From: Armatimonadota bacterium
GTDB lineage: Bacteria; Armatimonadota; DTGP01; JAKQQT01
NCBI GenBank assembly: GCA_036504095.1
Contig: DASXVS010000071.1
Coordinates: 1-64,000, forward strand
Direction: 5' to 3'
Length of the DNA stretch: 64,000 bases
Below are positions 1-64,000 of the stretch, one piece after another (the stretch's first letter is position 1; each line of letters starts with the position of its first letter). The notes beneath the pieces were generated by a model. That model ran no database searches and was not told where the DNA came from. It saw only the letters and a list, made by a program, of their open reading frames with translations. The translations under genes were made by a program, and so were the position numbers.

Positions 1-69
1 AACGCCAAGCTCATCCAGATGGGATTCTCGTCTCTCGCGGAGAGATACCACGCGCTTAAGTCTGAGTGA
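1..69 (+). CDS. C-terminal end of an unidentified protein (partial)
   Basis: The frame starting at base 1 is open for 22 codons and ends in TGA at 67-69. The visible tail reads NAKLIQMGFSSLAERYHALK followed by SE. Most of the gene lies outside the window, so I assign no function. The stop is followed by a GC-rich hairpin that could terminate it. Confidence 0.45.
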   Translation, partial: NAKLIQMGFSSLAERYHALKSE

Positions 70-103
70 ACCGCCCGGTGCGGACCCGCATGCCGGGTGG
101 TGT

Positions 104-136
104 GGGAGGCGGGGCCGGTAACGACCCCGCCTACCC
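104..136. terminator. Hairpin between convergent genes
   Basis: GGCGGGG at 108-114 pairs with CCCCGCC at 125-131, and the stem extends outward through A107-T132 and GGG/CCC with one bulged base. It lies between the plus-strand gene ending at 69 and the minus-strand PEP-CTERM gene ending at 158. There is no clear T-run, so it is a candidate shared terminator rather than a textbook one. Confidence 0.5.
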
Positions 137-157
137 GATTCGACAGGTGAGACAATC

Positions 158-811
158 TCAACCACGCGCGCGGCGCTTCAGCGCCAGAAGAGGCAGCCCT
201 CCGGAAAGAAGGAGTGCAATTGATGCCGGTTCGGGCACTGAGGTGGTTCCAACGTTGGTGAAGACGAAACTCTCGTCGTTGTAGTTGAAATCGCTGTTTG
301 GGAATACGAGATCCTCGAACGCCACATATGCGCCGGCGGGCACGGTGCCGAAAACCGGAGATGTGGCGGTGTAGGCCGTTGAGTAGACGTGGTTGTGGCC
401 CGTCACACCGGGGTCATCGTAGGTGACATTCATACCGGGATCCGAATATGCCTTTTTGCCGAGACTGAGGTTATTCAGAACGAAAACCAGAGAATCTCCC
501 GCGGTTACAGGGCCAAGATCGAACGAGGTCCCCACCGCTGTGGCGTGGTTGTTCAGGCCAAACCCCGCGGCGGTTTGGACGCCGTTAACGAGCAGGCCCA
601 TCTCGTTGGTATAGCCGGCGGTGCCGCCGCCGACGAAATAGGCGATCACGTCGCCCGTATTGGCGGCCGTGAACGAGTAGGAGGTCGCGTTGTACGTCCC
701 GACGTTTGGATACGGAATTGCGTCTGCCGCGTTCGCGGCCATCCCGGTTCCGAGTAGAAGCAAACACAAGGCCGCACTGGAAGCGGATATCGTCTGTACG
801 AGTTTGTTCAT
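158..811 (-). CDS. PEP-CTERM sorting-domain protein with DUF4114-like domain
   Basis: This 217-aa exported protein has an N-terminal signal peptide (Lys4, hydrophobic stretch, Ala-rich cleavage region around residues 25-28). The middle has the DUF4114 style, with GDSLVFVLNN and later FEDLVFPNSDFNYNDESFVF, an Asp/Asn-rich, probably calcium-binding segment. The C-terminus is a classic PEP-CTERM signal: VPEP, a hydrophobic helix, then an Arg-rich end. Such proteins are recognised by an exosortase and sent to the cell surface, usually with exopolysaccharide. The next gene upstream on the same strand carries the same kind of signal. No exosortase gene is in the window. Confidence 0.85.
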   Translation of the reverse strand: MNKLVQTISASSAALCLLLLGTGMAANAADAIPYPNVGTYNATSYSFTAANTGDVIAYFVGGGTAGYTNEMGLLVNGVQTAAGFGLNNHATAVGTSFDLGPVTAGDSLVFVLNNLSLGKKAYSDPGMNVTYDDPGVTGHNHVYSTAYTATSPVFGTVPAGAYVAFEDLVFPNSDFNYNDESFVFTNVGTTSVPEPASIALLLSGGLPLLALKRRARG

Positions 812-845
812 GATGGTTACTTCCTGAGTTCAAGTTCGCGTGTGA

Positions 846-1643
846 TCAGCCGCGCACCCGGCGCTTCAGCGCCAGAAGAGGCAATCCGCCCGCAAGCAGG
901 AATGCCAGTGTCCCGGGTTCAGGAACGACGCCCTTAGTGCCGATCTGCCCGCGATACGCGAGCGAGAGGATCCGTCCCGCGGCATCGTTATCGACGACAT
1001 CCATCCCACCCGTTGCAGTGAAGACGCAGTGAGACGCATTGCCATTGATGTCTGTATTTGTCAGGCCCAGGCTGGCGCCGAACGGCGTTACCGTGTTGCC
1101 GACCTCGGACTGGTCTACTGGGTTGGAGATGACCAGGAACGGCAGGAAGCCGAAAAGGTTGGTTGTAGCCAGGCTGGCGTCATTCGGAGTCTCGGCCAGG
1201 GCTACCAGTCCACCGCCCGCATTGATGTAATTGATGAGATCGGCGCTGCGAGCGTTCACCGCATCCAGTTCCGCCTGGGTGAGATTGCCGCCAAACGAAG
1301 ACGGTACCAGGATTGCCGAGTAGTTTGCGAGATTCTCGGTGGTAAACTGCGCCGCGTTTTTCTCGACATAGGTGATCCCTGCAGCGTTGAGGCCCAGGGT
1401 GGAGTTGACGTGGCCGGCCAATACAGGCGTTGACTCATCGTGGAGATAGAGCAGTGGCAGAGCGGAACCGTTCTTGGCGTAGTTCACGCCCGTCGTGAGC
1501 AGGTTTGAAGCTCCGGTGGCGTTTGACCCAATGGCGGCGTGGAAATCCGGGTCGTGCCCGGTGATGAAAATGGAACCGGCGAAGGCCGGCACAGAAAGGA
1601 CTGTAGTGACCGCACTGATGGCCACCAAGTGCAGAATACGCAT
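846..1643 (-). CDS. PEP-CTERM protein with glutamine-amidotransferase-like fold
   Basis: A 265-aa exported protein: signal peptide at residues 1-22, then ITGHDPDFHA at about 27-36, then a region resembling class I amidotransferase/ThuA-like folds (SAILVPSSFGG, LTQAELDAVNARSADLINYI, NAGGGLVALAE). It ends in VPEPG, a hydrophobic helix and KRRVRG, a PEP-CTERM sorting signal whose GGLPLLALKRR core is nearly identical to that of the downstream gene. I recognise the ITGHDPDFH/NARSAD arrangement as that of widespread uncharacterised PEP-CTERM proteins. No catalytic Cys-His-Glu triad is evident, so enzyme activity is not claimed. The gap to the downstream gene is 34 bases, so cotranscription is likely. 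Confidence 0.85.
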   Translation of the reverse strand: MRILHLVAISAVTTVLSVPAFAGSIFITGHDPDFHAAIGSNATGASNLLTTGVNYAKNGSALPLLYLHDESTPVLAGHVNSTLGLNAAGITYVEKNAAQFTTENLANYSAILVPSSFGGNLTQAELDAVNARSADLINYINAGGGLVALAETPNDASLATTNLFGFLPFLVISNPVDQSEVGNTVTPFGASLGLTNTDINGNASHCVFTATGGMDVVDNDAAGRILSLAYRGQIGTKGVVPEPGTLAFLLAGGLPLLALKRRVRG

Positions 1644-1792
1644 GTCGCACCTCCAATCCAGGACGTTAAGTGCCGTGATGTTACGGCAGATTGGATATGT
1701 GCAATAAGTTTGCCACTTGATTCAGGCTGGCAATTCAGCGGATTGCCGCGCAACCTTACGTTCCTGTCTGTCCGGCCCAGGGTAGTCAGCAA

Positions 1793-2770
1793 TCAGGCTT
1801 GGCTCGCGCAAAAATCCTGGCGATAGAGATCCCGGATGCGCACGAGGTCGGCTGGGGACAGGTCTTCGCGCGCCGGGGCTTCGGTGAACTCCACTAACTG
1901 TGCTTCGTCGTATATATTGGGGAGCACTGTCGTGATGCGGGGGTGGGCGAGCAGCCACTTGATGCTTGCCTGAGCCATCGTCAGATCGTGCTCTTGTTCC
2001 AGGAAACGCAGCGTCTCGACCTTCTTGATCCCCTCGGTGAGCCACCATTTCGGCCGGTGAAGCCGGTGGTCGTTGGGCGGGAAGGTCGTCTCCGCCGTGT
2101 AATGGCCTTCAAGCATTCCCGAAGAGTGGGGGACTCGGACCATGGCGCCGCACGTGTCCGGGCAATGCAGCAGGAAATCCTCGCCGGGGTGCTGTTCCAG
2201 GATGTTGTAAATGATGTGGATCGCCGTGATCGGGCGCATCTGCAGAAAGGCCAGTCCGTCTTCGAGCCAGCCGTTTGCCGGCCCCATCGCCGCGCCAATA
2301 TACCGCACCTTGCCTTCCTGAACGATGGCGTCAAGCGTTTCCCACAACTCATCGTTGTGGGCCGCGTCCAGGCGTGCGTTGTGGAGTTGCCAGAGGTCGA
2401 TGTGATCGGTATTCAGGCGCATCAGGCTCTGTTCCAGGGCAAACCGGACGAACTTGGGCGACCAGTCGTGCGGGCGCTCCTGCTGCCCCCGTCGTTCAGT
2501 GTTGTTGTAGAAATCGTACCCGAACTTCGTGGCGATGGTGATATCATCGCGATGAGCGCCAAGCGCCGTGGCGAGGAATGTCTCTCCGTAGCCTTCTCCG
2601 TAGGTATCGGCGGTATCGAAAAACGTCACTCCAAGGTCGTATGCCTTGCGAACGAGAGCAATCGCCTCGTCTTCAGAACGATCGCCCCACCAGCCGGTGG
2701 TGAGGGTCCAGAGACCGAAGCCGACTTCAGAAGCCGTCAAATCTGTGTTGCCGAACCGACGTATGCGCAT
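1793..2770 (-). CDS. Aldo/keto reductase
   Basis: The 325-aa protein is a full-length NADPH-dependent aldo/keto reductase (TIM barrel). The catalytic tetrad is visible: Asp52 and Tyr57 in FFDTADTYGEG, Lys82 in ATKFG, and His130 in LWQLH. The N-terminus (RRFGNTDLTASEVGFGLW) is typical of the AKR11-13-like bacterial group. The substrate cannot be told. An MBL-fold hydrolase gene lies 45 bases upstream on the same strand, and the two are probably cotranscribed. Confidence 0.92.
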   Translation of the reverse strand: MRIRRFGNTDLTASEVGFGLWTLTTGWWGDRSEDEAIALVRKAYDLGVTFFDTADTYGEGYGETFLATALGAHRDDITIATKFGYDFYNNTERRGQQERPHDWSPKFVRFALEQSLMRLNTDHIDLWQLHNARLDAAHNDELWETLDAIVQEGKVRYIGAAMGPANGWLEDGLAFLQMRPITAIHIIYNILEQHPGEDFLLHCPDTCGAMVRVPHSSGMLEGHYTAETTFPPNDHRLHRPKWWLTEGIKKVETLRFLEQEHDLTMAQASIKWLLAHPRITTVLPNIYDEAQLVEFTEAPAREDLSPADLVRIRDLYRQDFCASQA

Positions 2771-2815
2771 GCGTTGTCTCCTGAGCGTGGATAGTGGCGG
2801 CGCAGCGCGCCGCCA

Positions 2816-3529
2816 CTAAAGACACACACTCTCGCCGGGTTTCAGTTCCACGATTTGCAGGCCATTGATATCGCTGCATCGCTCCGATAGTTCTTTCGGA
2901 GTTCCGTTGAGCACCGGGAACGTGCCGAAATGGATAGGCACAACCGTTTTGATGCCGGTCATCCGAATCGCGTGGGCGGCCTCTTGCGGCGACATTGTGT
3001 AATGCCCTCCGATGGGGACGAGGGCTGTGTCCGGATGGTAAGTGTGCGCGATCAGTACCATGTCGCCAAACAGCGCGGTGTCGCCCATGTGCCAGATGCT
3101 GTAGCCGTTCGAAAAGCCGACGATGTAACCGGTCGCTTCGCCGCCCGGGATGCGCCTGTCTCCATCGGTGATCATCGACGTGTGGTCGGCGTGAACCATG
3201 GTGACGTCCACCGGGCCGATGGTTTGCGTTCCGCCCTTGTTCATCTCGTGGGTATGCCGAACCCCTTTGGATGTGAGGAAATCGCATATCTCGGGCGTGG
3301 CCACAATGGGCGCCCCGGTTCGAGCCGCGACCGGGACGGCATCCCCCATGTGATCCTGGTGGCCATGGGTGACCAGGATCAGGTCAATGCGCCCGGGGTC
3401 TTTCGCGTCCGGCGGACACGCGGGATTCCCGTCGAGCCACGGATCGATCAAAATCCGGTAGCCTTCCGGCGATGTGAGGACGAAAGTGGCGTGCCCCATC
3501 CAACGAACACCGATATCGTGTGTTGACAT
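2816..3529 (-). CDS. UPF0173-type metal-dependent hydrolase (MBL fold)
   Basis: This 237-aa protein has the metallo-beta-lactamase motif HxHxDH (THGHQDH, residues 54-60), preceded by the strand ILIDPWLDGNPACP typical of UPF0173 hydrolases. Later metal ligands are likely in the HADHTS and MGDTALFGDM segments. I chose the ATG at 3529 over longer in-frame starts because AGGAG lies about eight bases upstream and family members begin close to GHATF. The natural substrate of this family is not established. The gene diverges from dnaK across a 215-base region. Confidence 0.9.
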   Translation of the reverse strand: MSTHDIGVRWMGHATFVLTSPEGYRILIDPWLDGNPACPPDAKDPGRIDLILVTHGHQDHMGDAVPVAARTGAPIVATPEICDFLTSKGVRHTHEMNKGGTQTIGPVDVTMVHADHTSMITDGDRRIPGGEATGYIVGFSNGYSIWHMGDTALFGDMVLIAHTYHPDTALVPIGGHYTMSPQEAAHAIRMTGIKTVVPIHFGTFPVLNGTPKELSERCSDINGLQIVELKPGESVCL

Positions 3530-3620
3530 GTCAGTTACTCCTGTTAGCCCGTCCGAACGGCCTTTGGCCGGATTTTCGTCGGTCCGATCGCGTAGCGCAA
3601 TCCCACCGTTGAATACTAAC

Positions 3621-3641
3621 CTTGACAAGTACAGACTAAAG
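3621..3641. promoter_or_regulatory. HAIR-like HspR operator upstream of dnaK
   Basis: CTTGACA at 3621-3627 and ACTAAAG at 3635-3641 are separated by seven bases. The published HspR recognition element (HAIR) is CTTGAGT-N7-ACTCAAG; this site matches 5 of 7 and 6 of 7 bases with the exact spacing. It covers the -35 box of the dnaK promoter, and an hspR gene is the third gene of the operon. Together this strongly suggests autorepression. Confidence 0.75.
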
Positions 3642-3650
3642 GGCCATAAT
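3622..3650 (+). promoter_or_regulatory. Sigma-70-type promoter of dnaK-dnaJ-hspR
   Basis: A perfect TTGACA (3622-3627) and CATAAT (3645-3650) are 17 bases apart. Transcription should start near 3657, leaving a leader of about 88 bases before dnaK. Confidence 0.75.
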
Positions 3651-3706
3651 ACAGTTGTTGTTAAGGTGTGAGTTATTGCGCCCCGTACCCGGGGCCCATG
3701 ATATCC

Positions 3707-3720
3707 TGCCCGTACGGGCA
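3707..3720. repeat. 14-bp perfect palindrome in the dnaK leader
   Basis: TGCCCGTACGGGCA is a perfect palindrome just upstream of the dnaK ribosome binding site (GGAGGA). A second GC-rich element, CCCCGTACCCGGGG at 3681-3694, precedes it and shares the CCCGTAC core. They may fold in the mRNA leader or bind a protein; neither is shown. Confidence 0.4.
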
Positions 3721-3744
3721 AAACACAGCGGAGGAAAATAGATT

Positions 3745-5670
3745 ATGCCGAGGACAGTAGGGATCGACCTGGGGACCACGAACTCCGTGGTGGCGGTGAT
3801 CGAGGGCGGTGAGCCGGTGGTGATCGCCAATGCGGAAGGAAGTCGCACCACGCCCAGCGTCGTCAGTTTTGACAAGTCCGGTGAGCGCCGCGTTGGCCAG
3901 ACGGCCAAGCGCCAGGCGGTCCTTAACCCGGAACGAACGATCAACAGTATCAAGCGCTTTATGGGCCGCAAGTACAACGAAGTGCGAGACGAGATCAAGA
4001 ACGTCTCGTACAAGGTTGTCGAAGGCCCCAACGGCGATGTCCGCGTGGACATCGACGGCAAGATGTACTCGCCCGAGGAGATTTCCGCGATGATCCTCGG
4101 CAAGTTGAAGACGGACGCCGAGGCGTACCTGGGCGACAAGGTAGACAAGGCCGTTATCACGGTTCCTGCCTACTTCAATGACGCCCAGCGCACCGCAACG
4201 AAAAATGCCGGCGCCATCGCCGGTCTGGAAGTGCTGCGTATCGTGAACGAGCCGACGGCCGCATCGCTGGCTTACGGCGAAGACAAGAAGCATAACGAGC
4301 GCATCGCTGTCTACGACCTGGGCGGCGGCACGTACGACATCTCCGTCCTGGAAGTCGGCGACGGCGTTGTGGAGGTCAATTCCACCAACGGCGATACCCA
4401 CCTGGGCGGCGATGACTGGGACAACCGCATCGTTCAGTGGCTGGCCGACGAGTTCAAGAAGGACACCGGCGTGGATCTGCGCAACGATCGGCAGGCACTC
4501 CAGCGGCTTCGCGAAGCGGCGGAAAAGGGGAAGGTCGAGCTCAGCGGCTCCGCACAGACCCAGATCAGCCTTCCGTTCATCACGGCTACCCAGGACGGGC
4601 CGGTTCACCTGGACGTGACGCTCACGCGCGCCAAGTTCGAGGAACTGACGCGCGATCTCGCCGATCGCACAATCAAGCCGTTCCAGGCCGCCATCGGTGA
4701 CGCCAATATCAAGCCGAGCGACCTGAACGAGATCATCCTCGTAGGCGGCTCCACCCGTATGCCGCACATCCAGGAGGAAGTGAAGAAACTCGGCGGGGGT
4801 AAAGAGCCAAACCGGACGGTTAACCCGGACGAAGTGGTCGCGATGGGCGCGGCGATCCAGGCCGGCGTTTTGGGCGGCGAAGTGAAAGGCATCGTTCTGC
4901 TCGATGTGACACCACTGACCCTCGGAATCGAAACCCTGGGCGGTGTGATGACCAAGCTCATTGAGCGCAACACTACGATCCCGACGCGCAAGTCCGAAAC
5001 GTTCACCACGGCTGCGGACAGCCAAAGCGAGGTCGAGATTCATGTGCTGCAGGGCGAGCGGGATATGGCTTCGGCCAACCGCACGCTCGGCAAGTTCCAC
5101 CTCACCGGGATCCCGCCGGCACCGCGGGGCGTTCCGCAGGTGGAGGTCACCTTCGACATCGACGCGAACGGCATCGTCAACGTCAGCGCGAAGGACAAGG
5201 CAACCGGCAACGAGCAGCGCATCACCATTACCGGCGCCGGCCAGCTCAACAAGGACGAGATCGACAAGATGATGAAGGACGCCGAGGCGCACGCCGCCGA
5301 GGACCGTCGCCTCAAGGAAATCGCGGACGAGCGCAACAAGGCCGAGAGCCTCATCTACCAGACCGAAAAACTGCTCAAGGACCTCGGCGAAAAGGTGCCG
5401 TCAGACCAGAAGGTATCCATCGAGAATGGCGTGTCCGAACTGAGGACCGCGCTCAACGGCCAGGATCTTGACGCGATCAAGGCCAAATCCGGTGAGCTCC
5501 AGCAGGCATCGTACAAGCTGAGCGAAATCCTGTATCAGCAGGCATCCGCCGGCCAGCCCGGAGCGGAAACGCCCCCGCAGGATTACACGCAGCCCGATCC
5601 GGGTCCGGAACCGACTCCGCACACTGAAACGCAGGACGACGTGATCGACGCCGAGTTCAAATCAGAGTGA
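3745..5670 (+). CDS. dnaK: Molecular chaperone DnaK (Hsp70)
   Basis: The 641-aa protein is a full-length Hsp70. It begins with [18 protein letters not shown], the phosphate-1 loop of the actin-like ATPase; [12 protein letters not shown] is the phosphate-2 loop and [12 protein letters not shown] the adenosine motif. The interdomain linker and start of the substrate domain read [14 protein letters not shown], and the C-terminus ends [11 protein letters not shown], close to the usual tail. GGAGGA lies upstream of the ATG. It heads an operon with dnaJ and hspR. No grpE lies between dnaK and dnaJ, unlike actinobacterial dnaK-grpE-dnaJ-hspR operons. Confidence 0.98.
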
Positions 5671-5740
5671 TGATTGCTGAGTGATGATTGGTGAATGGTG
5701 AGTCTCCGGATTCATCATTCATCATTCATCATTCATCACT
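5668..5740. repeat. ATTCATC tandem repeats forming an imperfect inverted repeat
   Basis: Between dnaK and dnaJ, ATTCATC is repeated four times head to tail (about 5711-5738). The other half of the gap (5668-5702) holds TGATGATT and TGAATGG units that are largely complementary, so the whole gap could fold as a long imperfect hairpin. It starts at the dnaK stop codon and ends a few bases before the dnaJ start. Confidence 0.7.
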
Positions 5741-5744
5741 TCCC

Positions 5745-6749
5745 ATGGATCTTAACCAGGCATACAAGGACTATTACGCCATTCTGGGCGTAGGTAAGAC
5801 GGCCTCCGACAAGGAGATCAAGGCCGCCTACCGCAAACTCGCCCGCAAGCACCACCCGGACGTCAACCCGGGCGACAAATCGGCGGAAGACAAATTCAAG
5901 GATGTGTCCGAGGCGTATTCCGTTCTGTCCGACAAGGACAAACGACAGAAGTACGATCTGTATGGTGACCAGTGGAAGCACATCAGTGAATCAGGCCAGG
6001 CCCCGGGCGCGGCGGGGTATGGCGGCTTCGGATCTCCGGGCGGCGGCTTCACATACACGGCCGGAGGCCCGGGCGGCTTTCCCGGCGCGGATCCGGATAG
6101 CGGTTTCCATTTTGGCGGTGGCGGCGGCGGCCTGGGCGACCTTCTGAACTCCATCTTCGGCGGCCGTATGCAGGATTCCTACGAACGTCCCCACGCCCGG
6201 CCCCGGCCGCCGAAGCGAGGGACAGACCTTTCCGGCGAGGTCATCGTCTCCATGCGCGAGGCTTTTACCGGCACGGAACGCAAGATTACCATTACAACCC
6301 CGGGCGGCGCCAAGAAGACGCTCACGATTACCATTCCTCGCGGCGTTGCGGACGGCTCCAAACTGCGCCTGGCGAAGCAGGGCGACGAGGCCCCGGGCGG
6401 CGGGCATCCGGGAGACCTCATCCTCACAGTGCTGGTGTCCGGCGTTCCCGGATGGGAACGGAAGGGTAACGACTTGTACACGGACGTGGCCCTCACCTTC
6501 CCCGAGGCGGCGCTTGGCGTGTCGCGAAAAGTACCGTTGCTGGTCGGAACGCCTCAGACGCTGACTATTCCGGCGGGTGTGCAGAGCGGACAGAAACTGC
6601 GCCTGAAAGGGCAGGGGATGCCGGTGCCCGGACAACCGGATAAATTCGGCGATCTGTATGTGCGGATAAAGGTTCTCGTCCCGAAGGCCCTCACGGACGA
6701 ACAGCGTTCGGCGATCGAGAATCTGAGTGTGGTTCTGAAGGGCGCATAG
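5745..6749 (+). CDS. DnaJ-family co-chaperone without zinc finger (CbpA type)
   Basis: The 334-aa protein has a J domain at residues 8-73 with the HPD motif at 37-39, a Gly/Phe-rich linker (about 95-150), and two C-terminal substrate-binding domains. It has no cysteines and so lacks the CxxCxGxG zinc fingers of classical DnaJ; it resembles type II DnaJ/CbpA. It should stimulate the ATPase of the adjacent DnaK. I prefer the ATG at 5745 because family members begin just before DYYAILGV and the upstream frame runs through the ATTCATC repeat. The Shine-Dalgarno is weak, so repeat structure could affect its translation. Confidence 0.92.
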
Positions 6750-6764
6750 CGCCCTCGGAGACGG

Positions 6765-7076
6765 ATGATGGCGGAAAAAGCATACGAACCTGTATACGTA
6801 ATCAGCGTGGCAGCGAAACTCTGCGAGATGCACCCGCAGACGCTGCGCGCCTATGAGCGTCAGGGTCTTGTGCAGCCGAAGCGCTCGGACAGCCACAACC
6901 GGTTGTACAGTGAGGCCGACATCGAGCGCCTGCGCCAGATCCAGAGATTGACCCGGGATCTGGGCGTCAACCTGGCCGGCGTGGAAGTCATCTTGGACCT
7001 CCTGGACCGCATGGAAGCCATGCGGGAAGAGATGGAGCAGGAACTCAGCACTCTGCGGAAACAGGTCATGCGCTGA
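6765..7076 (+). CDS. hspR: MerR-family heat-shock repressor HspR
   Basis: This 103-aa protein begins a MerR-type winged helix-turn-helix at about residue 8: YVISVAAKLCEMHPQTLRAY, then ERQGLVQPKRS and NRLYSEADIERLRQI. The HPQTLRxYERxGL signature is that of HspR. The C-terminal part is a coiled-coil-like Glu/Arg-rich helix. HspR represses chaperone operons by binding HAIR elements, with DnaK as co-repressor. The gene starts 15 bases after dnaJ, and a HAIR-like element overlaps the operon promoter. A second ATG three bases downstream could also be the start. Confidence 0.93.
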   Translation: MMAEKAYEPVYVISVAAKLCEMHPQTLRAYERQGLVQPKRSDSHNRLYSEADIERLRQIQRLTRDLGVNLAGVEVILDLLDRMEAMREEMEQELSTLRKQVMR

Positions 7077-7194
7077 CCTATACCTTCCCGGTCGCGGCGC
7101 GTATCACCACCCCGAAGGCCTGGAAAGTCATCCTCTCGCCTGCGTGATGCATCGATCACGATCGCGCACCGCTCTTCGTCCCTCACCGTTGATA

Positions 7195-8082
7195 TCAGGC
7201 GGCGGCGTGATAAAGCGCTTCCAGGCTGGCTTTGGTCCCAGGCAGGGACGTCTTCAGCCGCTGACGGGCCTTCGAGATATCCAGTGAAACGTCGCGCGGG
7301 CGGGCGGCAGGCAGCACAACGTCGTCCATGGAAGTCTCCCGTAGAAGGCCCGGGTCCAGCCCGGCGATATCCGCCAGGAGGCGGGCAAACTGCGCGCGGT
7401 TGACACGTTCAGGCCCCGCGACATGCCATATCCCGCTCAGGCGTTCGTCCGATACCTCCAGAATTGCCGCCGCCAGAACGCCGGCCTCGATGGGGGAGCG
7501 ATATTGGTCGGTGAACACCGGGGTTGGGATGCCCTCGCGCAGGTTTCGGTAGAGTGTCTCCGAATACGACCCGTGGTGCTCCGCCATCGGTCTGCCGTAG
7601 ATGAATGACGGCCGTACCACCGCGAAATCCGGGCAAGCGCTGCGCACGATATGCTCCGCCTGTGCTTTCGTGCGAGCGTAATGGTTGAGAGGCGACGGCG
7701 CATCGGCCTCAGTGTACATGCCGGCTTCACCGTCGAAGACAAGATCGGTGGACACGAAGAGCAGATGGGCGTTCACGGCGAAAGCGGCCATCGCGATGGC
7801 GCCCGTGGCGGTGAAATTGACCGCGTCGGCTTCCTCCCGATGGGCCTCGCAGTAATCCGGCGAGGTGAGTGCCCCGGCGTGGATCACAGCCCCGGGTTTC
7901 AGCTCGCGGATGAGCTCCATCAAGCGGCGGTTGTCCGCCAGATTGAGTTCAATGGTGCGGCCTGGGACCGGCATCTGGTGGGAGTGGACGATTCCTACCG
8001 CGTCCCGCCCCTGCTCCGCGCAGAGCCGCATGATATGGGCGCCGAGGAAGCCCGACGCGCCTGTGACGAGAAGCTCACACAT
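7195..8082 (-). CDS. NAD(P)-dependent epimerase/reductase, RmlD-like
   Basis: The 295-aa protein is an extended short-chain dehydrogenase. It has the Rossmann motif TGASGFLG at residues 7-14, the STDLVFDG strand at 111-118 typical of dTDP-4-dehydrorhamnose reductases, and the catalytic YxxxK (Tyr135, Lys139). A role in nucleotide-sugar synthesis is likely, but no rml partners are adjacent, so the substrate is open. Its start overlaps the stop of the upstream 98-aa gene by eight bases, showing translational coupling. Confidence 0.88.
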   Translation of the reverse strand: MCELLVTGASGFLGAHIMRLCAEQGRDAVGIVHSHQMPVPGRTIELNLADNRRLMELIRELKPGAVIHAGALTSPDYCEAHREEADAVNFTATGAIAMAAFAVNAHLLFVSTDLVFDGEAGMYTEADAPSPLNHYARTKAQAEHIVRSACPDFAVVRPSFIYGRPMAEHHGSYSETLYRNLREGIPTPVFTDQYRSPIEAGVLAAAILEVSDERLSGIWHVAGPERVNRAQFARLLADIAGLDPGLLRETSMDDVVLPAARPRDVSLDISKARQRLKTSLPGTKASLEALYHAAA

Positions 8083-8371
8083 TGGGTACGTTTCGGGCGA
8101 ACGGGGCGTCTTCCGGCAGCCCGGGGGGTGGGGGATCCTTGGGAATCGCGCGGACCATCGTGTCGCGACGCATGTCGCCCATGAGCTTGTACCAGACTTT
8201 GATCGGATCGCCCCAGTCCATCGGCTCTTCGTGGTCGCCGACGGTCACCGGTTTGTCCTTCCACTTGTCAAGGTACGCCCAGAGGTGGTCCATTTCCTTC
8301 AGGTGTGTCACGAATTCGCCGTCTATAACATCTCCGACGTAGCGGATGTTGATAACCAGTTTGTACTGCAT
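8075..8371 (-). CDS. Small conserved-looking protein of unknown function
   Basis: A 98-aa soluble protein with no signal peptide or membrane segment. It starts MQYKLVINIRYVGDVIDGEF and has a Trp-rich acidic middle (EEPMDWGDPIKVWYKLMGDM). I recognise no family. Its stop overlaps the start of the RmlD-like gene (8075-8082), so it is probably the first gene of a two-gene operon and the reading frame is likely real. Confidence 0.7.
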   Translation of the reverse strand: MQYKLVINIRYVGDVIDGEFVTHLKEMDHLWAYLDKWKDKPVTVGDHEEPMDWGDPIKVWYKLMGDMRRDTMVRAIPKDPPPPGLPEDAPFARNVPNV

Positions 8372-8540
8372 GTGTGTGCTCCCGTGTTTATGGTATCGCG
8401 CACGGCCGGGAATGGGAAACCGCGCGCTTCCCGGCGGTTGAGGGGGCGCCCGCGCGGCGGCTTTACCGCTCTGCGGTGCGCCTTCCTACAATGACGTATC
8501 ACTACGGACGGCCGCGCCCGCGCGGAATGGAAAGGTCCCT

Positions 8541-10868
8541 ATGCGCCGAATTACCATGGCCCTGCTTGCCCTCAACTGCCTGCCCGCGCTCGGGCGCGTC
8601 GGAATGGTGGACGTGAATCGTCCCGCCTATCCGGACAGCAGCATCGTCGATTTCTCGTTCCTCGTGCCCGCACCGGCGGGAACGCACGGATTTGTGACCA
8701 CCCACCCGGATGGGCATTTCTATTTCGAGGACGGTAAGCGGGCGAAGTTCTGGGGAGTCAACGTATCCAGCGCCAGCATCAATATACCGGATCTGGATAT
8801 CGACGCTGCGGTCGAACGCTTCCGGCACGCCGGCTGCAACATGCTGCGCCTGGAGGCGGCGGACAACGGCGGGATGCTGCTGGACACCCCCGTGAAGAAC
8901 TCTTCGCGCAACCTCAATGCCGCCTACCTCCGCAAGATGCATCGCTGGATGTGGCAGGCGAAGAAACAGGGGCTCTACGTCTACCTTCAGTTGCTCGATT
9001 TCCGCACCTTCAAATCCGGCGACGGAGTCGTCAATGCAGACGCGCTTGGCCGGGCGGCAAAGCCGTACGCCTTTTTCGATCCTACGCTGATCATGCTCCA
9101 GAAGGAGTTCGCGCGGCAGATACTCCTCACGCCGAACCCGTTTACGAAAACGCGCCCGATCGCCGACCCGGGAGTGGCGGTCATCGAGCTGGCGAACGAG
9201 CACGGCCTTTTCATGAAGGGCGATATATGGCGCAAGATGCCGGCGCCATATGACAAGCAGTTCCAGGGGCTGTGGAACGACTGGCTGAAGAAGCGCTACT
9301 CGACGACTGCGTGCTTGGACAAGGCATGGACGAGCCCCGACGGCAAGCACGCGCTCCACGCCATGGAGTCGCTGGAATCCGGCGCCGTGGAAGTCCCTGA
9401 TATGTCCGCGATGGACTCCGACGAGCGCGCCGCAGCAGACTGGACCGACGTCGCCCGGTCGCCCGCCCGTGTAGACGATGGCGCGCGATTTGCATATGAG
9501 GTTCAATGCAACTATTTCCGTGAAATGCGAACCTACCTTCACGGCATCGGGGTGAAAATCCCGGTAACCGCCGTCGTTTCCGCATGGATCGCGCCCGATG
9601 TAAAATCCGCCGCGGATACGCTGGATTGCACCGCCGAAAACTGGTATTGGGATCACCCGGCGTTTGAGCCGGGCAAGGAGTGGCAGAAGCCATTTTACTA
9701 CGCCAACAAGGACCCCCTCGCGAACACCGGTCCATGGAACGCGCCTCCATACATGTCATTCCTGAAATGGAAGGGCAAGCCGGTCATTATCCGCGAATGG
9801 GCATCCGTCTGGCCCAATGAATACCGTGCTTCCAGCGTCCCCCTTGCGGCGGCCTATGCGGCGTTTCAGGACCTGGACGGCATGCTGGCGTTCGGCTACC
9901 AGTTCAACGGGCGCGGCCGGCTTGGTGACTTCGACTACGAACGTGACCCCGTCCGCTGGGGGCTCATGGGGATGGGAGCGTTGATGTTTCTTCGCGGCGA
10001 CGTGAAGCCCAGTTCCGACGTGCTCCAGTTGTCCTATTCGGATAAAGCCCTGTTCACCTACCGGGACTACCTGAACGCGCTCTACCGCCTCGCGTTTGTC
10101 GTCCGCCTCGAATCGGTGGACGCCGCCGACGCTGGAAAGGCGCCCAACGAAATCGTCGTCGATGCCCAACCGCCGTCCCCCGCGGAAGCGCTTGCACCGG
10201 CCATTGAAACGCTGCGCAAGAGCCCAGCCCGCACTATTGCCGACAACCTGGATCGATTCGGCGTAACGGGAAGCACCCAGATCCTCGGTATGGATACCCA
10301 GTTGCAGGCGCTGAACGTGTTCAGCGCGCAGTCCGTCGCATTGGCCGGGCGCCTGTCCGATTTCGCCACGATCTACCCCGGCTTCGCCACCGGAACGCCG
10401 TACGGCTGCCTATGGCTCGCCTCGCTTGATGGAAAGCGCCTCGATGACTCGGACCACTACCTGATCAAGATGGTTTCGATAGCGAAGAACACCGGCGAAG
10501 AGTTCCAGCCGTCCGACGGCCCATTCTATCCGGGCCGGTATGCCCTGAAGAGTCTGGGTGCGGCGCCGGTGCTCACCAATGGCCAGGCAAGCGAGGACAA
10601 ACCGACGCGGGTCCCCTTCGTCGGTGAGGGCCAGATGGAGGAGCGGACGCTGGAAGTCGACATGATTAACGGCACATGGGAACTGGAACGTAACGGGAAC
10701 CTCGGGCGGTTCGCCTGCGATACGCCGGGCATCCGGGTCGTGGTTCCCGGCGCTGGCACGGTGAGCGCCATCCTTTCGTCCGGACAAACACAACCCGTGC
10801 CGGTCGTAAAGAGCGCGTTCACGTATCCCAAGGACGTGGACCGTGTGGAGATACGCTTCAACAATTGA
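8541..10868 (+). CDS. Secreted glycoside hydrolase, GH5-like
   Basis: The 775-aa protein has a short N-terminal signal peptide (residues 1-18). The region 55-420 is a TIM-barrel hydrolase: FYFEDGKRAKFWGVNVSS at the start, RFRHAGCNMLRLE, and the likely acid/base Glu220 in IELANEHG. The likely nucleophile is Glu419 in KPVIIREWAS. These are the NE and E positions of clan GH-A (GH5-like) enzymes. The remaining 350 residues are probably beta-rich accessory domains. It should act on an extracellular beta-glycan; the exact substrate is unknown. It is the only plus-strand gene here and converges on comEC. Confidence 0.8.
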   Translation: MRRITMALLALNCLPALGRVGMVDVNRPAYPDSSIVDFSFLVPAPAGTHGFVTTHPDGHFYFEDGKRAKFWGVNVSSASINIPDLDIDAAVERFRHAGCNMLRLEAADNGGMLLDTPVKNSSRNLNAAYLRKMHRWMWQAKKQGLYVYLQLLDFRTFKSGDGVVNADALGRAAKPYAFFDPTLIMLQKEFARQILLTPNPFTKTRPIADPGVAVIELANEHGLFMKGDIWRKMPAPYDKQFQGLWNDWLKKRYSTTACLDKAWTSPDGKHALHAMESLESGAVEVPDMSAMDSDERAAADWTDVARSPARVDDGARFAYEVQCNYFREMRTYLHGIGVKIPVTAVVSAWIAPDVKSAADTLDCTAENWYWDHPAFEPGKEWQKPFYYANKDPLANTGPWNAPPYMSFLKWKGKPVIIREWASVWPNEYRASSVPLAAAYAAFQDLDGMLAFGYQFNGRGRLGDFDYERDPVRWGLMGMGALMFLRGDVKPSSDVLQLSYSDKALFTYRDYLNALYRLAFVVRLESVDAADAGKAPNEIVVDAQPPSPAEALAPAIETLRKSPARTIADNLDRFGVTGSTQILGMDTQLQALNVFSAQSVALAGRLSDFATIYPGFATGTPYGCLWLASLDGKRLDDSDHYLIKMVSIAKNTGEEFQPSDGPFYPGRYALKSLGAAPVLTNGQASEDKPTRVPFVGEGQMEERTLEVDMINGTWELERNGNLGRFACDTPGIRVVVPGAGTVSAILSSGQTQPVPVVKSAFTYPKDVDRVEIRFNN

Positions 10869-10880
10869 CTTAGGCGCCGT

Positions 10881-13265
10881 TCAGGGAAGCTGCCAACGGG
10901 ATGTGGATACGCGAAGATCGGCACCGTCGGACTCCACGATCACGGCCCCGTCGATATCTGTTCGCAGCACGCGAGCGCCTGCATCCTGCAGGCGCTCCAG
11001 CGTCTCCGTCCGCGGATGCCCATAGAGATTGCCCCTGCCGCACGAGATGACCGCCCATCGCGGTCCGACAGCCTTCAGGTATTCCGAGCCGCTGGAAGTC
11101 GCGCTCCCATGGTGTCCGACCTTCAATACATCCGACCGGAGCCTCACTGCCCGGCTCAGCATCTCGGCCTCCGCGTCGTTCGCCGCATCGCCGGACAGGA
11201 GGAACGACGTCCGGCCGTATTCCAGGCGGCAGACGATGCTGTTGTTGTTCAGATCGTCCGGCGTCCCCGCGAGCAGGGGCCGTGTTGGACGCAGCACCTG
11301 CATGGAGACGCGCGGCTCGATGTTCAACACCTGTCCGGCGCGCCCGAGCCGGTAGGGGATATGCCTCCGAAGTGCCTCTTCGAGCGACCCGCGATATCCG
11401 GGCGCCGCGTGTGGCTGGCCGCTATCCAACCAGAGATCCGTCGGAATGGCTGCAAACACTGCCGGCAAGCCGCCTGCGTGGTCCTCGTGCGGGTGGGTGA
11501 GAATCACGGCGTCGAGCCGTCGGACCCCGGCGCGCCTGAGCGCAGGGAGGACGATCCTCGTCCCTGTATCAGAAGCCTGGGCCGACTCCGCCTCGTACCG
11601 ACCACCTGCATCCACCAAGATGTTGTGTCCCTGCGGGGTTTGAATCAGCGTACAGTCTCCCTGTCCGACGTCGAGGAACGCGACCCGGAGCGGCGGCGCC
11701 GGGCCCCAGATTATCCAGGCAAGGCAGCCGCATGCGCCCAGCCCGGCCACGGAGAACCCAACCGGCATCTTCCAGCCGGCGGCCGCGCCTTGATCGGGCC
11801 AGCGGCGCAGCCAAGCCCATATGAACAGAAGGACGCACCACGACGCGCAGACGCCGGCTGCGGAGATCATCCCGACGTCAATGGCTGACCAGCCTGCGCC
11901 GCCGATCCTGTCGGTGCTCCAGAGCATGCAGTGCAGTATCCATCCATTGACTGCGCCAAGGGCCGCCGCGACCGCCGGCCAGCGGCTGCACAGCATACCC
12001 TGAAGGAGACCCAGCGCCATCGCCGGGCCAACCAGCGGAACGATCAGGAGGTTGGAGAGCGGAGAAGCAACGGAGAAAGTTCCGAAATACCGGACGGCCA
12101 GCGGCGCCGTCGCCAGGGAGGCAACGACGGAGGTTTGCACGGACTGTATAACGATGGAAAGGGCTCGGCTGCGTTTGGCGAACCGACGACCGTCGTACCA
12201 CAGAGCCAGCGAGAGGGCCGCCGCAAACGAGAGCTGGAAGCCCGGATCTAGCAGATTGCCGGGGGAGGCAACGATCAGCGCGAGAGCAGAGAAGGCGATC
12301 GCGCTCCAGACATCCGGCTCGCGGTCGAATAGCGGAGCGGCCAGTGCCGCGCCGGTCATCAGCACCGCCCGCACCACCGCCGGCCTCAGCCCCGTCATCA
12401 ATGCGAAGAAGAGCAGGGCGCCGAGGAGCAGCGCCGCACGCCACCGCCTCGCCCGCGGCCGCCTCGCAGGCATAAAGAGAGACAGGATGCCCGCCAGCAA
12501 CACCACATGAAGCCCCGAAGTGGACAGAATATGAACTGTCCCCGCCCGCGCGAAATTCTGCTGGACGTTTTCCGGCAAGGCGCCCGTATCGCTGAAGAGG
12601 AGGCCGGCCAGAAGGGCCGCCTCGTCAGCTGTAAGCGTGGCGCGTATTCCGCGAGCGAGGGCGTGGTGCGTGCGGACGGCCGCGCGGACAACGGGATTTC
12701 CCACGTTGGAACCGTCCGGAGTCATCCCTCTGGCGGTCACGACGGCACATACGCCGTCCCGCCGGAGGTATTGCGCAGGCGGGAGTTCACCCGGGTTCGC
12801 GGCGTCGTCCGGCAAGCGGACCCGTCCCATGACCGCCAACCGGTCGCCGTACTCCGGCAGGCCCCGCACCGCGGGGGGCGCCAGTATCCGCACGTGCCCG
12901 GATGCCGGCATTTTTCCGGTAAACAAATCGGCGCGCGAAACATCCAGGTCGAATGAGACGCCCCACGGCCGCACCGCGGGATCCGAGGCCACCACACCGT
13001 GCAATCTCACCAGCTTGTGTTCGGTCAACCGCGAGACCGAATCGGTGGGAAGCGCCGCCCAATCCGCCGTTCGAAGCGTGCCGGCGCTGAAGACGACCGC
13101 CGCCAGCGCCACCATTGCGCCCCGGGAGGTTTGGAGGAACAATGCGGCAACGACGCCTGCGATGAAGACCGTCACAGTTACCCAGGCCGGCGTGGCAAAG
13201 GCCAGGCGCATCGCGGCGCCAAGGCAGAACGCAATCGCGAGAGGTGGCAGGGCACGGCGCTTCAT
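10881..13265 (-). CDS. comEC: DNA internalisation competence protein ComEC/Rec2
   Basis: The 794-aa protein contains the three expected parts: an N-terminal membrane/OB-like region (residues 1-180), a central multi-helix Competence domain (LLAGLLFSDTGALPENVQQN, then HILSTSGLHVVLLAGIL, with many helices to about 500), and a C-terminal MBL-fold domain (DVGQGDCTLIQ, LTHPHEDHAGG, LKVGHHGSATSSG). It forms the inner-membrane channel for transforming DNA; the MBL domain may be a nuclease. It is the last gene of a minus-strand operon with comEA. The presence of both suggests natural transformability. Confidence 0.93.
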   Translation of the reverse strand: MKRRALPPLAIAFCLGAAMRLAFATPAWVTVTVFIAGVVAALFLQTSRGAMVALAAVVFSAGTLRTADWAALPTDSVSRLTEHKLVRLHGVVASDPAVRPWGVSFDLDVSRADLFTGKMPASGHVRILAPPAVRGLPEYGDRLAVMGRVRLPDDAANPGELPPAQYLRRDGVCAVVTARGMTPDGSNVGNPVVRAAVRTHHALARGIRATLTADEAALLAGLLFSDTGALPENVQQNFARAGTVHILSTSGLHVVLLAGILSLFMPARRPRARRWRAALLLGALLFFALMTGLRPAVVRAVLMTGAALAAPLFDREPDVWSAIAFSALALIVASPGNLLDPGFQLSFAAALSLALWYDGRRFAKRSRALSIVIQSVQTSVVASLATAPLAVRYFGTFSVASPLSNLLIVPLVGPAMALGLLQGMLCSRWPAVAAALGAVNGWILHCMLWSTDRIGGAGWSAIDVGMISAAGVCASWCVLLFIWAWLRRWPDQGAAAGWKMPVGFSVAGLGACGCLAWIIWGPAPPLRVAFLDVGQGDCTLIQTPQGHNILVDAGGRYEAESAQASDTGTRIVLPALRRAGVRRLDAVILTHPHEDHAGGLPAVFAAIPTDLWLDSGQPHAAPGYRGSLEEALRRHIPYRLGRAGQVLNIEPRVSMQVLRPTRPLLAGTPDDLNNNSIVCRLEYGRTSFLLSGDAANDAEAEMLSRAVRLRSDVLKVGHHGSATSSGSEYLKAVGPRWAVISCGRGNLYGHPRTETLERLQDAGARVLRTDIDGAVIVESDGADLRVSTSRWQLP

Positions 13266-13310
13266 CGCTTCGCAACCGACACCGCCTCACGCACCCCGGC
13301 CTGAGCGGGC

Positions 13311-13805
13311 CTATCGCGTGACGCGGTCAAACAGATCGCGTTTCATGTCGCGGACGCGATCGAGAAACAGAATTCCGTCAAGGTGGTCGATCTCGTGCTG
13401 CAGGACCACCGCTTCGAATCCCCGGGCTTCAATGTGCACAGGCTCGCCCGAGGGGGAGACGGCCTCCACGGTCACGCTCCATGCCCGTTTGATTCGCGCG
13501 AGATATTGCGGAACGCTCAGGCACCCCTCTTTGAATACCTGCGAACCGGACGATGCGCTGATCACCGGGTTCACTAGTATCAACAGCCCGTGGTGTTCCT
13601 CGCATTTGGCGTTTCGGCCCGCGTCAACCAGCACTACCCGGTATCCACACCCGATCTGCGGCGCCGCGACTCCCACGCCCGGGACGCTGTTCATCGTGTC
13701 GAGCAGATCCCGCGCGATCTCCTGGGTGAGTGTCCCCGGATTGACATCCAGGCACTTCTCTCTCAGGCGTGAATCGGGCAGGCGTAGAATGTCACGGACG
13801 GCCAT
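13311..13805 (-). CDS. def: Peptide deformylase
   Basis: A 164-aa enzyme removing the N-formyl group from nascent proteins. All three motifs are intact: GVGVAAPQIG (residues 43-52), EGCLS with metal ligand Cys95, and QHEIDHLDG with His137, Glu138 and His141. Its start codon directly abuts the stop of the ACT-domain gene (13805/13806), so the two are translationally coupled. Its position between comEA and comEC is unusual. Confidence 0.96.
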   Translation of the reverse strand: MAVRDILRLPDSRLREKCLDVNPGTLTQEIARDLLDTMNSVPGVGVAAPQIGCGYRVVLVDAGRNAKCEEHHGLLILVNPVISASSGSQVFKEGCLSVPQYLARIKRAWSVTVEAVSPSGEPVHIEARGFEAVVLQHEIDHLDGILFLDRVRDMKRDLFDRVTR

Positions 13806-14348
13806 CTACAGCGTCACCGCATCGAGGCGCTGGACCGACACGTCGACTCCCAGTTGGCGGCCGGCTTCACTCAACGCCGACCGGAGCCCCTCAAAATCCT
13901 CGTCCGGAGCTGCGAGCGCCTCTATTTGCATAATGTAGACCGGCTGATCCTGCGTTCCCGCGAGGGCCGTGCGAAGGTCGGTTATGTCGGCATTGCGGTC
14001 CGCCAGCGTCTCGGCAATGGCGTGGACGATGCCCACCGTGTCGGCGCCGTAAACCGAGATATGATAGGAGTCTCCCTCTTGTTCTGGCGGGTTCACCTCA
14101 GCCGATTTGAGTTCGCGGAGGTTGATGACAAGTTTCAGCCCATCCCGAACCGTGTCAAGGCGCCTTCGCAACGGCTCGACCGGCGCATCCGGGTGCCGCA
14201 CCAGCAGAATCATCGCGAATTCGCCGCGCAGCCGCGTCATGGACGAGTCTTCTACATTACAGCCGCTGGAGAGCAGCGCGTCCGTTACTCCCGCAACGAG
14301 GCCCGGCCTGTCCCGTCCGATTGCCGTCAACACCAGATGTTTCGCCAT
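13806..14348 (-). CDS. Tandem ACT-domain protein, GcvR-like
   Basis: The 180-aa protein consists of two ACT domains: the first at residues 4-80 (VLTAIGRDRPGLVAGVTDAL), the second at about 93-170 (YHISVYGADTVGIVHAIAET). This is the layout of glycine cleavage system repressor-like proteins, which bind small ligands such as glycine. No gcv genes are nearby, so the physiological role is not shown. It sits 18 bases after comEA and directly abuts def. Confidence 0.85.
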   Translation of the reverse strand: MAKHLVLTAIGRDRPGLVAGVTDALLSSGCNVEDSSMTRLRGEFAMILLVRHPDAPVEPLRRRLDTVRDGLKLVINLRELKSAEVNPPEQEGDSYHISVYGADTVGIVHAIAETLADRNADITDLRTALAGTQDQPVYIMQIEALAAPDEDFEGLRSALSEAGRQLGVDVSVQRLDAVTL

Positions 14349-14366
14349 GCCGCCTCCACCCGTCGT

Positions 14367-15131
14367 CTAATGAGGTTCCTGCAGCACAACGAACGGCTGC
14401 ATCTTACGCAGTTTAGCCGGCCCGATGCCCTTTACTTCCATCAACTCCTCAACAGTGCTGAAGCTGCCGTGCTCCTGACGGTATGCAAGTATCTTTGCAG
14501 CGGTGGCCGGTCCGACACCGGGCAGCCTCTGCAATTCCGTCTCAGTGGCGTTGTTGATGTCCACGGTCCCGTCGCCAGGCCGCCTCAGCTTGGCCACGGA
14601 TCCTCTCCGCGGAGCCGAACTTGCCCCCTCGGCGTCCGTCACGGCCAGTGCGCTTTCCGATTCGACTTTTTGTACGGGTTGGGGTGGGTCCGGTCGAACC
14701 AGCACCGGTGGAGGAGGCGCGGGGGCAGGGGAGTCTGTAAGGTACGCTCCCGGATCGGAAGCGGGGACGTCTGCCACGGAGGGGACCATCAGTTTCTGCC
14801 CGTCCCGCAATGGCGATGCCAGGTTGAGAGCGTCGAGGTTGGCGGTCTCTTTGGCGCCCCCGGCGTACGATATTGCGTCCATCACCCGGCAACCCGCCGG
14901 CACGCGATAGAGGCCCGGCTTTGCCACATCGCCCGTCACGTGAACGAATATCGGCCCGTCCACCGGCGCCACTGCCGCACCCGACGCATCGCGGTTGGGG
15001 GCGGGCGCTTCCGTGAAGGTCACCCGCCCTGGAGTCGCCGAGTTCCGACGCCACACGGTTGCGGAAAACAGGACACAGACAAGAGACAGGCCAATTACCC
15101 ACCAGACGTGCCACTTTGACAAAGGCGGCAT
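14367..15131 (-). CDS. comEA: Competence DNA receptor ComEA (SLBB + helix-hairpin-helix)
   Basis: The 254-aa protein has an N-terminal membrane anchor (residues 8-26, WVIGLSLVCVLFSATVW), a SLBB domain (IFVHVTGDVAKPGLYRVP and DGQKLMVPSV), a Pro-rich linker, and a C-terminal DNA-binding helix-hairpin-helix pair (VDINNATETELQRLPGVGP, then VKGIGPAKLRKM). ComEA captures transforming DNA at the outer face of the membrane. The ATG at 15131 is preferred over 15173 because GGAGG lies five bases upstream. It heads the comEA-ACT-def-comEC operon and diverges from the cytochrome gene. Confidence 0.93.
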   Translation of the reverse strand: MPPLSKWHVWWVIGLSLVCVLFSATVWRRNSATPGRVTFTEAPAPNRDASGAAVAPVDGPIFVHVTGDVAKPGLYRVPAGCRVMDAISYAGGAKETANLDALNLASPLRDGQKLMVPSVADVPASDPGAYLTDSPAPAPPPPVLVRPDPPQPVQKVESESALAVTDAEGASSAPRRGSVAKLRRPGDGTVDINNATETELQRLPGVGPATAAKILAYRQEHGSFSTVEELMEVKGIGPAKLRKMQPFVVLQEPH

Positions 15132-15315
15132 GCCAACCTCCAGCGGAGCCAACGTTGGAGAAATGTATAGCACGCAGGCACAATAGCGGTCCAGTTTACA
15201 GTGCCGGGTCGTCGCAACCGCGAAAAGTGTGTTATAACGTTAGTAACGTTGAGCGCGCTCAGGGGTATAGTGCCTGGGGAGAGTGGCGCTCGTGATTGAA
15301 CGCGAAACGAGACAT

Positions 15316-16770
15316 ATGAAAAAACTCCTGTTCTACGCCATGGTGGGCTGTCTCGCGTTGGTCGCGCTGGCAAGATGCCGCGACTGCGCCACGACGCCTC
15401 GCGTGCTCGCCGCCGAGGCCGTGTCCCCCGTGAAAGGGGACCTGGTGATCGACTTTCTTGGTGGTGTACGCGGGTATGTCGAACCCTGTGGGTGACACTC
15501 CGGCCAGTACGGCGGTATCGCCCGTTGGGCGACCTACATCAATAAATCCCGTAAGGACCACCCTGCCGAACTCGCGCTCTTCGCGGGGGGCATGCGTCTC
15601 AGCGGTGGACCCGTGAACGATCTGCAGGTTTCAACCCTGTGGGACGCGTACACGCGCATGAAATTCGACGCCGCAACGCTGTGTTCCAGCGACCTGCCGG
15701 ACCTGGATCGCCTCCCCCCTGCGGCAAGGCCGATCCTCGTCTCCGCCAACGTGACCTACCAGGGCGGGCCCAAGGACGGAAAGCCGATTGCGCCGCCGAT
15801 CCTCTACAAACGGCTCAAAACGTCGGAGGGAAAGACCGTGGTGGTCGCCATCATCGGCCTCCTGGGCGATGATCCATATCTCGCGCTGCCATCGCCGGCG
15901 AATTCGCCGACGGACAAGCCGTGGAAAGTCAGCAGCCCGGACGAAGCGCTCAAGCAGCTTGTTCCCACAGCGCGGCGCAAGGCGACGGTAGTCGTCGTCA
16001 TGTTTGCCGGTCAAAGGGAAAGCGGCCGCAAACTGCTTGAAGCCAACCCCGGGGTGGACGTGATGGTCGTGGGGCTCGAAGGCGCTCTCGAGCATAACAT
16101 GCTGCCGGTTGGAAAGAGCATGCTCGTCCAGAATGCCGATCGCGGGCGTTATGCAGGGCAGTTGGGCATCACGCTGGACAAGGACTTGAAGCCTGCTTCC
16201 TATGACCTCCGCAATTATACGATGGATGCGACCTTTGCGGACGATCCGGCGATGGCCGCCATGGTGAAGGATTTCCACGAGAAGCAGACCAAAATCGTGC
16301 CCCCGATGGTCGCCGCTCAGCCGAGCGTTCCAGTCAAGAAGAGCGATTGGGCAGGCTCCTATATGTGCGCCTCCTGCCACTCCGTTGAGTTCAATCAGTG
16401 GAAGACCACGAAGCATTTCGCCGCGATGGTTACCCTGGAACAGAAAGACGGAGGCCAGGCCGCCAAGCGCGCCGACTGCGTCGGCTGCCATGTGGTGGCC
16501 AATGACAAACCGGGCGGATATTCCGTTGCCATGCCGAGGTGGGATCTGAAGGGTGTGGGGTGCGAGGCTTGCCACGGTCCCGCCGCCGCACACGTCGATG
16601 CCCGATTGCGCCAGTTGGCCGACCCCTCCAAGATGATCGCCAACCCGGGACAAACCGTCTGCGTCACGTGCCACACCAAAGACAACAGCCCGGCCTTCGA
16701 CTTCGCCACGTACCACCAGAAGATCGTCCACAAACCGGCTGCAGCCCCGACAGCCCCGACAGCCCCATAA
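15316..16770 (+). CDS. Tetrahaem cytochrome c554-like protein with UshA-like N-terminal domain; in-frame TGA at codon 60
   Basis: One continuous frame from the ATG at 15316 to the TAA at 16770 is broken only by a TGA at 15493-15495 (codon 60). Upstream are a signal peptide and the GGVRGYVEPCG motif; downstream the same frame resumes at once with HSGQYGGIARWATYI. From what I know of related 5'-nucleotidase-like/cytochrome proteins, this motif is usually EPCGC, so TGA stands where a Cys codon is expected. A SECIS-like hairpin follows. Four CxxCH haem sites lie near residues 351 (CASCH), 388 (CVGCH), 416 (CEACH) and 449 (CVTCH), followed by an Ala/Pro tail. Selenocysteine is the most interesting reading; a nonsense mutation or sequencing error is the alternative. 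The role is probably periplasmic electron transfer. Confidence 0.8.
15496..15528 (+). promoter_or_regulatory. SECIS-like hairpin directly after the in-frame TGA
   Basis: GGCG (15511-15514) pairs with CGCC (15519-15522) around the loop GTAT. The stem continues through AC/GT with one bulged C (15523), and then CCA (15504-15506) with TGG (15526-15528) after a two-base bulge. The loop starts 19 bases after the TGA and begins with G, both within what is known for bacterial SECIS elements. The stem was found by eye; its energy was not calculated. Confidence 0.5.
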
Positions 16771-16815
16771 CACGGGCGTGGGCTTTCGGCGAAACGCACT
16801 GTATAGATACATAAT

Positions 16816-16846
16816 GGGGGACCGCCACAGACGTGGCCGGTCCCCC
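16816..16846 (+). terminator. Strong GC-rich hairpin after the cytochrome gene
   Basis: GGGGGACCG (16816-16824) pairs with CGGTCCCCC (16838-16846), and CCAC (16825-16828) with GTGG (16833-16836), leaving one bulged base and a four-base loop. GTTTGCC follows. This is a probable intrinsic terminator. Confidence 0.7.
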
Positions 16847-16876
16847 GTTTGCCGTTCAGCATGTCTGAAATCGACC

Positions 16877-16892
16877 GGGCAAGCGCTTGCCC
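16877..16892. promoter_or_regulatory. Perfect 16-bp palindrome upstream of the phosphohexomutase promoter
   Basis: GGGCAAGCGCTTGCCC is a perfect palindrome ending 15 bases before the -35 box at 16908. Its AAGCGCTT centre resembles operators of LacI-family regulators. No such regulator is in the window, so the binding protein is unknown. Confidence 0.5.
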
Positions 16893-16907
16893 AAGCGCGC
16901 TCCACGT

Positions 16908-16937
16908 TTGACAAGGTTTTCGGAGCAGGGCTATCCT
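16908..16937 (+). promoter_or_regulatory. Sigma-70-type promoter of the phosphohexomutase operon
   Basis: TTGACA at 16908-16913 and TATCCT at 16932-16937 are separated by 18 bases, about 40 bases upstream of the TTG start codon. Confidence 0.6.
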
Positions 16938-16976
16938 GCCCTTTGAACACCCTAGTATTCTCCAAGGAGATAGCCC

Positions 16977-18383
16977 TTGTCGCCTATTCAGTTTGGTACC
17001 GACGGTTGGCGTGGCGTTATCGGTGACACCTATACGTACGACAACGTCCGCATCGTGGCGCAGGCCACGGCCGACCACCTCAAGTCCATCGGCGCAACCG
17101 GACCGGTCGCCGTTGGCTATGACCGCCGCTTCTCGTCCGAGGATTTTGCCCTCCTCTGCGCCCGGCAGATAGCGGCAGCCGGCTTCAAAGTCCTTCTATC
17201 GGACGCCGAGTGCCCCAGCCCCGCCGTGAGTTACGTTACCAAGCATCGGAATGCCTCGGTTGGCGTGATGATCACCGCCAGCCACAATCCGCCCCGCTAC
17301 AACGGGTACAAATTGAAGGCTTCCTACGGAGGCAGCGCCAACGCCGATCTGACAGGCCCCATCGAGAAACTCGCGCAGGCAATGCAAAAAGCGCCGATCC
17401 CGCAGCCCGCCGACTTTGAGGGCCGCATCCAGACAATGGACTTCAAGACGCCGTATATGGATGCCGTCGAGGCGTTCGTTGACCTCGACGTCATCCGCAA
17501 GATACACGGTCCGATCCTCGTCGATGTGATGTACGGCTCGGGCGCCGGTTATCTAGCGCCCTTCCTCCAGGGACTCGGCGTGGACGCGACCGAGTTTCGC
17601 GGTGAGCGAAATACCTACTTTGGCGGGATCAACCCGGAGCCGCTCCCCCAGAACCTGGTGCCGACCGCCAAACAAGTCGTCGCCATCGGCGGCAAGGCCG
17701 TTGTGATCGCGGACGGTGACGCCGACCGCATCGCCGCGATGGACGAGACCGGCCGCTTCGTGAGCCCGCACGAGATGTTCGCCCTCATGCTGATGCACAT
17801 GGTCGAAGACAAGGGTTTGCGCGGTCCGGTGGCTCGAAGCATCAGCAGCACGACGATGATTGACGCGCTGTGCGCGAAGTACAGCCTGCCGCTGATGGAA
17901 TGCTCCGTTGGGTTCAAATGGATCGCGGACGAGTTTATGAAGGATCCCCAGATGCTCATCGGGGGCGAGGAGAGCGGCGGGATCGGTATCCGGGGGCATA
18001 TTCCCGAGCGTGACGCCCAGCTGAACGCCCTCCTTCTCCTCGAAATGATGGCCCACCGCGGAAAATCCCTCAAGCAACTGGTTGAGGAAGACCTCTGGCC
18101 GATCGTAGGATTCCACTGCTACGACCGCCGCGACCTGCATCTATCCGCCGAGTCCATACAGCGGACACGTGAAGCCGTGAAGGCAGCGGCTCCCACTCAG
18201 GTTGCCGGTGTCGAAGTCAGGAACATCAACCGGCGCGACGGCACGCGGTTCGAGTTCGATGACGGATCGTGGCTGCTGGTGCGCCCGTCCGGCACCGAGC
18301 CGGTGGTCCGAGTATATTCTGAAAGCTCTTCCTGTGAAAAGGTTCAGCGTTTCCTGGATGAAGGAGTAGCCCTTTGTCGCTAG
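16977..18383 (+). CDS. Phosphoglucomutase/phosphomannomutase family protein
   Basis: The 468-aa protein is an alpha-D-phosphohexomutase interconverting hexose 1- and 6-phosphates. The catalytic phosphoserine is Ser102 in MITASHNPPRYNGYK, the magnesium loop is ADGDADRIA (about residue 244), the sugar-binding loop GGEESGGIG, and the phosphate-binding loop VRPSGTEPVVRVY. Which sugar it prefers cannot be told. It starts with TTG after AAGGAG. The downstream aminotransferase overlaps its end, so the pair may make a nucleotide-sugar precursor. Confidence 0.92.
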   Translation: MSPIQFGTDGWRGVIGDTYTYDNVRIVAQATADHLKSIGATGPVAVGYDRRFSSEDFALLCARQIAAAGFKVLLSDAECPSPAVSYVTKHRNASVGVMITASHNPPRYNGYKLKASYGGSANADLTGPIEKLAQAMQKAPIPQPADFEGRIQTMDFKTPYMDAVEAFVDLDVIRKIHGPILVDVMYGSGAGYLAPFLQGLGVDATEFRGERNTYFGGINPEPLPQNLVPTAKQVVAIGGKAVVIADGDADRIAAMDETGRFVSPHEMFALMLMHMVEDKGLRGPVARSISSTTMIDALCAKYSLPLMECSVGFKWIADEFMKDPQMLIGGEESGGIGIRGHIPERDAQLNALLLLEMMAHRGKSLKQLVEEDLWPIVGFHCYDRRDLHLSAESIQRTREAVKAAAPTQVAGVEVRNINRRDGTRFEFDDGSWLLVRPSGTEPVVRVYSESSSCEKVQRFLDEGVALCR

Positions 18384-19546
18384 ACAACAACCCGCGGAAA
18401 GAGACGCCGATTGGCTCCGCCGCGGTTGCGAATGAAGAAGATCGCCGCCGGGTCCGGCTTGGCAATTTGACAGGGCAGTATCAGGCCATCCGCGCCGAGA
18501 TCGACAGCGCCTACGCGGAGGTCATGTCCAGGGGCGCGTTCATCCTGGGGCCGGAGCTCAAGCAACTCGAGTCGGAGATCGCGGCTCTTTGCGGAGTTGA
18601 GCACGGCATAGGGGTCAATTCCGGCACGGACGCGCTGCTGATCAGCCTTCTCGCGCTGGGCATCGGCGAAGGCGATGAAGTCATCACCACGCCGTTCACA
18701 TTCTTCGCCACCGCCGAAACGATCAGCCTCACCGGCGCGCGGCCGGTATTCGCGGACATCGACCCGGCTACCTTCACCATCGATCCCACCGCAGTCGAAG
18801 CGGCCGTCACATCGAAGACACGCGCCATTCTGCCCGTTCATCTCTATGGCCAGGCGGCCGATATGGATTCCCTTTCCGCTATCGCGGAGAGGAACGGCCT
18901 CAAGGTAATCGAGGACGCCGCCCAGATAATTGGTGGGTCCTACAAGGGCCGGCCGGCAGGGTCGCTGGGAGACATTGCGGCGTTCAGTTTCTATCCCACA
19001 AAGAATCTGGGCGCTTTCGGCGACGGCGGTATGATCGTCACCGATAACGCCGAATTGGCGGAACAGGCCCGACTGTTGCGCTTCCACGGGAGCGGCGGGT
19101 CCTACTTCTATAAGCGCGTCGGGTACTGCAGCCGCCTCGATGAAATGCAGGCGGCGTTTTTGCGTGTGAAACTGCGCCATCTCGATGAGTGGAACGCTCT
19201 CCGGCGAAGCCACGCAGCCATCTACAGCGCGCGCCTCGCGGCAAGTGTCGTCACTTCCCCGGTCGAAGCGCCGGGCTGCAAGCACATTTACCACCAGTAC
19301 ACCATCCGCAGCAGGCACCGCGACGCGCTCAAACAGCACCTTGCTGAGTGCGGAGTTGACAGCGGCATCTACTATCCCCAGGCCCTGCACCTGCAGGAAG
19401 TATACGCGAACCTGGGATATCTCCCCGGCAGCATGCCGCAGGCCGAGGCCGCGGCGCGCGAGGTACTGAGCCTGCCCGTGTACCCTGAGCTCAAGAGCGA
19501 CGACATCGAGTATGTGGCGGCCCGCATTCTCGACTTTCAGCCATAG
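18374..19546 (+). CDS. DegT/DnrJ/EryC1/StrS sugar aminotransferase
   Basis: The 390-aa protein is a PLP-dependent aminotransferase acting on nucleotide-linked keto sugars. Recognisable parts are GVNSGTDALLISLLALGIG, TTPFTFFATAE, the PLP-contacting Asp181 in VIEDAAQ, and the catalytic Lys210 in FYPTKNLGAFGDGG. It starts with TTG inside the last ten bases of the mutase gene, after AAGGAG. The first 25 residues look like a non-conserved extension, so an internal start is possible. It probably supplies an amino sugar for surface polysaccharide. Confidence 0.92.
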   Translation: MSLDNNPRKETPIGSAAVANEEDRRRVRLGNLTGQYQAIRAEIDSAYAEVMSRGAFILGPELKQLESEIAALCGVEHGIGVNSGTDALLISLLALGIGEGDEVITTPFTFFATAETISLTGARPVFADIDPATFTIDPTAVEAAVTSKTRAILPVHLYGQAADMDSLSAIAERNGLKVIEDAAQIIGGSYKGRPAGSLGDIAAFSFYPTKNLGAFGDGGMIVTDNAELAEQARLLRFHGSGGSYFYKRVGYCSRLDEMQAAFLRVKLRHLDEWNALRRSHAAIYSARLAASVVTSPVEAPGCKHIYHQYTIRSRHRDALKQHLAECGVDSGIYYPQALHLQEVYANLGYLPGSMPQAEAAAREVLSLPVYPELKSDDIEYVAARILDFQP

Positions 19547-19651
19547 AGATTGTGATCGGCGGTGCGCCGGCAGCGACGCCCACCCAGTTTCGAGGAGACA
19601 CACGAGCCGTTGCCGATGCGGCGGCGCGTATTACCACCGAGGAGGGAAGAC

Positions 19652-20101
19652 ATGCGCATTATCCATCTCCTGCCCGTCGTGGCCATCACTTCAGCCATGA
19701 TTGCGGGCTGTAAACCGGCCCCAGTGACCACTCCCCCGGCGACGCCCCCGGCAGCCCCAGGAGCGCCGGGCGGGCCGCCGATGCCGGCCGGACCGCCGAT
19801 GCCGGCGGGCCCGCCAATGCCGGGCGCTCCCGCAGCGGCCACCGCATCCGGTACAAGCGGGAAAGACATATTCGCCAAGAACTGCGCGGGATGCCACGGG
19901 GCCAAGGGCGAAGGCCGTCTGGCCGGCGCTCCGAAGTTCGCCGATCCGGCGTGGCAGAAGGGGCAGGACGATGCGGAGCTGATCGGCATCATCCGCAACG
20001 GCAAGGGCCGGATGCCGGTCTGGAAAGACAAGCTGACGGATAAGCAGATCACCACCGTCGAGGCGTACATCCGCACGTTGGGCCGCGCTCCAAAGAAGTA
20101 G
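19652..20101 (+). CDS. Monohaem cytochrome c lipoprotein
   Basis: The 149-aa protein has a lipoprotein signal peptide with lipobox MIAGC (Cys20). A Pro/Gly/Ala-rich linker follows (residues 24-65), built around repeated GPPMPA units. The cytochrome c domain has haem site CAGCH (78-82) and a likely axial Met in GRMPVW. It resembles small class I cytochromes (cytochrome cbb3/CccA type). The ATG at 19652 is chosen for its GAGGAGGG ribosome site. It probably carries electrons at the membrane surface. A strong terminator follows. Confidence 0.9.
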   Translation: MRIIHLLPVVAITSAMIAGCKPAPVTTPPATPPAAPGAPGGPPMPAGPPMPAGPPMPGAPAAATASGTSGKDIFAKNCAGCHGAKGEGRLAGAPKFADPAWQKGQDDAELIGIIRNGKGRMPVWKDKLTDKQITTVEAYIRTLGRAPKK

Positions 20102-20128
20102 CGGGTTACCGACTGATCCAAACACAAG

Positions 20129-20189
20129 AGGGCCCCGCCTTCGCGTCTCCAGTCTCCAGTTGAGGCATGGACGCGGCGGCGGGGCCCTT
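20129..20189. terminator. Bidirectional terminator hairpin
   Basis: AGGGCCCCGCC (20129-20139) pairs perfectly with GGCGGGGCCCT (20178-20188), with a 38-base interior containing an AGTCTCC duplication. It separates the cytochrome gene from the convergent HAD gene ending at 20218. Confidence 0.7.
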
Positions 20190-20217
20190 CAATCGTGTGC
20201 GCCTGCGAGTCCAGTGA

Positions 20218-21003
20218 CTACAAGGAGTAGCCGCCAACGCAGACGACCGGTTCCGTTGGAGCCTCAAGCGTCCCATCAAGAACGTCGAGGACGCGGTCCA
20301 GCCCGTTCACTTTGATGCAGTCGGTCTCAGCGTGGCGCTCGTTCCGGTCCAGCAGCACCGGGGTGAGACCGGCGGCGCGCGCTCCAATCACATCGGACCG
20401 GTAGTCGTCGCCAATATAAATGCAGTCATCGGGGGACGCGCCCATCCGCTCGAGCGCAATTTCGAAAATGCGGCGTGACGGCTTCTCGATCCCTTCCGCC
20501 ATCGAGGATACCAGAACGGGGAAGAGGTGGGCGAGGCCCATTTCGCGGCAGAAATCGGGCAGCGAGGGCTCCCAGTTGCTCACGATCGCCAACGGGAGGC
20601 CCGATGCTTTCAGGCTGTTGAGAAGGGGCATCGCGTCGTCATAGATTCCCCACCAGCGCGAAGAACGGCAGATGCCCGACTGCAGCCGGTCCACCAATTC
20701 CTCGGTGGCGTGTCCGTTCGTCAGGTGGTTGAGGACCATACGCGCTTCCGTGCGAAGCAATGCCTGCTCGGCGGGGACCGAACGGCAGCCCAATGAATGC
20801 CCGGCGTGGTAAGCGCGCCACATCGTCGCGGCGCCTTTCCAATCGGTAGCGTCGGATACGGGCAACTGCATTTCGTCGCACAGGATCCGCAATATGCGCT
20901 CCTGGGAAACGATGCGGTACACCAGCGTGCCACCAAGGTCAAACAATACCGAGCTGTAACGAGGCAAGAGACGGGTCCTTTCGCGTACACTGCGCATCAC
21001 CAT
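20218..21003 (-). CDS. HAD-superfamily hydrolase
   Basis: The 261-aa protein is a haloacid dehalogenase-type phosphatase. Motif I is VLFDLGGTLVY with nucleophile Asp22; Gly replaces the usual second Asp, as in many FDLGGTL subfamily members. Motif II is in AIVSNWEPS, motif III in EKPSRRIFEIALERMG, and motif IV in YIGDDYRSDVIGARAAG. A helical cap lies between residues 35 and 110. It probably dephosphorylates a small metabolite; which one is unknown. Confidence 0.88.
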   Translation of the reverse strand: MVMRSVRERTRLLPRYSSVLFDLGGTLVYRIVSQERILRILCDEMQLPVSDATDWKGAATMWRAYHAGHSLGCRSVPAEQALLRTEARMVLNHLTNGHATEELVDRLQSGICRSSRWWGIYDDAMPLLNSLKASGLPLAIVSNWEPSLPDFCREMGLAHLFPVLVSSMAEGIEKPSRRIFEIALERMGASPDDCIYIGDDYRSDVIGARAAGLTPVLLDRNERHAETDCIKVNGLDRVLDVLDGTLEAPTEPVVCVGGYSL

Positions 21004-21259
21004 CGTTTGTATCGGGCCATGCGGAGCGTCTCCTCAGGCATGTGCGGCGGTGTTACCAAACATGACCCGCTTTAACACGATGGAGGAGCGCCCGGGTATC
21101 ACGCAGGCGTCGCAGCTTGGTTTGGCGGGCCACCCAGACCCGGAACTCGCTGTGCCCCGATGGGATGAACTCCAAGATCGGGCATATATAAGGAGTTCGC
21201 TGTGGATTTATCTCGATGAATGGGATAAAATGCGTTCATCCGCCCCCGAAAGGTGATAT

Positions 21260-21278
21260 CCCGGCGGCATCCGCCGGG
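21260..21278 (+). other. Hairpin in the long leader of the M4 protease gene
   Basis: CCCGGCGG (21260-21267) and CCGCCGGG (21271-21278) form an eight-base-pair stem with a CAT triloop. It lies in the 414-base region upstream of the protease. Further on, GGGGCT (near 21296) could pair with AGCCCC (near 21354), enclosing a structured-looking stretch. I cannot match it to a known riboswitch. I see no convincing gene in 21004-21417. Confidence 0.4.
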
Positions 21279-21417
21279 GCCGAGAAGGGGCAAAGGGGCT
21301 CTGGTCCCGGAGCGGCGTCGTGGAGCACCCGCCTCTCCTGAAGCACCGAAGGTGAAGCCCCTCATGCTGTAATCTATAGCGACCCAACCTCACAGGCCGA
21401 CAGAAAGGTAAGCAACC

Positions 21418-24400
21418 ATGTCTCGGCTCCAACTGTCTCATCCCCTGTGGCTCGCGGCCATCGCGGCTATGCTCCTGGCGTCTCCTTCAACGACACCCGC
21501 GAGCGCCACCTCGCTCCCGGCGGGGCATCCTGTTTCCCTCGGCTCCATCGCCGAACTTTTTTCCCTCAGACCCAACCCGGGCACCGCTCCGGCGCAGGGC
21601 CTTCTCGCGTACTCTGTGCCCGCCGGCCCGGCGACCCGTACGAGCGGCGTCGGTACACCCGAATCCGCCGGCTCATTGTCGGACGCCGTCGCGGCGAAAG
21701 CGCCGGGCATCGCCCACATCCAGAGGTCCCAGGCGGGCACCGTCCGCTGGATGGACGGTAATTTTGGCGCGGTATCCGGCACGACAAGCCTGATGGCAAC
21801 GGGACCCATATCGAACGCCGCCATCACCCCGCCACCGACCGACCTGCCGGCCCGCATCCTGGCTGCGCTTCAACCGCTTGCTCCCATCCTCCGCCTGCGG
21901 GATCCGGCCGCCGAACTCCGCCCGATGAACGTCCAAACGGACGACATGGGCTTCCAGCATGTGCGCTTCCAGCAAATATATGCAGGCATCCCGGTCTGGG
22001 CGCGGGACCTGTATGTGCACGTTGACGGTTCCGGCCAGTTGCGTGTCCTGAACGGTGAGTACGATCCGACCCCTGTGGGCGTGGCGACGGCGCCTGTCAT
22101 TTCGGCAGATGATGCCGTGGGCGCCGCCATCACCAACTTGCGGACCGAATTCCGCTGGTCGCCCGTGTCCAACAGCGTCGCGGCGAAGTTCGGCTACACC
22201 GCCCCGCAAGCCGAGCTGGTAATATACATCAGCGGCGGCGCCGCGGCGCTTGCCTACGCGGTGACGGTTCAGGCCAACCTCCTCGAGAAGTGGACTTATC
22301 TGGTGGATGCCATCGCGGGAGGCATCCTGCACCGCGTACCGGAGTATTGCTCCGTCGGATTCGCCGACGCAAGCGGCGTGGACCTGAACGGCCAGACGCA
22401 GACCTTCCGATCCTGGCAGAACGCCGGCGGCGAGTATTTCCTCTTCTGGGATCTCCCGAACTACGACGCGGCGAAATCTCAGCTGCCCGACTCCATGCTT
22501 GGTGGCAGCCAGATACTGGACCTGCGCGGCCAGGCCCCCGGCGCAAGCCCGGCACCCACCTACTACTACACGACGTCTCCGAACAACCAGTGGGCGGACA
22601 AGGCGTCAGTATCCGCCGATTTCAACGCCAAAACCGCGTACGATTACTACCACAACACGTTCAGCCGCAAAGCGATTGACGATGCCGATGGCACCATTCT
22701 TTCCGTTGTGCACGTTGCAGACACGGGCGGCGGCGGGTTGGACAACGCCTACTGGAACGGAAGAGCGATGTTCTACGGGGACGGGGCCACCGTCTTCAAG
22801 CCTCTGGCGGGTGGCCTCGATGTGGCGGGACACGAGATGACCCATGGGGTGGTTCAGCATTCGGCCAACCTCGTGTATGAAACGCAGGCCGGAGCGCTCA
22901 ACGAATCGTTCGCCGATTTCTTCGGCTTGATGATCGGAAACCCGGCCAATTTCCTCATCGGTTCGACCGTCATGCAGCCTGGGCAGGGCATCGCTTTGCG
23001 GGATATGGGACAGCCGGACAACCCGCAGGTGTACGCGGTGCAGCCCGCGACAATGGCGGCTTATGTTAACACAACGTCCGACAACGGCGGAGTCCATACC
23101 AACAGCGGCATTCCGAACCACGCCGCCGCGCTTATCATCACCGCGATCGGCCGCACCAAAGCGCAGCAGATATACTACCGGGCGCTGACAAAGTACCTGA
23201 CCCGCACCAGCCAGTTCGCCGACTGCCGAAACGCGCTGGTGCAATCTGCGAAGGACCTCTTCGGGGCCGCCGGCGCGGAGGTCACCGCCGTCAACAACGC
23301 GTTCGATGCCGTTGGAATCCGAATACCGACCGTACCGCCCCCGGGCAGCATCATCCCGCCGGTCACCGGCGGCACACCGTACGTCACGTTCATCACCCAA
23401 GACGGCTCCATCGGCCTCTACGATCCGGCGGCGCAGACATACACATTGTTCGGAGGCGCCACCAAAGCCCGCACGACGGCGCAGATGGATGACGCGTCGC
23501 AACTCTCAACGCCGTTGGACGGCAGCGCCATCTGGTACATCAGTCAAACCGGGCACCTTTCCTTCGTTGACGTTCAAACCGGCGAGGTACGTTACTTCCC
23601 GAATCTGTACATCGCGAAGGATGGCGACCTCTGGAACGCGGTCATCTCGCCGGACGGCCGCTTCGCGGTCATGGATGCCGCTCCAACGTCAGCCGACCGA
23701 TCGGTGTACATCTTCGACGGCGCCCAGCTCTATCCCATCACGCTGGACCTGCAGGCCTCCGATGGTGGGGCTGTGGATAAGACCATCCAGTACGCGGACG
23801 TTCTCTCGTGGTCGCCCAATATGGGTTTCCCGAAGATCGGTTTCGACGGCCTGCACCGGACCAGCATCAACGGGAATACGGTCGAGTACTGGGGAATGGG
23901 CGAAATCAATTTCACGACGAACCGCATCTACGACCTGGAGCCCGGCCAGCCGATTGGTGTGAGCGTCGGCAATCCAACCTACGGCAACACAAACCCTGAC
24001 CTGATCGCCTACAACACCTTCACCACCACCTTCGCCGGAACCTACATCGACACCGTCATCATTCGGGGAGGGATAGAGACGACGCTCAATATCGACCAAA
24101 TCCTCCTGAACGATGGGACATACGTCAACGACGGTCAGCGTGCCACTTTCTCGCCGGATGACACCAAGGTGTGCTTCGCCGCGCCGCAGAGGAACCGTCT
24201 GTGCTTCTACGACCTGGCGGCTAACAATCTGACCGCCCTGAGCCTGCTGAACAATGGAACCGAGTTCCCCGTCTATAACGCGCGGTGGTTTGTGCTGGGT
24301 GGCTCGGTGCCTTACACGTTCGTCGATGTCAGGCGCGCCCTGGCCTTCTCGGCAGGTATCGCCACTGCCGGCGCAGACGACAAAACGCGCCTGAACCTCG

Positions 24401-24480
24401 TGGACCTCGGTGCTTCCGCGGGAAAGATCACCCTGCAGGATGCCGTCGCCATCGCCCGCAAGGTGGTGGGCTTGGGATAA
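21418..24480 (+). CDS. Secreted M4 (thermolysin-type) metallopeptidase with beta-propeller and dockerin-like tail
   Basis: The 1020-aa protein has a signal peptide (1-30), an FTP/PepSY-type propeptide (MGFQHVRFQQIYAGIPVWAR near 180), and a thermolysin catalytic domain. That domain has zinc site HEMTH (472-476), third ligand in ALNESFADFFG and catalytic His in DNGGVHTNSGIPNHAA. After about residue 640 come PD40/WD40-like repeats (FITQDGSIGLYDP, VISPDGRFAVMD, FSPDDTKVCF). The last 50 residues form a dockerin-like tail (RALAFSAGI and DAVAIARKVVGL) shared with the 1309-aa secreted protein. It is an extracellular protease. AAAGGTAAG precedes the ATG as a moderate ribosome site. Confidence 0.93.
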   Translation: MSRLQLSHPLWLAAIAAMLLASPSTTPASATSLPAGHPVSLGSIAELFSLRPNPGTAPAQGLLAYSVPAGPATRTSGVGTPESAGSLSDAVAAKAPGIAHIQRSQAGTVRWMDGNFGAVSGTTSLMATGPISNAAITPPPTDLPARILAALQPLAPILRLRDPAAELRPMNVQTDDMGFQHVRFQQIYAGIPVWARDLYVHVDGSGQLRVLNGEYDPTPVGVATAPVISADDAVGAAITNLRTEFRWSPVSNSVAAKFGYTAPQAELVIYISGGAAALAYAVTVQANLLEKWTYLVDAIAGGILHRVPEYCSVGFADASGVDLNGQTQTFRSWQNAGGEYFLFWDLPNYDAAKSQLPDSMLGGSQILDLRGQAPGASPAPTYYYTTSPNNQWADKASVSADFNAKTAYDYYHNTFSRKAIDDADGTILSVVHVADTGGGGLDNAYWNGRAMFYGDGATVFKPLAGGLDVAGHEMTHGVVQHSANLVYETQAGALNESFADFFGLMIGNPANFLIGSTVMQPGQGIALRDMGQPDNPQVYAVQPATMAAYVNTTSDNGGVHTNSGIPNHAAALIITAIGRTKAQQIYYRALTKYLTRTSQFADCRNALVQSAKDLFGAAGAEVTAVNNAFDAVGIRIPTVPPPGSIIPPVTGGTPYVTFITQDGSIGLYDPAAQTYTLFGGATKARTTAQMDDASQLSTPLDGSAIWYISQTGHLSFVDVQTGEVRYFPNLYIAKDGDLWNAVISPDGRFAVMDAAPTSADRSVYIFDGAQLYPITLDLQASDGGAVDKTIQYADVLSWSPNMGFPKIGFDGLHRTSINGNTVEYWGMGEINFTTNRIYDLEPGQPIGVSVGNPTYGNTNPDLIAYNTFTTTFAGTYIDTVIIRGGIETTLNIDQILLNDGTYVNDGQRATFSPDDTKVCFAAPQRNRLCFYDLAANNLTALSLLNNGTEFPVYNARWFVLGGSVPYTFVDVRRALAFSAGIATAGADDKTRLNLVDLGASAGKITLQDAVAIARKVVGLG

Positions 24481-24525
24481 GAGAGGGGGCTGGCTTCCGG
24501 GATATCCTTCATGAATGTTTCGGCT

Positions 24526-24554
24526 GTGGCGGCCAGGAATCACCTGGCCGCCAC
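24526..24554 (+). terminator. Perfect hairpin after the M4 protease gene
   Basis: GTGGCGGCCAGG (24526-24537) pairs perfectly with CCTGGCCGCCAC (24543-24554) around AATCA. There is no T-run. The rest of 24481-24837 holds no gene I can support. It carries two TATAAT boxes (24797-24802 and 24809-24814) before the TIR gene, without a clear -35 box. Confidence 0.6.
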
Positions 24555-24837
24555 GGCCGGATGCTTCGTCTGACGCACGCGGCCTTCGCGCCATGACGCC
24601 GATAACTTCCTTTTGAGAACGTGACGCTCGATCCCTCAAACGGCCGCGCATCGGGCTCAAGCACCCCCCTGGTAATCGGGTCCGGCGGCCGGAGCCCGGG
24701 AAGCGCTTTGCCTCGTGTTTGCCGCGAAAGGTTCGGTCTTGCTGCCAAGTTGTATCAAGCGCATAGCAGTTCGGCGCGCGCCGGAGGCCGAGGGTGTATA
24801 ATCACAATTATAATCGCGGCTCATCGGGAGGCACAAC

Positions 24838-27321
24838 GTGGAAGGGACATACCCGGCCCGCGCCAAGATCTTTGTAAGTTACAGCCACAGAGATGTGGCC
24901 GCTCTTGAACGCCTTCAGGTCCACCTGAAGCCCTACGTGCGAGCCGGCTCACTGGACCTCTGGGCGGACACCCGGTTGCGCCCCGGTCAGCAATTCAATC
25001 TCGAGATCCGATCCGCTCTGGCCGCCGCCCGTATCGTGGTTCTCCTCGTCAGCGCCGATTTCTATGCGTCGGACTACATCACAGGAGTGGAGGTCCCCGC
25101 TGTGCTCGATGCGGCCGACCGCGACGGGATCGTTGTCCTGTGTGTCATTCTGAGCCCATGCGGGTTTCTACGGGACCGAGGCCTTTCCCGCTTTCAGGCT
25201 GTGAATGATCCCGCGACGCCCGTTCTCAGCATGCCCGCCATCGAGCAGGAAGCCGTCTGGGCGCGCCTGACTGACGAAGTTATACGCCATCTGCCGCCGG
25301 AGGCGCCCAGTCTCGGACCCGGCGCATTGCACCCGGAGGAGACCGCCTCGCCACCCGGAGCGAACGGGCCCCGGAAGGCGGTTTTCGGCGTCTCGTTCGA
25401 GCGGAACGCGGTATTCACCGGGCGCGAGGACGTGCTGGAAAGTATCCGGTCCGCCCTATGGGAATGCCGCGACGACAGGTGGCCGCGGGTCGCGGCGCTC
25501 AGCGGAATGGGCGGTGTCGGAAAGACGCAAATAGCCCTCGAGTATGCCTGCCGCAACCGGGCAGCATACCGGCAGGCTTTCTGGGTGCTCGCTGATACCG
25601 AAACCTCGCTCCGTGAAGGCTATGCTGCGATCGCGCTCCGTATGGATCTGCCGGAGAAGGACGCTCCGGATCAGGGGTGGACAGTCCAGGCTGTGCAGCG
25701 GTGGTTCGAGGAGAACGATGATTGGCTCCTCATCCTTGACAACGCCGATGAAGTGGAGTCCGCTCGCCATTTCATACCGGCGGGCGGGAGAGGGCATGTT
25801 CTGCTGACCACGCGCGCCGGGGTGATCAGCCCGGGGATGAAAGTCACGCGAGTGGAGACCATGGGCGTGGAGGACGGGGCGATCTTGCTGCTTCGGCGCG
25901 CAGGACGCATCGAGTCGAATGAGTCTCTCGAGGATGCATCCGAGAATGACAGGGTTGCGGCGCTTGCGCTCAGCGAAATTGTTGGAGGCCTCCCCCTGGC
26001 GCTCGACCAGGCGGGCGCCTATATCCTGAACCGCCAACGGACGCCCGCAGATTATCGCGATCGGTATACGCGTGAGCGCATGAAACTGTTGGGAAAGCCG
26101 GGCAGGCAGGGCGCCGGTCAGCACGATCCCGTGACGATCACCTTCTCTCTCGCCTTCAGCCGGCTCGATCCGGAGAGCGCGGGGGCGGACCTTGTCCGCG
26201 CCTGTGCGTTTCTCGCTCCGGACGCGATCCCTGACGAACTCTTCCGTACAGGCGCCCGGGCGCTTGGAGGCCGATTCTGCGAGATGGGCGATGACGAGGA
26301 TGTCTGGGACGATGCCGTTGCAGAAGCCACGCGGTTCTCGCTTCTGCATCGGGACGCCGACGCCCACACTCTCTCCCTGCACCGGCTGGTCCAGAGCGTC
26401 CTGCAGGAGGGAATGTCCAGCGCCGCGCAGCGGATGTGGAAGGAGCGCTGTGTACACGCCCTGGCGCTCGCCTTCCCGGACCCGGACTTCTCTCTTTGGG
26501 GGCTCTGCGAGCGCCTCCTTCCGCACGCTCTGGTCGGAGTGCGGTGGGTGGAGGAGCAGGGGTTCGAGGATGCGGAATCCGCGGACCTGCTGCTCTATGC
26601 CGCCACCTACATAGGTGACCGCGCGCGAGACCTCGAGGCCAAGCCTCTCCTGGAGCGCGCCCTTAGCATCCGCGAAAAGAACCTGGGCCCCGAGGATCCG
26701 GGGACCGCCGATTGCCTGACATCGCTGGCGGTGAATTGCTTCAAGAGGAGTGACAATGATGGGGCGGAAGCCCTGTTGAGGCGGGCGCTGGACATCCGGG
26801 AAGCAGCGCTCGGGCCGGACCATCCCAAGGTGGCCGAAAGCCTCAGCAATATCGCCTCCGTTTACGCGCACCTTGACCGGCATCCCGAGGCAGAGGCGAT
26901 GCACTTGCGGGCTGTCTCTGTCCAGGAGAAGGCTCTCGGGCCGGAGCACCCGGATACGGCACTGAGCCTCAACAACCTGGCCGTCCACTACCACCTGCAG
27001 CATCGCCCCGGGGAGGCGGAGCCCGTTTTTCGGCGCGCCCTCGCCATATGGGAGAAGACGCTGGGTACGCAGCATCCCTACACGACCCTGGCGCTGCATA
27101 ACCTGGGAATCCTCTGTTTTGAGGGCGCGCGATTTGATGAGGCCCGGGAGTTCTATGAACGGGCCTTGAATGCGCGGGAAGAGGGGATTGGCCCGACGCA
27201 TCCGGATACCATTGCGACGGCGCGCCGGCTCCGCGACCTCTACAGGTTGCAGGGAATACACAAGACGGCCGAGGCCCTGGAGGCCCGCTTCCCGGACAGC
27301 CGTGACAAAACCGCCGCGTAG
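24838..27321 (+). CDS. TIR-NB-ARC-TPR protein (STAND-type immune effector candidate)
   Basis: The 827-aa protein has three parts. Residues 8-150 are a TIR domain (IFVSYSHRD, DLWADTRLRPG, FYASDYITGVEVPAVL), with likely NADase glutamate Glu85. Residues 190-440 are an NB-ARC ATPase: Walker A GMGGVGKT (223-230), Walker B WLLILDNADE, and GGLPLALDQAGAYI. After a winged-helix-like region, residues 570-815 are kinesin-light-chain-type TPRs (ALGPEHPDTALSLNNLAVHY and similar, about 42 residues apart). Family knowledge says such STAND proteins sense a ligand through the repeats, oligomerise, and activate the TIR, which destroys NAD+. The start is GTG after GGGAGG. It stands alone, so an anti-phage role is inference. 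Confidence 0.93.
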   Translation: MEGTYPARAKIFVSYSHRDVAALERLQVHLKPYVRAGSLDLWADTRLRPGQQFNLEIRSALAAARIVVLLVSADFYASDYITGVEVPAVLDAADRDGIVVLCVILSPCGFLRDRGLSRFQAVNDPATPVLSMPAIEQEAVWARLTDEVIRHLPPEAPSLGPGALHPEETASPPGANGPRKAVFGVSFERNAVFTGREDVLESIRSALWECRDDRWPRVAALSGMGGVGKTQIALEYACRNRAAYRQAFWVLADTETSLREGYAAIALRMDLPEKDAPDQGWTVQAVQRWFEENDDWLLILDNADEVESARHFIPAGGRGHVLLTTRAGVISPGMKVTRVETMGVEDGAILLLRRAGRIESNESLEDASENDRVAALALSEIVGGLPLALDQAGAYILNRQRTPADYRDRYTRERMKLLGKPGRQGAGQHDPVTITFSLAFSRLDPESAGADLVRACAFLAPDAIPDELFRTGARALGGRFCEMGDDEDVWDDAVAEATRFSLLHRDADAHTLSLHRLVQSVLQEGMSSAAQRMWKERCVHALALAFPDPDFSLWGLCERLLPHALVGVRWVEEQGFEDAESADLLLYAATYIGDRARDLEAKPLLERALSIREKNLGPEDPGTADCLTSLAVNCFKRSDNDGAEALLRRALDIREAALGPDHPKVAESLSNIASVYAHLDRHPEAEAMHLRAVSVQEKALGPEHPDTALSLNNLAVHYHLQHRPGEAEPVFRRALAIWEKTLGTQHPYTTLALHNLGILCFEGARFDEAREFYERALNAREEGIGPTHPDTIATARRLRDLYRLQGIHKTAEALEARFPDSRDKTAA

Positions 27322-27388
27322 CATAAGGGGAGCCGGCGCGGTCCTCGTCTCGAGTTCTTCCGAAGCGACCCAGTCACCTGACGCGATG

Positions 27389-30199
27389 TTACGCGGAGGC
27401 CGTAATGGCGTCTCGGGCGGCGAGGCGCAGCGGTTCGGTAAACTCGATCACCGCGAGGCCGTCCGCGGAGCGAACCTCCGCGGCGATGGACCTGCCGTTC
27501 AGTTTCGGCTTCCATGGTGAGGCGCCCGGCGAGAGGCGCAAGGCTTTGAGCGTTATCTCACCGGAGGCGCAGCGCAGCTCGAAGCGGCGTGGCCCGATGG
27601 CCATGCTCCCCCAAGCCGTGGAAGCAAACCATGGCGCGCGCAGCAGTTTCTGGCGGACCGTCGGGGCGATGGTGAGTGTGGCTTTGGGCGCGTCCACCTT
27701 GAAACCGGTCGCCGCCAGGAGGAGCGCCCAACTGGACATCGCGCGGTAGTAGTGGTCGCCGCACTCGATGTGGTTCCATACGCGGCCGGCGCGCTGGTAT
27801 CGATCGTGCACGCTGTGAACGACGTTCATCCCGGCTTCGACCAACCCGAAGTCGATCATCATCGAGGCGACGGCGTATTCGATGCCGGTCCAGTTCGCTG
27901 TGGTGTTCACGTTTCCGAGCGCCGGGAAATGGGCCTGCCGATCGGCTGGGTAGGAGGCGTTCTGCAAACCCATTTCGGGCGAGTAATTGTGCTTCGCGAT
28001 AGCTTCGAGGGCGGCGATCACGCGTTCCCTGGGCAGGCCGTGGCCGAGGCCGGCGAGGTTCGTGAACCATTCGCCGCTCAGTTGATCCGACATGCAGGCA
28101 TCGTCGCGGCGGTTTGTATCGACGAGCAGGCTGTAGTATTCGCCGTTCCACAATCTCTTGTCGAATGCCGGAACCGCCTTTGCGAGGATCGCCGCGTAGA
28201 GGCTGGCCTGGTCTTTCTCCCCAAGCTCCGTCGCGATATGCACCGCCGCGCGCAGGGCGCCGAGCCAGAGGCTGGCGATATAAGCCGGGGTTCCGGAAAA
28301 GTCCCAGCCGTCATAGGTGTTGCGGCGCGTATCGCGGTCCGGGAGGCCGTCGCCGTCGCCGTCGAGGAGCGCCGTGCTGGCCATGGCCCGCTGAATGTGG
28401 GGCCAGAGGGCGCGGAGGTATCCCTTGTCGCCGGTCCAGAGGTAGTCGCGGGCCGCCAGCATGACGAACTGGGGGTTCATGTCCACGCGGTCGAAACCGT
28501 TGTCCACGTGGAAGAAATCAGGCGTGAAGAAATGGGCCACGCGGCCGTCCTGCCGCTGGAACTCCGCTCCCATCAACATCTGCCCCTGCTGAAGCTCGGG
28601 GAAGAGGGCGATGATGTTGAACGAGCCCTGGTAGGTGATATCCATTGTCTGGAATCCGCAACAGCCCAGCCCCTCCCAGACCGCGAACTTGCCGTCCCGG
28701 GTCCACCACGTACATTTCGAAAGCGTGCTCAATTGGCTGGACCAGGCCGTCGCCATTTCCGAGCCGAGCGTCGTATCGTGCAGCGCCGCGGAGAAGGCTG
28801 CCGTCTTCCGCCGGTGGTCGTCGAAATGGCTCGCCAGAAATCGGTTCACATCCTCGGCATCCTGGAACCACTCCTCATATTTGTGCCCCATCTCCGGCCC
28901 ATTCGCGCTGAAGTGATGCGGGAAGTGCCATCCCAAGGTGAAGCGAATCTCCCTCTCCTCGCCGGGCGCCAGAGTCAGCGTGGAGCAGAGGGCGGCGTCA
29001 CCCCAGTCCTGACGGCTGCGATCATCTCCCGCCAAGTCGTTAAGGTACGATCGGGCTTCTGAGAGCACGGAGGCCAGCCCTTTATCCGTGGTGATCAGGC
29101 TTGGGTCCACCCGTTGCGCCAGTCGGCGAAGGTCGTCGAAGACGGCGAACTGCGTCAGCTTCGCCCACAGCTCCGCCTTTTCCGTGTGGGAAAGCGCACC
29201 GATCTCGTCATCCGACAGCATCAGAAGGCGGGCGGGGGAGGCGGCTCCGGGAAGGCTGGGCAGGCGGCCAGCCTCGCGGAACGCCCGCAGGTACGTGATC
29301 GCCGAGAGGCCGAAACGGCCATTAACGCGGGTGGTGCTGGACAGGTAGTCTGCGAATTCGCCGAGTATCCAGCTGGATTTCCCGCCGGTAACGGACAGGC
29401 CGAGGCTGCCGAGCGTCGCCTTCCGGTCCATTTCGGCCTTGGTGCGCATAGTCAGGCAGGTTGTCCCGCCCGTCTGAGTGATGCTGTTCTCGAGTCGGCG
29501 GTCGGAGGCGCCCCACGCGAGCGGGTCCTTAAGATGACCCATCAGCGAAACTTCCACCCGCCGGTTGGTTGTATTCCTCACGGTAAAGACCGCGTGGAAG
29601 CCGGGTGTGCCGCTGACGCGGGCGTCGTGCGGGAAGAATGGCGAGAAGAAAGCGCCGGTAATGGCGACGGGCAGGCTGTCGTCCAGGTAATCCAGAGTGG
29701 CGACGGGGAATTCGCCGGTGTAGACGATGCCCTGCACGTTCTTGGCCCAGCCAGCCGCGTAGAGATCGTTTTCGTCGCTGTTCAGCCCGAGGCGGCGGAG
29801 CTGTGGCTCGGACTGTCCCTGGCGTGTGCGGAGGAAGAAGGCGAGGGCGGAGAGCGGCATATCGGGACCGGCGTTGCGTTCATGGTCCGGCTGGTGCGGC
29901 GCCCATTGGCCCTGGTTGAAGATAAGCCAGTCGTGGAAGTAGCCATCCGGCCGGATCTCGATCGAACCCGTACCGAGACCGCCCAGCGGGATGCCGCTCA
30001 CGTGGTCTGTTGCCGCGTGGATGGGAGGCGAAGCGCTCGCGGTGGACGCGGTCGATGCGCTGGTGCGTCGGCTTTCCGCGGGTGCTGCCCCTGCCGGATT
30101 GGCCGAGGAGGTGACTCCCACTGCTGTGACGGCCGCGGATGCCGCTGCGGAATGGAGAAACTTGCGGCGAGTCATCGCTCCCGCGTCGTGTGAGCCCAT
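27389..30199 (-). CDS. Tat-exported GH116 family glycosidase (GBA2-like)
   Basis: The 936-aa protein begins with a twin-arginine signal (TRRKFLHSAAASAAVTAVGV). The N-terminal domain has the GH116 hallmark GIPLGGLGTGSIEIRPDGYF. The C-terminal alpha/alpha barrel has DGDGDGLPDRD, NTYDGWDFSGTPAYIASLWL (likely site of the acid/base Asp) and WTGIEYAVASMMID (a conserved Glu). GH116 enzymes are retaining beta-glucosidases, beta-xylosidases or glucosylceramidases. I chose the start at 30199, with GGAGG about ten bases upstream; ATG 30175 directly before TRRKF is possible. It is divergent from a GH97 gene, suggesting shared glycan use. Confidence 0.9.
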   Translation of the reverse strand: MGSHDAGAMTRRKFLHSAAASAAVTAVGVTSSANPAGAAPAESRRTSASTASTASASPPIHAATDHVSGIPLGGLGTGSIEIRPDGYFHDWLIFNQGQWAPHQPDHERNAGPDMPLSALAFFLRTRQGQSEPQLRRLGLNSDENDLYAAGWAKNVQGIVYTGEFPVATLDYLDDSLPVAITGAFFSPFFPHDARVSGTPGFHAVFTVRNTTNRRVEVSLMGHLKDPLAWGASDRRLENSITQTGGTTCLTMRTKAEMDRKATLGSLGLSVTGGKSSWILGEFADYLSSTTRVNGRFGLSAITYLRAFREAGRLPSLPGAASPARLLMLSDDEIGALSHTEKAELWAKLTQFAVFDDLRRLAQRVDPSLITTDKGLASVLSEARSYLNDLAGDDRSRQDWGDAALCSTLTLAPGEEREIRFTLGWHFPHHFSANGPEMGHKYEEWFQDAEDVNRFLASHFDDHRRKTAAFSAALHDTTLGSEMATAWSSQLSTLSKCTWWTRDGKFAVWEGLGCCGFQTMDITYQGSFNIIALFPELQQGQMLMGAEFQRQDGRVAHFFTPDFFHVDNGFDRVDMNPQFVMLAARDYLWTGDKGYLRALWPHIQRAMASTALLDGDGDGLPDRDTRRNTYDGWDFSGTPAYIASLWLGALRAAVHIATELGEKDQASLYAAILAKAVPAFDKRLWNGEYYSLLVDTNRRDDACMSDQLSGEWFTNLAGLGHGLPRERVIAALEAIAKHNYSPEMGLQNASYPADRQAHFPALGNVNTTANWTGIEYAVASMMIDFGLVEAGMNVVHSVHDRYQRAGRVWNHIECGDHYYRAMSSWALLLAATGFKVDAPKATLTIAPTVRQKLLRAPWFASTAWGSMAIGPRRFELRCASGEITLKALRLSPGASPWKPKLNGRSIAAEVRSADGLAVIEFTEPLRLAARDAITASA

Positions 30200-30431
30200 C
30201 GTTCGTGCTACCTCCACCGGATCTGGACAGGGGATCGCCCTCACCCCGGTCCGTTTCAAGGATTATCGTGCCGTGGAGCGCGCCGAAGCAACCGTCGTCG
30301 GCGGCCGCGCCCTGCGGTGGCGATGTCGCGGTAGACCGTCGTGCTGGTGTATACTTAAGCATCGCCCCGAATGTACCGGCGCGACGTGCAATTTCACCCT
30401 GAACCGGATGCCGCTTAACGAGGAGCCGTTT

Positions 30432-32441
30432 GTGCATTTGACCGGAATCGTGATACTGGGTCTGTGCTGCGCCATCGGTGGCGCAGCACAGGCCGCTCGC
30501 CAATTGCCGACAGGCGCCGTCGAGATCAGGTCGCCGGATGGCAGGATCCGGGCGGTGTTCTCACTCCTCGACCGGCCCGGGGAACCGTCCGCACCCGCCT
30601 ACAGCGTCGACTACCGGAACAGGGAGTTGGTCCACGCGGGCGGCCTGGGCATCGACCTCGCGCCTTCCGGCCCGATGCGCTCCCACCTCAAAGTGACGCG
30701 CGTCACGCGCCGCTCTATAGACGGTAGTTTCAGCCTTGTCGCCGGGAAGAACGCCCGCGTGCGTGATCACTGTGAGGAAGCCGTCATCTCGCTTTCGGAG
30801 CAGGGCCCGCCTCATCGCCGCTTCGAGCTTATCGTCCGGGCATGCGACGACGGCGTGGCCTTCCGATACCGCGTCCCGAGTCAGGTCGGGCTGGCGGACC
30901 TGGTCGTTACCGACGAGCAGACCACGTTCGCCATCAGCGGGAATCCGACGGCCTACACTTTGCCTGTTCCATCGTACACAACGCCGTACGAATTCCACTA
31001 CCAGGCTCGCCCTGTGGAAGCGATCCCGGACGGGGCGCTCCTGGCGCTGCCGTTGACCCTGAGATACGCCGACAATACTTGCCTCGCCATCACGGAGGCC
31101 GACCTGGACGATTACGCAGGGCTGTACCTGGGCGGAACCGCATCGCCAGGAGTGCTCGTCAGCCGGCTTTCGCCGCGTTTGGACGCACCCGGCATAAAGG
31201 TCAGGACGCGGCTCCCGCACCTCACGCCGTGGCGCGTGTTGATGATTGCGAAGGAGCCTGCGCGGCTGGTCGAATCAAACCTGGTGAGCATTCTGAGTCC
31301 GCCGTGCGCGTTGGCGGACACGTCGTGGATTCACCCGGGCAAGACGACATTCCCGTGGTGGAACGGATACGACGTGGAAGGGCAACCGTTCAAGGGCGGC
31401 CTGAATACGGAGACGATGAAGTACTACATCGACTTCTGCGCGGCCCACGGGATTCCGTATCATTCGCTGGACGGACTGGACAACATCGCATGGTACGGCG
31501 GCACGATTGTGCCCTACGTGGGGCAGGGCATCACGGAAAGCCTTCCCGGTCTGGATCTTCAGGGCGTGATCGCGTATGCCCGCCAGAAGGGAGTGCGCCT
31601 GAGGCTGTGGATGCACTCCGGCGCCCCCCGTGCGCATATGAAGACGGCGTTCCCGCTGTACGAAAAATGGGGCATCGAAGGTGTGATGGTCGATTTCGTG
31701 GAGCGGGACGACCAGGAAACGGTCAATTTCATCCACGACCTCGTCGCCCTCGCAGCGAAGCACCACCTCACGGTGACGCTTCACAACATTTCGAAACCGA
31801 CCGGCCTGAGCCGCACCTACCCGAACCTGCTGACCGTGGAGTCTTCCTGGAACCTGGAATACAACAAGTGGGACCCGGTCGGTGTCCGGCCCGAACATGA
31901 GTTGACCATACCGTTCACTCGTATGCTCGCCGGTCCGGTCGATTTCCACTCCGGGTCTTTCCGGAACGTCACCGAGGCGCAGTTCAAGCCGCGCAACGTT
32001 GCGCCGGTGACCATTGGGACGCGCGCGAGGCAGCTTGCGCGCTACGTCGTCTACGACGGCGGGCTTCCGATGATGGCCGACTCTCCGGACGCCTACCGCG
32101 GTCAGCCCGGCCTGGACCTGCTGACAGCCATCCCGACGACATGGGACCAGACAAGGACGCTGAACGGAGAGATCGGAAAGTACATCACGATGGCCCGCCG
32201 CAGCGGGAGGCAGTGGTACGTGGGCGCCATGGGAGGCAGTGAAGCCACGGTACTGAACGTACCGCTCCGCTTTCTCGGGACCGGTAGGTACACGGCGGAG
32301 ATCTGGTCGGATGATGTAATTCGCCCGAACCAGCCCACCAGCCTGCTTTACCGCAAGCGGAGCGTCACGTCCGCGGACATTTTGCAGGTCGCGATGGCGC
32401 CTGCGGGCGGACAGGTCATCCGCTTCACCCCCAAACGATGA
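30432..32441 (+). CDS. Secreted GH97 family glycosidase
   Basis: The 669-aa protein has a signal peptide (HLTGIVILGLCCAIGGAAQA) and the GH97 layout: an N-terminal beta-sandwich (VEIRSPDGRIRAVFSL, GVAFRYRVP), a TIM barrel with VMVDFVERDDQETVNF, KPTGLSRTYPNLLTVES and a C-terminal beta domain. GH97 enzymes are alpha-glucosidases or alpha-galactosidases like SusB; the Asp in VDFVERDD suggests the retaining galactosidase-like branch, but I am not certain. The GTG at 30432 is chosen because AGGAG lies seven bases upstream and the signal peptide begins there; a much longer upstream frame overlaps the GH116 gene and is not credible. It ends four bases past an ATG in the next frame. Confidence 0.9.
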   Translation: MHLTGIVILGLCCAIGGAAQAARQLPTGAVEIRSPDGRIRAVFSLLDRPGEPSAPAYSVDYRNRELVHAGGLGIDLAPSGPMRSHLKVTRVTRRSIDGSFSLVAGKNARVRDHCEEAVISLSEQGPPHRRFELIVRACDDGVAFRYRVPSQVGLADLVVTDEQTTFAISGNPTAYTLPVPSYTTPYEFHYQARPVEAIPDGALLALPLTLRYADNTCLAITEADLDDYAGLYLGGTASPGVLVSRLSPRLDAPGIKVRTRLPHLTPWRVLMIAKEPARLVESNLVSILSPPCALADTSWIHPGKTTFPWWNGYDVEGQPFKGGLNTETMKYYIDFCAAHGIPYHSLDGLDNIAWYGGTIVPYVGQGITESLPGLDLQGVIAYARQKGVRLRLWMHSGAPRAHMKTAFPLYEKWGIEGVMVDFVERDDQETVNFIHDLVALAAKHHLTVTLHNISKPTGLSRTYPNLLTVESSWNLEYNKWDPVGVRPEHELTIPFTRMLAGPVDFHSGSFRNVTEAQFKPRNVAPVTIGTRARQLARYVVYDGGLPMMADSPDAYRGQPGLDLLTAIPTTWDQTRTLNGEIGKYITMARRSGRQWYVGAMGGSEATVLNVPLRFLGTGRYTAEIWSDDVIRPNQPTSLLYRKRSVTSADILQVAMAPAGGQVIRFTPKR

Positions 32442-32515
32442 AACAAACCGGGCCCGCGACCCCGGCGGCGCTGCATAGTCGCATTCGGGCACGTTCACAA
32501 GGAGAACCGAACGCC

Positions 32516-35500
32516 ATGAGGCAATTTCATATACTGGCGCTTGCCGCCGCCGCGGTCCTCGCGCTGGTCCCCCTAAGGTCGCAGGCCACGCCCGCGACCG
32601 GAGGGGCCGTGATGGAGACGACGGCGCAGATCATGGCCCGGTCCCAGGGGCGAGGCGCCGCGACGAGCGCAATGCGGCGCATGCTTCCGATCGGTCGCAT
32701 GCCGGAGACCGAGCTCCCGATCCGGCCCGCCGATTCCATCGACTCGGTTCAGTGGCCGCCCGCAGGGAATACCCCTGTTAACTATGGGGTCACGCCCAAG
32801 GCCGCGCAGACGGGAAGCCTGAGCTTCACCGGCGCAACGCTCGCGGACACGCGGTCCTTCCCGCCGGACACCATGGGCGCGGTCGGGCCATCGCAATTCA
32901 CGGTTGCCTGCAACGGCCGGATTCGGACGTTCGACAAGACGACCGGCCTGGCAGATGGCGTTTTGAATGCGGATATGGATGTTTTCTTCGCTTCTGTGAA
33001 GTCCACCCAGACGAGCACGTTCACCAGTGATCCGCGGGTCCGCTATGACCGTCTGAGCGGCCGGTGGTTTGTCACTATCATCGATGTGCCGGGGGGCACC
33101 GGAGCCGGGCCGAACCGGGTGCTCCTTGCGGTAAGCAGCACAGCGGTCCTCGCTGCGGGGACCGTGTGGTCGTTCTTCTATTTCCAGCAGGATCAGGTGT
33201 CCCCGACGGGCGATACCGGGCTGTTCGCCGATTACCCGACGCTGGGCATCGACGCCAATGCCCTCTACATCGGCGTCAACATGTTCAGCCAGCGCACATT
33301 TGTCAACACGACCGCTTTCGTGGTGAGGAAGAGCTCCATGCTCGGCGCCGGGCCTATCCACGTGACGGCATTTCGGGGCCTGATACCAAAGGGAAATAGC
33401 GGTGGCCCGTATACACCGCAGGGCGTTGATAACTATGACCCGGCTGCCACGGAAGGCTATTTCATCGCGGCCAACAGCCGGTCCTATGGGAACCTCATCC
33501 TTCTGCGTGTGTCAAATCCCGGCGGCGCGCCGACCATTTCCGGCAATATCGCACTTTCCACGCCCGCAAACACCGCACCCATTACCGTTCCGCACCTGGA
33601 CAACACCGGTGGCACCAACGGCTACCTGGACGGCCTCGACCACCGCCTCCTCGCAGCACACCTGCGCAATGGGCGCCTCTGGACGGCTCTGAATACCGGA
33701 GTGGATAACAACGGAACAACTGCCACTACGGCCACCCGCGACGGAGTGCGCTGGTACGAACTCCAGGGCGTCGCCACCGGCTCAACGTTCAGCCTCGTGC
33801 AGTCTGGAATCGTGTTCCAGCCATCGGCCGCCAACACGACGGACCAGCGCAGCTATTGGATGGGCACGGTGATGGTGTCAGGCCAGGGACACGTTGCACT
33901 GGGGTGCAGCGTCGCGGGATCCCAGGAGCATATCAACGCAGCGTTTACGGGACGACTGGCAAGTGACCCGCTCGGCACGATGCAAACACCTGTTCTCTAC
34001 ACGAACAGCACAACCGGCTATAACCCGACCTATGACACAGGCGGCGCGAGCGGCCGGCGATGGGGCGACTATTCATTTACGAGCCTGGACCCGGATGATG
34101 ACATGACGATGTGGACGATACAGGAGTTCTGCGACGCGACGAATTCCTATGGAGTTCGCGCAATCAAGCTGCTTGCTCCAAAGCCGGCCACCCCGGTCTC
34201 ATGCAGCCCCGCCACTTTGGCCGCGGGCGCTTCGGGAGTGAACGTTACCGTCACAGGCGCGCAGGTCGGGGGCTCCGGTTTCTTTGATCCCGGCCCCGGC
34301 TTCGCGAAGCGCCTGGCGGCGGCCGTCAGCGGCACAGGCGTCACGGTGAACAATGTCACCTACATCAGCCCTACGCAGATAGCCCTCAATCTCACAGTAG
34401 ATCCCGGCGCGGTCTCCGGCGCGCGGCTTGTGGCAGTGACCAACCCGGACGGACAGTCGATGGTGAGCGCAACCGGTATCCTCACGATCACCGCGAGAAG
34501 TGGCAATCTCCCGCCCACCGCCACCGTGGCGCTCGTCCCGTTGGCGCCGCGCACCACCGATATCCTCACCGCCAACGCGACAGCCACAGACCCGAACGGC
34601 GACGCCGTGACCCTTTCCTATATATGGAAGCGCAACGGCAATACGGTGAAGACAACCACCGGCACCTCCAGCCTGTTCGACACGCTGGACCTCTCCGTTG
34701 CCGGCAACGGCGATCGTGGCGACGTCATCACCGTGCAGGTCACGCCGTTCGACGGGCAGGCAAGCGGCGCCACGGTCTCGGCTTCGGTCACCGTCGTGGA
34801 CACGGCTCCCGTAGTTTTGCCGGTCTCCGGCACGGTGCCGCACCGCAGCACTGCCGGCGTGGACATCGCCCTCAGCGGGTCCGACGCGGACGGGGATGCG
34901 CTCGTCTATTCCGTCGTGACGCCGCCGGCGAGTGGGACCGCGATCATCTCGGGCGCGACGGTGCATTACACGCCGCTCGGCGACCAGGTCGGCGTGATCA
35001 CATTCACAGTCAAAGCCTCTGACGGGACATTGGACAGCGCCCCCGCCACGGTGAGTGTGACGTTGACGAACACCGCACCCGTGGTGACTGTTTCGCTGGA
35101 TAACGCCGCACCGAGGACCGCCGACGTGCTGACCGCCACCGCGACCCCGGTGGACGCCGATGGAGATCCGGTGACACTCACCTACGTGTGGAAACGAAAC
35201 GGCACGGTCGTGAAAACGACCGCCGGTGTTTCCGCTCTCACCGACACCCTGGACCTCGGGGTGAGCGGTAACGGCGACCGCGGCGATACCATCACCATCG
35301 AGGTTACGCCCAACGACGGCCACACGAACGGGATTACCGCGTCGGCCTCTGCGACGGTCGTCAACTCTCCACCGACCGCGGTCGCGGACAGCTTTACGGT
35401 CGCGGAAGATACCGTGGCTACGCTCCATCCCACCGCGAATGATACGGACCCGGACGGCGACGCCCTCACTATCAGCGCTGTCGGCACACCCTCCCATGGC

Positions 35501-36445
35501 GTCGCGACGGTGTCGGCGGATGCCCTTTCCGTTATTTACGCCCCGGCGCCCGACTACACCGGATCGGATGCCTTCACCTACACGATCGACGACGGCCACG
35601 GTGGGAACGCAACCGCCACGGTGACGATCTCGGTCACACCGGTCAATGAGCCGCCGGTGTTGGTAAATGACTCGGTGTCCGCGTTAGAGGACACGCCGCT
35701 GATTATCGCGTCGGCCTCCCTGACGGCGAATGATGCGCCCGGACCGCCAAACGAGAGCGGCCAGTCCCTCTTCGTGACGGCGGTCGATTCCGTTACCACC
35801 GGCGGCGGCTCCGCGGTGCTGAACGGCGATGCCACGATCACCTATACGCCCCCCCTTCATTTCGCGGGGACCGACTCGTTCCGGATCACCGTTACCGACA
35901 ACGGAATCACCGGCACGCTGCCGGACCCGAAATCGGCGAGATCCACGGTCACTGTCACAGTGGCGCGCGTCGCCTCTCGCCTGGTATTCCTCACCGCGCC
36001 GGGTGGGGCGGTCGCCGGCGCGCCGCTGAACCCTCAGCCTGTCGTGGCGGTGCAGGACGCCGGTGGAGTTACAGTTCCAGGGTACAGCGGGTCCGTGACC
36101 GTGTCCCTGAAGACCGGCGCCGGCAGCGCGGGCGCCGCGCTCACCGGCACGGCGTCGGTGGCTGTGGTCAACGGAACGGCCGCATTCACCGACCTGAGTG
36201 TTGACCTGGCCGGCGCCGGGTACGTTCTCGATGCCGCGTCGGCAGGCCTTGGCGGGGCGGACAGCACTGCCTTCAACGTGAGTCAGCCACCGTACACGGT
36301 CGCGGATGCCATTCGCGCGCTGGGGCTGGCGGGAGGGATCGAACTGGGCGGTCCGCGCGATGCGGCGAGACTTGGCGCGCCGGTCACCCTCGAAACGGCT
36401 GTCAGCATCGCCCGGAAGGTCGCCGGCCTGGACGCGAACCCATAG
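32516..36445 (+). CDS. Large secreted protein with Ig/cadherin-like repeats and dockerin-like tail
   Basis: The 1309-aa protein has a signal peptide (RQFHILALAAAAVLALVPLRS). Residues 90-560 form a beta-rich domain with TMGAVGPSQFTVACNGRIRT and repeated aromatic/Asp motifs, probably a propeller. Two near-identical Ig-like repeats follow (TLTYVWKRNGTVVKTT, DTLDLGVSGNGDRGDTITIEVTP), then cadherin-like tandem repeats (VAEDTVATLHPTANDTDPDG, GSDAFTYTIDDGHGG). The last 50 residues (VADAIRALGLAGGI, VTLETAVSIARKVAGL) match the tail of the M4 protease. It is probably a surface or matrix protein. I prefer ATG 32516 for its AAGGAG site and signal peptide; ATG 32438 overlaps the GH97 stop. Confidence 0.85.
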   Translation: MRQFHILALAAAAVLALVPLRSQATPATGGAVMETTAQIMARSQGRGAATSAMRRMLPIGRMPETELPIRPADSIDSVQWPPAGNTPVNYGVTPKAAQTGSLSFTGATLADTRSFPPDTMGAVGPSQFTVACNGRIRTFDKTTGLADGVLNADMDVFFASVKSTQTSTFTSDPRVRYDRLSGRWFVTIIDVPGGTGAGPNRVLLAVSSTAVLAAGTVWSFFYFQQDQVSPTGDTGLFADYPTLGIDANALYIGVNMFSQRTFVNTTAFVVRKSSMLGAGPIHVTAFRGLIPKGNSGGPYTPQGVDNYDPAATEGYFIAANSRSYGNLILLRVSNPGGAPTISGNIALSTPANTAPITVPHLDNTGGTNGYLDGLDHRLLAAHLRNGRLWTALNTGVDNNGTTATTATRDGVRWYELQGVATGSTFSLVQSGIVFQPSAANTTDQRSYWMGTVMVSGQGHVALGCSVAGSQEHINAAFTGRLASDPLGTMQTPVLYTNSTTGYNPTYDTGGASGRRWGDYSFTSLDPDDDMTMWTIQEFCDATNSYGVRAIKLLAPKPATPVSCSPATLAAGASGVNVTVTGAQVGGSGFFDPGPGFAKRLAAAVSGTGVTVNNVTYISPTQIALNLTVDPGAVSGARLVAVTNPDGQSMVSATGILTITARSGNLPPTATVALVPLAPRTTDILTANATATDPNGDAVTLSYIWKRNGNTVKTTTGTSSLFDTLDLSVAGNGDRGDVITVQVTPFDGQASGATVSASVTVVDTAPVVLPVSGTVPHRSTAGVDIALSGSDADGDALVYSVVTPPASGTAIISGATVHYTPLGDQVGVITFTVKASDGTLDSAPATVSVTLTNTAPVVTVSLDNAAPRTADVLTATATPVDADGDPVTLTYVWKRNGTVVKTTAGVSALTDTLDLGVSGNGDRGDTITIEVTPNDGHTNGITASASATVVNSPPTAVADSFTVAEDTVATLHPTANDTDPDGDALTISAVGTPSHGVATVSADALSVIYAPAPDYTGSDAFTYTIDDGHGGNATATVTISVTPVNEPPVLVNDSVSALEDTPLIIASASLTANDAPGPPNESGQSLFVTAVDSVTTGGGSAVLNGDATITYTPPLHFAGTDSFRITVTDNGITGTLPDPKSARSTVTVTVARVASRLVFLTAPGGAVAGAPLNPQPVVAVQDAGGVTVPGYSGSVTVSLKTGAGSAGAALTGTASVAVVNGTAAFTDLSVDLAGAGYVLDAASAGLGGADSTAFNVSQPPYTVADAIRALGLAGGIELGGPRDAARLGAPVTLETAVSIARKVAGLDANP

Positions 36446-36491
36446 ACCCCGGCGGCAGAGACCGACAAATGGCGGCAGGAGGCGAATCGCC

Positions 36492-36517
36492 GCGGCCGGA
36501 GCTATGGCGCCGGCCGC
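36492..36517. terminator. Hairpin between convergent genes
   Basis: GCGGCCGG (36492-36499) pairs with CCGGCCGC (36510-36517) around a ten-base loop. It lies between two convergent genes ending at 36445 and 36528 and could serve both. No T-run follows. Confidence 0.6.
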
Positions 36518-36527
36518 AACCGCGTGC

Positions 36528-38618
36528 CTATTTCTTGAACGGTTCCATCGGCGCCTGTATCAACTCGCTGGCCATTGTAAGCTCGCCGAGCGACGCCACG
36601 GCATACCTTTCCGTATCGGAGTAGCCGTCGTTGTCCATCGGCCGCTGTTTCAGATCGATAACGCACTCTCTGGCATCCGCGTTGAACGTGCCGACTTCAA
36701 ACCACGGCCGGTCGTTCAACCCCATAGGCCCAACACGACGGAACACCTTGTAGCCGATGACCTTGTCCACATACTGCTGTTCGTGGAACTTGATAGGCGG
36801 GGCCCAGGTGATCCGGACGTGGTCTGCATCCACTTTCGCAGCCTGGACATTGCCGGGAGGCACCGGAGAGCCGGTCGAGCGATACGGCGTCTTCAGGACG
36901 ATCGTGTTCTTGTCCTTGTAGCCCCTGACCCAGGCCTCATTGAAGTTGAATGCGTCCAGCCAGTAGTAGCACGGGATGTCGGACTTCGTGACTCTGACGA
37001 GAAGCTGGCCGCGCGTGCCGACGCAGTCTATGTTGCCGAACGGGTTGGGCTTTCTGTGGAAACCGTTCAGAGTAAAGACCTCCCGGACGGGGCGGTTCGG
37101 CATCCTCATGATCCCGTCCTTGCCGGTCGTAGTGACCATGACGGGATACTTCGACGGATTAACGGAGTCTTCGGTGACCTCATTGGCGGGATTAGGCGTT
37201 ACCCCGTGATCCACCACGGTCTTGCCGTTCGGATCGACGGTGATCCCGCGCTGGAAAACCTCGACCTTCGCCCCTTCGACGGGGAGCCCGTTCACATCAA
37301 CGATGCTGAGGAAGTTCTCGTCGGGGATGGCGAACAGGTAGTCCGCGTAATAACCTCTCGGCTTATCCCATGACGTGTTCCAGTACATGGCGTCCACTTC
37401 GTTCCAGGGGACCGGCCCATGGTTGTGCTGCATCGTGTTCGGGTGGTTCATGAGGTGGCGGACCGGCTCGCCGTTATCGGCCCATACGAATTCCGGCGAC
37501 CCGCCGTTGTCCTGGGCATACCAGTCCGGGATTCCGAGCTGGTGCGCGAGTTCGTGTGGCAAAGACCATTCCGTGCTATCGCGTATTTCGCGGCCAGTGG
37601 GCCAATTGTGGGCGATTTCCTCGGGAGAATCGGTCCATGTCCACATGGCCTGGAGTTCACCGAATCCGTCCGGTCCGGTGGAGACCTTCACGTTGTTGTC
37701 GCCGTTCGGGTTATCGGTGTAGATGATGCGGTCGAGCCGGACGCGGGCCTTGACGCCGTCCGGCGAGGTCGGGAACACGGTCGCGGCAAACAGGACGTTC
37801 GTGATGTCGAGGTGCCAGCGGTAGTAATCCTCGAAACAGAAAGTGCCGTATGCCGTGCGGAGGTCGTGCTTGGTGCGCTTCGGGTTGAGGACGTAGGTGA
37901 TGCCCCATGCCCAGAGCGAGTCCGTGATTTCGTTGTTGATGACCGCGATCTCGGGTTGAGTGGTGGTGATCTTGAAGGATGCTGTGTGCATGCCTTCCTG
38001 CCACTTGTACCTGGTGGAGACTTTCGTCCACTCAAGCTCTTTCAGGCTGGTGGTGACCTTTCCCTTGCCGATTTGCTTGCCGTCAATGAGCCAAATGTAT
38101 TCGAAGGGTTTCGCGGTCTTGAAACCGACGTTTCGGATATTGGCGGTGAGCGTGAGTTCCTCGCCCGGCTCATATTTGAGCTTCATCCTTGCGACGACCT
38201 GTTCCGGGTGCATCCGGTTGCCCTCGTCGCCAAGGTCGGTGAGCGTCTTGCCCGGGCCCTTGATGGTCGGCGTGCCCAGTTCATCGTACTGAATCATCCA
38301 GTGGAGCCCGGGGAGCTTCGGGGTTATTTCGACGAACGCGACCGTAAGGTCGGGAAGGTCCGGGTGTGCATCCCAGGAAGCGTCGCGTTCGACCTTTATG
38401 GGATCGACCGCCACCTGACTGCGCGGTATGATTCTGAACCTGGGAGTGCCGACGTCCGCCATCTTCTCCCAGACCAGTAACCGAACCCCTTCGTCACGGA
38501 CGAAGCAGTTTTCTAGGGTGGTGCCGTCCTTAAGCACCAAAGTGTCGGCATGGGCCGCGGTCGTGCCGGCGAGCAGTGCGGCCGCCACCGCGGCGCCAAA
38601 GCAGTTGAAGAGTCTCAT
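36528..38618 (-). CDS. Secreted protein with HExxHxxGxxD metalloprotease motif, CARDB-like and Fn3-like domains
   Basis: The 696-aa protein has a signal peptide (1-24). Residues 150-220 look like a CARDB/Ig-like domain (ELTLTANIRNVGFKTAKP). Residues 355-365, HELAHQLGIPD, match HExxHxxGxxD, the zinc motif of metzincins with Asp as third ligand, as in snapalysin. VRHLMNHPNTMQ at about 386-397 could supply the Met-turn. The C-terminal 110 residues resemble fibronectin type III (VDADHVRITWAPP, VIGYKVFRRVGP). I do not recognise the whole protein as a known family. GGGGGAAG precedes the ATG. Zinc protease function is inferred from the motif only. Confidence 0.75.
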   Translation of the reverse strand: MRLFNCFGAAVAAALLAGTTAAHADTLVLKDGTTLENCFVRDEGVRLLVWEKMADVGTPRFRIIPRSQVAVDPIKVERDASWDAHPDLPDLTVAFVEITPKLPGLHWMIQYDELGTPTIKGPGKTLTDLGDEGNRMHPEQVVARMKLKYEPGEELTLTANIRNVGFKTAKPFEYIWLIDGKQIGKGKVTTSLKELEWTKVSTRYKWQEGMHTASFKITTTQPEIAVINNEITDSLWAWGITYVLNPKRTKHDLRTAYGTFCFEDYYRWHLDITNVLFAATVFPTSPDGVKARVRLDRIIYTDNPNGDNNVKVSTGPDGFGELQAMWTWTDSPEEIAHNWPTGREIRDSTEWSLPHELAHQLGIPDWYAQDNGGSPEFVWADNGEPVRHLMNHPNTMQHNHGPVPWNEVDAMYWNTSWDKPRGYYADYLFAIPDENFLSIVDVNGLPVEGAKVEVFQRGITVDPNGKTVVDHGVTPNPANEVTEDSVNPSKYPVMVTTTGKDGIMRMPNRPVREVFTLNGFHRKPNPFGNIDCVGTRGQLLVRVTKSDIPCYYWLDAFNFNEAWVRGYKDKNTIVLKTPYRSTGSPVPPGNVQAAKVDADHVRITWAPPIKFHEQQYVDKVIGYKVFRRVGPMGLNDRPWFEVGTFNADARECVIDLKQRPMDNDGYSDTERYAVASLGELTMASELIQAPMEPFKK

Positions 38619-38819
38619 GCATCTTCCCCCTTGGGTTTATCTGGACTGAATTCGGTGAAACGTCACCACGAGGTGAGCGGGTGCGCCACGATGATATTTC
38701 GGTCGCCTCTTCCCGGTCCTATATATGGACGGGAATTGAACCTGAGCGAATCCGGCGGGGACAGCCAAAGAAGGGGTGGACGCGGCAGGAACCGGCCGGA
38801 GGCAGAGCGTCGGCCATCG

Positions 38820-39518
38820 CTACGGACGCAGATGGCCATTCAGGAACGAAACCGTCCGATCCCAGGCGAGACGGGCGGATTCAGCATCGTAGTCCTCCGG
38901 TCGATTCGACTCGAAAAACCAGTGCCCGGCGCCTGGGTACTCAAAGAAGGTGATGTCTCTGCCGGCGGCGCGCATTGCCGCCACCATCGCGCGCGCGTCG
39001 TCCAGGGAATCGAAGACATCGTTTTCGGCGAAGTGACCCAGGTATGCGCAGCGGGACAAGGTGTAATCCGCCTCGGCGACCCCGTAGAAAAGGACGGCCG
39101 CCGCGACCTGTTCGGGCCGCAACACGGAAAGCTGCAATGCCCACCAGACTCCCAGGGAACAGCCCAGAACTCCGACACTGTCCCCCTGGACTCCGGGATG
39201 CTGGCACAGAGAGTCCAATGCCCGCAGCCCCTTCTCGTGCGTCGCCTCGTAATTCCTCTCTTCAGCCTCATCTCTCAGCGCCGTGGCTTCCTCCACGGTG
39301 GCAGCGACGGCTCCATCGAACAGGTCCGGAGCAAGCGCGACATAGCCTTCCGCTGCAAAACGGTCACACAACTCCACGAAGAACTCGTTTAGCCCCCACC
39401 AGGCGTGTAGCAGCAGGATGCCCGGCCCGGCGCCTGATGGCGGCAGTGCCAGGTAGCCGGCGGTGGTCTTCTTTCCAGGCTGGTAACTCACAGACATTCC
39501 TCCACTCTGCAGGCCCAT
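38820..39518 (-). CDS. Dienelactone hydrolase family protein
   Basis: The 232-aa alpha/beta hydrolase has GILLLHAWWGLNEFF near the N-terminus (oxyanion region), the nucleophile elbow GVLGCSLGVWWAL (Cys in GCSLG, as in dienelactone hydrolases), and a C-terminal His in PGAGHWFFES. The middle Asp is probably in HFAENDVFD. It should hydrolyse an ester or lactone; the substrate is unknown. The start is uncertain: ATG 39518 has no ribosome site, while GTG 39491 has GGAGG seven bases upstream and would remove nine residues. Confidence 0.88.
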   Translation of the reverse strand: MGLQSGGMSVSYQPGKKTTAGYLALPPSGAGPGILLLHAWWGLNEFFVELCDRFAAEGYVALAPDLFDGAVAATVEEATALRDEAEERNYEATHEKGLRALDSLCQHPGVQGDSVGVLGCSLGVWWALQLSVLRPEQVAAAVLFYGVAEADYTLSRCAYLGHFAENDVFDSLDDARAMVAAMRAAGRDITFFEYPGAGHWFFESNRPEDYDAESARLAWDRTVSFLNGHLRP

Positions 39519-39557
39519 CTCGGAGCGGGCAAACGTGCCGCCGCAAAGGCTGGGAAC

Positions 39558-40280
39558 TCAGGCGTCCAACGATTCGGCGAGCGCGGTAAGCAGCCGGCTG
39601 CCGTCACCCTTCCAGGCGCTGCCGTGCATGCATGCGAGCATCGTTGGCTGCGCGGCCGCCAACGGGGCAATCAACGAACGGACGTCTTTCGCGTGCGAGA
39701 AGTAGTCCATCCGCTTTCGGAAGGCCTCACACGACTCGAGGATGTCCGCGGATGTCACAGGAGGTAGTTCAGCGCCGCCCTGGGTGAACAAATCGCCGCA
39801 GAAAAGAGTGCCTGTGGTTTCCTCCATCAGGTGTCCACACTCCCAGGCGTGGGGCAGATGCGGCGTGTCAAACCAGCGGACGCGATGACTGCCGAGTGAG
39901 AGCGTTTCGCCATCGGCCAAGACGCGACCCGTTCTGTCGAACCAGTCGCCGTTGATCATTGCGTTGACCCGACTGCACAACGGCACAGCATTTGGGGCGA
40001 GGCTGAGGAACTCGGCGAGCGAGCCGCACTCGTCGGACTCCCAATGCGAGAACCCTATGAAGCGCAGGCTGGCGACGTCCAGGACGCTGGAAATCGCTTC
40101 CTTGACCAGCGCGTGCATTTTCCTCGGCCCCGTGTGATAGAGCAGCGGCTGATCGTCTACGAGCAAATACTGATTGAATGAGAAACCGCCGGGGATTTCG
40201 CTGAAGGGGGTGCTGATCCTGTAAATCCCCTCAGCGACCTCATCTATGCGCGTTCCGGTCTGCATGTTGGTTACGCCCAT
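39558..40280 (-). CDS. MBL-fold protein of the diiron flavoprotein (ODP) type
   Basis: The 240-aa protein is a metallo-beta-lactamase-fold protein whose metal motif is HWESDECGS, the HxExDxxG pattern of the oxygen-detoxifying diiron proteins (FprA/ROO), not HxHxDH. Further ligands are likely in HLPHAWECGH, FCGDLFTQGG and CMHGSAW. It has no flavodoxin domain, so it is a single-domain relative. It may bind a diiron site and react with O2 or NO, or be a hydrolase. It starts 40 bases upstream of the dienelactone hydrolase gene, likely one transcript. Confidence 0.85.
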   Translation of the reverse strand: MGVTNMQTGTRIDEVAEGIYRISTPFSEIPGGFSFNQYLLVDDQPLLYHTGPRKMHALVKEAISSVLDVASLRFIGFSHWESDECGSLAEFLSLAPNAVPLCSRVNAMINGDWFDRTGRVLADGETLSLGSHRVRWFDTPHLPHAWECGHLMEETTGTLFCGDLFTQGGAELPPVTSADILESCEAFRKRMDYFSHAKDVRSLIAPLAAAQPTMLACMHGSAWKGDGSRLLTALAESLDA

Positions 40281-40488
40281 AATACCGTCCTCTCAAGATT
40301 GAGCCCGTCTGGCATGTGTGAGAGCATCGCGAAGGCGCACCCGCCCTCATTCTGACCATCCGGAGTTTGCCTTCAGCGGCCCCCCCCGTCGTGGATTGGT
40401 GGTGCCAAATGGCCGGGTCGGAGGTGCGTCGCACGCAATGATAGCCCGCAACGCATGGAAACGCACAGAGCCGCGACGATGTCGTCCG

Positions 40489-42018
40489 TCAGGGCTTGGT
40501 CTGAGAGGGAAGGGGGGCTGTCGGCGCGACGGTCCGGGCCAGGGGTTGAACCGAATCCACGGTGAGGTTCTCGGTGAAAGGGGAGGTGGGCAGCGCTTCG
40601 TTGTCCCGGACGATGCGCGGGCGTATAAGTATCGCCAGTTCCGTGCGCGTGTGCTCCTTGCGCCGATGGCGGAAGAACTGGCCCAGGACGGGCAGATCGG
40701 CCAGGTAGGGGACCTTCTGCATCGAGACGATGTCCTGGTCGCTGATGAGGCCTCCAATGGCCAGCAACTCCCCGTCGTGCAGCCGGACTGTGGTATTGAC
40801 GAGGCGGGTCCTAACCTGCGGCAGCGCTCCGCCACCCGGAGCCTCTACGAATTGGACAAACGTGCTGACGCTGGGTACGAGCTTGAGCGTCACGGTGTTG
40901 TCCCTCAGGTTGATGGAAGGTTTGACGACCAGGTTGACGCCTACATCCTGGTTGGCAAGGGTGAAGAGCGGGCGTCCGCGCTCATCCAGGCTCTGCGCCG
41001 CGAGGTATTTCAGCTGATCGCCGACGAAGATGACCGCCTCTTGCTCATTGACGACAGAGACGCTGGGATTGGCGAGGATGCGGGCCTGCCCATCCCGAAC
41101 CAGCGCGCTGATCGTCGCCTGAATCTCCATCGGGCTGCGAGTGAAGCGCCCGAATCGGACGCCCGTTTCAGCCTCGCCCTCTTTGATGGTCGTTGATGCC
41201 ACGACTCCGCCGATATCCGCCCAGGTGATACCGAGCCGCTGGGAATACTCCGGCGACAATTCCAGCATCCGCGCCTCGACGATCACCTGCGCCGGCGGCG
41301 TATCGATTTGCTTCAACAGCGCTCGGGCTATATCCAGTTGTTGTGTGGTTCCCACCAGCACCAGCGCGTTTCCGGTCATGGCTGACGGTTGCGCCGTTGC
41401 GTTCGTCGTCTTGGCGAGGGCGGGGCTTTTTGCGCCGTCGGCAGGCCGCACGGCCTTGGTCACCGCTTCCGGAGCCACTGGGGCTTGCGGCTCAACCACC
41501 CCGACGACCTGGCCTGAACCCGAATCCGCCGTCAGGAGGGTGACGCTCTTGTCGGTTGAGGCGAAGGGGCCGGGGCTGCTGACGGTCAGCGCGGAATTCG
41601 GCGTTGCCCAGTTGACCTCCAGGCCGGGAAGCACCTGGCTCAGCGTTCGCATCGCGTCCTCGGGACGGATGTAACCCAGCGACATCACCTCCGCCATCTT
41701 GTCCGTCACCGCATCGCGGATGTCGCCGGATTGGGCGGCCTCCACGACTTTGCGGGCCAGACGGATGTCTCCCGGCGTGCCGACCACCAGGATCTTGCCA
41801 TCCTGTTCGACGAATTTCAGATCACCCGCGACTTGCCCGAGCAAGCTCCGCACAGTGTTCACACCGCGAAAAGTGCCGGGGATGGTGATCATTTCCGAGG
41901 TGAGTGACCCGCCCGCGTCCACCGGGTTCAATGCGGTGTCGGCGGCAGAAGCGGCAAAGCCGCATACCCCGATGCTGCAGACGATGACGAGAATGCCCCT
42001 GGCAAATCCGCTGTTCAT
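40489..42018 (-). CDS. Secretin (GspD/PilQ family)
   Basis: The 509-aa protein has a signal peptide (1-26), N0/N1-like modules (ITIPGTFRGVNTVRSLLGQV, EDAMRTLSQVLPGLEV), an Ala/Pro/Thr-rich linker, a further N-domain (NALVLVGTTQQLDIARALLKQ, then IDTPPAQVIVEARMLELS), and the C-terminal secretin barrel (ILANPSVSVVNEQEAVIFVG, LHDGELLAIGGLI, VPYLADLPVLGQFFRHRR, TELAILIRPRIV). It should form an outer-membrane pore. No other secretion or pilus gene adjoins it. Given comEA and comEC in this window, a role in pili or DNA uptake is possible, but type II secretion is equally plausible. Confidence 0.93.
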   Translation of the reverse strand: MNSGFARGILVIVCSIGVCGFAASAADTALNPVDAGGSLTSEMITIPGTFRGVNTVRSLLGQVAGDLKFVEQDGKILVVGTPGDIRLARKVVEAAQSGDIRDAVTDKMAEVMSLGYIRPEDAMRTLSQVLPGLEVNWATPNSALTVSSPGPFASTDKSVTLLTADSGSGQVVGVVEPQAPVAPEAVTKAVRPADGAKSPALAKTTNATAQPSAMTGNALVLVGTTQQLDIARALLKQIDTPPAQVIVEARMLELSPEYSQRLGITWADIGGVVASTTIKEGEAETGVRFGRFTRSPMEIQATISALVRDGQARILANPSVSVVNEQEAVIFVGDQLKYLAAQSLDERGRPLFTLANQDVGVNLVVKPSINLRDNTVTLKLVPSVSTFVQFVEAPGGGALPQVRTRLVNTTVRLHDGELLAIGGLISDQDIVSMQKVPYLADLPVLGQFFRHRRKEHTRTELAILIRPRIVRDNEALPTSPFTENLTVDSVQPLARTVAPTAPLPSQTKP

Positions 42019-42201
42019 TGGTTCGCTCCAACTGAGACTGTCGAGATCCGGCGCCGCTGCGCCGGGAAGGATAGAGATTGCCGACCTGAAGCCGTTTGTC
42101 GGATGCGAGATTGCAGCCTCGATGCGACACTCCCTGTTCTATTCGTCGGCCTCATGGCGGCCGGGCTTTAGCCTTACGCCGCCCCGCGCACTATGCGTGG
42201 G

Positions 42202-42228
42202 TTGACACATACACTCCCGGGGCATACT
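42202..42228 (+). promoter_or_regulatory. Possible promoter of the second aldo/keto reductase
   Basis: TTGACA at 42202-42207 and CATACT at 42223-42228 are only 15 bases apart, shorter than ideal. They lie about 90 bases before the ATG. The rest of the 42019-42317 gap shows nothing I can name. Confidence 0.35.
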
Positions 42229-42317
42229 CCATGGAGGACACAGCATTGCGCCCAGCATCGGTATCGATGGGCGAGACGGATCCAAGAATCGCGATCTGAA
42301 TCGCGAGGAAGCAGCGG

Positions 42318-43256
42318 ATGAGCAAAATGGAAAAGCATGCATTCGGCCGTACAGGCTTATCGGTCTCAGGCCTGGGCTTTGGGGGCGCTCCCATCGGGTA
42401 CCTTGAGACCGACCAGCAGCGAATCAGCGTTGTGCTGAACGAGCTTCTGGACGCCGGGGTGAACGTCATTGACACGGCGGCGTCGTACGCCGGCTCGGAA
42501 GAGGCCATCGGTAGAGCCGTCGGCCACCGGCGGGCGGATTACGTCCTGGTCAGCAAATGCGGGCAGGCGTTTGATGACGTTCCCGGTGAGGCGTGGTCCC
42601 CCGCGGTCATTTCAGCCACGGTGGATCGGGCGCTGCGTCGGCTCAAAACGGACCACCTCGATGTGATGCTCCTTCACTCCTGTACCCTGGAGGTGCTTCA
42701 AAAGGGGGAGGCGCTGGGCGCTCTCATCGGGGCGCGCGATGCCGGGAAGATCCGATTCGCCGGATACTCCGGCGACAACGACGCCGCGGCATTCGCCGCG
42801 GCTTCGCCGGAAGTGACAGTGGTCGAAATGTCGATCAACATCTGCGACCAGTCCAATATCGACCGGGCATTGGCCGTGGCGCGCGAGCATCACGTCGGCG
42901 TCATCGCCAAGCGGCCCGTCGCAAATACGGCGTGGCGCCCGTTGGACAGCCTGGACGGGATGTACCAGGCGTACGCGAAGGCCTATCACGAGCGATTTGG
43001 CGCGATGGGCATGACGCTGGAGGAACTGGGGCTGGACCCCTCGATTACCGACTGGACCCAGGTTGCGCTTCTCTTCACGCTGGCTCAGCCCGGAATCGCC
43101 ACCGCCATCGTTGGGACCACCAACCCGGACAACGCGCGGCGAAACGTGGAGACCCTCGCGCGCGGCCCGCTGCCCGAAGAGGCCGTGGCGAAAATCCGGG
43201 CCGCCTTCCGTAGCGCGCAACAGCGCAGCGGCGAACCGTGGCCCGCTCTGCAGTGA
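42318..43256 (+). CDS. Aldo/keto reductase
   Basis: The 312-aa protein is an aldo/keto reductase. FGRTGLSVSGLGFGGAPIGY is the N-terminal signature, the active-site Asp and Tyr are in NVIDTAASYAGSEE, Lys in LVSKCGQAF, and His in VMLLHSC. The C-terminus carries the cofactor loop VGTTNPDNARRNVE. It differs clearly from the other aldo/keto reductase at 1793-2770 and belongs to a galactose-dehydrogenase-like group. The substrate is not known. The AGCGGATG context gives only a weak ribosome site. Confidence 0.92.
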   Translation: MSKMEKHAFGRTGLSVSGLGFGGAPIGYLETDQQRISVVLNELLDAGVNVIDTAASYAGSEEAIGRAVGHRRADYVLVSKCGQAFDDVPGEAWSPAVISATVDRALRRLKTDHLDVMLLHSCTLEVLQKGEALGALIGARDAGKIRFAGYSGDNDAAAFAAASPEVTVVEMSINICDQSNIDRALAVAREHHVGVIAKRPVANTAWRPLDSLDGMYQAYAKAYHERFGAMGMTLEELGLDPSITDWTQVALLFTLAQPGIATAIVGTTNPDNARRNVETLARGPLPEEAVAKIRAAFRSAQQRSGEPWPALQ

Positions 43257-43346
43257 CGCCGGGCCGCGATTGATGGCGATCGCCAGGCATCACCATGGAA
43301 CAAGGATATAGCGAGCGGCGTCTATGACACTGTGAAGGAGGACCGT

Positions 43347-43721
43347 ATGAAGAGATTTACTGCCACAATTCTGGCTGTTCTGATGGGGTTCGGTATTCTG
43401 TCGCCCGCCGCGCTGGCGAGGGCGAACGAAAAGGGCGCCCATAACCTGGCGATCGGCAGCACGGCCGCCGCGGCCTATCTGCTCTCGCATAAGGACACGC
43501 GCGGGCTGGGCGTGGTTGCCGCCGGCGGCGCGGCCTACGCCTGGAAGAAGCATCACGATGCGGTTAAGCAGCGGCACGACCGCGCGAGGTATCGCTATAG
43601 CCGCGCGAGCCGCCGCGCCCGGGCCGTCCGGAACAGCCGCGCCAACAGCCGGGCCCGCGCCAACCGCGTGAGCCGCGCCAGTCAGCGCGCCCTCACCGTT
43701 CGCAACAGCCACGCCCAGTAG
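43347..43721 (+). CDS. Small exported protein with very basic, repetitive C-terminus
   Basis: The 124-aa protein has a signal peptide (1-25, ending ALARA), a short Ala/Gly-rich hydrophobic middle (LAIGSTAAAAYLLS, GLGVVAAGGAAYAWKKHH), and a C-terminal 55 residues made almost only of Arg, Ser, Ala and Asn in SRAS/SRAN-type repeats. It has no acidic counterpart and I recognise no family. The ATG has GAAGGAGG five bases upstream. The tail could bind nucleic acid or acidic polysaccharide outside the cell; this is speculation. A strong terminator follows. Confidence 0.82.
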   Translation: MKRFTATILAVLMGFGILSPAALARANEKGAHNLAIGSTAAAAYLLSHKDTRGLGVVAAGGAAYAWKKHHDAVKQRHDRARYRYSRASRRARAVRNSRANSRARANRVSRASQRALTVRNSHAQ

Positions 43722-43747
43722 TTACGAATTCGCTCGCCGGGTTTTAC

Positions 43748-43794
43748 AAAGCCCCCGTTACCGCCCCCTGAGGGGGGCCGGCAGCGGGGGCTTT
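43748..43794 (+). terminator. Strong terminator hairpin
   Basis: AAAGCCCCCG (43748-43757) pairs with CGGGGGCTTT (43785-43794), with a second small stem of C and G runs inside. It follows the small basic protein gene directly. Confidence 0.75.
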
Positions 43795-43967
43795 CCGTTC
43801 GGCCCGCGTTGGAGACCATAATGACACGTGCGCCTGCCGTGCGAAGGCGGGCTGGCACGACTTTTGCTCCTTTGTTCGCCCGTGCGCCGCGCGCAGCCCC
43901 CCGACCCTCGGCCGGGAACCGCGCCACGGCCTCGCGCGCGCTGGAACCCTGATGGCCTTACCCCGGG

Positions 43968-45563
43968 ATGCTGATGCCTGCTGATATACCCGCCACAACC
44001 GAGCCTGAGAGCGGCATACCCACCGGGTTTGGCCGGAAACTGATTGGCAACTCGATGGTGATCGGGGCGAGCAGGGCAGTCTCGATACTCACTTTCGTCA
44101 TCATCACGCCGGTTGTCATCGCCCGGCTTGGCCTTCAGGCCTACGGCGTCTGGGAGATTCTGCTGGCCCTCACCGCGTGGCTTGCCGTCTTCGACGTCGG
44201 GATAAGCGGCGCGATTCTCCGTTTTGCGAGTGAAGCGAAAGCCAAGGGCGATATACCACTCGCGGCACGCTACGTCACATTTGGCCTCTGTCTCAATGGG
44301 GTGATGGCGCTCGTCGTCGGTTCGGCGGCGTACTACGGCTCGGGAGCGCTGGTCAGCCGCTTCCATGTGCCGGATGCCTTCGCCCGCCAGGCAGCTCAGC
44401 TTATCACGCTGCTGGTAGTTGTCGCTTTCTGCCGCGCCGCCGTCTCATCCGTGGCCGCGCTCATCATCGCCGATCACCGAACCGGCCTGGTTGCCGTGCT
44501 GAACGCCATCGGAGGAGCGCTGGGGCTGGTGGTCACCGTGGCGGCACTGTCTGTGGGGCACGGCATCTTGAGCCTGGGCCTCGGGCAGGTCGCCAACGTG
44601 GCGTTCGCGGCGCTGGCGACGCTTGCCTCCGTTGCCGTTATTTATCGAGGCAGTATGCCCCGACCGCATCTGCCTCACTGGGACGATGTGGTGCAACTCT
44701 ATCGATACGGCGGACTGTTGTTTGTGGCGCAAACCGCGGCCCTGCTGGGCGAGCAGACCGACAAACTCGTTCTCGGGTACCTGTCGGACGCGCGATGGGT
44801 GGCCACTTACGCCATCGCCGTGAGACTTGCGGGCATCGTTCGGGAATTTTCCGCTTTCATCTATGGGCCCACCGTTCCGGCGGCGGCGGCGTTGAGCGCG
44901 ATCGGCGACTGGGACCGCATCCGGCGCCTCTTCCACGGGTCGGTGATCGCCGTTTCCAGCGCCACCGGCGCCGTTGCGCTGCTCATCGTTGGCCTGCACC
45001 CCCGTATCGAGGTTGCCTGGCTTGGCAGGTATTATCCGGCCACCACTCCGCTTGTTATCGGTCTGGTTTTCGCTTTTTCGTTTCATATGCTCACCGGCCC
45101 CGGCACGGCGATCTGCCGGGGAGTGAACCGAGTGGATATTGAAGCTGCCTACCAGGCGGTATACCTGGCCCTCAACATCGCTCTTACCGTGACCCTCACA
45201 GCTCTCATCGGCCCCACGGGGACCGTGGTGGCGACCATCGCCGCGCTGGCATCCGGCACGGCGTTCTTCCTGTGGCGATTGCATCGCGTGCTGCAGTTGC
45301 CGAGGGCGACGACCGCGATTGGGCTGCGCTGCCTGGGCGTGGCGTTCGCCGTGGGCCTTACCACTTACGCTTCGATGAGGGCGGTGCCAATGCCGTCAGC
45401 GCGGATGGCGGCCTTCGGCCAGTTGACGGTGGGAACCGTTGCCGCACTTGCCTTCTACGGAGCGGCGCTGGTATTGTTTCGGATCTTGGGATCGAGCGGC
45501 GAAAGCGCTAAGTGCTTTATTGGTGCGCCTTGTCCGCCCAGCGGAATTGGTGGTCAGCAATGA
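43968..45563 (+). CDS. Polysaccharide flippase (MOP/Wzx type)
   Basis: The 531-aa membrane protein has twelve to fourteen hydrophobic segments and the polysaccharide-transporter N-terminus (GRKLIGNSMVIGASRAVSIL, VVIARLGLQAYGVWEILLAL, FDVGISGAILRFASEAKAKG). It should flip lipid-linked oligosaccharide across the inner membrane. It is the first gene of a nine-gene cluster on the plus strand running to 53002. No strong ribosome site precedes the ATG, and ATG 43974 is an alternative. Confidence 0.9.
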   Translation: MLMPADIPATTEPESGIPTGFGRKLIGNSMVIGASRAVSILTFVIITPVVIARLGLQAYGVWEILLALTAWLAVFDVGISGAILRFASEAKAKGDIPLAARYVTFGLCLNGVMALVVGSAAYYGSGALVSRFHVPDAFARQAAQLITLLVVVAFCRAAVSSVAALIIADHRTGLVAVLNAIGGALGLVVTVAALSVGHGILSLGLGQVANVAFAALATLASVAVIYRGSMPRPHLPHWDDVVQLYRYGGLLFVAQTAALLGEQTDKLVLGYLSDARWVATYAIAVRLAGIVREFSAFIYGPTVPAAAALSAIGDWDRIRRLFHGSVIAVSSATGAVALLIVGLHPRIEVAWLGRYYPATTPLVIGLVFAFSFHMLTGPGTAICRGVNRVDIEAAYQAVYLALNIALTVTLTALIGPTGTVVATIAALASGTAFFLWRLHRVLQLPRATTAIGLRCLGVAFAVGLTTYASMRAVPMPSARMAAFGQLTVGTVAALAFYGAALVLFRILGSSGESAKCFIGAPCPPSGIGGQQ

Positions 45564-45716
45564 ATCCGCCGAATGGGGACTTGTTACGCTCGGAGGAGAG
45601 GCCGAATAGACTCTCGGCGTCCACCTACCGTACAGCCGTCGCACCAATTGGTGTTGGCTGCCCACTTCTGCGGTGTCGAATTGCTTAGGCGAAGCTCCAA
45701 AACTGGCCTTGTTGGG

Positions 45717-46970
45717 ATGGACTCGCTCGTTGCTGCCCTCTTGGCGCTTACTCTCCTAGTGTCTCCACCGTATTCACTGGGTCCACTCCGTGATCTGGTC
45801 CTCCGCATAGAGGGCGGCGGGGGTATCACGCTATTTGATCTGGCAGTCGCGATCAGTGCGCTTGCGATGACTCTTAGGCACGGCATTACCGTGAATCGCG
45901 TAGAGTCAAAGGTGTACCTTGGTCTGCTACTGGTAGTCTTAAGCCGGGTGATATCGGTGCTTTCCTCGGATGTAGCATCCATCGGAATGGCCTTCAGCGT
46001 GTTCAAATACGTTGAATGTATACTCATTGTCTTCGTCTGCTCAAAGTGCCTGAGGGACTCATTCGCCCGCCGCCTGTTCCTTCGGATTCTGTTAGTCGGA
46101 ACCGTTGTCGAGTGCCTATCGGGGATGGCCTTGTGGCTGGAGTTCGCCGAACGCGGGATTTTTCTGTCAACAACTAATCTCAGGTTCGAGGGCCTCTTCA
46201 TCTGTGTGGTGGCGCTCTCGTCGCTTGCGGGAAGATGGACCCTCTGGCGGATTGCCGTGTTTTCGACATTACTCGGCGGAATCACTGCGTCGCAGACTCG
46301 CAGCGCCGCAATCGTAGCCGCTCTGAGCGTTGCCTTGGGTGTGGTGGCCATGCGAGGGGTAAAGCGATGGCGAATCGTCGCGATGGCGGTTATTCTGTCT
46401 GTCGTAATCGGTGGAGTTGTTGTCTACCTCCCTTCGTTAACTGGCGGTATGACGTCTAGAATGCAGAACTTGACGAATACGGAATCTGGAACCACAAGTG
46501 TGAGGTTGTCCTTGTGGGCCCGAGCTGTGGGGATATTCCTCAGCCACCCGCTGACCGGTGTGGGGAGCGGCGCCTTTGCGCGCCTCGATCCAAGCGATAT
46601 TGACGGAGCCGTCCAGATTCCGTTTAGTCTAGCACCCGAACCCTCCGCCGCGGAGGCCGGCCTAGGAACGCACAGTGTGTTGAGCGGCGTGCTTGCTGAG
46701 ACAGGCATTCTCGGTTTGTTGGCTTACCTATTTTGGTGGTTTTCGGCGATTCGTGTCTGCCACAGGTCTTTGCGCACAGGACCCGATGCTGATGACCAGA
46801 CCGTGATTGTGGCAGTCAGTTGCTTCTGCCTAATCAGCTTATTCTCCGATGCTGTCTATGCCGGTAGTTTCGAGTATTCGGTTATGTGTTTGCTGGGCCT
46901 GTTGATGGGAAGACAGGCGCTTAGCAAACCGATCGGCATGAGTCTCCGATCTTCCAAGGCCCTAATATGA
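45717..46970 (+). CDS. O-antigen ligase/polymerase-like membrane protein
   Basis: The 417-aa protein has about ten membrane segments and a large periplasmic loop with MTSRMQNLTNTESGTTSVRL, SLWARAVGIFLSHPLTGVGS and later LGTHSVLSGVLAETGILGLL, the Wzy_C (O-antigen ligase) signature including GxGxGxF-like and H residues. It probably polymerises or ligates the exported repeat units. The ATG at 45717 is a guess; the frame is open from 45573 and no start has a good ribosome site. Base composition is visibly less GC-rich than in neighbours, which suggests transfer. The next gene overlaps by ATGA. Confidence 0.85.
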   Translation: MDSLVAALLALTLLVSPPYSLGPLRDLVLRIEGGGGITLFDLAVAISALAMTLRHGITVNRVESKVYLGLLLVVLSRVISVLSSDVASIGMAFSVFKYVECILIVFVCSKCLRDSFARRLFLRILLVGTVVECLSGMALWLEFAERGIFLSTTNLRFEGLFICVVALSSLAGRWTLWRIAVFSTLLGGITASQTRSAAIVAALSVALGVVAMRGVKRWRIVAMAVILSVVIGGVVVYLPSLTGGMTSRMQNLTNTESGTTSVRLSLWARAVGIFLSHPLTGVGSGAFARLDPSDIDGAVQIPFSLAPEPSAAEAGLGTHSVLSGVLAETGILGLLAYLFWWFSAIRVCHRSLRTGPDADDQTVIVAVSCFCLISLFSDAVYAGSFEYSVMCLLGLLMGRQALSKPIGMSLRSSKALI

Positions 46971-47890
46971 TTGACCTCTCTATCATTATTATCACTTATA
47001 ATTCGTCCTCGGATATCGGCGCCTGCCTTCATTCCATTGTTGAGACCGGAGTAGGAGTCCGTGTGGAGGTTTTTGTTGTGGACAACAATTCCTCCGACGA
47101 TACTTTGGATGTAATCAGGCGTGATTTCCCTATGGTCAATGTCATCGCAAACGACTTCAACGCAGGGTTTCCCGGGGCGAACAACCAGGCGATCCGGCTA
47201 GCCGGGGGCCGGTATGTGATGCTCATAAATCCCGATACAGTAGTCCATCCGGGCGCGTTTCGGGCGATCGTAGACTACATGGACCAGCACCCGGGCTGCG
47301 GAATCTGCGGGCCGGAATTGGTTGACCAGGATGGTAAGGTGTACGTGAATCTCTGGAAACCGAGCCTTGCCCTGGAGATCATTCATACATTCCGGCTAAC
47401 GGGTCTCTTGCGCAGAGACTTCCCGGACGAACGTGTCCAGGTGGTGTCCGGCGCGTGCCTCGTGGCCCGGCGATCTGTATTTGACAGCATCGGCCTTCTG
47501 GATGGGCAGATGCACAGTTGCGAGGACTCCGATTTCTGTGTCCGGGCGCGTGAAGCCGGCTATCAAGTGCGCGTCGTCCGCAAAGCACGGGTGATGCACA
47601 TCAAAGGACAGAGTGAGAAGACAAACCCGTCGTACGTGACCATGAAGCAGTACTCTAGCCGGATTCTCTTCTACAAGAAGCATGCCGGCAATTTGGAGCG
47701 AGATTTGGTGTTCCAATTGCTCTACTGGCAAGTCATCCTCCGAGTCTTTAAGCTTCGTCTCGTCTGCGCGTTTGCGCCGTCAGAACGGGCACGAGAGCAC
47801 CTGCACACATTGATCACGGTCCGGCGTGGTCTGCCGGCCCAGTTCCGCGACAGCGTGAACCGGCGCGATTCTGTATTGGGTGCCAAATGA
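46967..47890 (+). CDS. Family 2 glycosyltransferase
   Basis: The 307-aa protein is a GT-A fold glycosyltransferase resembling rhamnosyltransferases. It starts DLSIIIITYNSSSDIGACL, has VFVVDNNSSDDTLDVI, the metal-binding region in VMLINPDTVVHPGAF, and SGACLVARRSVFDSIGLLD. It should add a sugar to the lipid-linked repeat unit in the cytoplasm. Its ATG overlaps the polymerase stop (ATGA), showing coupling. Confidence 0.9.
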   Translation: MIDLSIIIITYNSSSDIGACLHSIVETGVGVRVEVFVVDNNSSDDTLDVIRRDFPMVNVIANDFNAGFPGANNQAIRLAGGRYVMLINPDTVVHPGAFRAIVDYMDQHPGCGICGPELVDQDGKVYVNLWKPSLALEIIHTFRLTGLLRRDFPDERVQVVSGACLVARRSVFDSIGLLDGQMHSCEDSDFCVRAREAGYQVRVVRKARVMHIKGQSEKTNPSYVTMKQYSSRILFYKKHAGNLERDLVFQLLYWQVILRVFKLRLVCAFAPSERAREHLHTLITVRRGLPAQFRDSVNRRDSVLGAK

Positions 47891-48993
47891 AGCTCCTTTA
47901 CCTCGTCAATGCTGAGTCCCAGTTCTCGCTGAATTGGGCTAACGCGATGGCCCAACGTGGGCATAATGTGCACGTTGCCACACTAGACCATAACGCAGAC
48001 GCGTCGTCCTACCAGTGCCCTGTGATAAACCTACCGATACGATCACAGGTGGGCTACTGGGCAAACACGCCATGGGTTCGAACGCTCTCGCGCCTGTTGC
48101 GTCCCGACGTCGTTCACGCGCATTACGCAAGCGGCTACGGAACCATGGGCAGGTGGTCCGGCGCTCACCCATACGTGCTTTCGGTCTGGGGCAGCGATGT
48201 CTATGAGTTTCCGGACAGATCTCGGTGGCACCGGCGACTGCTGAAAGCCAACTTGCGCGCCGCGGACTGGGTATGCTCCACAAGCAACGCCATGGCGGGG
48301 CGGACATTGGAGATCAGCCCCGGCATATCCAACCTGAGCATCACGCCATTCGGCATCGATACGAACCGATTTGCGCCCACGCCGAGGGCAGCCAGCCGCC
48401 GGGTGGTTACCGTTGGCACGGTGAAGAAACTGGAGAGCATTTACGGCATCGACATCTTGTTAAAGGCATTCGCCTCAGCCAAAACGTCGATAGCTCGGAA
48501 AAGCCCGGAACTCGACCTCCGCCTGAAGATTGTCGGCAGCGGCAGCGAGCGCACTGCCCTGCAAGGATTGGCTGCGGAGCTCTCAATTGTGGATTCCACG
48601 GAATTCGTTGGGCGCGTTCCGAACGAGGATGTCCCTAAGCACCTTGGGCAGATTGACGTCTATGTCGCGTTGAGCAGATGCCAGGAGAGTTTCGGCGTAG
48701 CAATCCTTGAGGCGTCTTCCTGTGCGGTACCTGTGATCGTTTCTGATGTTGGAGGATTCCCCGAGGTCGTAGAGGACGGTTCGACCGGGCTGATCGTCAA
48801 TAACGAGGACGCGGCTGATGCCTCCGCTGCTATCGAGCGGCTTGTCCTCGATGAGGGCATGCGGCGTCGCCTCGGTGATGCTGGCCGTAAAATGGTGATG
48901 AAGAGGTATGAGTGGAGCGACAGCGTAACGATTATGGAAGATGTTTATGGTCGGGTTCTCGCGGGCCATGCCAAGGCCCGGCATGACAAGTAG
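47887..48993 (+). CDS. Family 4 glycosyltransferase
   Basis: The 368-aa GT-B glycosyltransferase has an N-terminal KLLYLVNAESQFSLNWANAM, PDVVHAHYASGYG, and the C-terminal nucleotide-sugar site with the EX7E motif (ESFGVAILEASSC), followed by PVIVSDVGGFPEVVEDGSTG. It is a retaining transferase acting on the surface glycan. The start overlaps the previous gene by ATGA. GC content is moderate, as in its two upstream neighbours. Confidence 0.92.
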   Translation: MKLLYLVNAESQFSLNWANAMAQRGHNVHVATLDHNADASSYQCPVINLPIRSQVGYWANTPWVRTLSRLLRPDVVHAHYASGYGTMGRWSGAHPYVLSVWGSDVYEFPDRSRWHRRLLKANLRAADWVCSTSNAMAGRTLEISPGISNLSITPFGIDTNRFAPTPRAASRRVVTVGTVKKLESIYGIDILLKAFASAKTSIARKSPELDLRLKIVGSGSERTALQGLAAELSIVDSTEFVGRVPNEDVPKHLGQIDVYVALSRCQESFGVAILEASSCAVPVIVSDVGGFPEVVEDGSTGLIVNNEDAADASAAIERLVLDEGMRRRLGDAGRKMVMKRYEWSDSVTIMEDVYGRVLAGHAKARHDK

Positions 48994-49078
48994 GCGCGTA
49001 TATGCGATGCGACTTCGCCTACATCGCGTCGCCCGCCAAAGCAGACACTGGTTTGTGTTCTAGATCAAGGGAGATCAC

Positions 49079-49666
49079 GTGATTTCGTTGAAACATATCA
49101 CCCGGACACTATCATATATCCTCTTCGTGATCATAAAGTATGTCCCAAACCTGCCAATCAGATCATCGAACGTTGGACAATCCTTCCGGCGTTTCGTTGC
49201 CCGCGGATTTCTGGAACACTGCGGGGAGGGTGCGAACATCGAGTATGGAGCGTCATTTCATGGCAGGGGCAGGGGAGTACGTCTCGGCAGAAAGTCCGGC
49301 ATCGGTGTCCGCGCACACATAGGGCCATATGTCTCAATTGGCGATTTCGTAATGATGGGGCCCGAGGTTGTCATCCTGACCCGGAATCACAAATTCTCGG
49401 ACACCGCGATACCCATATGCGAACAGGGCTATGAGGAATACCGGCCGGTCATTGTCGAAGACGACGTCTGGATCGGTCAGCGGGTCATCATTTTGCCTGG
49501 CGTACGCATCGGACGAGGGACAATAGTGGGGGCCGGTTCGGTAGTTGCGAAGGATATTCCGGAGTGGAGTGTCGCGGTGGGAAATCCGTGCAGGATCATC
49601 AAGAAGCGTATGGAGGGCGGCATGGCTGTGAACGGCGACTTACCTGCAGAGTGCGATCTCACATGA
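49079..49666 (+). CDS. Hexapeptide-repeat acyltransferase
   Basis: The 195-aa protein is a left-handed beta-helix acyltransferase of the sugar O-acetyltransferase kind. ILTRNHKFSD holds the likely catalytic His, and hexapeptide repeats run through DVWIGQRVIILPGVRIGRG and TIVGAGSVVAKDIPEWSVAV to GNPCRIIKKR. It probably acetylates a sugar of the repeat unit. The start is GTG after AAGGGAG. The next gene overlaps by ATGA. Confidence 0.9.
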   Translation: MISLKHITRTLSYILFVIIKYVPNLPIRSSNVGQSFRRFVARGFLEHCGEGANIEYGASFHGRGRGVRLGRKSGIGVRAHIGPYVSIGDFVMMGPEVVILTRNHKFSDTAIPICEQGYEEYRPVIVEDDVWIGQRVIILPGVRIGRGTIVGAGSVVAKDIPEWSVAVGNPCRIIKKRMEGGMAVNGDLPAECDLT

Positions 49667-50895
49667 AGATTCTCTACATAGTTCAGCACTTCTCAGGCCC
49701 GTCCGGCAACTCCGGATCCCGGCCGTTTGAGAACGCTACACGCCTCGCCGGAATGGGCCATGAGGTCACTGTGCTCTGCGGCACCTACGACCGCATGGCT
49801 CAAGAAGACGTTGCGGCGGCGGAGGCGCTTGGAGTTCGGATGCACGTATCGCCGGTGTGGTATGGGCAGGGGATGTCCTACATCGCCCGCCTCTTGGCGT
49901 TTCGGCGGTTCATGCGGTGGGCGGTGCGCCGGGGGTGTTCGCTGCCACGGCCCGACGTCGTTTTCGCGTCCTCAACGCCGCTCACAATTGGCGAAGTGGG
50001 ACGTGTAGTGAGCGCACACCACAAGTGCAAATTCGTATTCGAAGTGCGGGATTTATGGCCCGAGATACCGATCGTGATGGGCGCTCTCCGCAACCCTGTT
50101 CTGAGACTGGCAGCGGGACGGATGGCCCGGCGTGTTTACCGGGCAGCGGATCGCGTCGTCGCATTGTCGACAGGAATGAAGGCGGGCGTTCTTGCTTGGG
50201 GAGTGCCCTCAGATCGCGTGGACGTGATCTCCAACTGCAGCGATACGGAATCCTTCGGTGGGGCGGCACATCGGGATTACGTGAGGGCGGAGCGGACCTG
50301 GCAGGACCTGTTCGTTTGTGTGCACCCGGGGGCGATGGGGCGTATCAACGGGTTGGACTACCTCCTGGATGCGGCAAGGGTTCTAGACCGCCGGATGCGG
50401 AACGACATCCTGATTGCTATTATCGGCGATGGCGTCGAGAAGCAGCATCTCGAATCCAGGATAGCTGGGGAGTCCATTCATTCCGCGAAGATATACGAAT
50501 CGATCAGGAAGAGCGATATGCCGGATCTGCTCAGCGCGGCGGACGCGGGAATCGTAACAGTGGCTCGCCTCCCCGGGCTCGAGGCGAACTCAGCCAACAA
50601 ATTCTTCGATTTTCTTGCGGCAGGGCTTCCGGTGCTGGTGAACTATGGGGGGTGGCAGGCGGAGGCGCTACAGTCGTCCGGGGCCGGGCTTGCTGTGGAC
50701 CCGAGCGACCCGGCGACCCTTGCGGATGCTCTCATCGCCTTTCGTGATGATCCCGAACGTTGCCGGCAGATGGGCCTGAACGCCCGGAAACTGGCCGAAG
50801 ACCAATACGACCGGGCGAAACTGGTCGGGCAGTTGGACGCGGTTCTTCGGCTCGCAGCGGGGCTGCCGTGTCCCGAAGAGGCATTAAGCGTATGA
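49663..50895 (+). CDS. Family 4 glycosyltransferase, WbuB-like
   Basis: The 410-aa GT-B protein begins KILYIVQHFSGPSGNSGSRP, continues PDVVFASSTPLTIGEVGR, KFVFEVRDLWPEIPIVMGAL and RVVALSTGMKAGVLAWGVP, and has a C-terminal donor site (DAGIVTVARLPGLEANSANK, FDFLAAGLPVLVNYGGWQAE). This is the pattern of WbuB-like fucosamine/amino-sugar transferases that act early on the lipid carrier. It overlaps both neighbours by ATGA, so all three are translated together. Confidence 0.9.
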   Translation: MKILYIVQHFSGPSGNSGSRPFENATRLAGMGHEVTVLCGTYDRMAQEDVAAAEALGVRMHVSPVWYGQGMSYIARLLAFRRFMRWAVRRGCSLPRPDVVFASSTPLTIGEVGRVVSAHHKCKFVFEVRDLWPEIPIVMGALRNPVLRLAAGRMARRVYRAADRVVALSTGMKAGVLAWGVPSDRVDVISNCSDTESFGGAAHRDYVRAERTWQDLFVCVHPGAMGRINGLDYLLDAARVLDRRMRNDILIAIIGDGVEKQHLESRIAGESIHSAKIYESIRKSDMPDLLSAADAGIVTVARLPGLEANSANKFFDFLAAGLPVLVNYGGWQAEALQSSGAGLAVDPSDPATLADALIAFRDDPERCRQMGLNARKLAEDQYDRAKLVGQLDAVLRLAAGLPCPEEALSV

Positions 50896-51488
50896 GGCCC
50901 GTCAAATCCATCGTCGACGGCGTCTGCGCGGCGCTTCTGCTGGCCCTGTGCGCACCGCTGTTCGCGGTCATCGCCGTCGTCATCAAGGCCACCTCGCGCG
51001 GCCCGGTGTTCTTCCGCCAGTCCAGGGTAGGGCGCGGCGGCAGGACGTTCCGCGTGTTCAAGTTCCGCACGATGTGCGATGGCGCGGAGCACAAGGGCCT
51101 GGGCCTGGAGGTGGTGCCGGATGACGACCGCATCACGCGGGTCGGCCACCTGCTGCGCAACACCAGCCTCGATGAGTTTCCCCAGTTGATCAACGTGCTG
51201 CGCGGTGAGATGAGCCTCGTAGGCCCGCGCCCCACGGTCCCCGGCCAGGTGGAGCGCTACACCGATTTCCAGCGCCGCCGGCTGGAGATGAGGCCCGGCC
51301 TCACGGGTTGGGCGCAGGTGAACGGTCGCAACAGCATACCCTGGGATGAACGGATCAAGCTGGACGTGTGGTACGTGGACCACTGGTCCGTGTGGCTGGA
51401 TCTCAAGGTCCTGTTTCTCACACCGAAGGCTGTCCGGCCGGACCGGAAACTGCTCTATGGCATTGACGACGTCTCAACCCATGTCTGA
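50892..51488 (+). CDS. Undecaprenyl-phosphate sugar phosphotransferase (PglC type)
   Basis: The 198-aa monotopic phosphoglycosyl transferase has an N-terminal re-entrant hydrophobic helix (VCAALLLALCAPLFAVIAVV), then RGPVFFRQSRVGRGGRTFRV, FKFRTM, LRNTSLDEFPQLINVLRGEM with the catalytic Asp-Glu pair, SLVGPRP and GLTGWAQVNGRN. It matches the minimal PglC-like size. It starts the repeat unit by moving sugar-1-phosphate to undecaprenyl phosphate. The ATGA overlap decides the start. Confidence 0.94.
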   Translation: MRPVKSIVDGVCAALLLALCAPLFAVIAVVIKATSRGPVFFRQSRVGRGGRTFRVFKFRTMCDGAEHKGLGLEVVPDDDRITRVGHLLRNTSLDEFPQLINVLRGEMSLVGPRPTVPGQVERYTDFQRRRLEMRPGLTGWAQVNGRNSIPWDERIKLDVWYVDHWSVWLDLKVLFLTPKAVRPDRKLLYGIDDVSTHV

Positions 51489-52035
51489 CGCCTCTGGAAA
51501 CGATGCATCGCCCCGGCCGGTCTTGCGATCGTTTGTAGAGACCGACTGCTTCCACGTTCATCGTTGGTTCAACAACGAGGAGGCAGTGAGTCGGCTTGTT
51601 GCGCGCCGGGAGCAATTCACCGTGGAGGATGCGCGAGCTTGGGTTCAGCGCGCGATGGACGATTCCTCGGCGGATCGCAAATGGGCAATTGTACCGCAGG
51701 CTGAATCAGATCCCATCGGCTTCACGGCCCTTTACGGCGTTAGCGGCGATGTTGCGCCGGAGTTCGCCATCCTTATCGGCGATAACGCCTGTTGGGGCCG
51801 CGGTATCGGGCTGGCTGCAACGCAAGGCACACTCCGCATGGCGTTTGACGACTTCGGAGCGCATCGGGTCAGCCTCACGGTCTTGGCCGATAACGCGGGC
51901 GCGCGGTCGCTATACGAGAAGATCGGATTTCGTGAGGAGGGGTTGCTCCGTGCTCACGTCAAGCGCAACGGCCGCCTTCTGGACGTCGCAGTTTACGGAC
52001 TACTCAGAGATGAGTGGGCAAGGACGAGGGAGTAG
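51481..52035 (+). CDS. GNAT acetyltransferase (RimJ/RimL-like)
   Basis: The 184-aa protein has the RimJ/RimL acetyltransferase pattern: FNNEEAVSRLVARREQFTVE, PIGFTALYGV, EFAILIGDNACWGRGIGLAA with the acetyl-CoA loop, and NAGARSLYEKIGFREEGLLR. It overlaps the phosphoglycosyl transferase gene by eight bases. In this cluster it probably N-acetylates an amino sugar, as PglD/WecD-type enzymes do, rather than a ribosomal protein; that is inference. Confidence 0.9.
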   Translation: MSDASGNDASPRPVLRSFVETDCFHVHRWFNNEEAVSRLVARREQFTVEDARAWVQRAMDDSSADRKWAIVPQAESDPIGFTALYGVSGDVAPEFAILIGDNACWGRGIGLAATQGTLRMAFDDFGAHRVSLTVLADNAGARSLYEKIGFREEGLLRAHVKRNGRLLDVAVYGLLRDEWARTRE

Positions 52036-52048
52036 GGGGATATGGGGA

Positions 52049-53002
52049 ATGATCGTACACAGCGCGATTGAGCCAGTCTTGCTAGCTGACTGCGGACAAG
52101 CCGCCCAGTCTGAAGACTATTTTCGGACGCGCGAGCATTGCATTGCTGAGGCGGTGACACATTCGCTCGTTCTGTATTGCGATGGCCGCGAAGTTGCTGC
52201 CGCTCCTCTGGTTGTCCGGTCTGTTCCAGGAACCTCGAAGATGGATGCTGTATCACCGTACGGCTACCCGGGTTTCCGCGTTATCGATGATGGAATGACC
52301 CATGCAACGATCAACTGGAGCAGCCTTCCACTGGTCTCCATATTCGTTCGAGATAGAGTGGGCGCCACGCCCACTATCCCCGGTGGGACAGATCGGGCGG
52401 AGGTCTGTGTCATCGACCCAGCTATACCAAACCGATTCCGCGAGGATCATCGCCGAAACATCAACCGCAACGTTCGGCAGGGATTCTACACTGTTACGGT
52501 ACCGGGCAAGGACGTTTCACACACGCAGTTGGCGGGCTTTGAGCACGCCTACCACGAAACTATGATCCGGGACTCGGCGTCGCAGCGGTACTTCTTCTCG
52601 TCAGAATACTTCCGCACAGTGCTGTCGTCACCGCTAGCTTGGCTCGTGTTAACATACGCTCCGGGCGGATCGATCGCATCGGCCTCAATCGCGGTTCAAA
52701 GCGATGACTATCTGCACTATTATCTGGCGGGTACGCTGGATGCGTATGTACGGACATCACCTGGCAAGAATACTATCAAGGGGATGGCGAGCTTGTCTTC
52801 GGATTTGAGCCTACCTCTCCATCTCGGCGCTGGGGTATACGCCGGCGATAGCTTGGAAATGTTCAAGCGCGGCTTCTCAAATCGCACAACAACCTATTAC
52901 ACCCACGAGATCGTTTGCGACTCGGTGGCATATGCTGAGCTGTGCGATGGGAACGCCACTTCAGATTTCTTCCCGGCGTATCGGGCCCCACATGCCAAGT
53001 GA
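52049..53002 (+). CDS. FemAB/GNAT-fold acyltransferase-like protein
   Basis: The 317-aa protein has a double-GNAT layout resembling FemAB-related and BioF2-like acetyltransferases: RFREDHRRNINRNVRQGFYT in the middle is the conserved RNxRxG-like part, followed by FEHAYHETMIRDSASQRYFF and SIASASIAVQSDDYLHYYLA. Such proteins often sit in exosortase/PEP-CTERM polysaccharide clusters, which fits the PEP-CTERM genes in this window. The start at 52049 is chosen to begin after the previous gene; ribosome site GGGGGATATGGGGA is only fair. Confidence 0.8.
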   Translation: MIVHSAIEPVLLADCGQAAQSEDYFRTREHCIAEAVTHSLVLYCDGREVAAAPLVVRSVPGTSKMDAVSPYGYPGFRVIDDGMTHATINWSSLPLVSIFVRDRVGATPTIPGGTDRAEVCVIDPAIPNRFREDHRRNINRNVRQGFYTVTVPGKDVSHTQLAGFEHAYHETMIRDSASQRYFFSSEYFRTVLSSPLAWLVLTYAPGGSIASASIAVQSDDYLHYYLAGTLDAYVRTSPGKNTIKGMASLSSDLSLPLHLGAGVYAGDSLEMFKRGFSNRTTTYYTHEIVCDSVAYAELCDGNATSDFFPAYRAPHAK

Positions 53003-53038
53003 GTCCTTCTGCGCCCCTGCAGATTTTTGAACCATCGC

Positions 53039-53068
53039 TCGACCTGAGCAGGGGTTGACCCCTATAAT
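53039..53068 (+). promoter_or_regulatory. Possible promoter of tRNA-Val
   Basis: TCGACC (53039-53044) and a perfect TATAAT (53063-53068) are 18 bases apart, about 88 bases upstream of the tRNA. The -35 box is imperfect. Confidence 0.45.
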
Positions 53069-53155
53069 GCCGTTGAGCGACCAAATCCCGGCGCCGGTTT
53101 CGCCGTGTCAAAACGGGGGGCGGCGGGGCGGCGGTCGGTTCAAGCTTGAGAACGG

Positions 53156-53230
53156 GGGCGGTTGGCGCAGTGGGAGCGCGCTTCCTTGACACGGAAGAGG
53201 TCACAGGTTCAAATCCTGTACCGCCCACCA
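53156..53230 (+). tRNA. tRNA-Val (anticodon GAC)
   Basis: The 75 bases fold as a full cloverleaf. The acceptor is GGGCGGT with ACCGCCC, the D stem GCGC with GCGC, and the anticodon stem CTTCC with GGAAG around loop TTGACAC (anticodon GAC). The T stem is ACAGG with CCTGT around TTCAAAT. Discriminator A and an encoded CCA end it at 53230. It reads GUC and GUU codons. It follows the polysaccharide cluster. Confidence 0.96.
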
Positions 53231-53239
53231 GATGAAGAG

Positions 53240-53275
53240 AGGCCGTGCTGCTCCCGGGGAGCTGCGCGGCCTTTT
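53240..53275 (+). terminator. Intrinsic terminator of tRNA-Val
   Basis: AGGCCG (53240-53245) pairs with CGGCCT (53267-53272), with an inner stem GCTCC/GGAGC, and is followed by TTT. Confidence 0.8.
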
Positions 53276-53309
53276 GCACGTCGCACCTTTGTGCGGCGAG
53301 CCCCGGCGG

Positions 53310-54404
53310 TTACCCGGCGCCCCGCATCGTCCTGGAAACGGCTACCGAGTGCGCGTGCTGCCGGATCTGGCTCACGTCCGGGGGCACCCATCCGGCGGTG
53401 CGATAGAGGTTGTACGCGCGGTCCAGCAGGGTATCGGCTTCCGCGATGCGGCCGGTTTGCAGGCACACGCGCCCCAGCATGTACGCCGAAATCGGATTCG
53501 ACGGGCACTGTGCCAGGCTCTGCCGGAACCACTTGGATTGGCTCTGAAGTCCCGAAGCCGTCGTGCGGCGATACAGGATGCCGCCCGGCGTGCGTTCGCC
53601 CCGGTAGTAAGCGAACTGCGAGCGTAGGAAGCCGGTATCAAGGCCCGTCACCTGTTTGACCGACAGCATTCGCCCCGAATCCGCCAGGCGGTAAGCTCTA
53701 ATCTCGGAGGAGCCCGGAACGAATACCGGCGCCACGAACCTGTAGCCCACGCCTTTGACCGAAACGAAAAGGCCGTTGTGGCGTACAAACGGCTCCCCAT
53801 GGGAGGCATCCGCCAGAACGTCACGCCCGTCGGACAGCTTCACGATGGTCACCACGTGGCCGATATTGCTTTCCCCGCCCGCGCCGTTCCGGAAGACCAT
53901 CACAGCGCCGGCGTCAATCCCGGATTTCTGCAGCATGGAAGCCAGCAGCACCGATTGGAGCAGGCATTGCCGTTCGCCCAGGCTTACGACGGCGGGAAAT
54001 TCGAACCCGTGGTCCAGGCTGAAGCGGGGGATGGCTTTCTTTTCCCAGCGGTGAAGCTCCGCCGTCTCCCTGCGTTCGGCATCCGCCCGCAAACGTACCG
54101 ACCGCAGGCGGCTTCGCTGTTTCCGCTGGGCCTCCAGTTTGTCGGTCCAGGAGGTGGAGTGAGTCTTGTCAACGGCTTTGCCGCTGATGGGGGCGACGCC
54201 GTCCATCCACTGGTGAAATCCTTTCGGGTCACCTTTTCCGGTGGCTTCATAGGAATCCTGAACGAAACGATGGAACGCAGCGCTGCCGTACGGATAAGCG
54301 CCGGGGGAAACCGACGACGAAACGGTATTACTACAGCCGATGCCTGAAATCGGCAGCAGTAACGCCAGTATCAACACGCCATTTGGTACGATTACTCTAT
54401 TCAT
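53310..54404 (-). CDS. Lipoprotein with transglutaminase-like domain and TPRs
   Basis: The 364-aa protein has a lipoprotein signal with lipobox SGIGC (Cys24). The middle resembles a transglutaminase-like cysteine protease fold: Cys147 in GERQCLLQSVLLASMLQKSG, His183 in NIGHVVTIVKLSDGR, and Asp199 in LADASHG could be the triad. The C-terminal 80 residues hold TPR-like helices (NPISAYMLGRVCLQTGRIAE). It has no recognisable operon partner. The start is uncertain: ATG 54404 lacks a good ribosome site, and 54422 is possible. Function beyond the fold is unknown. Confidence 0.75.
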   Translation of the reverse strand: MNRVIVPNGVLILALLLPISGIGCSNTVSSSVSPGAYPYGSAAFHRFVQDSYEATGKGDPKGFHQWMDGVAPISGKAVDKTHSTSWTDKLEAQRKQRSRLRSVRLRADAERRETAELHRWEKKAIPRFSLDHGFEFPAVVSLGERQCLLQSVLLASMLQKSGIDAGAVMVFRNGAGGESNIGHVVTIVKLSDGRDVLADASHGEPFVRHNGLFVSVKGVGYRFVAPVFVPGSSEIRAYRLADSGRMLSVKQVTGLDTGFLRSQFAYYRGERTPGGILYRRTTASGLQSQSKWFRQSLAQCPSNPISAYMLGRVCLQTGRIAEADTLLDRAYNLYRTAGWVPPDVSQIRQHAHSVAVSRTMRGAG

Positions 54405-54638
54405 ATCCGAGGTTGCCCACATGATTCGGACGATCCGAATCACCCGCGGGTTTCCGCACCCACCCTCCAGTAACACTGGCCAGGTTGGCCGTGTTCCTCG
54501 GATACGGCAGGCAAACAGGCGTGCATGCGTGCCCAAGGCCGGAGCGGTTGGGCCGCTCGTCAGCGGTGTCGCTAAGATTGGAACAGGACCGACGGCTTCC
54601 GAAATTGCCGGGCCACCGGCCCCGAAGGGAGATACGGC

Positions 54639-55550
54639 ATGTCTATCCGACCGATCAAACGCCTCAGCAGGGCCAAACCCACCATCGAAGGGGCAGGCGT
54701 TCACCTGCGCCGCGCTTTCGGATTTGGCGATACTTCCGATACCGACCCATTCCTGTTGCTTGACGATTTTCGCAGCGACATCCCGGACGACTACCTTGCG
54801 GGCTTCCCGTGGCATCCTCACCGCGGGATTGAGACGATCACCTACGTGCTTGCAGGCCATGTGGAACACGGCGACAGCATGGGAAACCACGGTTCCATCG
54901 GCGCCGGCGACGTCCAATGGATGACGGCGGGGCGGGGGATCGTTCACCAGGAAATGCCCAAGGGCGACGCTGCCGGCCGGATGCACGGCTTCCAGTTATG
55001 GGCCAACCTCCCGGCATCACTCAAGATGACAGCGCCACATTACCAGGACGTGAAGGCGCCGGAGATCCCGGAGGCCGTCGAAGACGGAGCACACGTGCGC
55101 GTGATATGTGGCTCAATCTGGGGAACCAGGGGTCCGGTGAACGGGATAGCGGCCGACCCGATCTACCTCGACGTTTCCGTAACGTCCGGAAAACGCAAAA
55201 GCTTCCCGGTGGAGACGACGAGGCATGCGTTCGCATACGTCGTGGCCGGATCCGGTAAATTCTGTAACGCGTCCCAACCGCTCGCGGTGCCCACCGAATC
55301 CATAGGGTGGTATGACACGAATCTGCCGACTGAAGCGGATAACCGTTCTCTTATCCTATTCGACAGCGGAGACGAAGTGGTGGTTCAGGCGGGGGAGGAG
55401 GGTATCCGTTTCCTGCTGGTTTCGGGGCAGCCTCTTAAGGAGCCCGTTGCCTGGTACGGGCCGGTCGTGATGAACACGCAGGAACAACTGCAGCACGCGT
55501 TTGAACAGATTCAGGCAGGCACTTTCCTGAACCCAGACGCGCCCGCATAG
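54639..55550 (+). CDS. Pirin family protein
   Basis: The 303-aa double-cupin protein begins SIRPIKRLSRAKPTIEGAGV. Metal ligands are in the N-terminal cupin: FPWHPHRGIETITYVLAGHV with two His, and MTAGRGIVHQEMP with His and Glu. This is the pirin signature. The C-terminal cupin follows after residue 165. Pirins bind iron; some are quercetinases, others regulators. There is no gene context to choose between these. Confidence 0.93.
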   Translation: MSIRPIKRLSRAKPTIEGAGVHLRRAFGFGDTSDTDPFLLLDDFRSDIPDDYLAGFPWHPHRGIETITYVLAGHVEHGDSMGNHGSIGAGDVQWMTAGRGIVHQEMPKGDAAGRMHGFQLWANLPASLKMTAPHYQDVKAPEIPEAVEDGAHVRVICGSIWGTRGPVNGIAADPIYLDVSVTSGKRKSFPVETTRHAFAYVVAGSGKFCNASQPLAVPTESIGWYDTNLPTEADNRSLILFDSGDEVVVQAGEEGIRFLLVSGQPLKEPVAWYGPVVMNTQEQLQHAFEQIQAGTFLNPDAPA

Positions 55551-55637
55551 CGCGGACCGACCGCGCGCGACTTCGGTCGCACCGGCTCAACCCGGAGGTT
55601 TTTACAGATGTCCGCCTCCGGGATGAGCCTCCGCGTT

Positions 55638-55859
55638 CTAACTCCCGGTCTTTCGGTGGACGGCTCCGCGTTTCTGCATCGTGCCGCGCCCCGCGCCGTT
55701 CATCGGCGAGGCATGCTGCGCCTGCTGGGCACGGAAGTCATTCAGCTTGTCCGTCGAGTTCGCGTTCTTCGCCATGTGACGGCGTTCCGCGCGATTCATA
55801 GGCACATTAGCCGGTGTTTCCGGTGGTGTTTCCTGCGGCGTTTCCTGTTTCTCGTTCAT
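55638..55859 (-). CDS. Small hydrophilic protein of unknown function
   Basis: A 73-aa protein rich in Glu, Pro, Asn and Arg, containing QETPQETPPETPANVP and MNRAERRHMAKN. No signal peptide, membrane segment or cysteine. The ATG at 55859 has AGGAGG seven bases upstream, which is the main reason to accept this frame over the overlapping plus-strand frame. I recognise no family; it looks largely disordered. The 358 bases from 55860 to 56217 hold no further gene I can support. Confidence 0.65.
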   Translation of the reverse strand: MNEKQETPQETPPETPANVPMNRAERRHMAKNANSTDKLNDFRAQQAQHASPMNGAGRGTMQKRGAVHRKTGS

Positions 55860-56217
55860 ATAGACCTCCTGGTCAACGGCGTGTCCATGGTCCTTATGGT
55901 GTGACACCGAGCATACGCTCAGGGCATTTTTCGATCCTGCAGCGCCGCACCCTGAACCCTCATGCCTAACTTACCCATAATCTTAGCGCGGACCCCTCGT
56001 TCTTGACTGGCCCGCATGTCATTGTGGCAGCGATTACCGCGCCGGAGCCCTTTACCTGCCGGCGCACTGGAAAGGGCACCGAAATGACGCCGGTACGCCA
56101 TTTCGGTCGGTAACCTGAAGGTCTCGTGGCCGGCAAGCGATTCCCGGACGATCGGGCACATCTCGACACGCCGTCGTCGTAACGGTCACCCGCCGTAGAT
56201 GCAAGGAGGAAGAGTTG

Positions 56218-57252
56218 ATGTATTTCCGTCTGAACCGAATCTCATTCGCCCCCATCGCAATGCTTGCCGCCACCGTCGCGCTTGCCGCGCCGAAACCCAA
56301 ACCGGCCCCCAAGCCCAAACCGCCCGCAAAGAGAGTCGTGCTGGGCACAAAGCAGCTCTCCGGCGACCAGGCGGTACCCGGCCAGGAGTATACCCTCGGT
56401 AAAGGGTGGCCGATGAACTTCAAACTGAATAGCGCGGAGTATACAACCGACCGCGTTCGCATCGGCGAGCAGATCCATTATCCGACTGCAGCCGAAAAAC
56501 TCCTGCTCATTCGATTCACCTATCACAACCCGCAGAGCAGCGAGCAGCTCGTCCGCTTCGATTCGTTCGCCTTCACCGCCGTGGATGATACCGATACCAA
56601 CCATGAGGCGCGCCAGGGGGTCGGTGTAGAATCGACGCAAATGGATCTCGGTGTCCGCCTGAAGCCCGGACAGAAGATCGACGCATACACGTTTATCCGC
56701 GTTCCCGCCAAAGGCACCGTCCCGAAACTCATCGTGAAATCGAGGGACAACTTGGTCCTTCGATATGATCTGAAGGGGAAGGTCAAGCCACTCACCGGGC
56801 CGGCATTGGATCCCGCCGCGAACGACGGCGCCACGGCACTCTCCGAAGTGCCTGCGGAGATCGGCAAGACATACCAGATGGGCGTCTTCGACGTCACCGT
56901 CGATGGCGTAGAGTATTCCACCACGGCGCTTAAGAACCAGCAGCTCAGGGCGGGGGAGCGCAATTTCATTATCACGGTCACGGCGAAGAACGCGCAGCCG
57001 CGAGAGCAGCTGCTACGGTTTGACACCATCCCGATCAAATGCACCGATCAGGATGGGGGGCGTATCTCGTTCCCGCAGAGAATGCTGGCCGCTTCCCGCG
57101 ATGCGGATTTCAACACACGGCTTGCGCTTGGCAAGGATGTGAAGGTTCGTTTTCCCGTGAAAGTAGGCGGTGACCAGCAGGTTGCCAAAGTCGCCATGTC
57201 GTCGGGCGGCGATTCGCGAACCTACGTCTTTGACACCAGCGCCGTCAAGTGA
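56218..57252 (+). CDS. Exported protein with two DUF4352-like domains (copy 1)
   Basis: The 344-aa protein has a signal peptide (1-21), a Pro/Lys linker, and two related beta-sandwich domains. Domain 1 (about 45-190) has GQEYTLGKGWPMNFKLNSAE and LLLIRFTYHNPQSSEQLVRF; domain 2 (about 205-344) has GKTYQMGVFDVTVDGVEYST and FIITVTAKNAQPREQLLRFD. The pattern resembles DUF4352 immunoglobulin-like lipoprotein domains, but that is not certain. The next gene is a close paralogue. ATG 56218 follows AGGAGG by eight bases; TTG 56215 is the alternative. Confidence 0.85.
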   Translation: MYFRLNRISFAPIAMLAATVALAAPKPKPAPKPKPPAKRVVLGTKQLSGDQAVPGQEYTLGKGWPMNFKLNSAEYTTDRVRIGEQIHYPTAAEKLLLIRFTYHNPQSSEQLVRFDSFAFTAVDDTDTNHEARQGVGVESTQMDLGVRLKPGQKIDAYTFIRVPAKGTVPKLIVKSRDNLVLRYDLKGKVKPLTGPALDPAANDGATALSEVPAEIGKTYQMGVFDVTVDGVEYSTTALKNQQLRAGERNFIITVTAKNAQPREQLLRFDTIPIKCTDQDGGRISFPQRMLAASRDADFNTRLALGKDVKVRFPVKVGGDQQVAKVAMSSGGDSRTYVFDTSAVK

Positions 57253-57268
57253 TTGTTAGCCGGAGAGT

Positions 57269-57305
57269 GGCCGGCCAGGGATCGTCCTGTTTCAGTTGGT
57301 CGGCC
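57269..57305 (+). terminator. Hairpin between the two paralogues
   Basis: GGCCGGCCA (57269-57277) pairs with TGGTCGGCC (57297-57305), one G-T pair included. It may partly terminate the first copy. Confidence 0.4.
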
Positions 57306-57420
57306 GGCTGCCGGTTTGCCTCGGTCTCATATTCTATTCGGGCGCGTCATCGCGGGATAGACGAATACCTCGCCGGAGTCCCGTGCCTGTAGAGCGCCCC
57401 ATTCGCAAGGAGAAAGAGTG

Positions 57421-58449
57421 ATGTCACGTCGTAACGTCCCGTTCGCGATGCTCCTCATCGCGATTTCAGTCGGAACATGTGCTTACGCGGCGCCCAAACC
57501 CAGAAAACCCGCCGCCAAACCCACCAAGAGGGTGGTACTCGGCACGAAGCAGCTTTCCGGAGACAAAGCCGAACTCGGCCAGATGTACACGCTGGGCAAG
57601 AGCTGGCCAATGAACATTACCCTCAACAGCGTGGAGTACTCGACAGACCGTCTTCGATTCGGCGACGAAGTCAAAGTCCCCGCCGGCAACGAGAAATTCC
57701 TGGTTCTTCACTACACCCTCCACAACCCCCAGAGGGAGGAACGACGCGTGCGGTACGATACGTTTGCCTTCACAGCGGTGGATTCAACCGATACCAACAT
57801 GGAGGGTCGAGGGATGGTGGGTGCGGAGTCCACCCAGCAGAATCTTGACATGCAGTTGAAGCCGGGGCAGAAGGTGAACGCGTACACGTATATCCCCGTG
57901 CCCGCGAAAGCGACGGCGCCAAAACTTATTATCAAGTCCGGCGACAATCTGGTCCTCCGCTACGACCTCCGCGGCAAGGTAAAACCGCTGAAAGGGCCGG
58001 CGGTGGATCCGGCCGACAAGGACGGCACAACCGCCTTGAGCGAAGTGCCCGCGCAGATGGGCAAGACATATCAGGTTGGAGTATACGATGTAACGCTGGA
58101 CAGCGCCGCCTATTCCTCTACCGTGCTCCCCAATCAGGACCTCGATAATGGCGCCCGCAATTTTGTCGTGAACGCGACCGTCAAGAACGCGGATCCGCAA
58201 GAGCACCACCTGCGCTACGACGGCATCACGCTGAAATACACCGATCAGGATGGCGCGGACATCGGTAACAGCCAGCGACTGCTCGCGGCATCGCGCGATG
58301 TAGACCTCGAGGCGAATATTGCCTTTGGCAAGGAACTAAAAGTGCGCTTCCCGGTGAAGGTTGCGAAAGACCAGGTGGTCGCCAAGATGGTCATCTCGGA
58401 AGGTTACACCCCGCGATTGTTCGTATTCGATATGAGCGCCGTGAAATAA
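57421..58449 (+). CDS. Exported protein with two DUF4352-like domains (copy 2)
   Basis: The 342-aa protein is co-linear with the gene before it, from the signal peptide and Pro/Lys linker (KRVVLGTKQLSGDKAELGQM) to the end (VFDMSAVK). Identity is high at the start of each domain and at LVLRYDL-GKVKPL, and lower elsewhere. AAGGAGAAAGAGTG precedes the ATG, much as in copy 1. The pair arose by tandem duplication. Periplasmic or surface location is expected; function is unknown. Confidence 0.85.
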   Translation: MSRRNVPFAMLLIAISVGTCAYAAPKPRKPAAKPTKRVVLGTKQLSGDKAELGQMYTLGKSWPMNITLNSVEYSTDRLRFGDEVKVPAGNEKFLVLHYTLHNPQREERRVRYDTFAFTAVDSTDTNMEGRGMVGAESTQQNLDMQLKPGQKVNAYTYIPVPAKATAPKLIIKSGDNLVLRYDLRGKVKPLKGPAVDPADKDGTTALSEVPAQMGKTYQVGVYDVTLDSAAYSSTVLPNQDLDNGARNFVVNATVKNADPQEHHLRYDGITLKYTDQDGADIGNSQRLLAASRDVDLEANIAFGKELKVRFPVKVAKDQVVAKMVISEGYTPRLFVFDMSAVK

Positions 58450-58480
58450 GAGGGTGGGAGATCACCCCCCGTCTGAAAGC

Positions 58481-58521
58481 AGCAGGGCCGAGCTTGCTTG
58501 ATGGGCACGCTCGGCCCTGCT
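58481..58521. terminator. Perfect bidirectional terminator hairpin
   Basis: AGCAGGGCCGAGC (58481-58493) pairs perfectly with GCTCGGCCCTGCT (58509-58521) around 15 bases. It lies between convergent genes ending at 58449 and 58542. Confidence 0.8.
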
Positions 58522-58541
58522 GTCGTGAGCACGGTGCGCGG

Positions 58542-59330
58542 TCAGCGGTCGTACACCGGCGCGACCCCGAAGCGCCAGTTCCACTCGCTATCGACGATGA
58601 AGCTGCCGACCGCCTGATCGAGGCTCACACCCCATTCGTGCCATTCGTCCAGTCCACGGCAGAAAGCCTCGGCGGTATCCACGCCAGGACGGGCAAGCAC
58701 ATCCTGAATCAGTTGCATGAAACCTTCCGGCTTTTCGGGCGCGCGCTCCACCTCCCACATCAGCCATTTGTGGTAAGGGTACAGGATGCGGTTGTACGCC
58801 AGCACAAGCCGGCAGCCGAACAGCACGAGATCGGAGACCGCGTGTGACATGAGGTACCGATCGTCACGTTTGGCCGCCTCGCCGACGAAGAACCTGCCCA
58901 GAAGCGCCACCTGGCTGTAGAACGACCGCATCTTGGAGTCCCGATCAGACTCCGGGTACGTCAGAATACGGCCGATCAGGGCCTCGAGTTGGGGTATCCG
59001 GCAGTACGCCGGGAAGGCGGAGTCGAATGCCGCGCGCGCCGGTTCGCTGCCGTGCGCGGCCACTTCCTGGAGAAACGCCAGGCCGTAGATCTTGCCGTCA
59101 ACGAAAACCTGCGTGTCACCGATGGTTTCAAGTGAAGCATACCAGAGATCGCCGGACGCCTGACGCCGCGCCCATTCCTCGTCCGTGGTGATGAGCATGA
59201 TGTCGACGTCGGAGTCCGGCCGCGCCCGGCCCTTGGCGACAGATCCGCCGATGATGACCGCGGGATACAGCGGGTCTCCGGCGAATCGATCCACCAGACG
59301 CGCGATAATGTGTTGATGGTGCTCGTGCAT
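58542..59330 (-). CDS. Nucleotidyltransferase-fold protein
   Basis: The 262-aa protein has the polymerase-beta-type nucleotidyltransferase motif VIIGGSVAKGRARPDSDVDI (Gly28-Gly29-Ser30, Asp41 and Asp43), followed by a helical domain (SFYSQVALLGRFFVGEAAKR and later). It resembles aminoglycoside or MNT-type nucleotidyltransferases acting on small molecules or proteins. ATG 59330 is chosen because upstream residues are Cys-rich and not family-like. A toxin-antitoxin role is not supported, since no HEPN partner adjoins it. Confidence 0.82.
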   Translation of the reverse strand: MHEHHQHIIARLVDRFAGDPLYPAVIIGGSVAKGRARPDSDVDIMLITTDEEWARRQASGDLWYASLETIGDTQVFVDGKIYGLAFLQEVAAHGSEPARAAFDSAFPAYCRIPQLEALIGRILTYPESDRDSKMRSFYSQVALLGRFFVGEAAKRDDRYLMSHAVSDLVLFGCRLVLAYNRILYPYHKWLMWEVERAPEKPEGFMQLIQDVLARPGVDTAEAFCRGLDEWHEWGVSLDQAVGSFIVDSEWNWRFGVAPVYDR

Positions 59331-59558
59331 ATGGGTGAGCCTTTCGACATGGCGCCACGCCTGACAGGTACGGCGCGCGCTGAAGCAGGTCTGTTCACCG
59401 TAATGATAGGCCGAGTGCTGTCCATTGGAGCAGAGTCCCAGGCAAGTCGCAAAATCCTGCCAGAACACTATCGGCACGCTTGAGGTAACGATAAGGGTTA
59501 TTATCATTACCCAAATCGAAGGGCCAAGTGGATATGCGGTACAACGTCGAATTCGTCA

Positions 59559-60020
59559 TCAGTCGATATTGGAAAGGTACCACTTACCGATCGGCCGCCC
59601 GCCTGGCGGTTTGGCGCTCAGGTCGCTGTAGTCGTGGCTGCGCCGGTACACCAGAGTGCCCGCAGGCGCCAAGTCTACGGTGATGGCGTACGGACAGTCC
59701 GCGGTCCACATCCGGTCCGACTCCACGTCCGGCCGTCTGAGCACGTATGGCCGGTCAGAATACGTGCCGGGGTACGGAACGAAATCCAGGTAGCGCGGTC
59801 TCAGTTCGTCGAGCGTGGCGGGGAGACTGCCGTGGTCCTGGCGGTACTGCTCAACCGCCCTGATCAACGCCTCACCGCGGCTTGCCGCTCCGGGAGCATC
59901 CGAGGCACTTGGCAGGTGGTGAAACCAGAGTGGCATCAACAGAGCGAAGGCCAGGACAACCGGGATCCCCATCCAAGCTCCAATTCGCGGCTTCCGACGT
60001 TTACGCATTGATGCATCCAC
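59559..60020 (-). CDS. Membrane-anchored protein with pseudopilin-like body
   Basis: The 153-aa protein has a basic N-terminus and one membrane helix (residues 14-33, GAWMGIPVVLAFALLMPLWF). A region RGEALIRAVEQYRQDHGSLP then TLDELRPRYLDFVPYPGTY follows, which resembles the GspG-like pattern of type II pseudopilins after the helix. The usual GFTLxE prepilin cleavage motif is absent, so it is not a standard pilin. Function is unknown. A similar-sized membrane protein lies just upstream on the same strand. Confidence 0.6.
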   Translation of the reverse strand: MDASMRKRRKPRIGAWMGIPVVLAFALLMPLWFHHLPSASDAPGAASRGEALIRAVEQYRQDHGSLPATLDELRPRYLDFVPYPGTYSDRPYVLRRPDVESDRMWTADCPYAITVDLAPAGTLVYRRSHDYSDLSAKPPGGRPIGKWYLSNID

Positions 60021-60053
60021 CCTGGATTTCTACCGGCGAAACCTCTATGAGCC

Positions 60054-60506
60054 TTACTCGTAGGTTGGTATGATCTGCTTAACCTGTCCGTGCCCGTCAT
60101 ATACGATATGGATAGCGAACAACGGGCAAGAAAGGAAGTCGTACCTATACACTTCGTAGCCAGGAAGGCCATCTATGCCTTGTCGCCATCCGACGGGAAT
60201 ATCATCCCGACTCACCTTCGTTTCCCTGAAGAGCTTGAGGACACTCTTCACATCCGCGCGATCGCCATCGTGGGGTATCTCGTAGCACATTCTGTCCACG
60301 TAATACAAGGACGTCCATAGCGCCACCACCATCAGGATCACCAGCATAGCAGCGGTGATGATGCGCCTTATCCAACGAGGTGTTCTGTGGCGGGTATTTA
60401 TTTCCCTGTGCAACGTAGTATCCCCCTGGCCAGAGTGCCTGTAGGTGGCGCGGGTCAGGACGGTGCCTGAGCACGGCAAACTACCGGCTAAACAGTCATA
60501 CGGCAC
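60054..60506 (-). CDS. Small single-pass membrane protein of unknown function
   Basis: The 150-aa frame has one membrane helix (ITAAMLVILMVVALWTSLYY) preceded by a basic stretch and followed by a mostly polar region ending VYDGHGQVKQIIPTYE. The N-terminal 50 residues look non-conserved, so the true start may be internal. I recognise no family. It lies 33 bases upstream of the pseudopilin-like gene, on the same strand. Confidence 0.5.
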   Translation of the reverse strand: MPYDCLAGSLPCSGTVLTRATYRHSGQGDTTLHREINTRHRTPRWIRRIITAAMLVILMVVALWTSLYYVDRMCYEIPHDGDRADVKSVLKLFRETKVSRDDIPVGWRQGIDGLPGYEVYRYDFLSCPLFAIHIVYDGHGQVKQIIPTYE

Positions 60507-60585
60507 CCAAACATTATAATCGCATGCTTAGTCGAGAAGACCTCCCATCTACCACCAAACCACCCTCGGTCTATACTGGAATGGT

Positions 60586-62994
60586 ATGGACGCACGAACG
60601 CTCCGCGTACTTGAATATCCAGCGCTGCTGAACGTCCTCGCCGGGCACGCCGCGTCCTCTCTGGGGCGCGAACTCGCCCTGGCGATGAAGCCGTTCACCG
60701 AACGCCGGGACGTCACCAAGGCGCTGGCCGAAACCGCCGAGTGCCGTGCCCTGCTCGACCTCCCCAGCGGGCTGCCTATGGGCGGAGTTCACGATATCCG
60801 CACGTTTATCGAGCGCGCCGCCGTGAGCGGAGCCCTTGATCCCAAAGACCTCCTGACCGTCGCCGCCACGCTCAGCGCGGCCAAGCGCTTGCGCGGAATC
60901 CTGATGAACAAGGCGGACCAAGCGCCGCTGATGGCCGATCTGGGCTCGCAAATGGGCGATTACAGCGCCCTGGTCTCCAAGATCGAGCGCAGCATCACAC
61001 CTGATGGGCTCGTCGCGGACGGCGCCTCCGAAAACCTGGCCCGCATCCGCAATTCGATGCGCCGGCAGGTCCGGCACATCCAGGACGTTCTGCAGCAACT
61101 GGTCTCTTCCTCGCGCGTTCGAGACATGCTGACCGATCCCGTAATCACCGTGCGCAACGGCCGCTACTGCCTGCCGGTGAAGCCGGAAAGCAAGAACGCG
61201 TTCGGCGGCTTGATCCACGATTCGTCCGCGTCCGGGCAAACGCTTTTCATGGAGCCGCAGGCGGTCGTGGAGGCCGGAAACGAGCTCCGCGAACTGGAAT
61301 CGCGCGAACGCGATGAAGTGGACCGCATCCTGCGCGCGTTCTCGGAAATCATCGCGAAGGAACAGCGGACGATCCGCGCGACGGTGACCGCGCTCGCCCA
61401 TCTGGACCTCGTGATCGCCAAGGCGCGCATGGCAAACACCCTGCACGCGGAGTCCCCCACCCTCTTGCCGGCCGCCAGCCTGGACCTTATGGAAGCCCGC
61501 CACCCGCTGCTGGTGTGGCAGGCGCTCGAGGCCCAGCGCAACGCGCCGCGCAACTCCGATGTGCCCGCGATGGAAGATGCCGTGGTCCCGATCGACCTGT
61601 GGCTGGGTAAAGACTTCAACACGATGATCATCACCGGCCCGAACACCGGCGGCAAAACGGTCACGCTGAAGACGGCCGCGTTATTCGTGCTGATGGCACA
61701 GAGCGGCATGCCGGTCCCGGCCCGCAAGGCATCCATCGGCATCTTTCGGAACGTCTACGCGGATATCGGGGACGAACAGAGCCTTCAGCAGAGCCTGTCA
61801 ACGTTCAGCGGGCACATCCGCAACATCGTGGCGGTTCTCAAGGGCGCTGGCAAGGACAGCCTGGTCGTGCTGGACGAACTCGGCGCCGGCACCGATCCGG
61901 CCGAGGGCGCGGCGTTGGCGAAGGCTATCCTTTTGAGCCTGGCAGAGCGCGGCGCGCTGACCATCGCCACCACGCACTATGCGGAGCTCAAGGAATTCGC
62001 CTGGAACAACGCCGGTTTCCACAACGCTTCGGTGGAGTTCAACGTCGAGACGCTCAAGCCAACGTACCGCCTGCGCATCGGTGTTCCCGGCGCCAGCAAC
62101 GCGCTTGTCATCGCCGGACGGCTCGGGATCCCGCCGGCCGTCATCGACACGGCGCGCGCTAACCTGGGAACCGACCGCCTGGCGCTGGAAGACGCGATCG
62201 GCCGACTGGAGGAGGCGGAACGCAAGGCGCGGTGGGCCGCTGTAGAGGCGGAGAAAGAAGCCGCGCGTTTGGAAGCGCAACGTCGTGATGCCGAGAAGGA
62301 ACTCTCCGAGGCCAAGGACAAGCGCCGCGCGGCCACGGAGGCGGCGTACGACGAAGCGACCGAGCTGCTCCGCGAAGCCCGCGAACAAACGAACGTGATC
62401 CTGAAAGCGCTGCGCGATGCACAACTGGACGGGAAAGCCACCGAGGAAGCCCGCAAGACGCTGCAGGAACTCGATGAGAGGGTGCGCGCCAAGCGGCCGA
62501 AACAGAAAAGGAAGCCGACGCACCGGATTTCGTCAGACGAGTCGCCGATTGAAGGCGATTCCGTGTGGATCCCCGGCATCGGCGCCACGGGGCAGCTTGT
62601 GGATATCCAGAAGGACCAAGCGACCGTTCAGGCGGGCACGCTTCGGATGGTGGTCCCCTACTCCACCCTTCAAAAGGTCGAGGAGGAGATGGTCGAGAAG
62701 CCGAAGCCAAAACCCCAGTTAGGTAACATCGGCCTCGAGACGGCGGTGAACGTTTCAACTGAGATCCACTTGCGCGGCGAACGCGTGGACGAGGCCCTGC
62801 AATCTTTGGAGCGTTATCTGGACGACGCACGGGTTGCCGGGTTACATACTATACGGATTGTACATGGCAAGGGCACCGGCGCTCTGCGCGACCTGGTGCA
62901 CCGGTATTTGAAGGAACAGCGCGACGTTAAGGGATTCCGCCTCGGGCAGGACGGCGAAGGCGGCCACGGCGTCACGATCGCAGAATTAGCATAG
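60586..62994 (+). CDS. mutS2: Endonuclease MutS2
   Basis: The 802-aa protein has an N-terminal MutS-core region (RVLEYPALLNVLAGHAASSL), the ATPase with Walker A IITGPNTGGKTVTLKT and Walker B LVVLDELGAGTDPAEGAALA, a long coiled coil (about 510-640, rich in Glu, Ala, Arg), and a C-terminal Smr nuclease domain (EIHLRGERVDEALQSLERYL, IRIVHGKGTGALRDLV). MutS2 limits homologous recombination and in some bacteria rescues collided ribosomes. It is full length. Its ATG lies after GGAATGGT with no strong ribosome site. Confidence 0.95.
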   Translation: MDARTLRVLEYPALLNVLAGHAASSLGRELALAMKPFTERRDVTKALAETAECRALLDLPSGLPMGGVHDIRTFIERAAVSGALDPKDLLTVAATLSAAKRLRGILMNKADQAPLMADLGSQMGDYSALVSKIERSITPDGLVADGASENLARIRNSMRRQVRHIQDVLQQLVSSSRVRDMLTDPVITVRNGRYCLPVKPESKNAFGGLIHDSSASGQTLFMEPQAVVEAGNELRELESRERDEVDRILRAFSEIIAKEQRTIRATVTALAHLDLVIAKARMANTLHAESPTLLPAASLDLMEARHPLLVWQALEAQRNAPRNSDVPAMEDAVVPIDLWLGKDFNTMIITGPNTGGKTVTLKTAALFVLMAQSGMPVPARKASIGIFRNVYADIGDEQSLQQSLSTFSGHIRNIVAVLKGAGKDSLVVLDELGAGTDPAEGAALAKAILLSLAERGALTIATTHYAELKEFAWNNAGFHNASVEFNVETLKPTYRLRIGVPGASNALVIAGRLGIPPAVIDTARANLGTDRLALEDAIGRLEEAERKARWAAVEAEKEAARLEAQRRDAEKELSEAKDKRRAATEAAYDEATELLREAREQTNVILKALRDAQLDGKATEEARKTLQELDERVRAKRPKQKRKPTHRISSDESPIEGDSVWIPGIGATGQLVDIQKDQATVQAGTLRMVVPYSTLQKVEEEMVEKPKPKPQLGNIGLETAVNVSTEIHLRGERVDEALQSLERYLDDARVAGLHTIRIVHGKGTGALRDLVHRYLKEQRDVKGFRLGQDGEGGHGVTIAELA

Positions 62995-63000
62995 CGAATT

Positions 63001-63083
63001 CACCACGGAGGCCACGGAGGTGCACAGAGGAAGATCGGAATTGGTCCTCTGTGTTACTCCGTGAACTCTGTGCCCTCCGTGGT
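63001..63083. repeat. Long imperfect inverted repeat (ACCACGGAGG type)
   Basis: ACCACGGAGG (63002-63011) matches CCTCCGTGGT (63074-63083) in reverse complement, and CACAGAGGA (63023-63031) matches TCCTCTGTG (63045-63053), with partial pairing of the remaining CCACGGAGG-like units. The loop is about 13 bases. Repeats with this core occur as dispersed intergenic elements in several bacterial phyla; only one copy is in this window. Confidence 0.75.
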
Positions 63084-63101
63084 CAAAAAGGAGTTAGCAC
63101 T

Positions 63102-63968
63102 ATGACGGAAACGCAGGCGCGGGCCGATATCCCCGCGCTGAAAGAGACGGCGCGCTTGCTGCGCAAGGACATCATCGAGATGACCACCAAGGCTGGCAGC
63201 GGCCACCCGAGTTCCAGCATGTCCGCGGCCGAAGTGGTTGCGGGGCTGTATTTTGGCGGGATTCTCCGTCACAATCCCGCCGAACCCAAATGGCCGGACC
63301 GCGACCGCTTCGTCCTCTCCAAGGGCCATGCCTGCCCGGTGCTTTACGCGGCGCTCGCCAATACCGGCTATTTTCCTCTGGAGTGGATGGACCACCTGCG
63401 CGAAATCGATGCCCCACTGGAAGGCCACCCCAACTATCTTCGCGTCCCGGGCGCCGAGGCGTCCACCGGATCGCTCGGCCAGGGCCTCAGCATCGGCGTC
63501 GGCATGGCCATGGCCGGGCACATGGACAACAAAGACTATAAGGTCTACGTGATGACCGGTGACGGCGAGATCGAGGAGGGGCAGATTTGGGAGGCCGCGG
63601 CCAGCGCCGCCAAGTTCTACCTGCCCAACATCGTCTGGATCATCGACCGCAACGGCTTCCAGCAGACCGGTAGTACCAAAGACGTGATGCCAATGGACCC
63701 GCTGGCGGAAAAAGCCACCGCGTTCGGCTGGCACGTGCGCGAGATCAACGGCCAGGACATGGCCGAAGTGATGGACGCCCTCGAGGAAGCCAAGTCTTAC
63801 CACGAAGGCCCCTATTGCCTCATCTGCAACACGAAGAAGGGCGCCGGTGTGTCGTTCGTGGAGGGCAACTTCCATTACCATGGCAAAGCCCTGACGGTTG
63901 AGGAAACGCACCGCGCACTGTTGGAACTTGGCTGGACCGCCGAGGCCGCGAAATACGCGAAAGGATAG
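63102..63968 (+). CDS. Transketolase, N-terminal subunit
   Basis: The 288-aa protein is the thiamine-diphosphate-binding half of a split transketolase: TKAGSGHPSSSMSAAEVVAG, DRFVLSKGHACPVLYAALAN, ASTGSLGQGLSIGVGMAMAG, and the ThDP/metal motif GDGEIEEGQIWEAAASAAKF. It works in the pentose phosphate pathway. The ATG at 63102 follows AAGGAG and avoids the inverted repeat that an upstream start would include. The C-terminal subunit gene begins seven bases after its stop. Confidence 0.95.
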   Translation: MTETQARADIPALKETARLLRKDIIEMTTKAGSGHPSSSMSAAEVVAGLYFGGILRHNPAEPKWPDRDRFVLSKGHACPVLYAALANTGYFPLEWMDHLREIDAPLEGHPNYLRVPGAEASTGSLGQGLSIGVGMAMAGHMDNKDYKVYVMTGDGEIEEGQIWEAAASAAKFYLPNIVWIIDRNGFQQTGSTKDVMPMDPLAEKATAFGWHVREINGQDMAEVMDALEEAKSYHEGPYCLICNTKKGAGVSFVEGNFHYHGKALTVEETHRALLELGWTAEAAKYAKG

Positions 63969-63974
63969 GCAGAG

Positions 63975-64000
63975 ATGGCAATTGGAGATATCGCGGGACT
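63975..64000 (+). CDS. Start of the transketolase C-terminal subunit (partial)
   Basis: An ATG at 63975, preceded by an AGAG-rich site, opens MAIGDIAG before the window ends. Position directly after the N-terminal subunit gene makes the C-terminal subunit very likely; the sequence is too short to prove it. Confidence 0.6.

Follow-up and report, generated by a model that had tools for sequence, protein, structure and literature searches.

Is the single in-frame TGA of a tetrahaem cytochrome gene from an Armatimonadota bacterium a stop signal, a damaged cysteine codon or a codon for selenocysteine (Sec)? The gene lies within the window, by which we mean the whole 64,000-nucleotide stretch of DNA that was analysed. 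Translation confirmed what the first-pass annotation had read there, namely that one TGA, at residue 60, breaks an otherwise continuous frame of 484 residues, which ends at a TAA. With the TGA translated as Sec, its context is VEPCG-U-HSGQYGG. The GC content at codon positions 1, 2 and 3 is 0.68, 0.47 and 0.75 before the TGA and 0.63, 0.47 and 0.77 after it, i.e. nearly equal on either side, so that both halves look coding. When the gene is compared to its relatives, most differences are found at third codon positions on both sides of the TGA, which fits the expectation for a translated frame, and the frame is free of any other damage. The proposal that the TGA specifies Sec draws further support from the Sec machinery of the genome, the TGA of an orthologue, the exchange of Sec and Cys among homologues and a hairpin tied to the TGA. 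Judging from these comparisons of sequences, the product of the gene is very probably a true selenoprotein and belongs, as a divergent member, to the superfamily of UshA-like PCGU (seleno)proteins, which had been catalogued before. Its features are collected in Table 1.

Table 1. Features of the UshA-like selenoprotein gene, in window coordinates
Feature	Position	Strand	Basis
UshA-like tetrahaem selenoprotein gene, 484 residues, putative Sec at residue 60	15316..16770	+	Translation; NCBIfam NF041198, 208.9 bits (cut-off 275); Pfam Cytochrome_C554
Predicted N-terminal export signal, hydrophobic helix 2-22, ...VLAAEA	15316..15411	+	Read from sequence; helix in AlphaFold2 model
5'-nucleotidase/SoxB-fold domain, about residues 41-320, degenerate metal ligands	15436..16275	+	Profile matches to 5'-nucleotidases and SoxB; Foldseek E 1e-18; ligand columns not conserved
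PCGU motif, P57-C58-G59-U60	15484..15495	+	C58 and C/U60 invariant
TGA probably read as selenocysteine	15493..15495	+	Sec machinery; orthologue L039 with TGA at this codon, paralogue L034 with TGC
Bacterial SECIS-like hairpin; core stem 15518-15523 with 15527-15532, loop GUU 15524-15526	15514..15536	+	Folding, Sec/Cys comparison, bSECIS rules (PMC13188914)
c554-type tetrahaem module, CXXCH at residues 351, 388, 416, 449	16366..16674	+	CXXCH motifs; Pfam Cytochrome_C554

The first-pass annotation had proposed a search of the same genome for the Sec machinery, and the complete set is there. The source genome (4.68 Mb in 80 contigs, 98.6% complete) carries tRNA-Sec (74.2 bits for a cut-off of 47, with anticodon TCA according to ARAGORN), SelA (486 bits for a cut-off of 268), SelB (367 for 242) and SelD (373 for 125); since all of these exceed their cut-offs, the organism should be able to decode UGA as Sec. 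In this genome SelD has no internal TGA, the formate dehydrogenase profile gave weak matches below cut-off, none of them with a TGA, and no Rdx/SelW-like or CMD/AhpD selenoprotein was found. The class of the source organism is represented by three genomes in the collection searched, and G001 is the sole other genome of its family there. tRNA-Sec is present in G001; SelB was not found in this assembly, which is fragmented into 760 contigs.

It is G001, from another genus of the family, that provides the orthologue (L039): the protein is 48% identical, the TGA occupies the same codon, and in both genomes a phosphoglucomutase gene comes after the UshA-like gene. The source genome itself also holds a paralogue (L034; C68:4423-5850), 55% identical and with TGC at the Sec site, which the first-pass annotation had overlooked. 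Further away, two more distant genomes of the same phylum (L059 and L062), both with tRNA-Sec and SelB, have a TGA at the homologous site, and relatives occur in named genomes of Planctomycetota, Verrucomicrobiota, Myxococcota, Pseudomonadota, Thermodesulfobacteriota, Eiseniibacteriota, Poribacteria and others; none was found in plasmid records or in viral contigs. The earlier suggestion that the TGA stands in for the Cys of EPCGC relatives, which an alignment of homologues was to check through Cys/Sec alternation, agrees with what is seen: the residue is Sec in 20 and Cys in 71 of 91 full homologues, though the search pattern that gathered them demanded one of these two residues, so that part of this uniformity is built in. 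One further set of aligned relatives was chosen with no C/U requirement at the site. In alignments of 33 and of 40 rows, columns 58 and 60 do not vary. On the tree of homologues 7 changes between Sec and Cys are needed, at least 4 of them on well-supported branches, and the sequence of a named member of Fimbriimonadales (L070) branches as sister to that of a genome of the same phylum with a support of 99, which makes Armatimonadota the probable phylum. The window gene groups with its Cys paralogue and the orthologue of G001 in a single clade (SH-aLRT support 100); because two of these three members carry Sec, one plausible reading is that the ancestor of the clade had Sec and that the paralogue later changed to Cys. 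In three genomes of different taxa, Sec and Cys paralogues adjoin in tandem (L104:6327-9350, L094:4834-7946 and L140:6942-10078).

These comparisons bear directly on whether the TGA could be a sequencing or assembly error, the true codon being one for Cys, or the mark of a gene recently broken by a nonsense change. TGC and TGT are each one base away from TGA, and the window belongs to the 80-contig assembly. Against this, the orthologue of another genus has kept the TGA at the same codon while about half of the residues changed, a TGA is found at the site in 18 further homologues, most of them of other phyla, no other damage is seen in the frame, and the hairpin described below goes together with the TGA. 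We therefore consider an error or a pseudogene very improbable. Even less probable, in our estimation, is that UGA simply terminates and that an internal start (e.g. the ATG at 15592, giving 392 amino acids) yields a second product, a leaderless cytochrome. Exactly this ORF would come out of a gene caller using translation table 11, but it would lack both the export leader needed for attachment of c-type haems and the conserved PCGx motif, and the homologues with Cys at the site are single continuous proteins. A hydrophobic leader also opens the orthologous and paralogous proteins.

Sec insertion in bacteria calls for a hairpin (bSECIS) within published limits: a loop of 3-9 nt, a stem of 4-16 bp, a G in the first two bases of the loop, a spacing of 16-37 nt and a minimum free energy of -7.5 kcal/mol or lower (PMC13188914). 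The core hairpin of the window gene, UCGCCC-GUU-GGGCGA (15518-15532), lies within all of them, with 6 bp, a 3-nt loop, a spacing of 28 nt and -9.5 kcal/mol. Two extra pairs beginning at 15514 extend the core stem and account for the distance of 19 bases past the TGA at which a hairpin with a G-first loop had first been noticed. Folding of the region after the TGA, another of the proposed checks, thus gives the hairpin, though with an energy that is unremarkable by itself: relative to shuffles of the 53-nt stretch z is -0.45, and about 10-12% of synonymous recodings fold equally well. Folding energy was consequently dropped as stand-alone proof of a SECIS, and the comparison of Sec and Cys genes was used instead. 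A perfect 6-bp stem in the same register is present in 6 of 15 Sec genes and in none of 59 Cys genes, with a Fisher p of 2.7e-5 that is to be taken as descriptive, since the register was picked once the hairpin of the window gene and the folds of Sec genes had been viewed. The Sec genes concerned span the source class, Eiseniibacteriota and Myxococcota. Among the 9 of 15 without a perfect in-register stem, two retain the stem through G-U pairs, and in several of the others a candidate hairpin with a GGUCU-like loop lies at a shorter distance from the UGA. Compensatory changes altering both sides are seen at two stem pairs. The Cys paralogue encodes the same amino acids, IARWAT, with a broken stem (-1.3 kcal/mol versus -9.5 in the window gene). 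Finally, the margin over synonymous recodings is larger in Sec than in Cys genes (p = 3e-5); the hairpin tests treat related sequences as independent, and relatedness inflates their p-values. It is this comparative test, rather than energy, that makes the putative SECIS hairpin convincing.

To which family does the protein belong? The best NCBIfam match is NF041198 (UshA_like_PCGU, ‘UshA-like (seleno)protein’), with 208.9 bits and an E-value of 1.2e-61. The equivalog cut-off of 275 bits is not reached, which makes the window protein a divergent relative; the orthologue (220.5) and the Cys paralogue (207.4) are also under it. Other Sec homologues fall on both sides, 246.7, 250.0 and 273.6 below and 280.8, 344.7 and 522.6 above, and all 33 homologues tested match the profile. 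The PCG[U/C] site, the 5'-nucleotidase-like domain and the tetrahaem module behind it, which mark the wider NF041198 superfamily, are all present. What sets the window protein apart from NF041198 is its score under the cut-off and its own clade with orthologue and paralogue. NF049981 (UshA_like_Sel_2, ‘UshA-like (seleno)protein family 2’) shares a related N-terminal domain (residues 44-127, E 1.8e-8), but the window protein scores 34.2 bits for a cut-off of 140, and the motif of that family is CxxU and not CxU (PMC13188914). ExtKL (NF040886) is likewise a multihaem c-type (seleno)protein, yet it constitutes a separate family, its profile giving the window protein 11.9 bits where 250 are required. 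Selenoproteins of the UshA-like kind that carry a CxU motif appeared already in the 2008 GOS survey (PMC2398784), then in a 2022 review (PMC9312934), and a 2026 review lists them with the name NF041198 (PMC13188914). Given these NCBIfam entries and papers from 2008 onward, the suggestion of a possibly undescribed selenoprotein family cannot be upheld. The novelty lies in a clade below the cut-off, with Sec and Cys copies of its own, in a class of three genomes. In the sources that we consulted, no function is given for the PCGU family, and titles and abstracts on Armatimonadota and selenocysteine held nothing bearing on the window gene.

The first-pass annotation had placed a CGU redox or metal site in a periplasmic tetrahaem protein. 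The CGU motif, the leader and the four CXXCH motifs stand, and together with Pfam PF13435 (Cytochrome_C554; 58.6 bits for a cut-off of 20.8) the latter identify a predicted c554-like tetrahaem cytochrome; the degenerate 5'-nucleotidase/SoxB-fold domain in front of it had been overlooked. When compared to the PDB, the family profile matches 5'-nucleotidases, SoxB and cytochrome c554, and the AlphaFold2 model of the window protein (mean pLDDT 82.5) retrieves 5'-nucleotidases (E 1e-18) and SoxB (E 1.4e-15) with Foldseek. The protein thus resembles 5'-nucleotidase UshA/CD73 and the thiosulfohydrolase SoxB in fold and profile match, but differs from them by the absence of metal ligands and by the presence of PCG[C/U] and four haems. 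In the alignment to the Thermus 5'-nucleotidase, EPCGC comes immediately behind the DxH metal motif.

One could then imagine a true selenoprotein that is a working metallophosphoesterase of the 5'-nucleotidase type, with Sec as a metal ligand instead of a redox residue. The clear 5'-nucleotidase/SoxB fold and the position of C58-U60 beside the old DxH motif would suit it; nevertheless we find it unlikely, since in the alignments the ligands DxH, D-x-G-D, GNHE and GHxH show no conservation across the family and are missing from the window protein, where no intact metallophosphoesterase/5'-nucleotidase metal site (DxH ... D ... GNHE ... H ... GHxH) was found, and since a domain that is fused to four haems and alternates between Cys and Sec is more in keeping with redox chemistry. 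With metal-ligand columns that are not conserved and C58 and C/U60 invariant, an exported redox protein is the best-supported mechanism, and C58-U60 is most likely a redox pair wired to the haems. In such a protein the UGA at 15493 would be decoded as Sec by SelB and Sec-tRNA(Sec), insertion being directed by the hairpin, as the comparative evidence suggests. Leader and CXXCH motifs predict that the product is exported and loaded with four c-type haems. The front domain keeps the 5'-nucleotidase/SoxB fold while, on the alignments, its metal-binding residues are gone, and C58-U60 is located just past the position of the former DxH motif and would sit in that pocket. There the pair would, as the likeliest mechanism, form a reversible selenenylsulfide, through which electrons may pass between a small substrate or a partner protein and the tetrahaem module.

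No conserved partner gene was found beside the Sec members that were scanned. At about 18 of the 71 Cys-form loci, a gene for an exported DUF1573 protein with a TSCGC motif is located just upstream of the UshA-like gene, often overlapping it (examples are L072, L080, L084, L068, L106, L136, L100, L041, L044, L045, L046, L051 and L085). Such a neighbour is found neither at any of the 20 Sec-form loci nor at the window gene (Fisher p of about 0.01 for a count of 19, relatedness ignored), and the DUF1573 protein is possibly a partner of the Cys form. The contig of the Cys paralogue also carries a gene cluster (G000:C68:28133-31419, i.e. L035:8133-11419) for a multihaem cytochrome rich in CXXCH motifs, a small c554-like protein with four haems and an NHL-repeat-like protein. 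In the window, a gene for a small single-haem c-type cytochrome (KNCAGCHG; 19562-20101) is found near the selenoprotein gene, beside sugar-nucleotide genes, and the very start (69-139) matches an Rfam group II intron fragment (42.2 bits for a cut-off of 40).

At this point we may only tentatively propose that the window gene and its orthologue represent a separate subfamily that uses Sec and falls outside the NF041198 equivalog. In its members a dead phosphoesterase pocket would have become a C-x-Sec redox centre connected to four haems, and the organism would maintain one Sec and one Cys copy for different conditions or partners. Annotation of this lineage with translation table 11 would drop the N-terminus of the selenoprotein and name the remainder a leaderless cytochrome. 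The use of Sec in the UshA-like family is extended to a class of which the collection searched contains only three genomes, and where the syntenic orthologue and the Cys paralogue of the same genome constitute a natural control. That the phosphoesterase domain has lost its metal site and is fused to haems leads to a specific and testable redox hypothesis.
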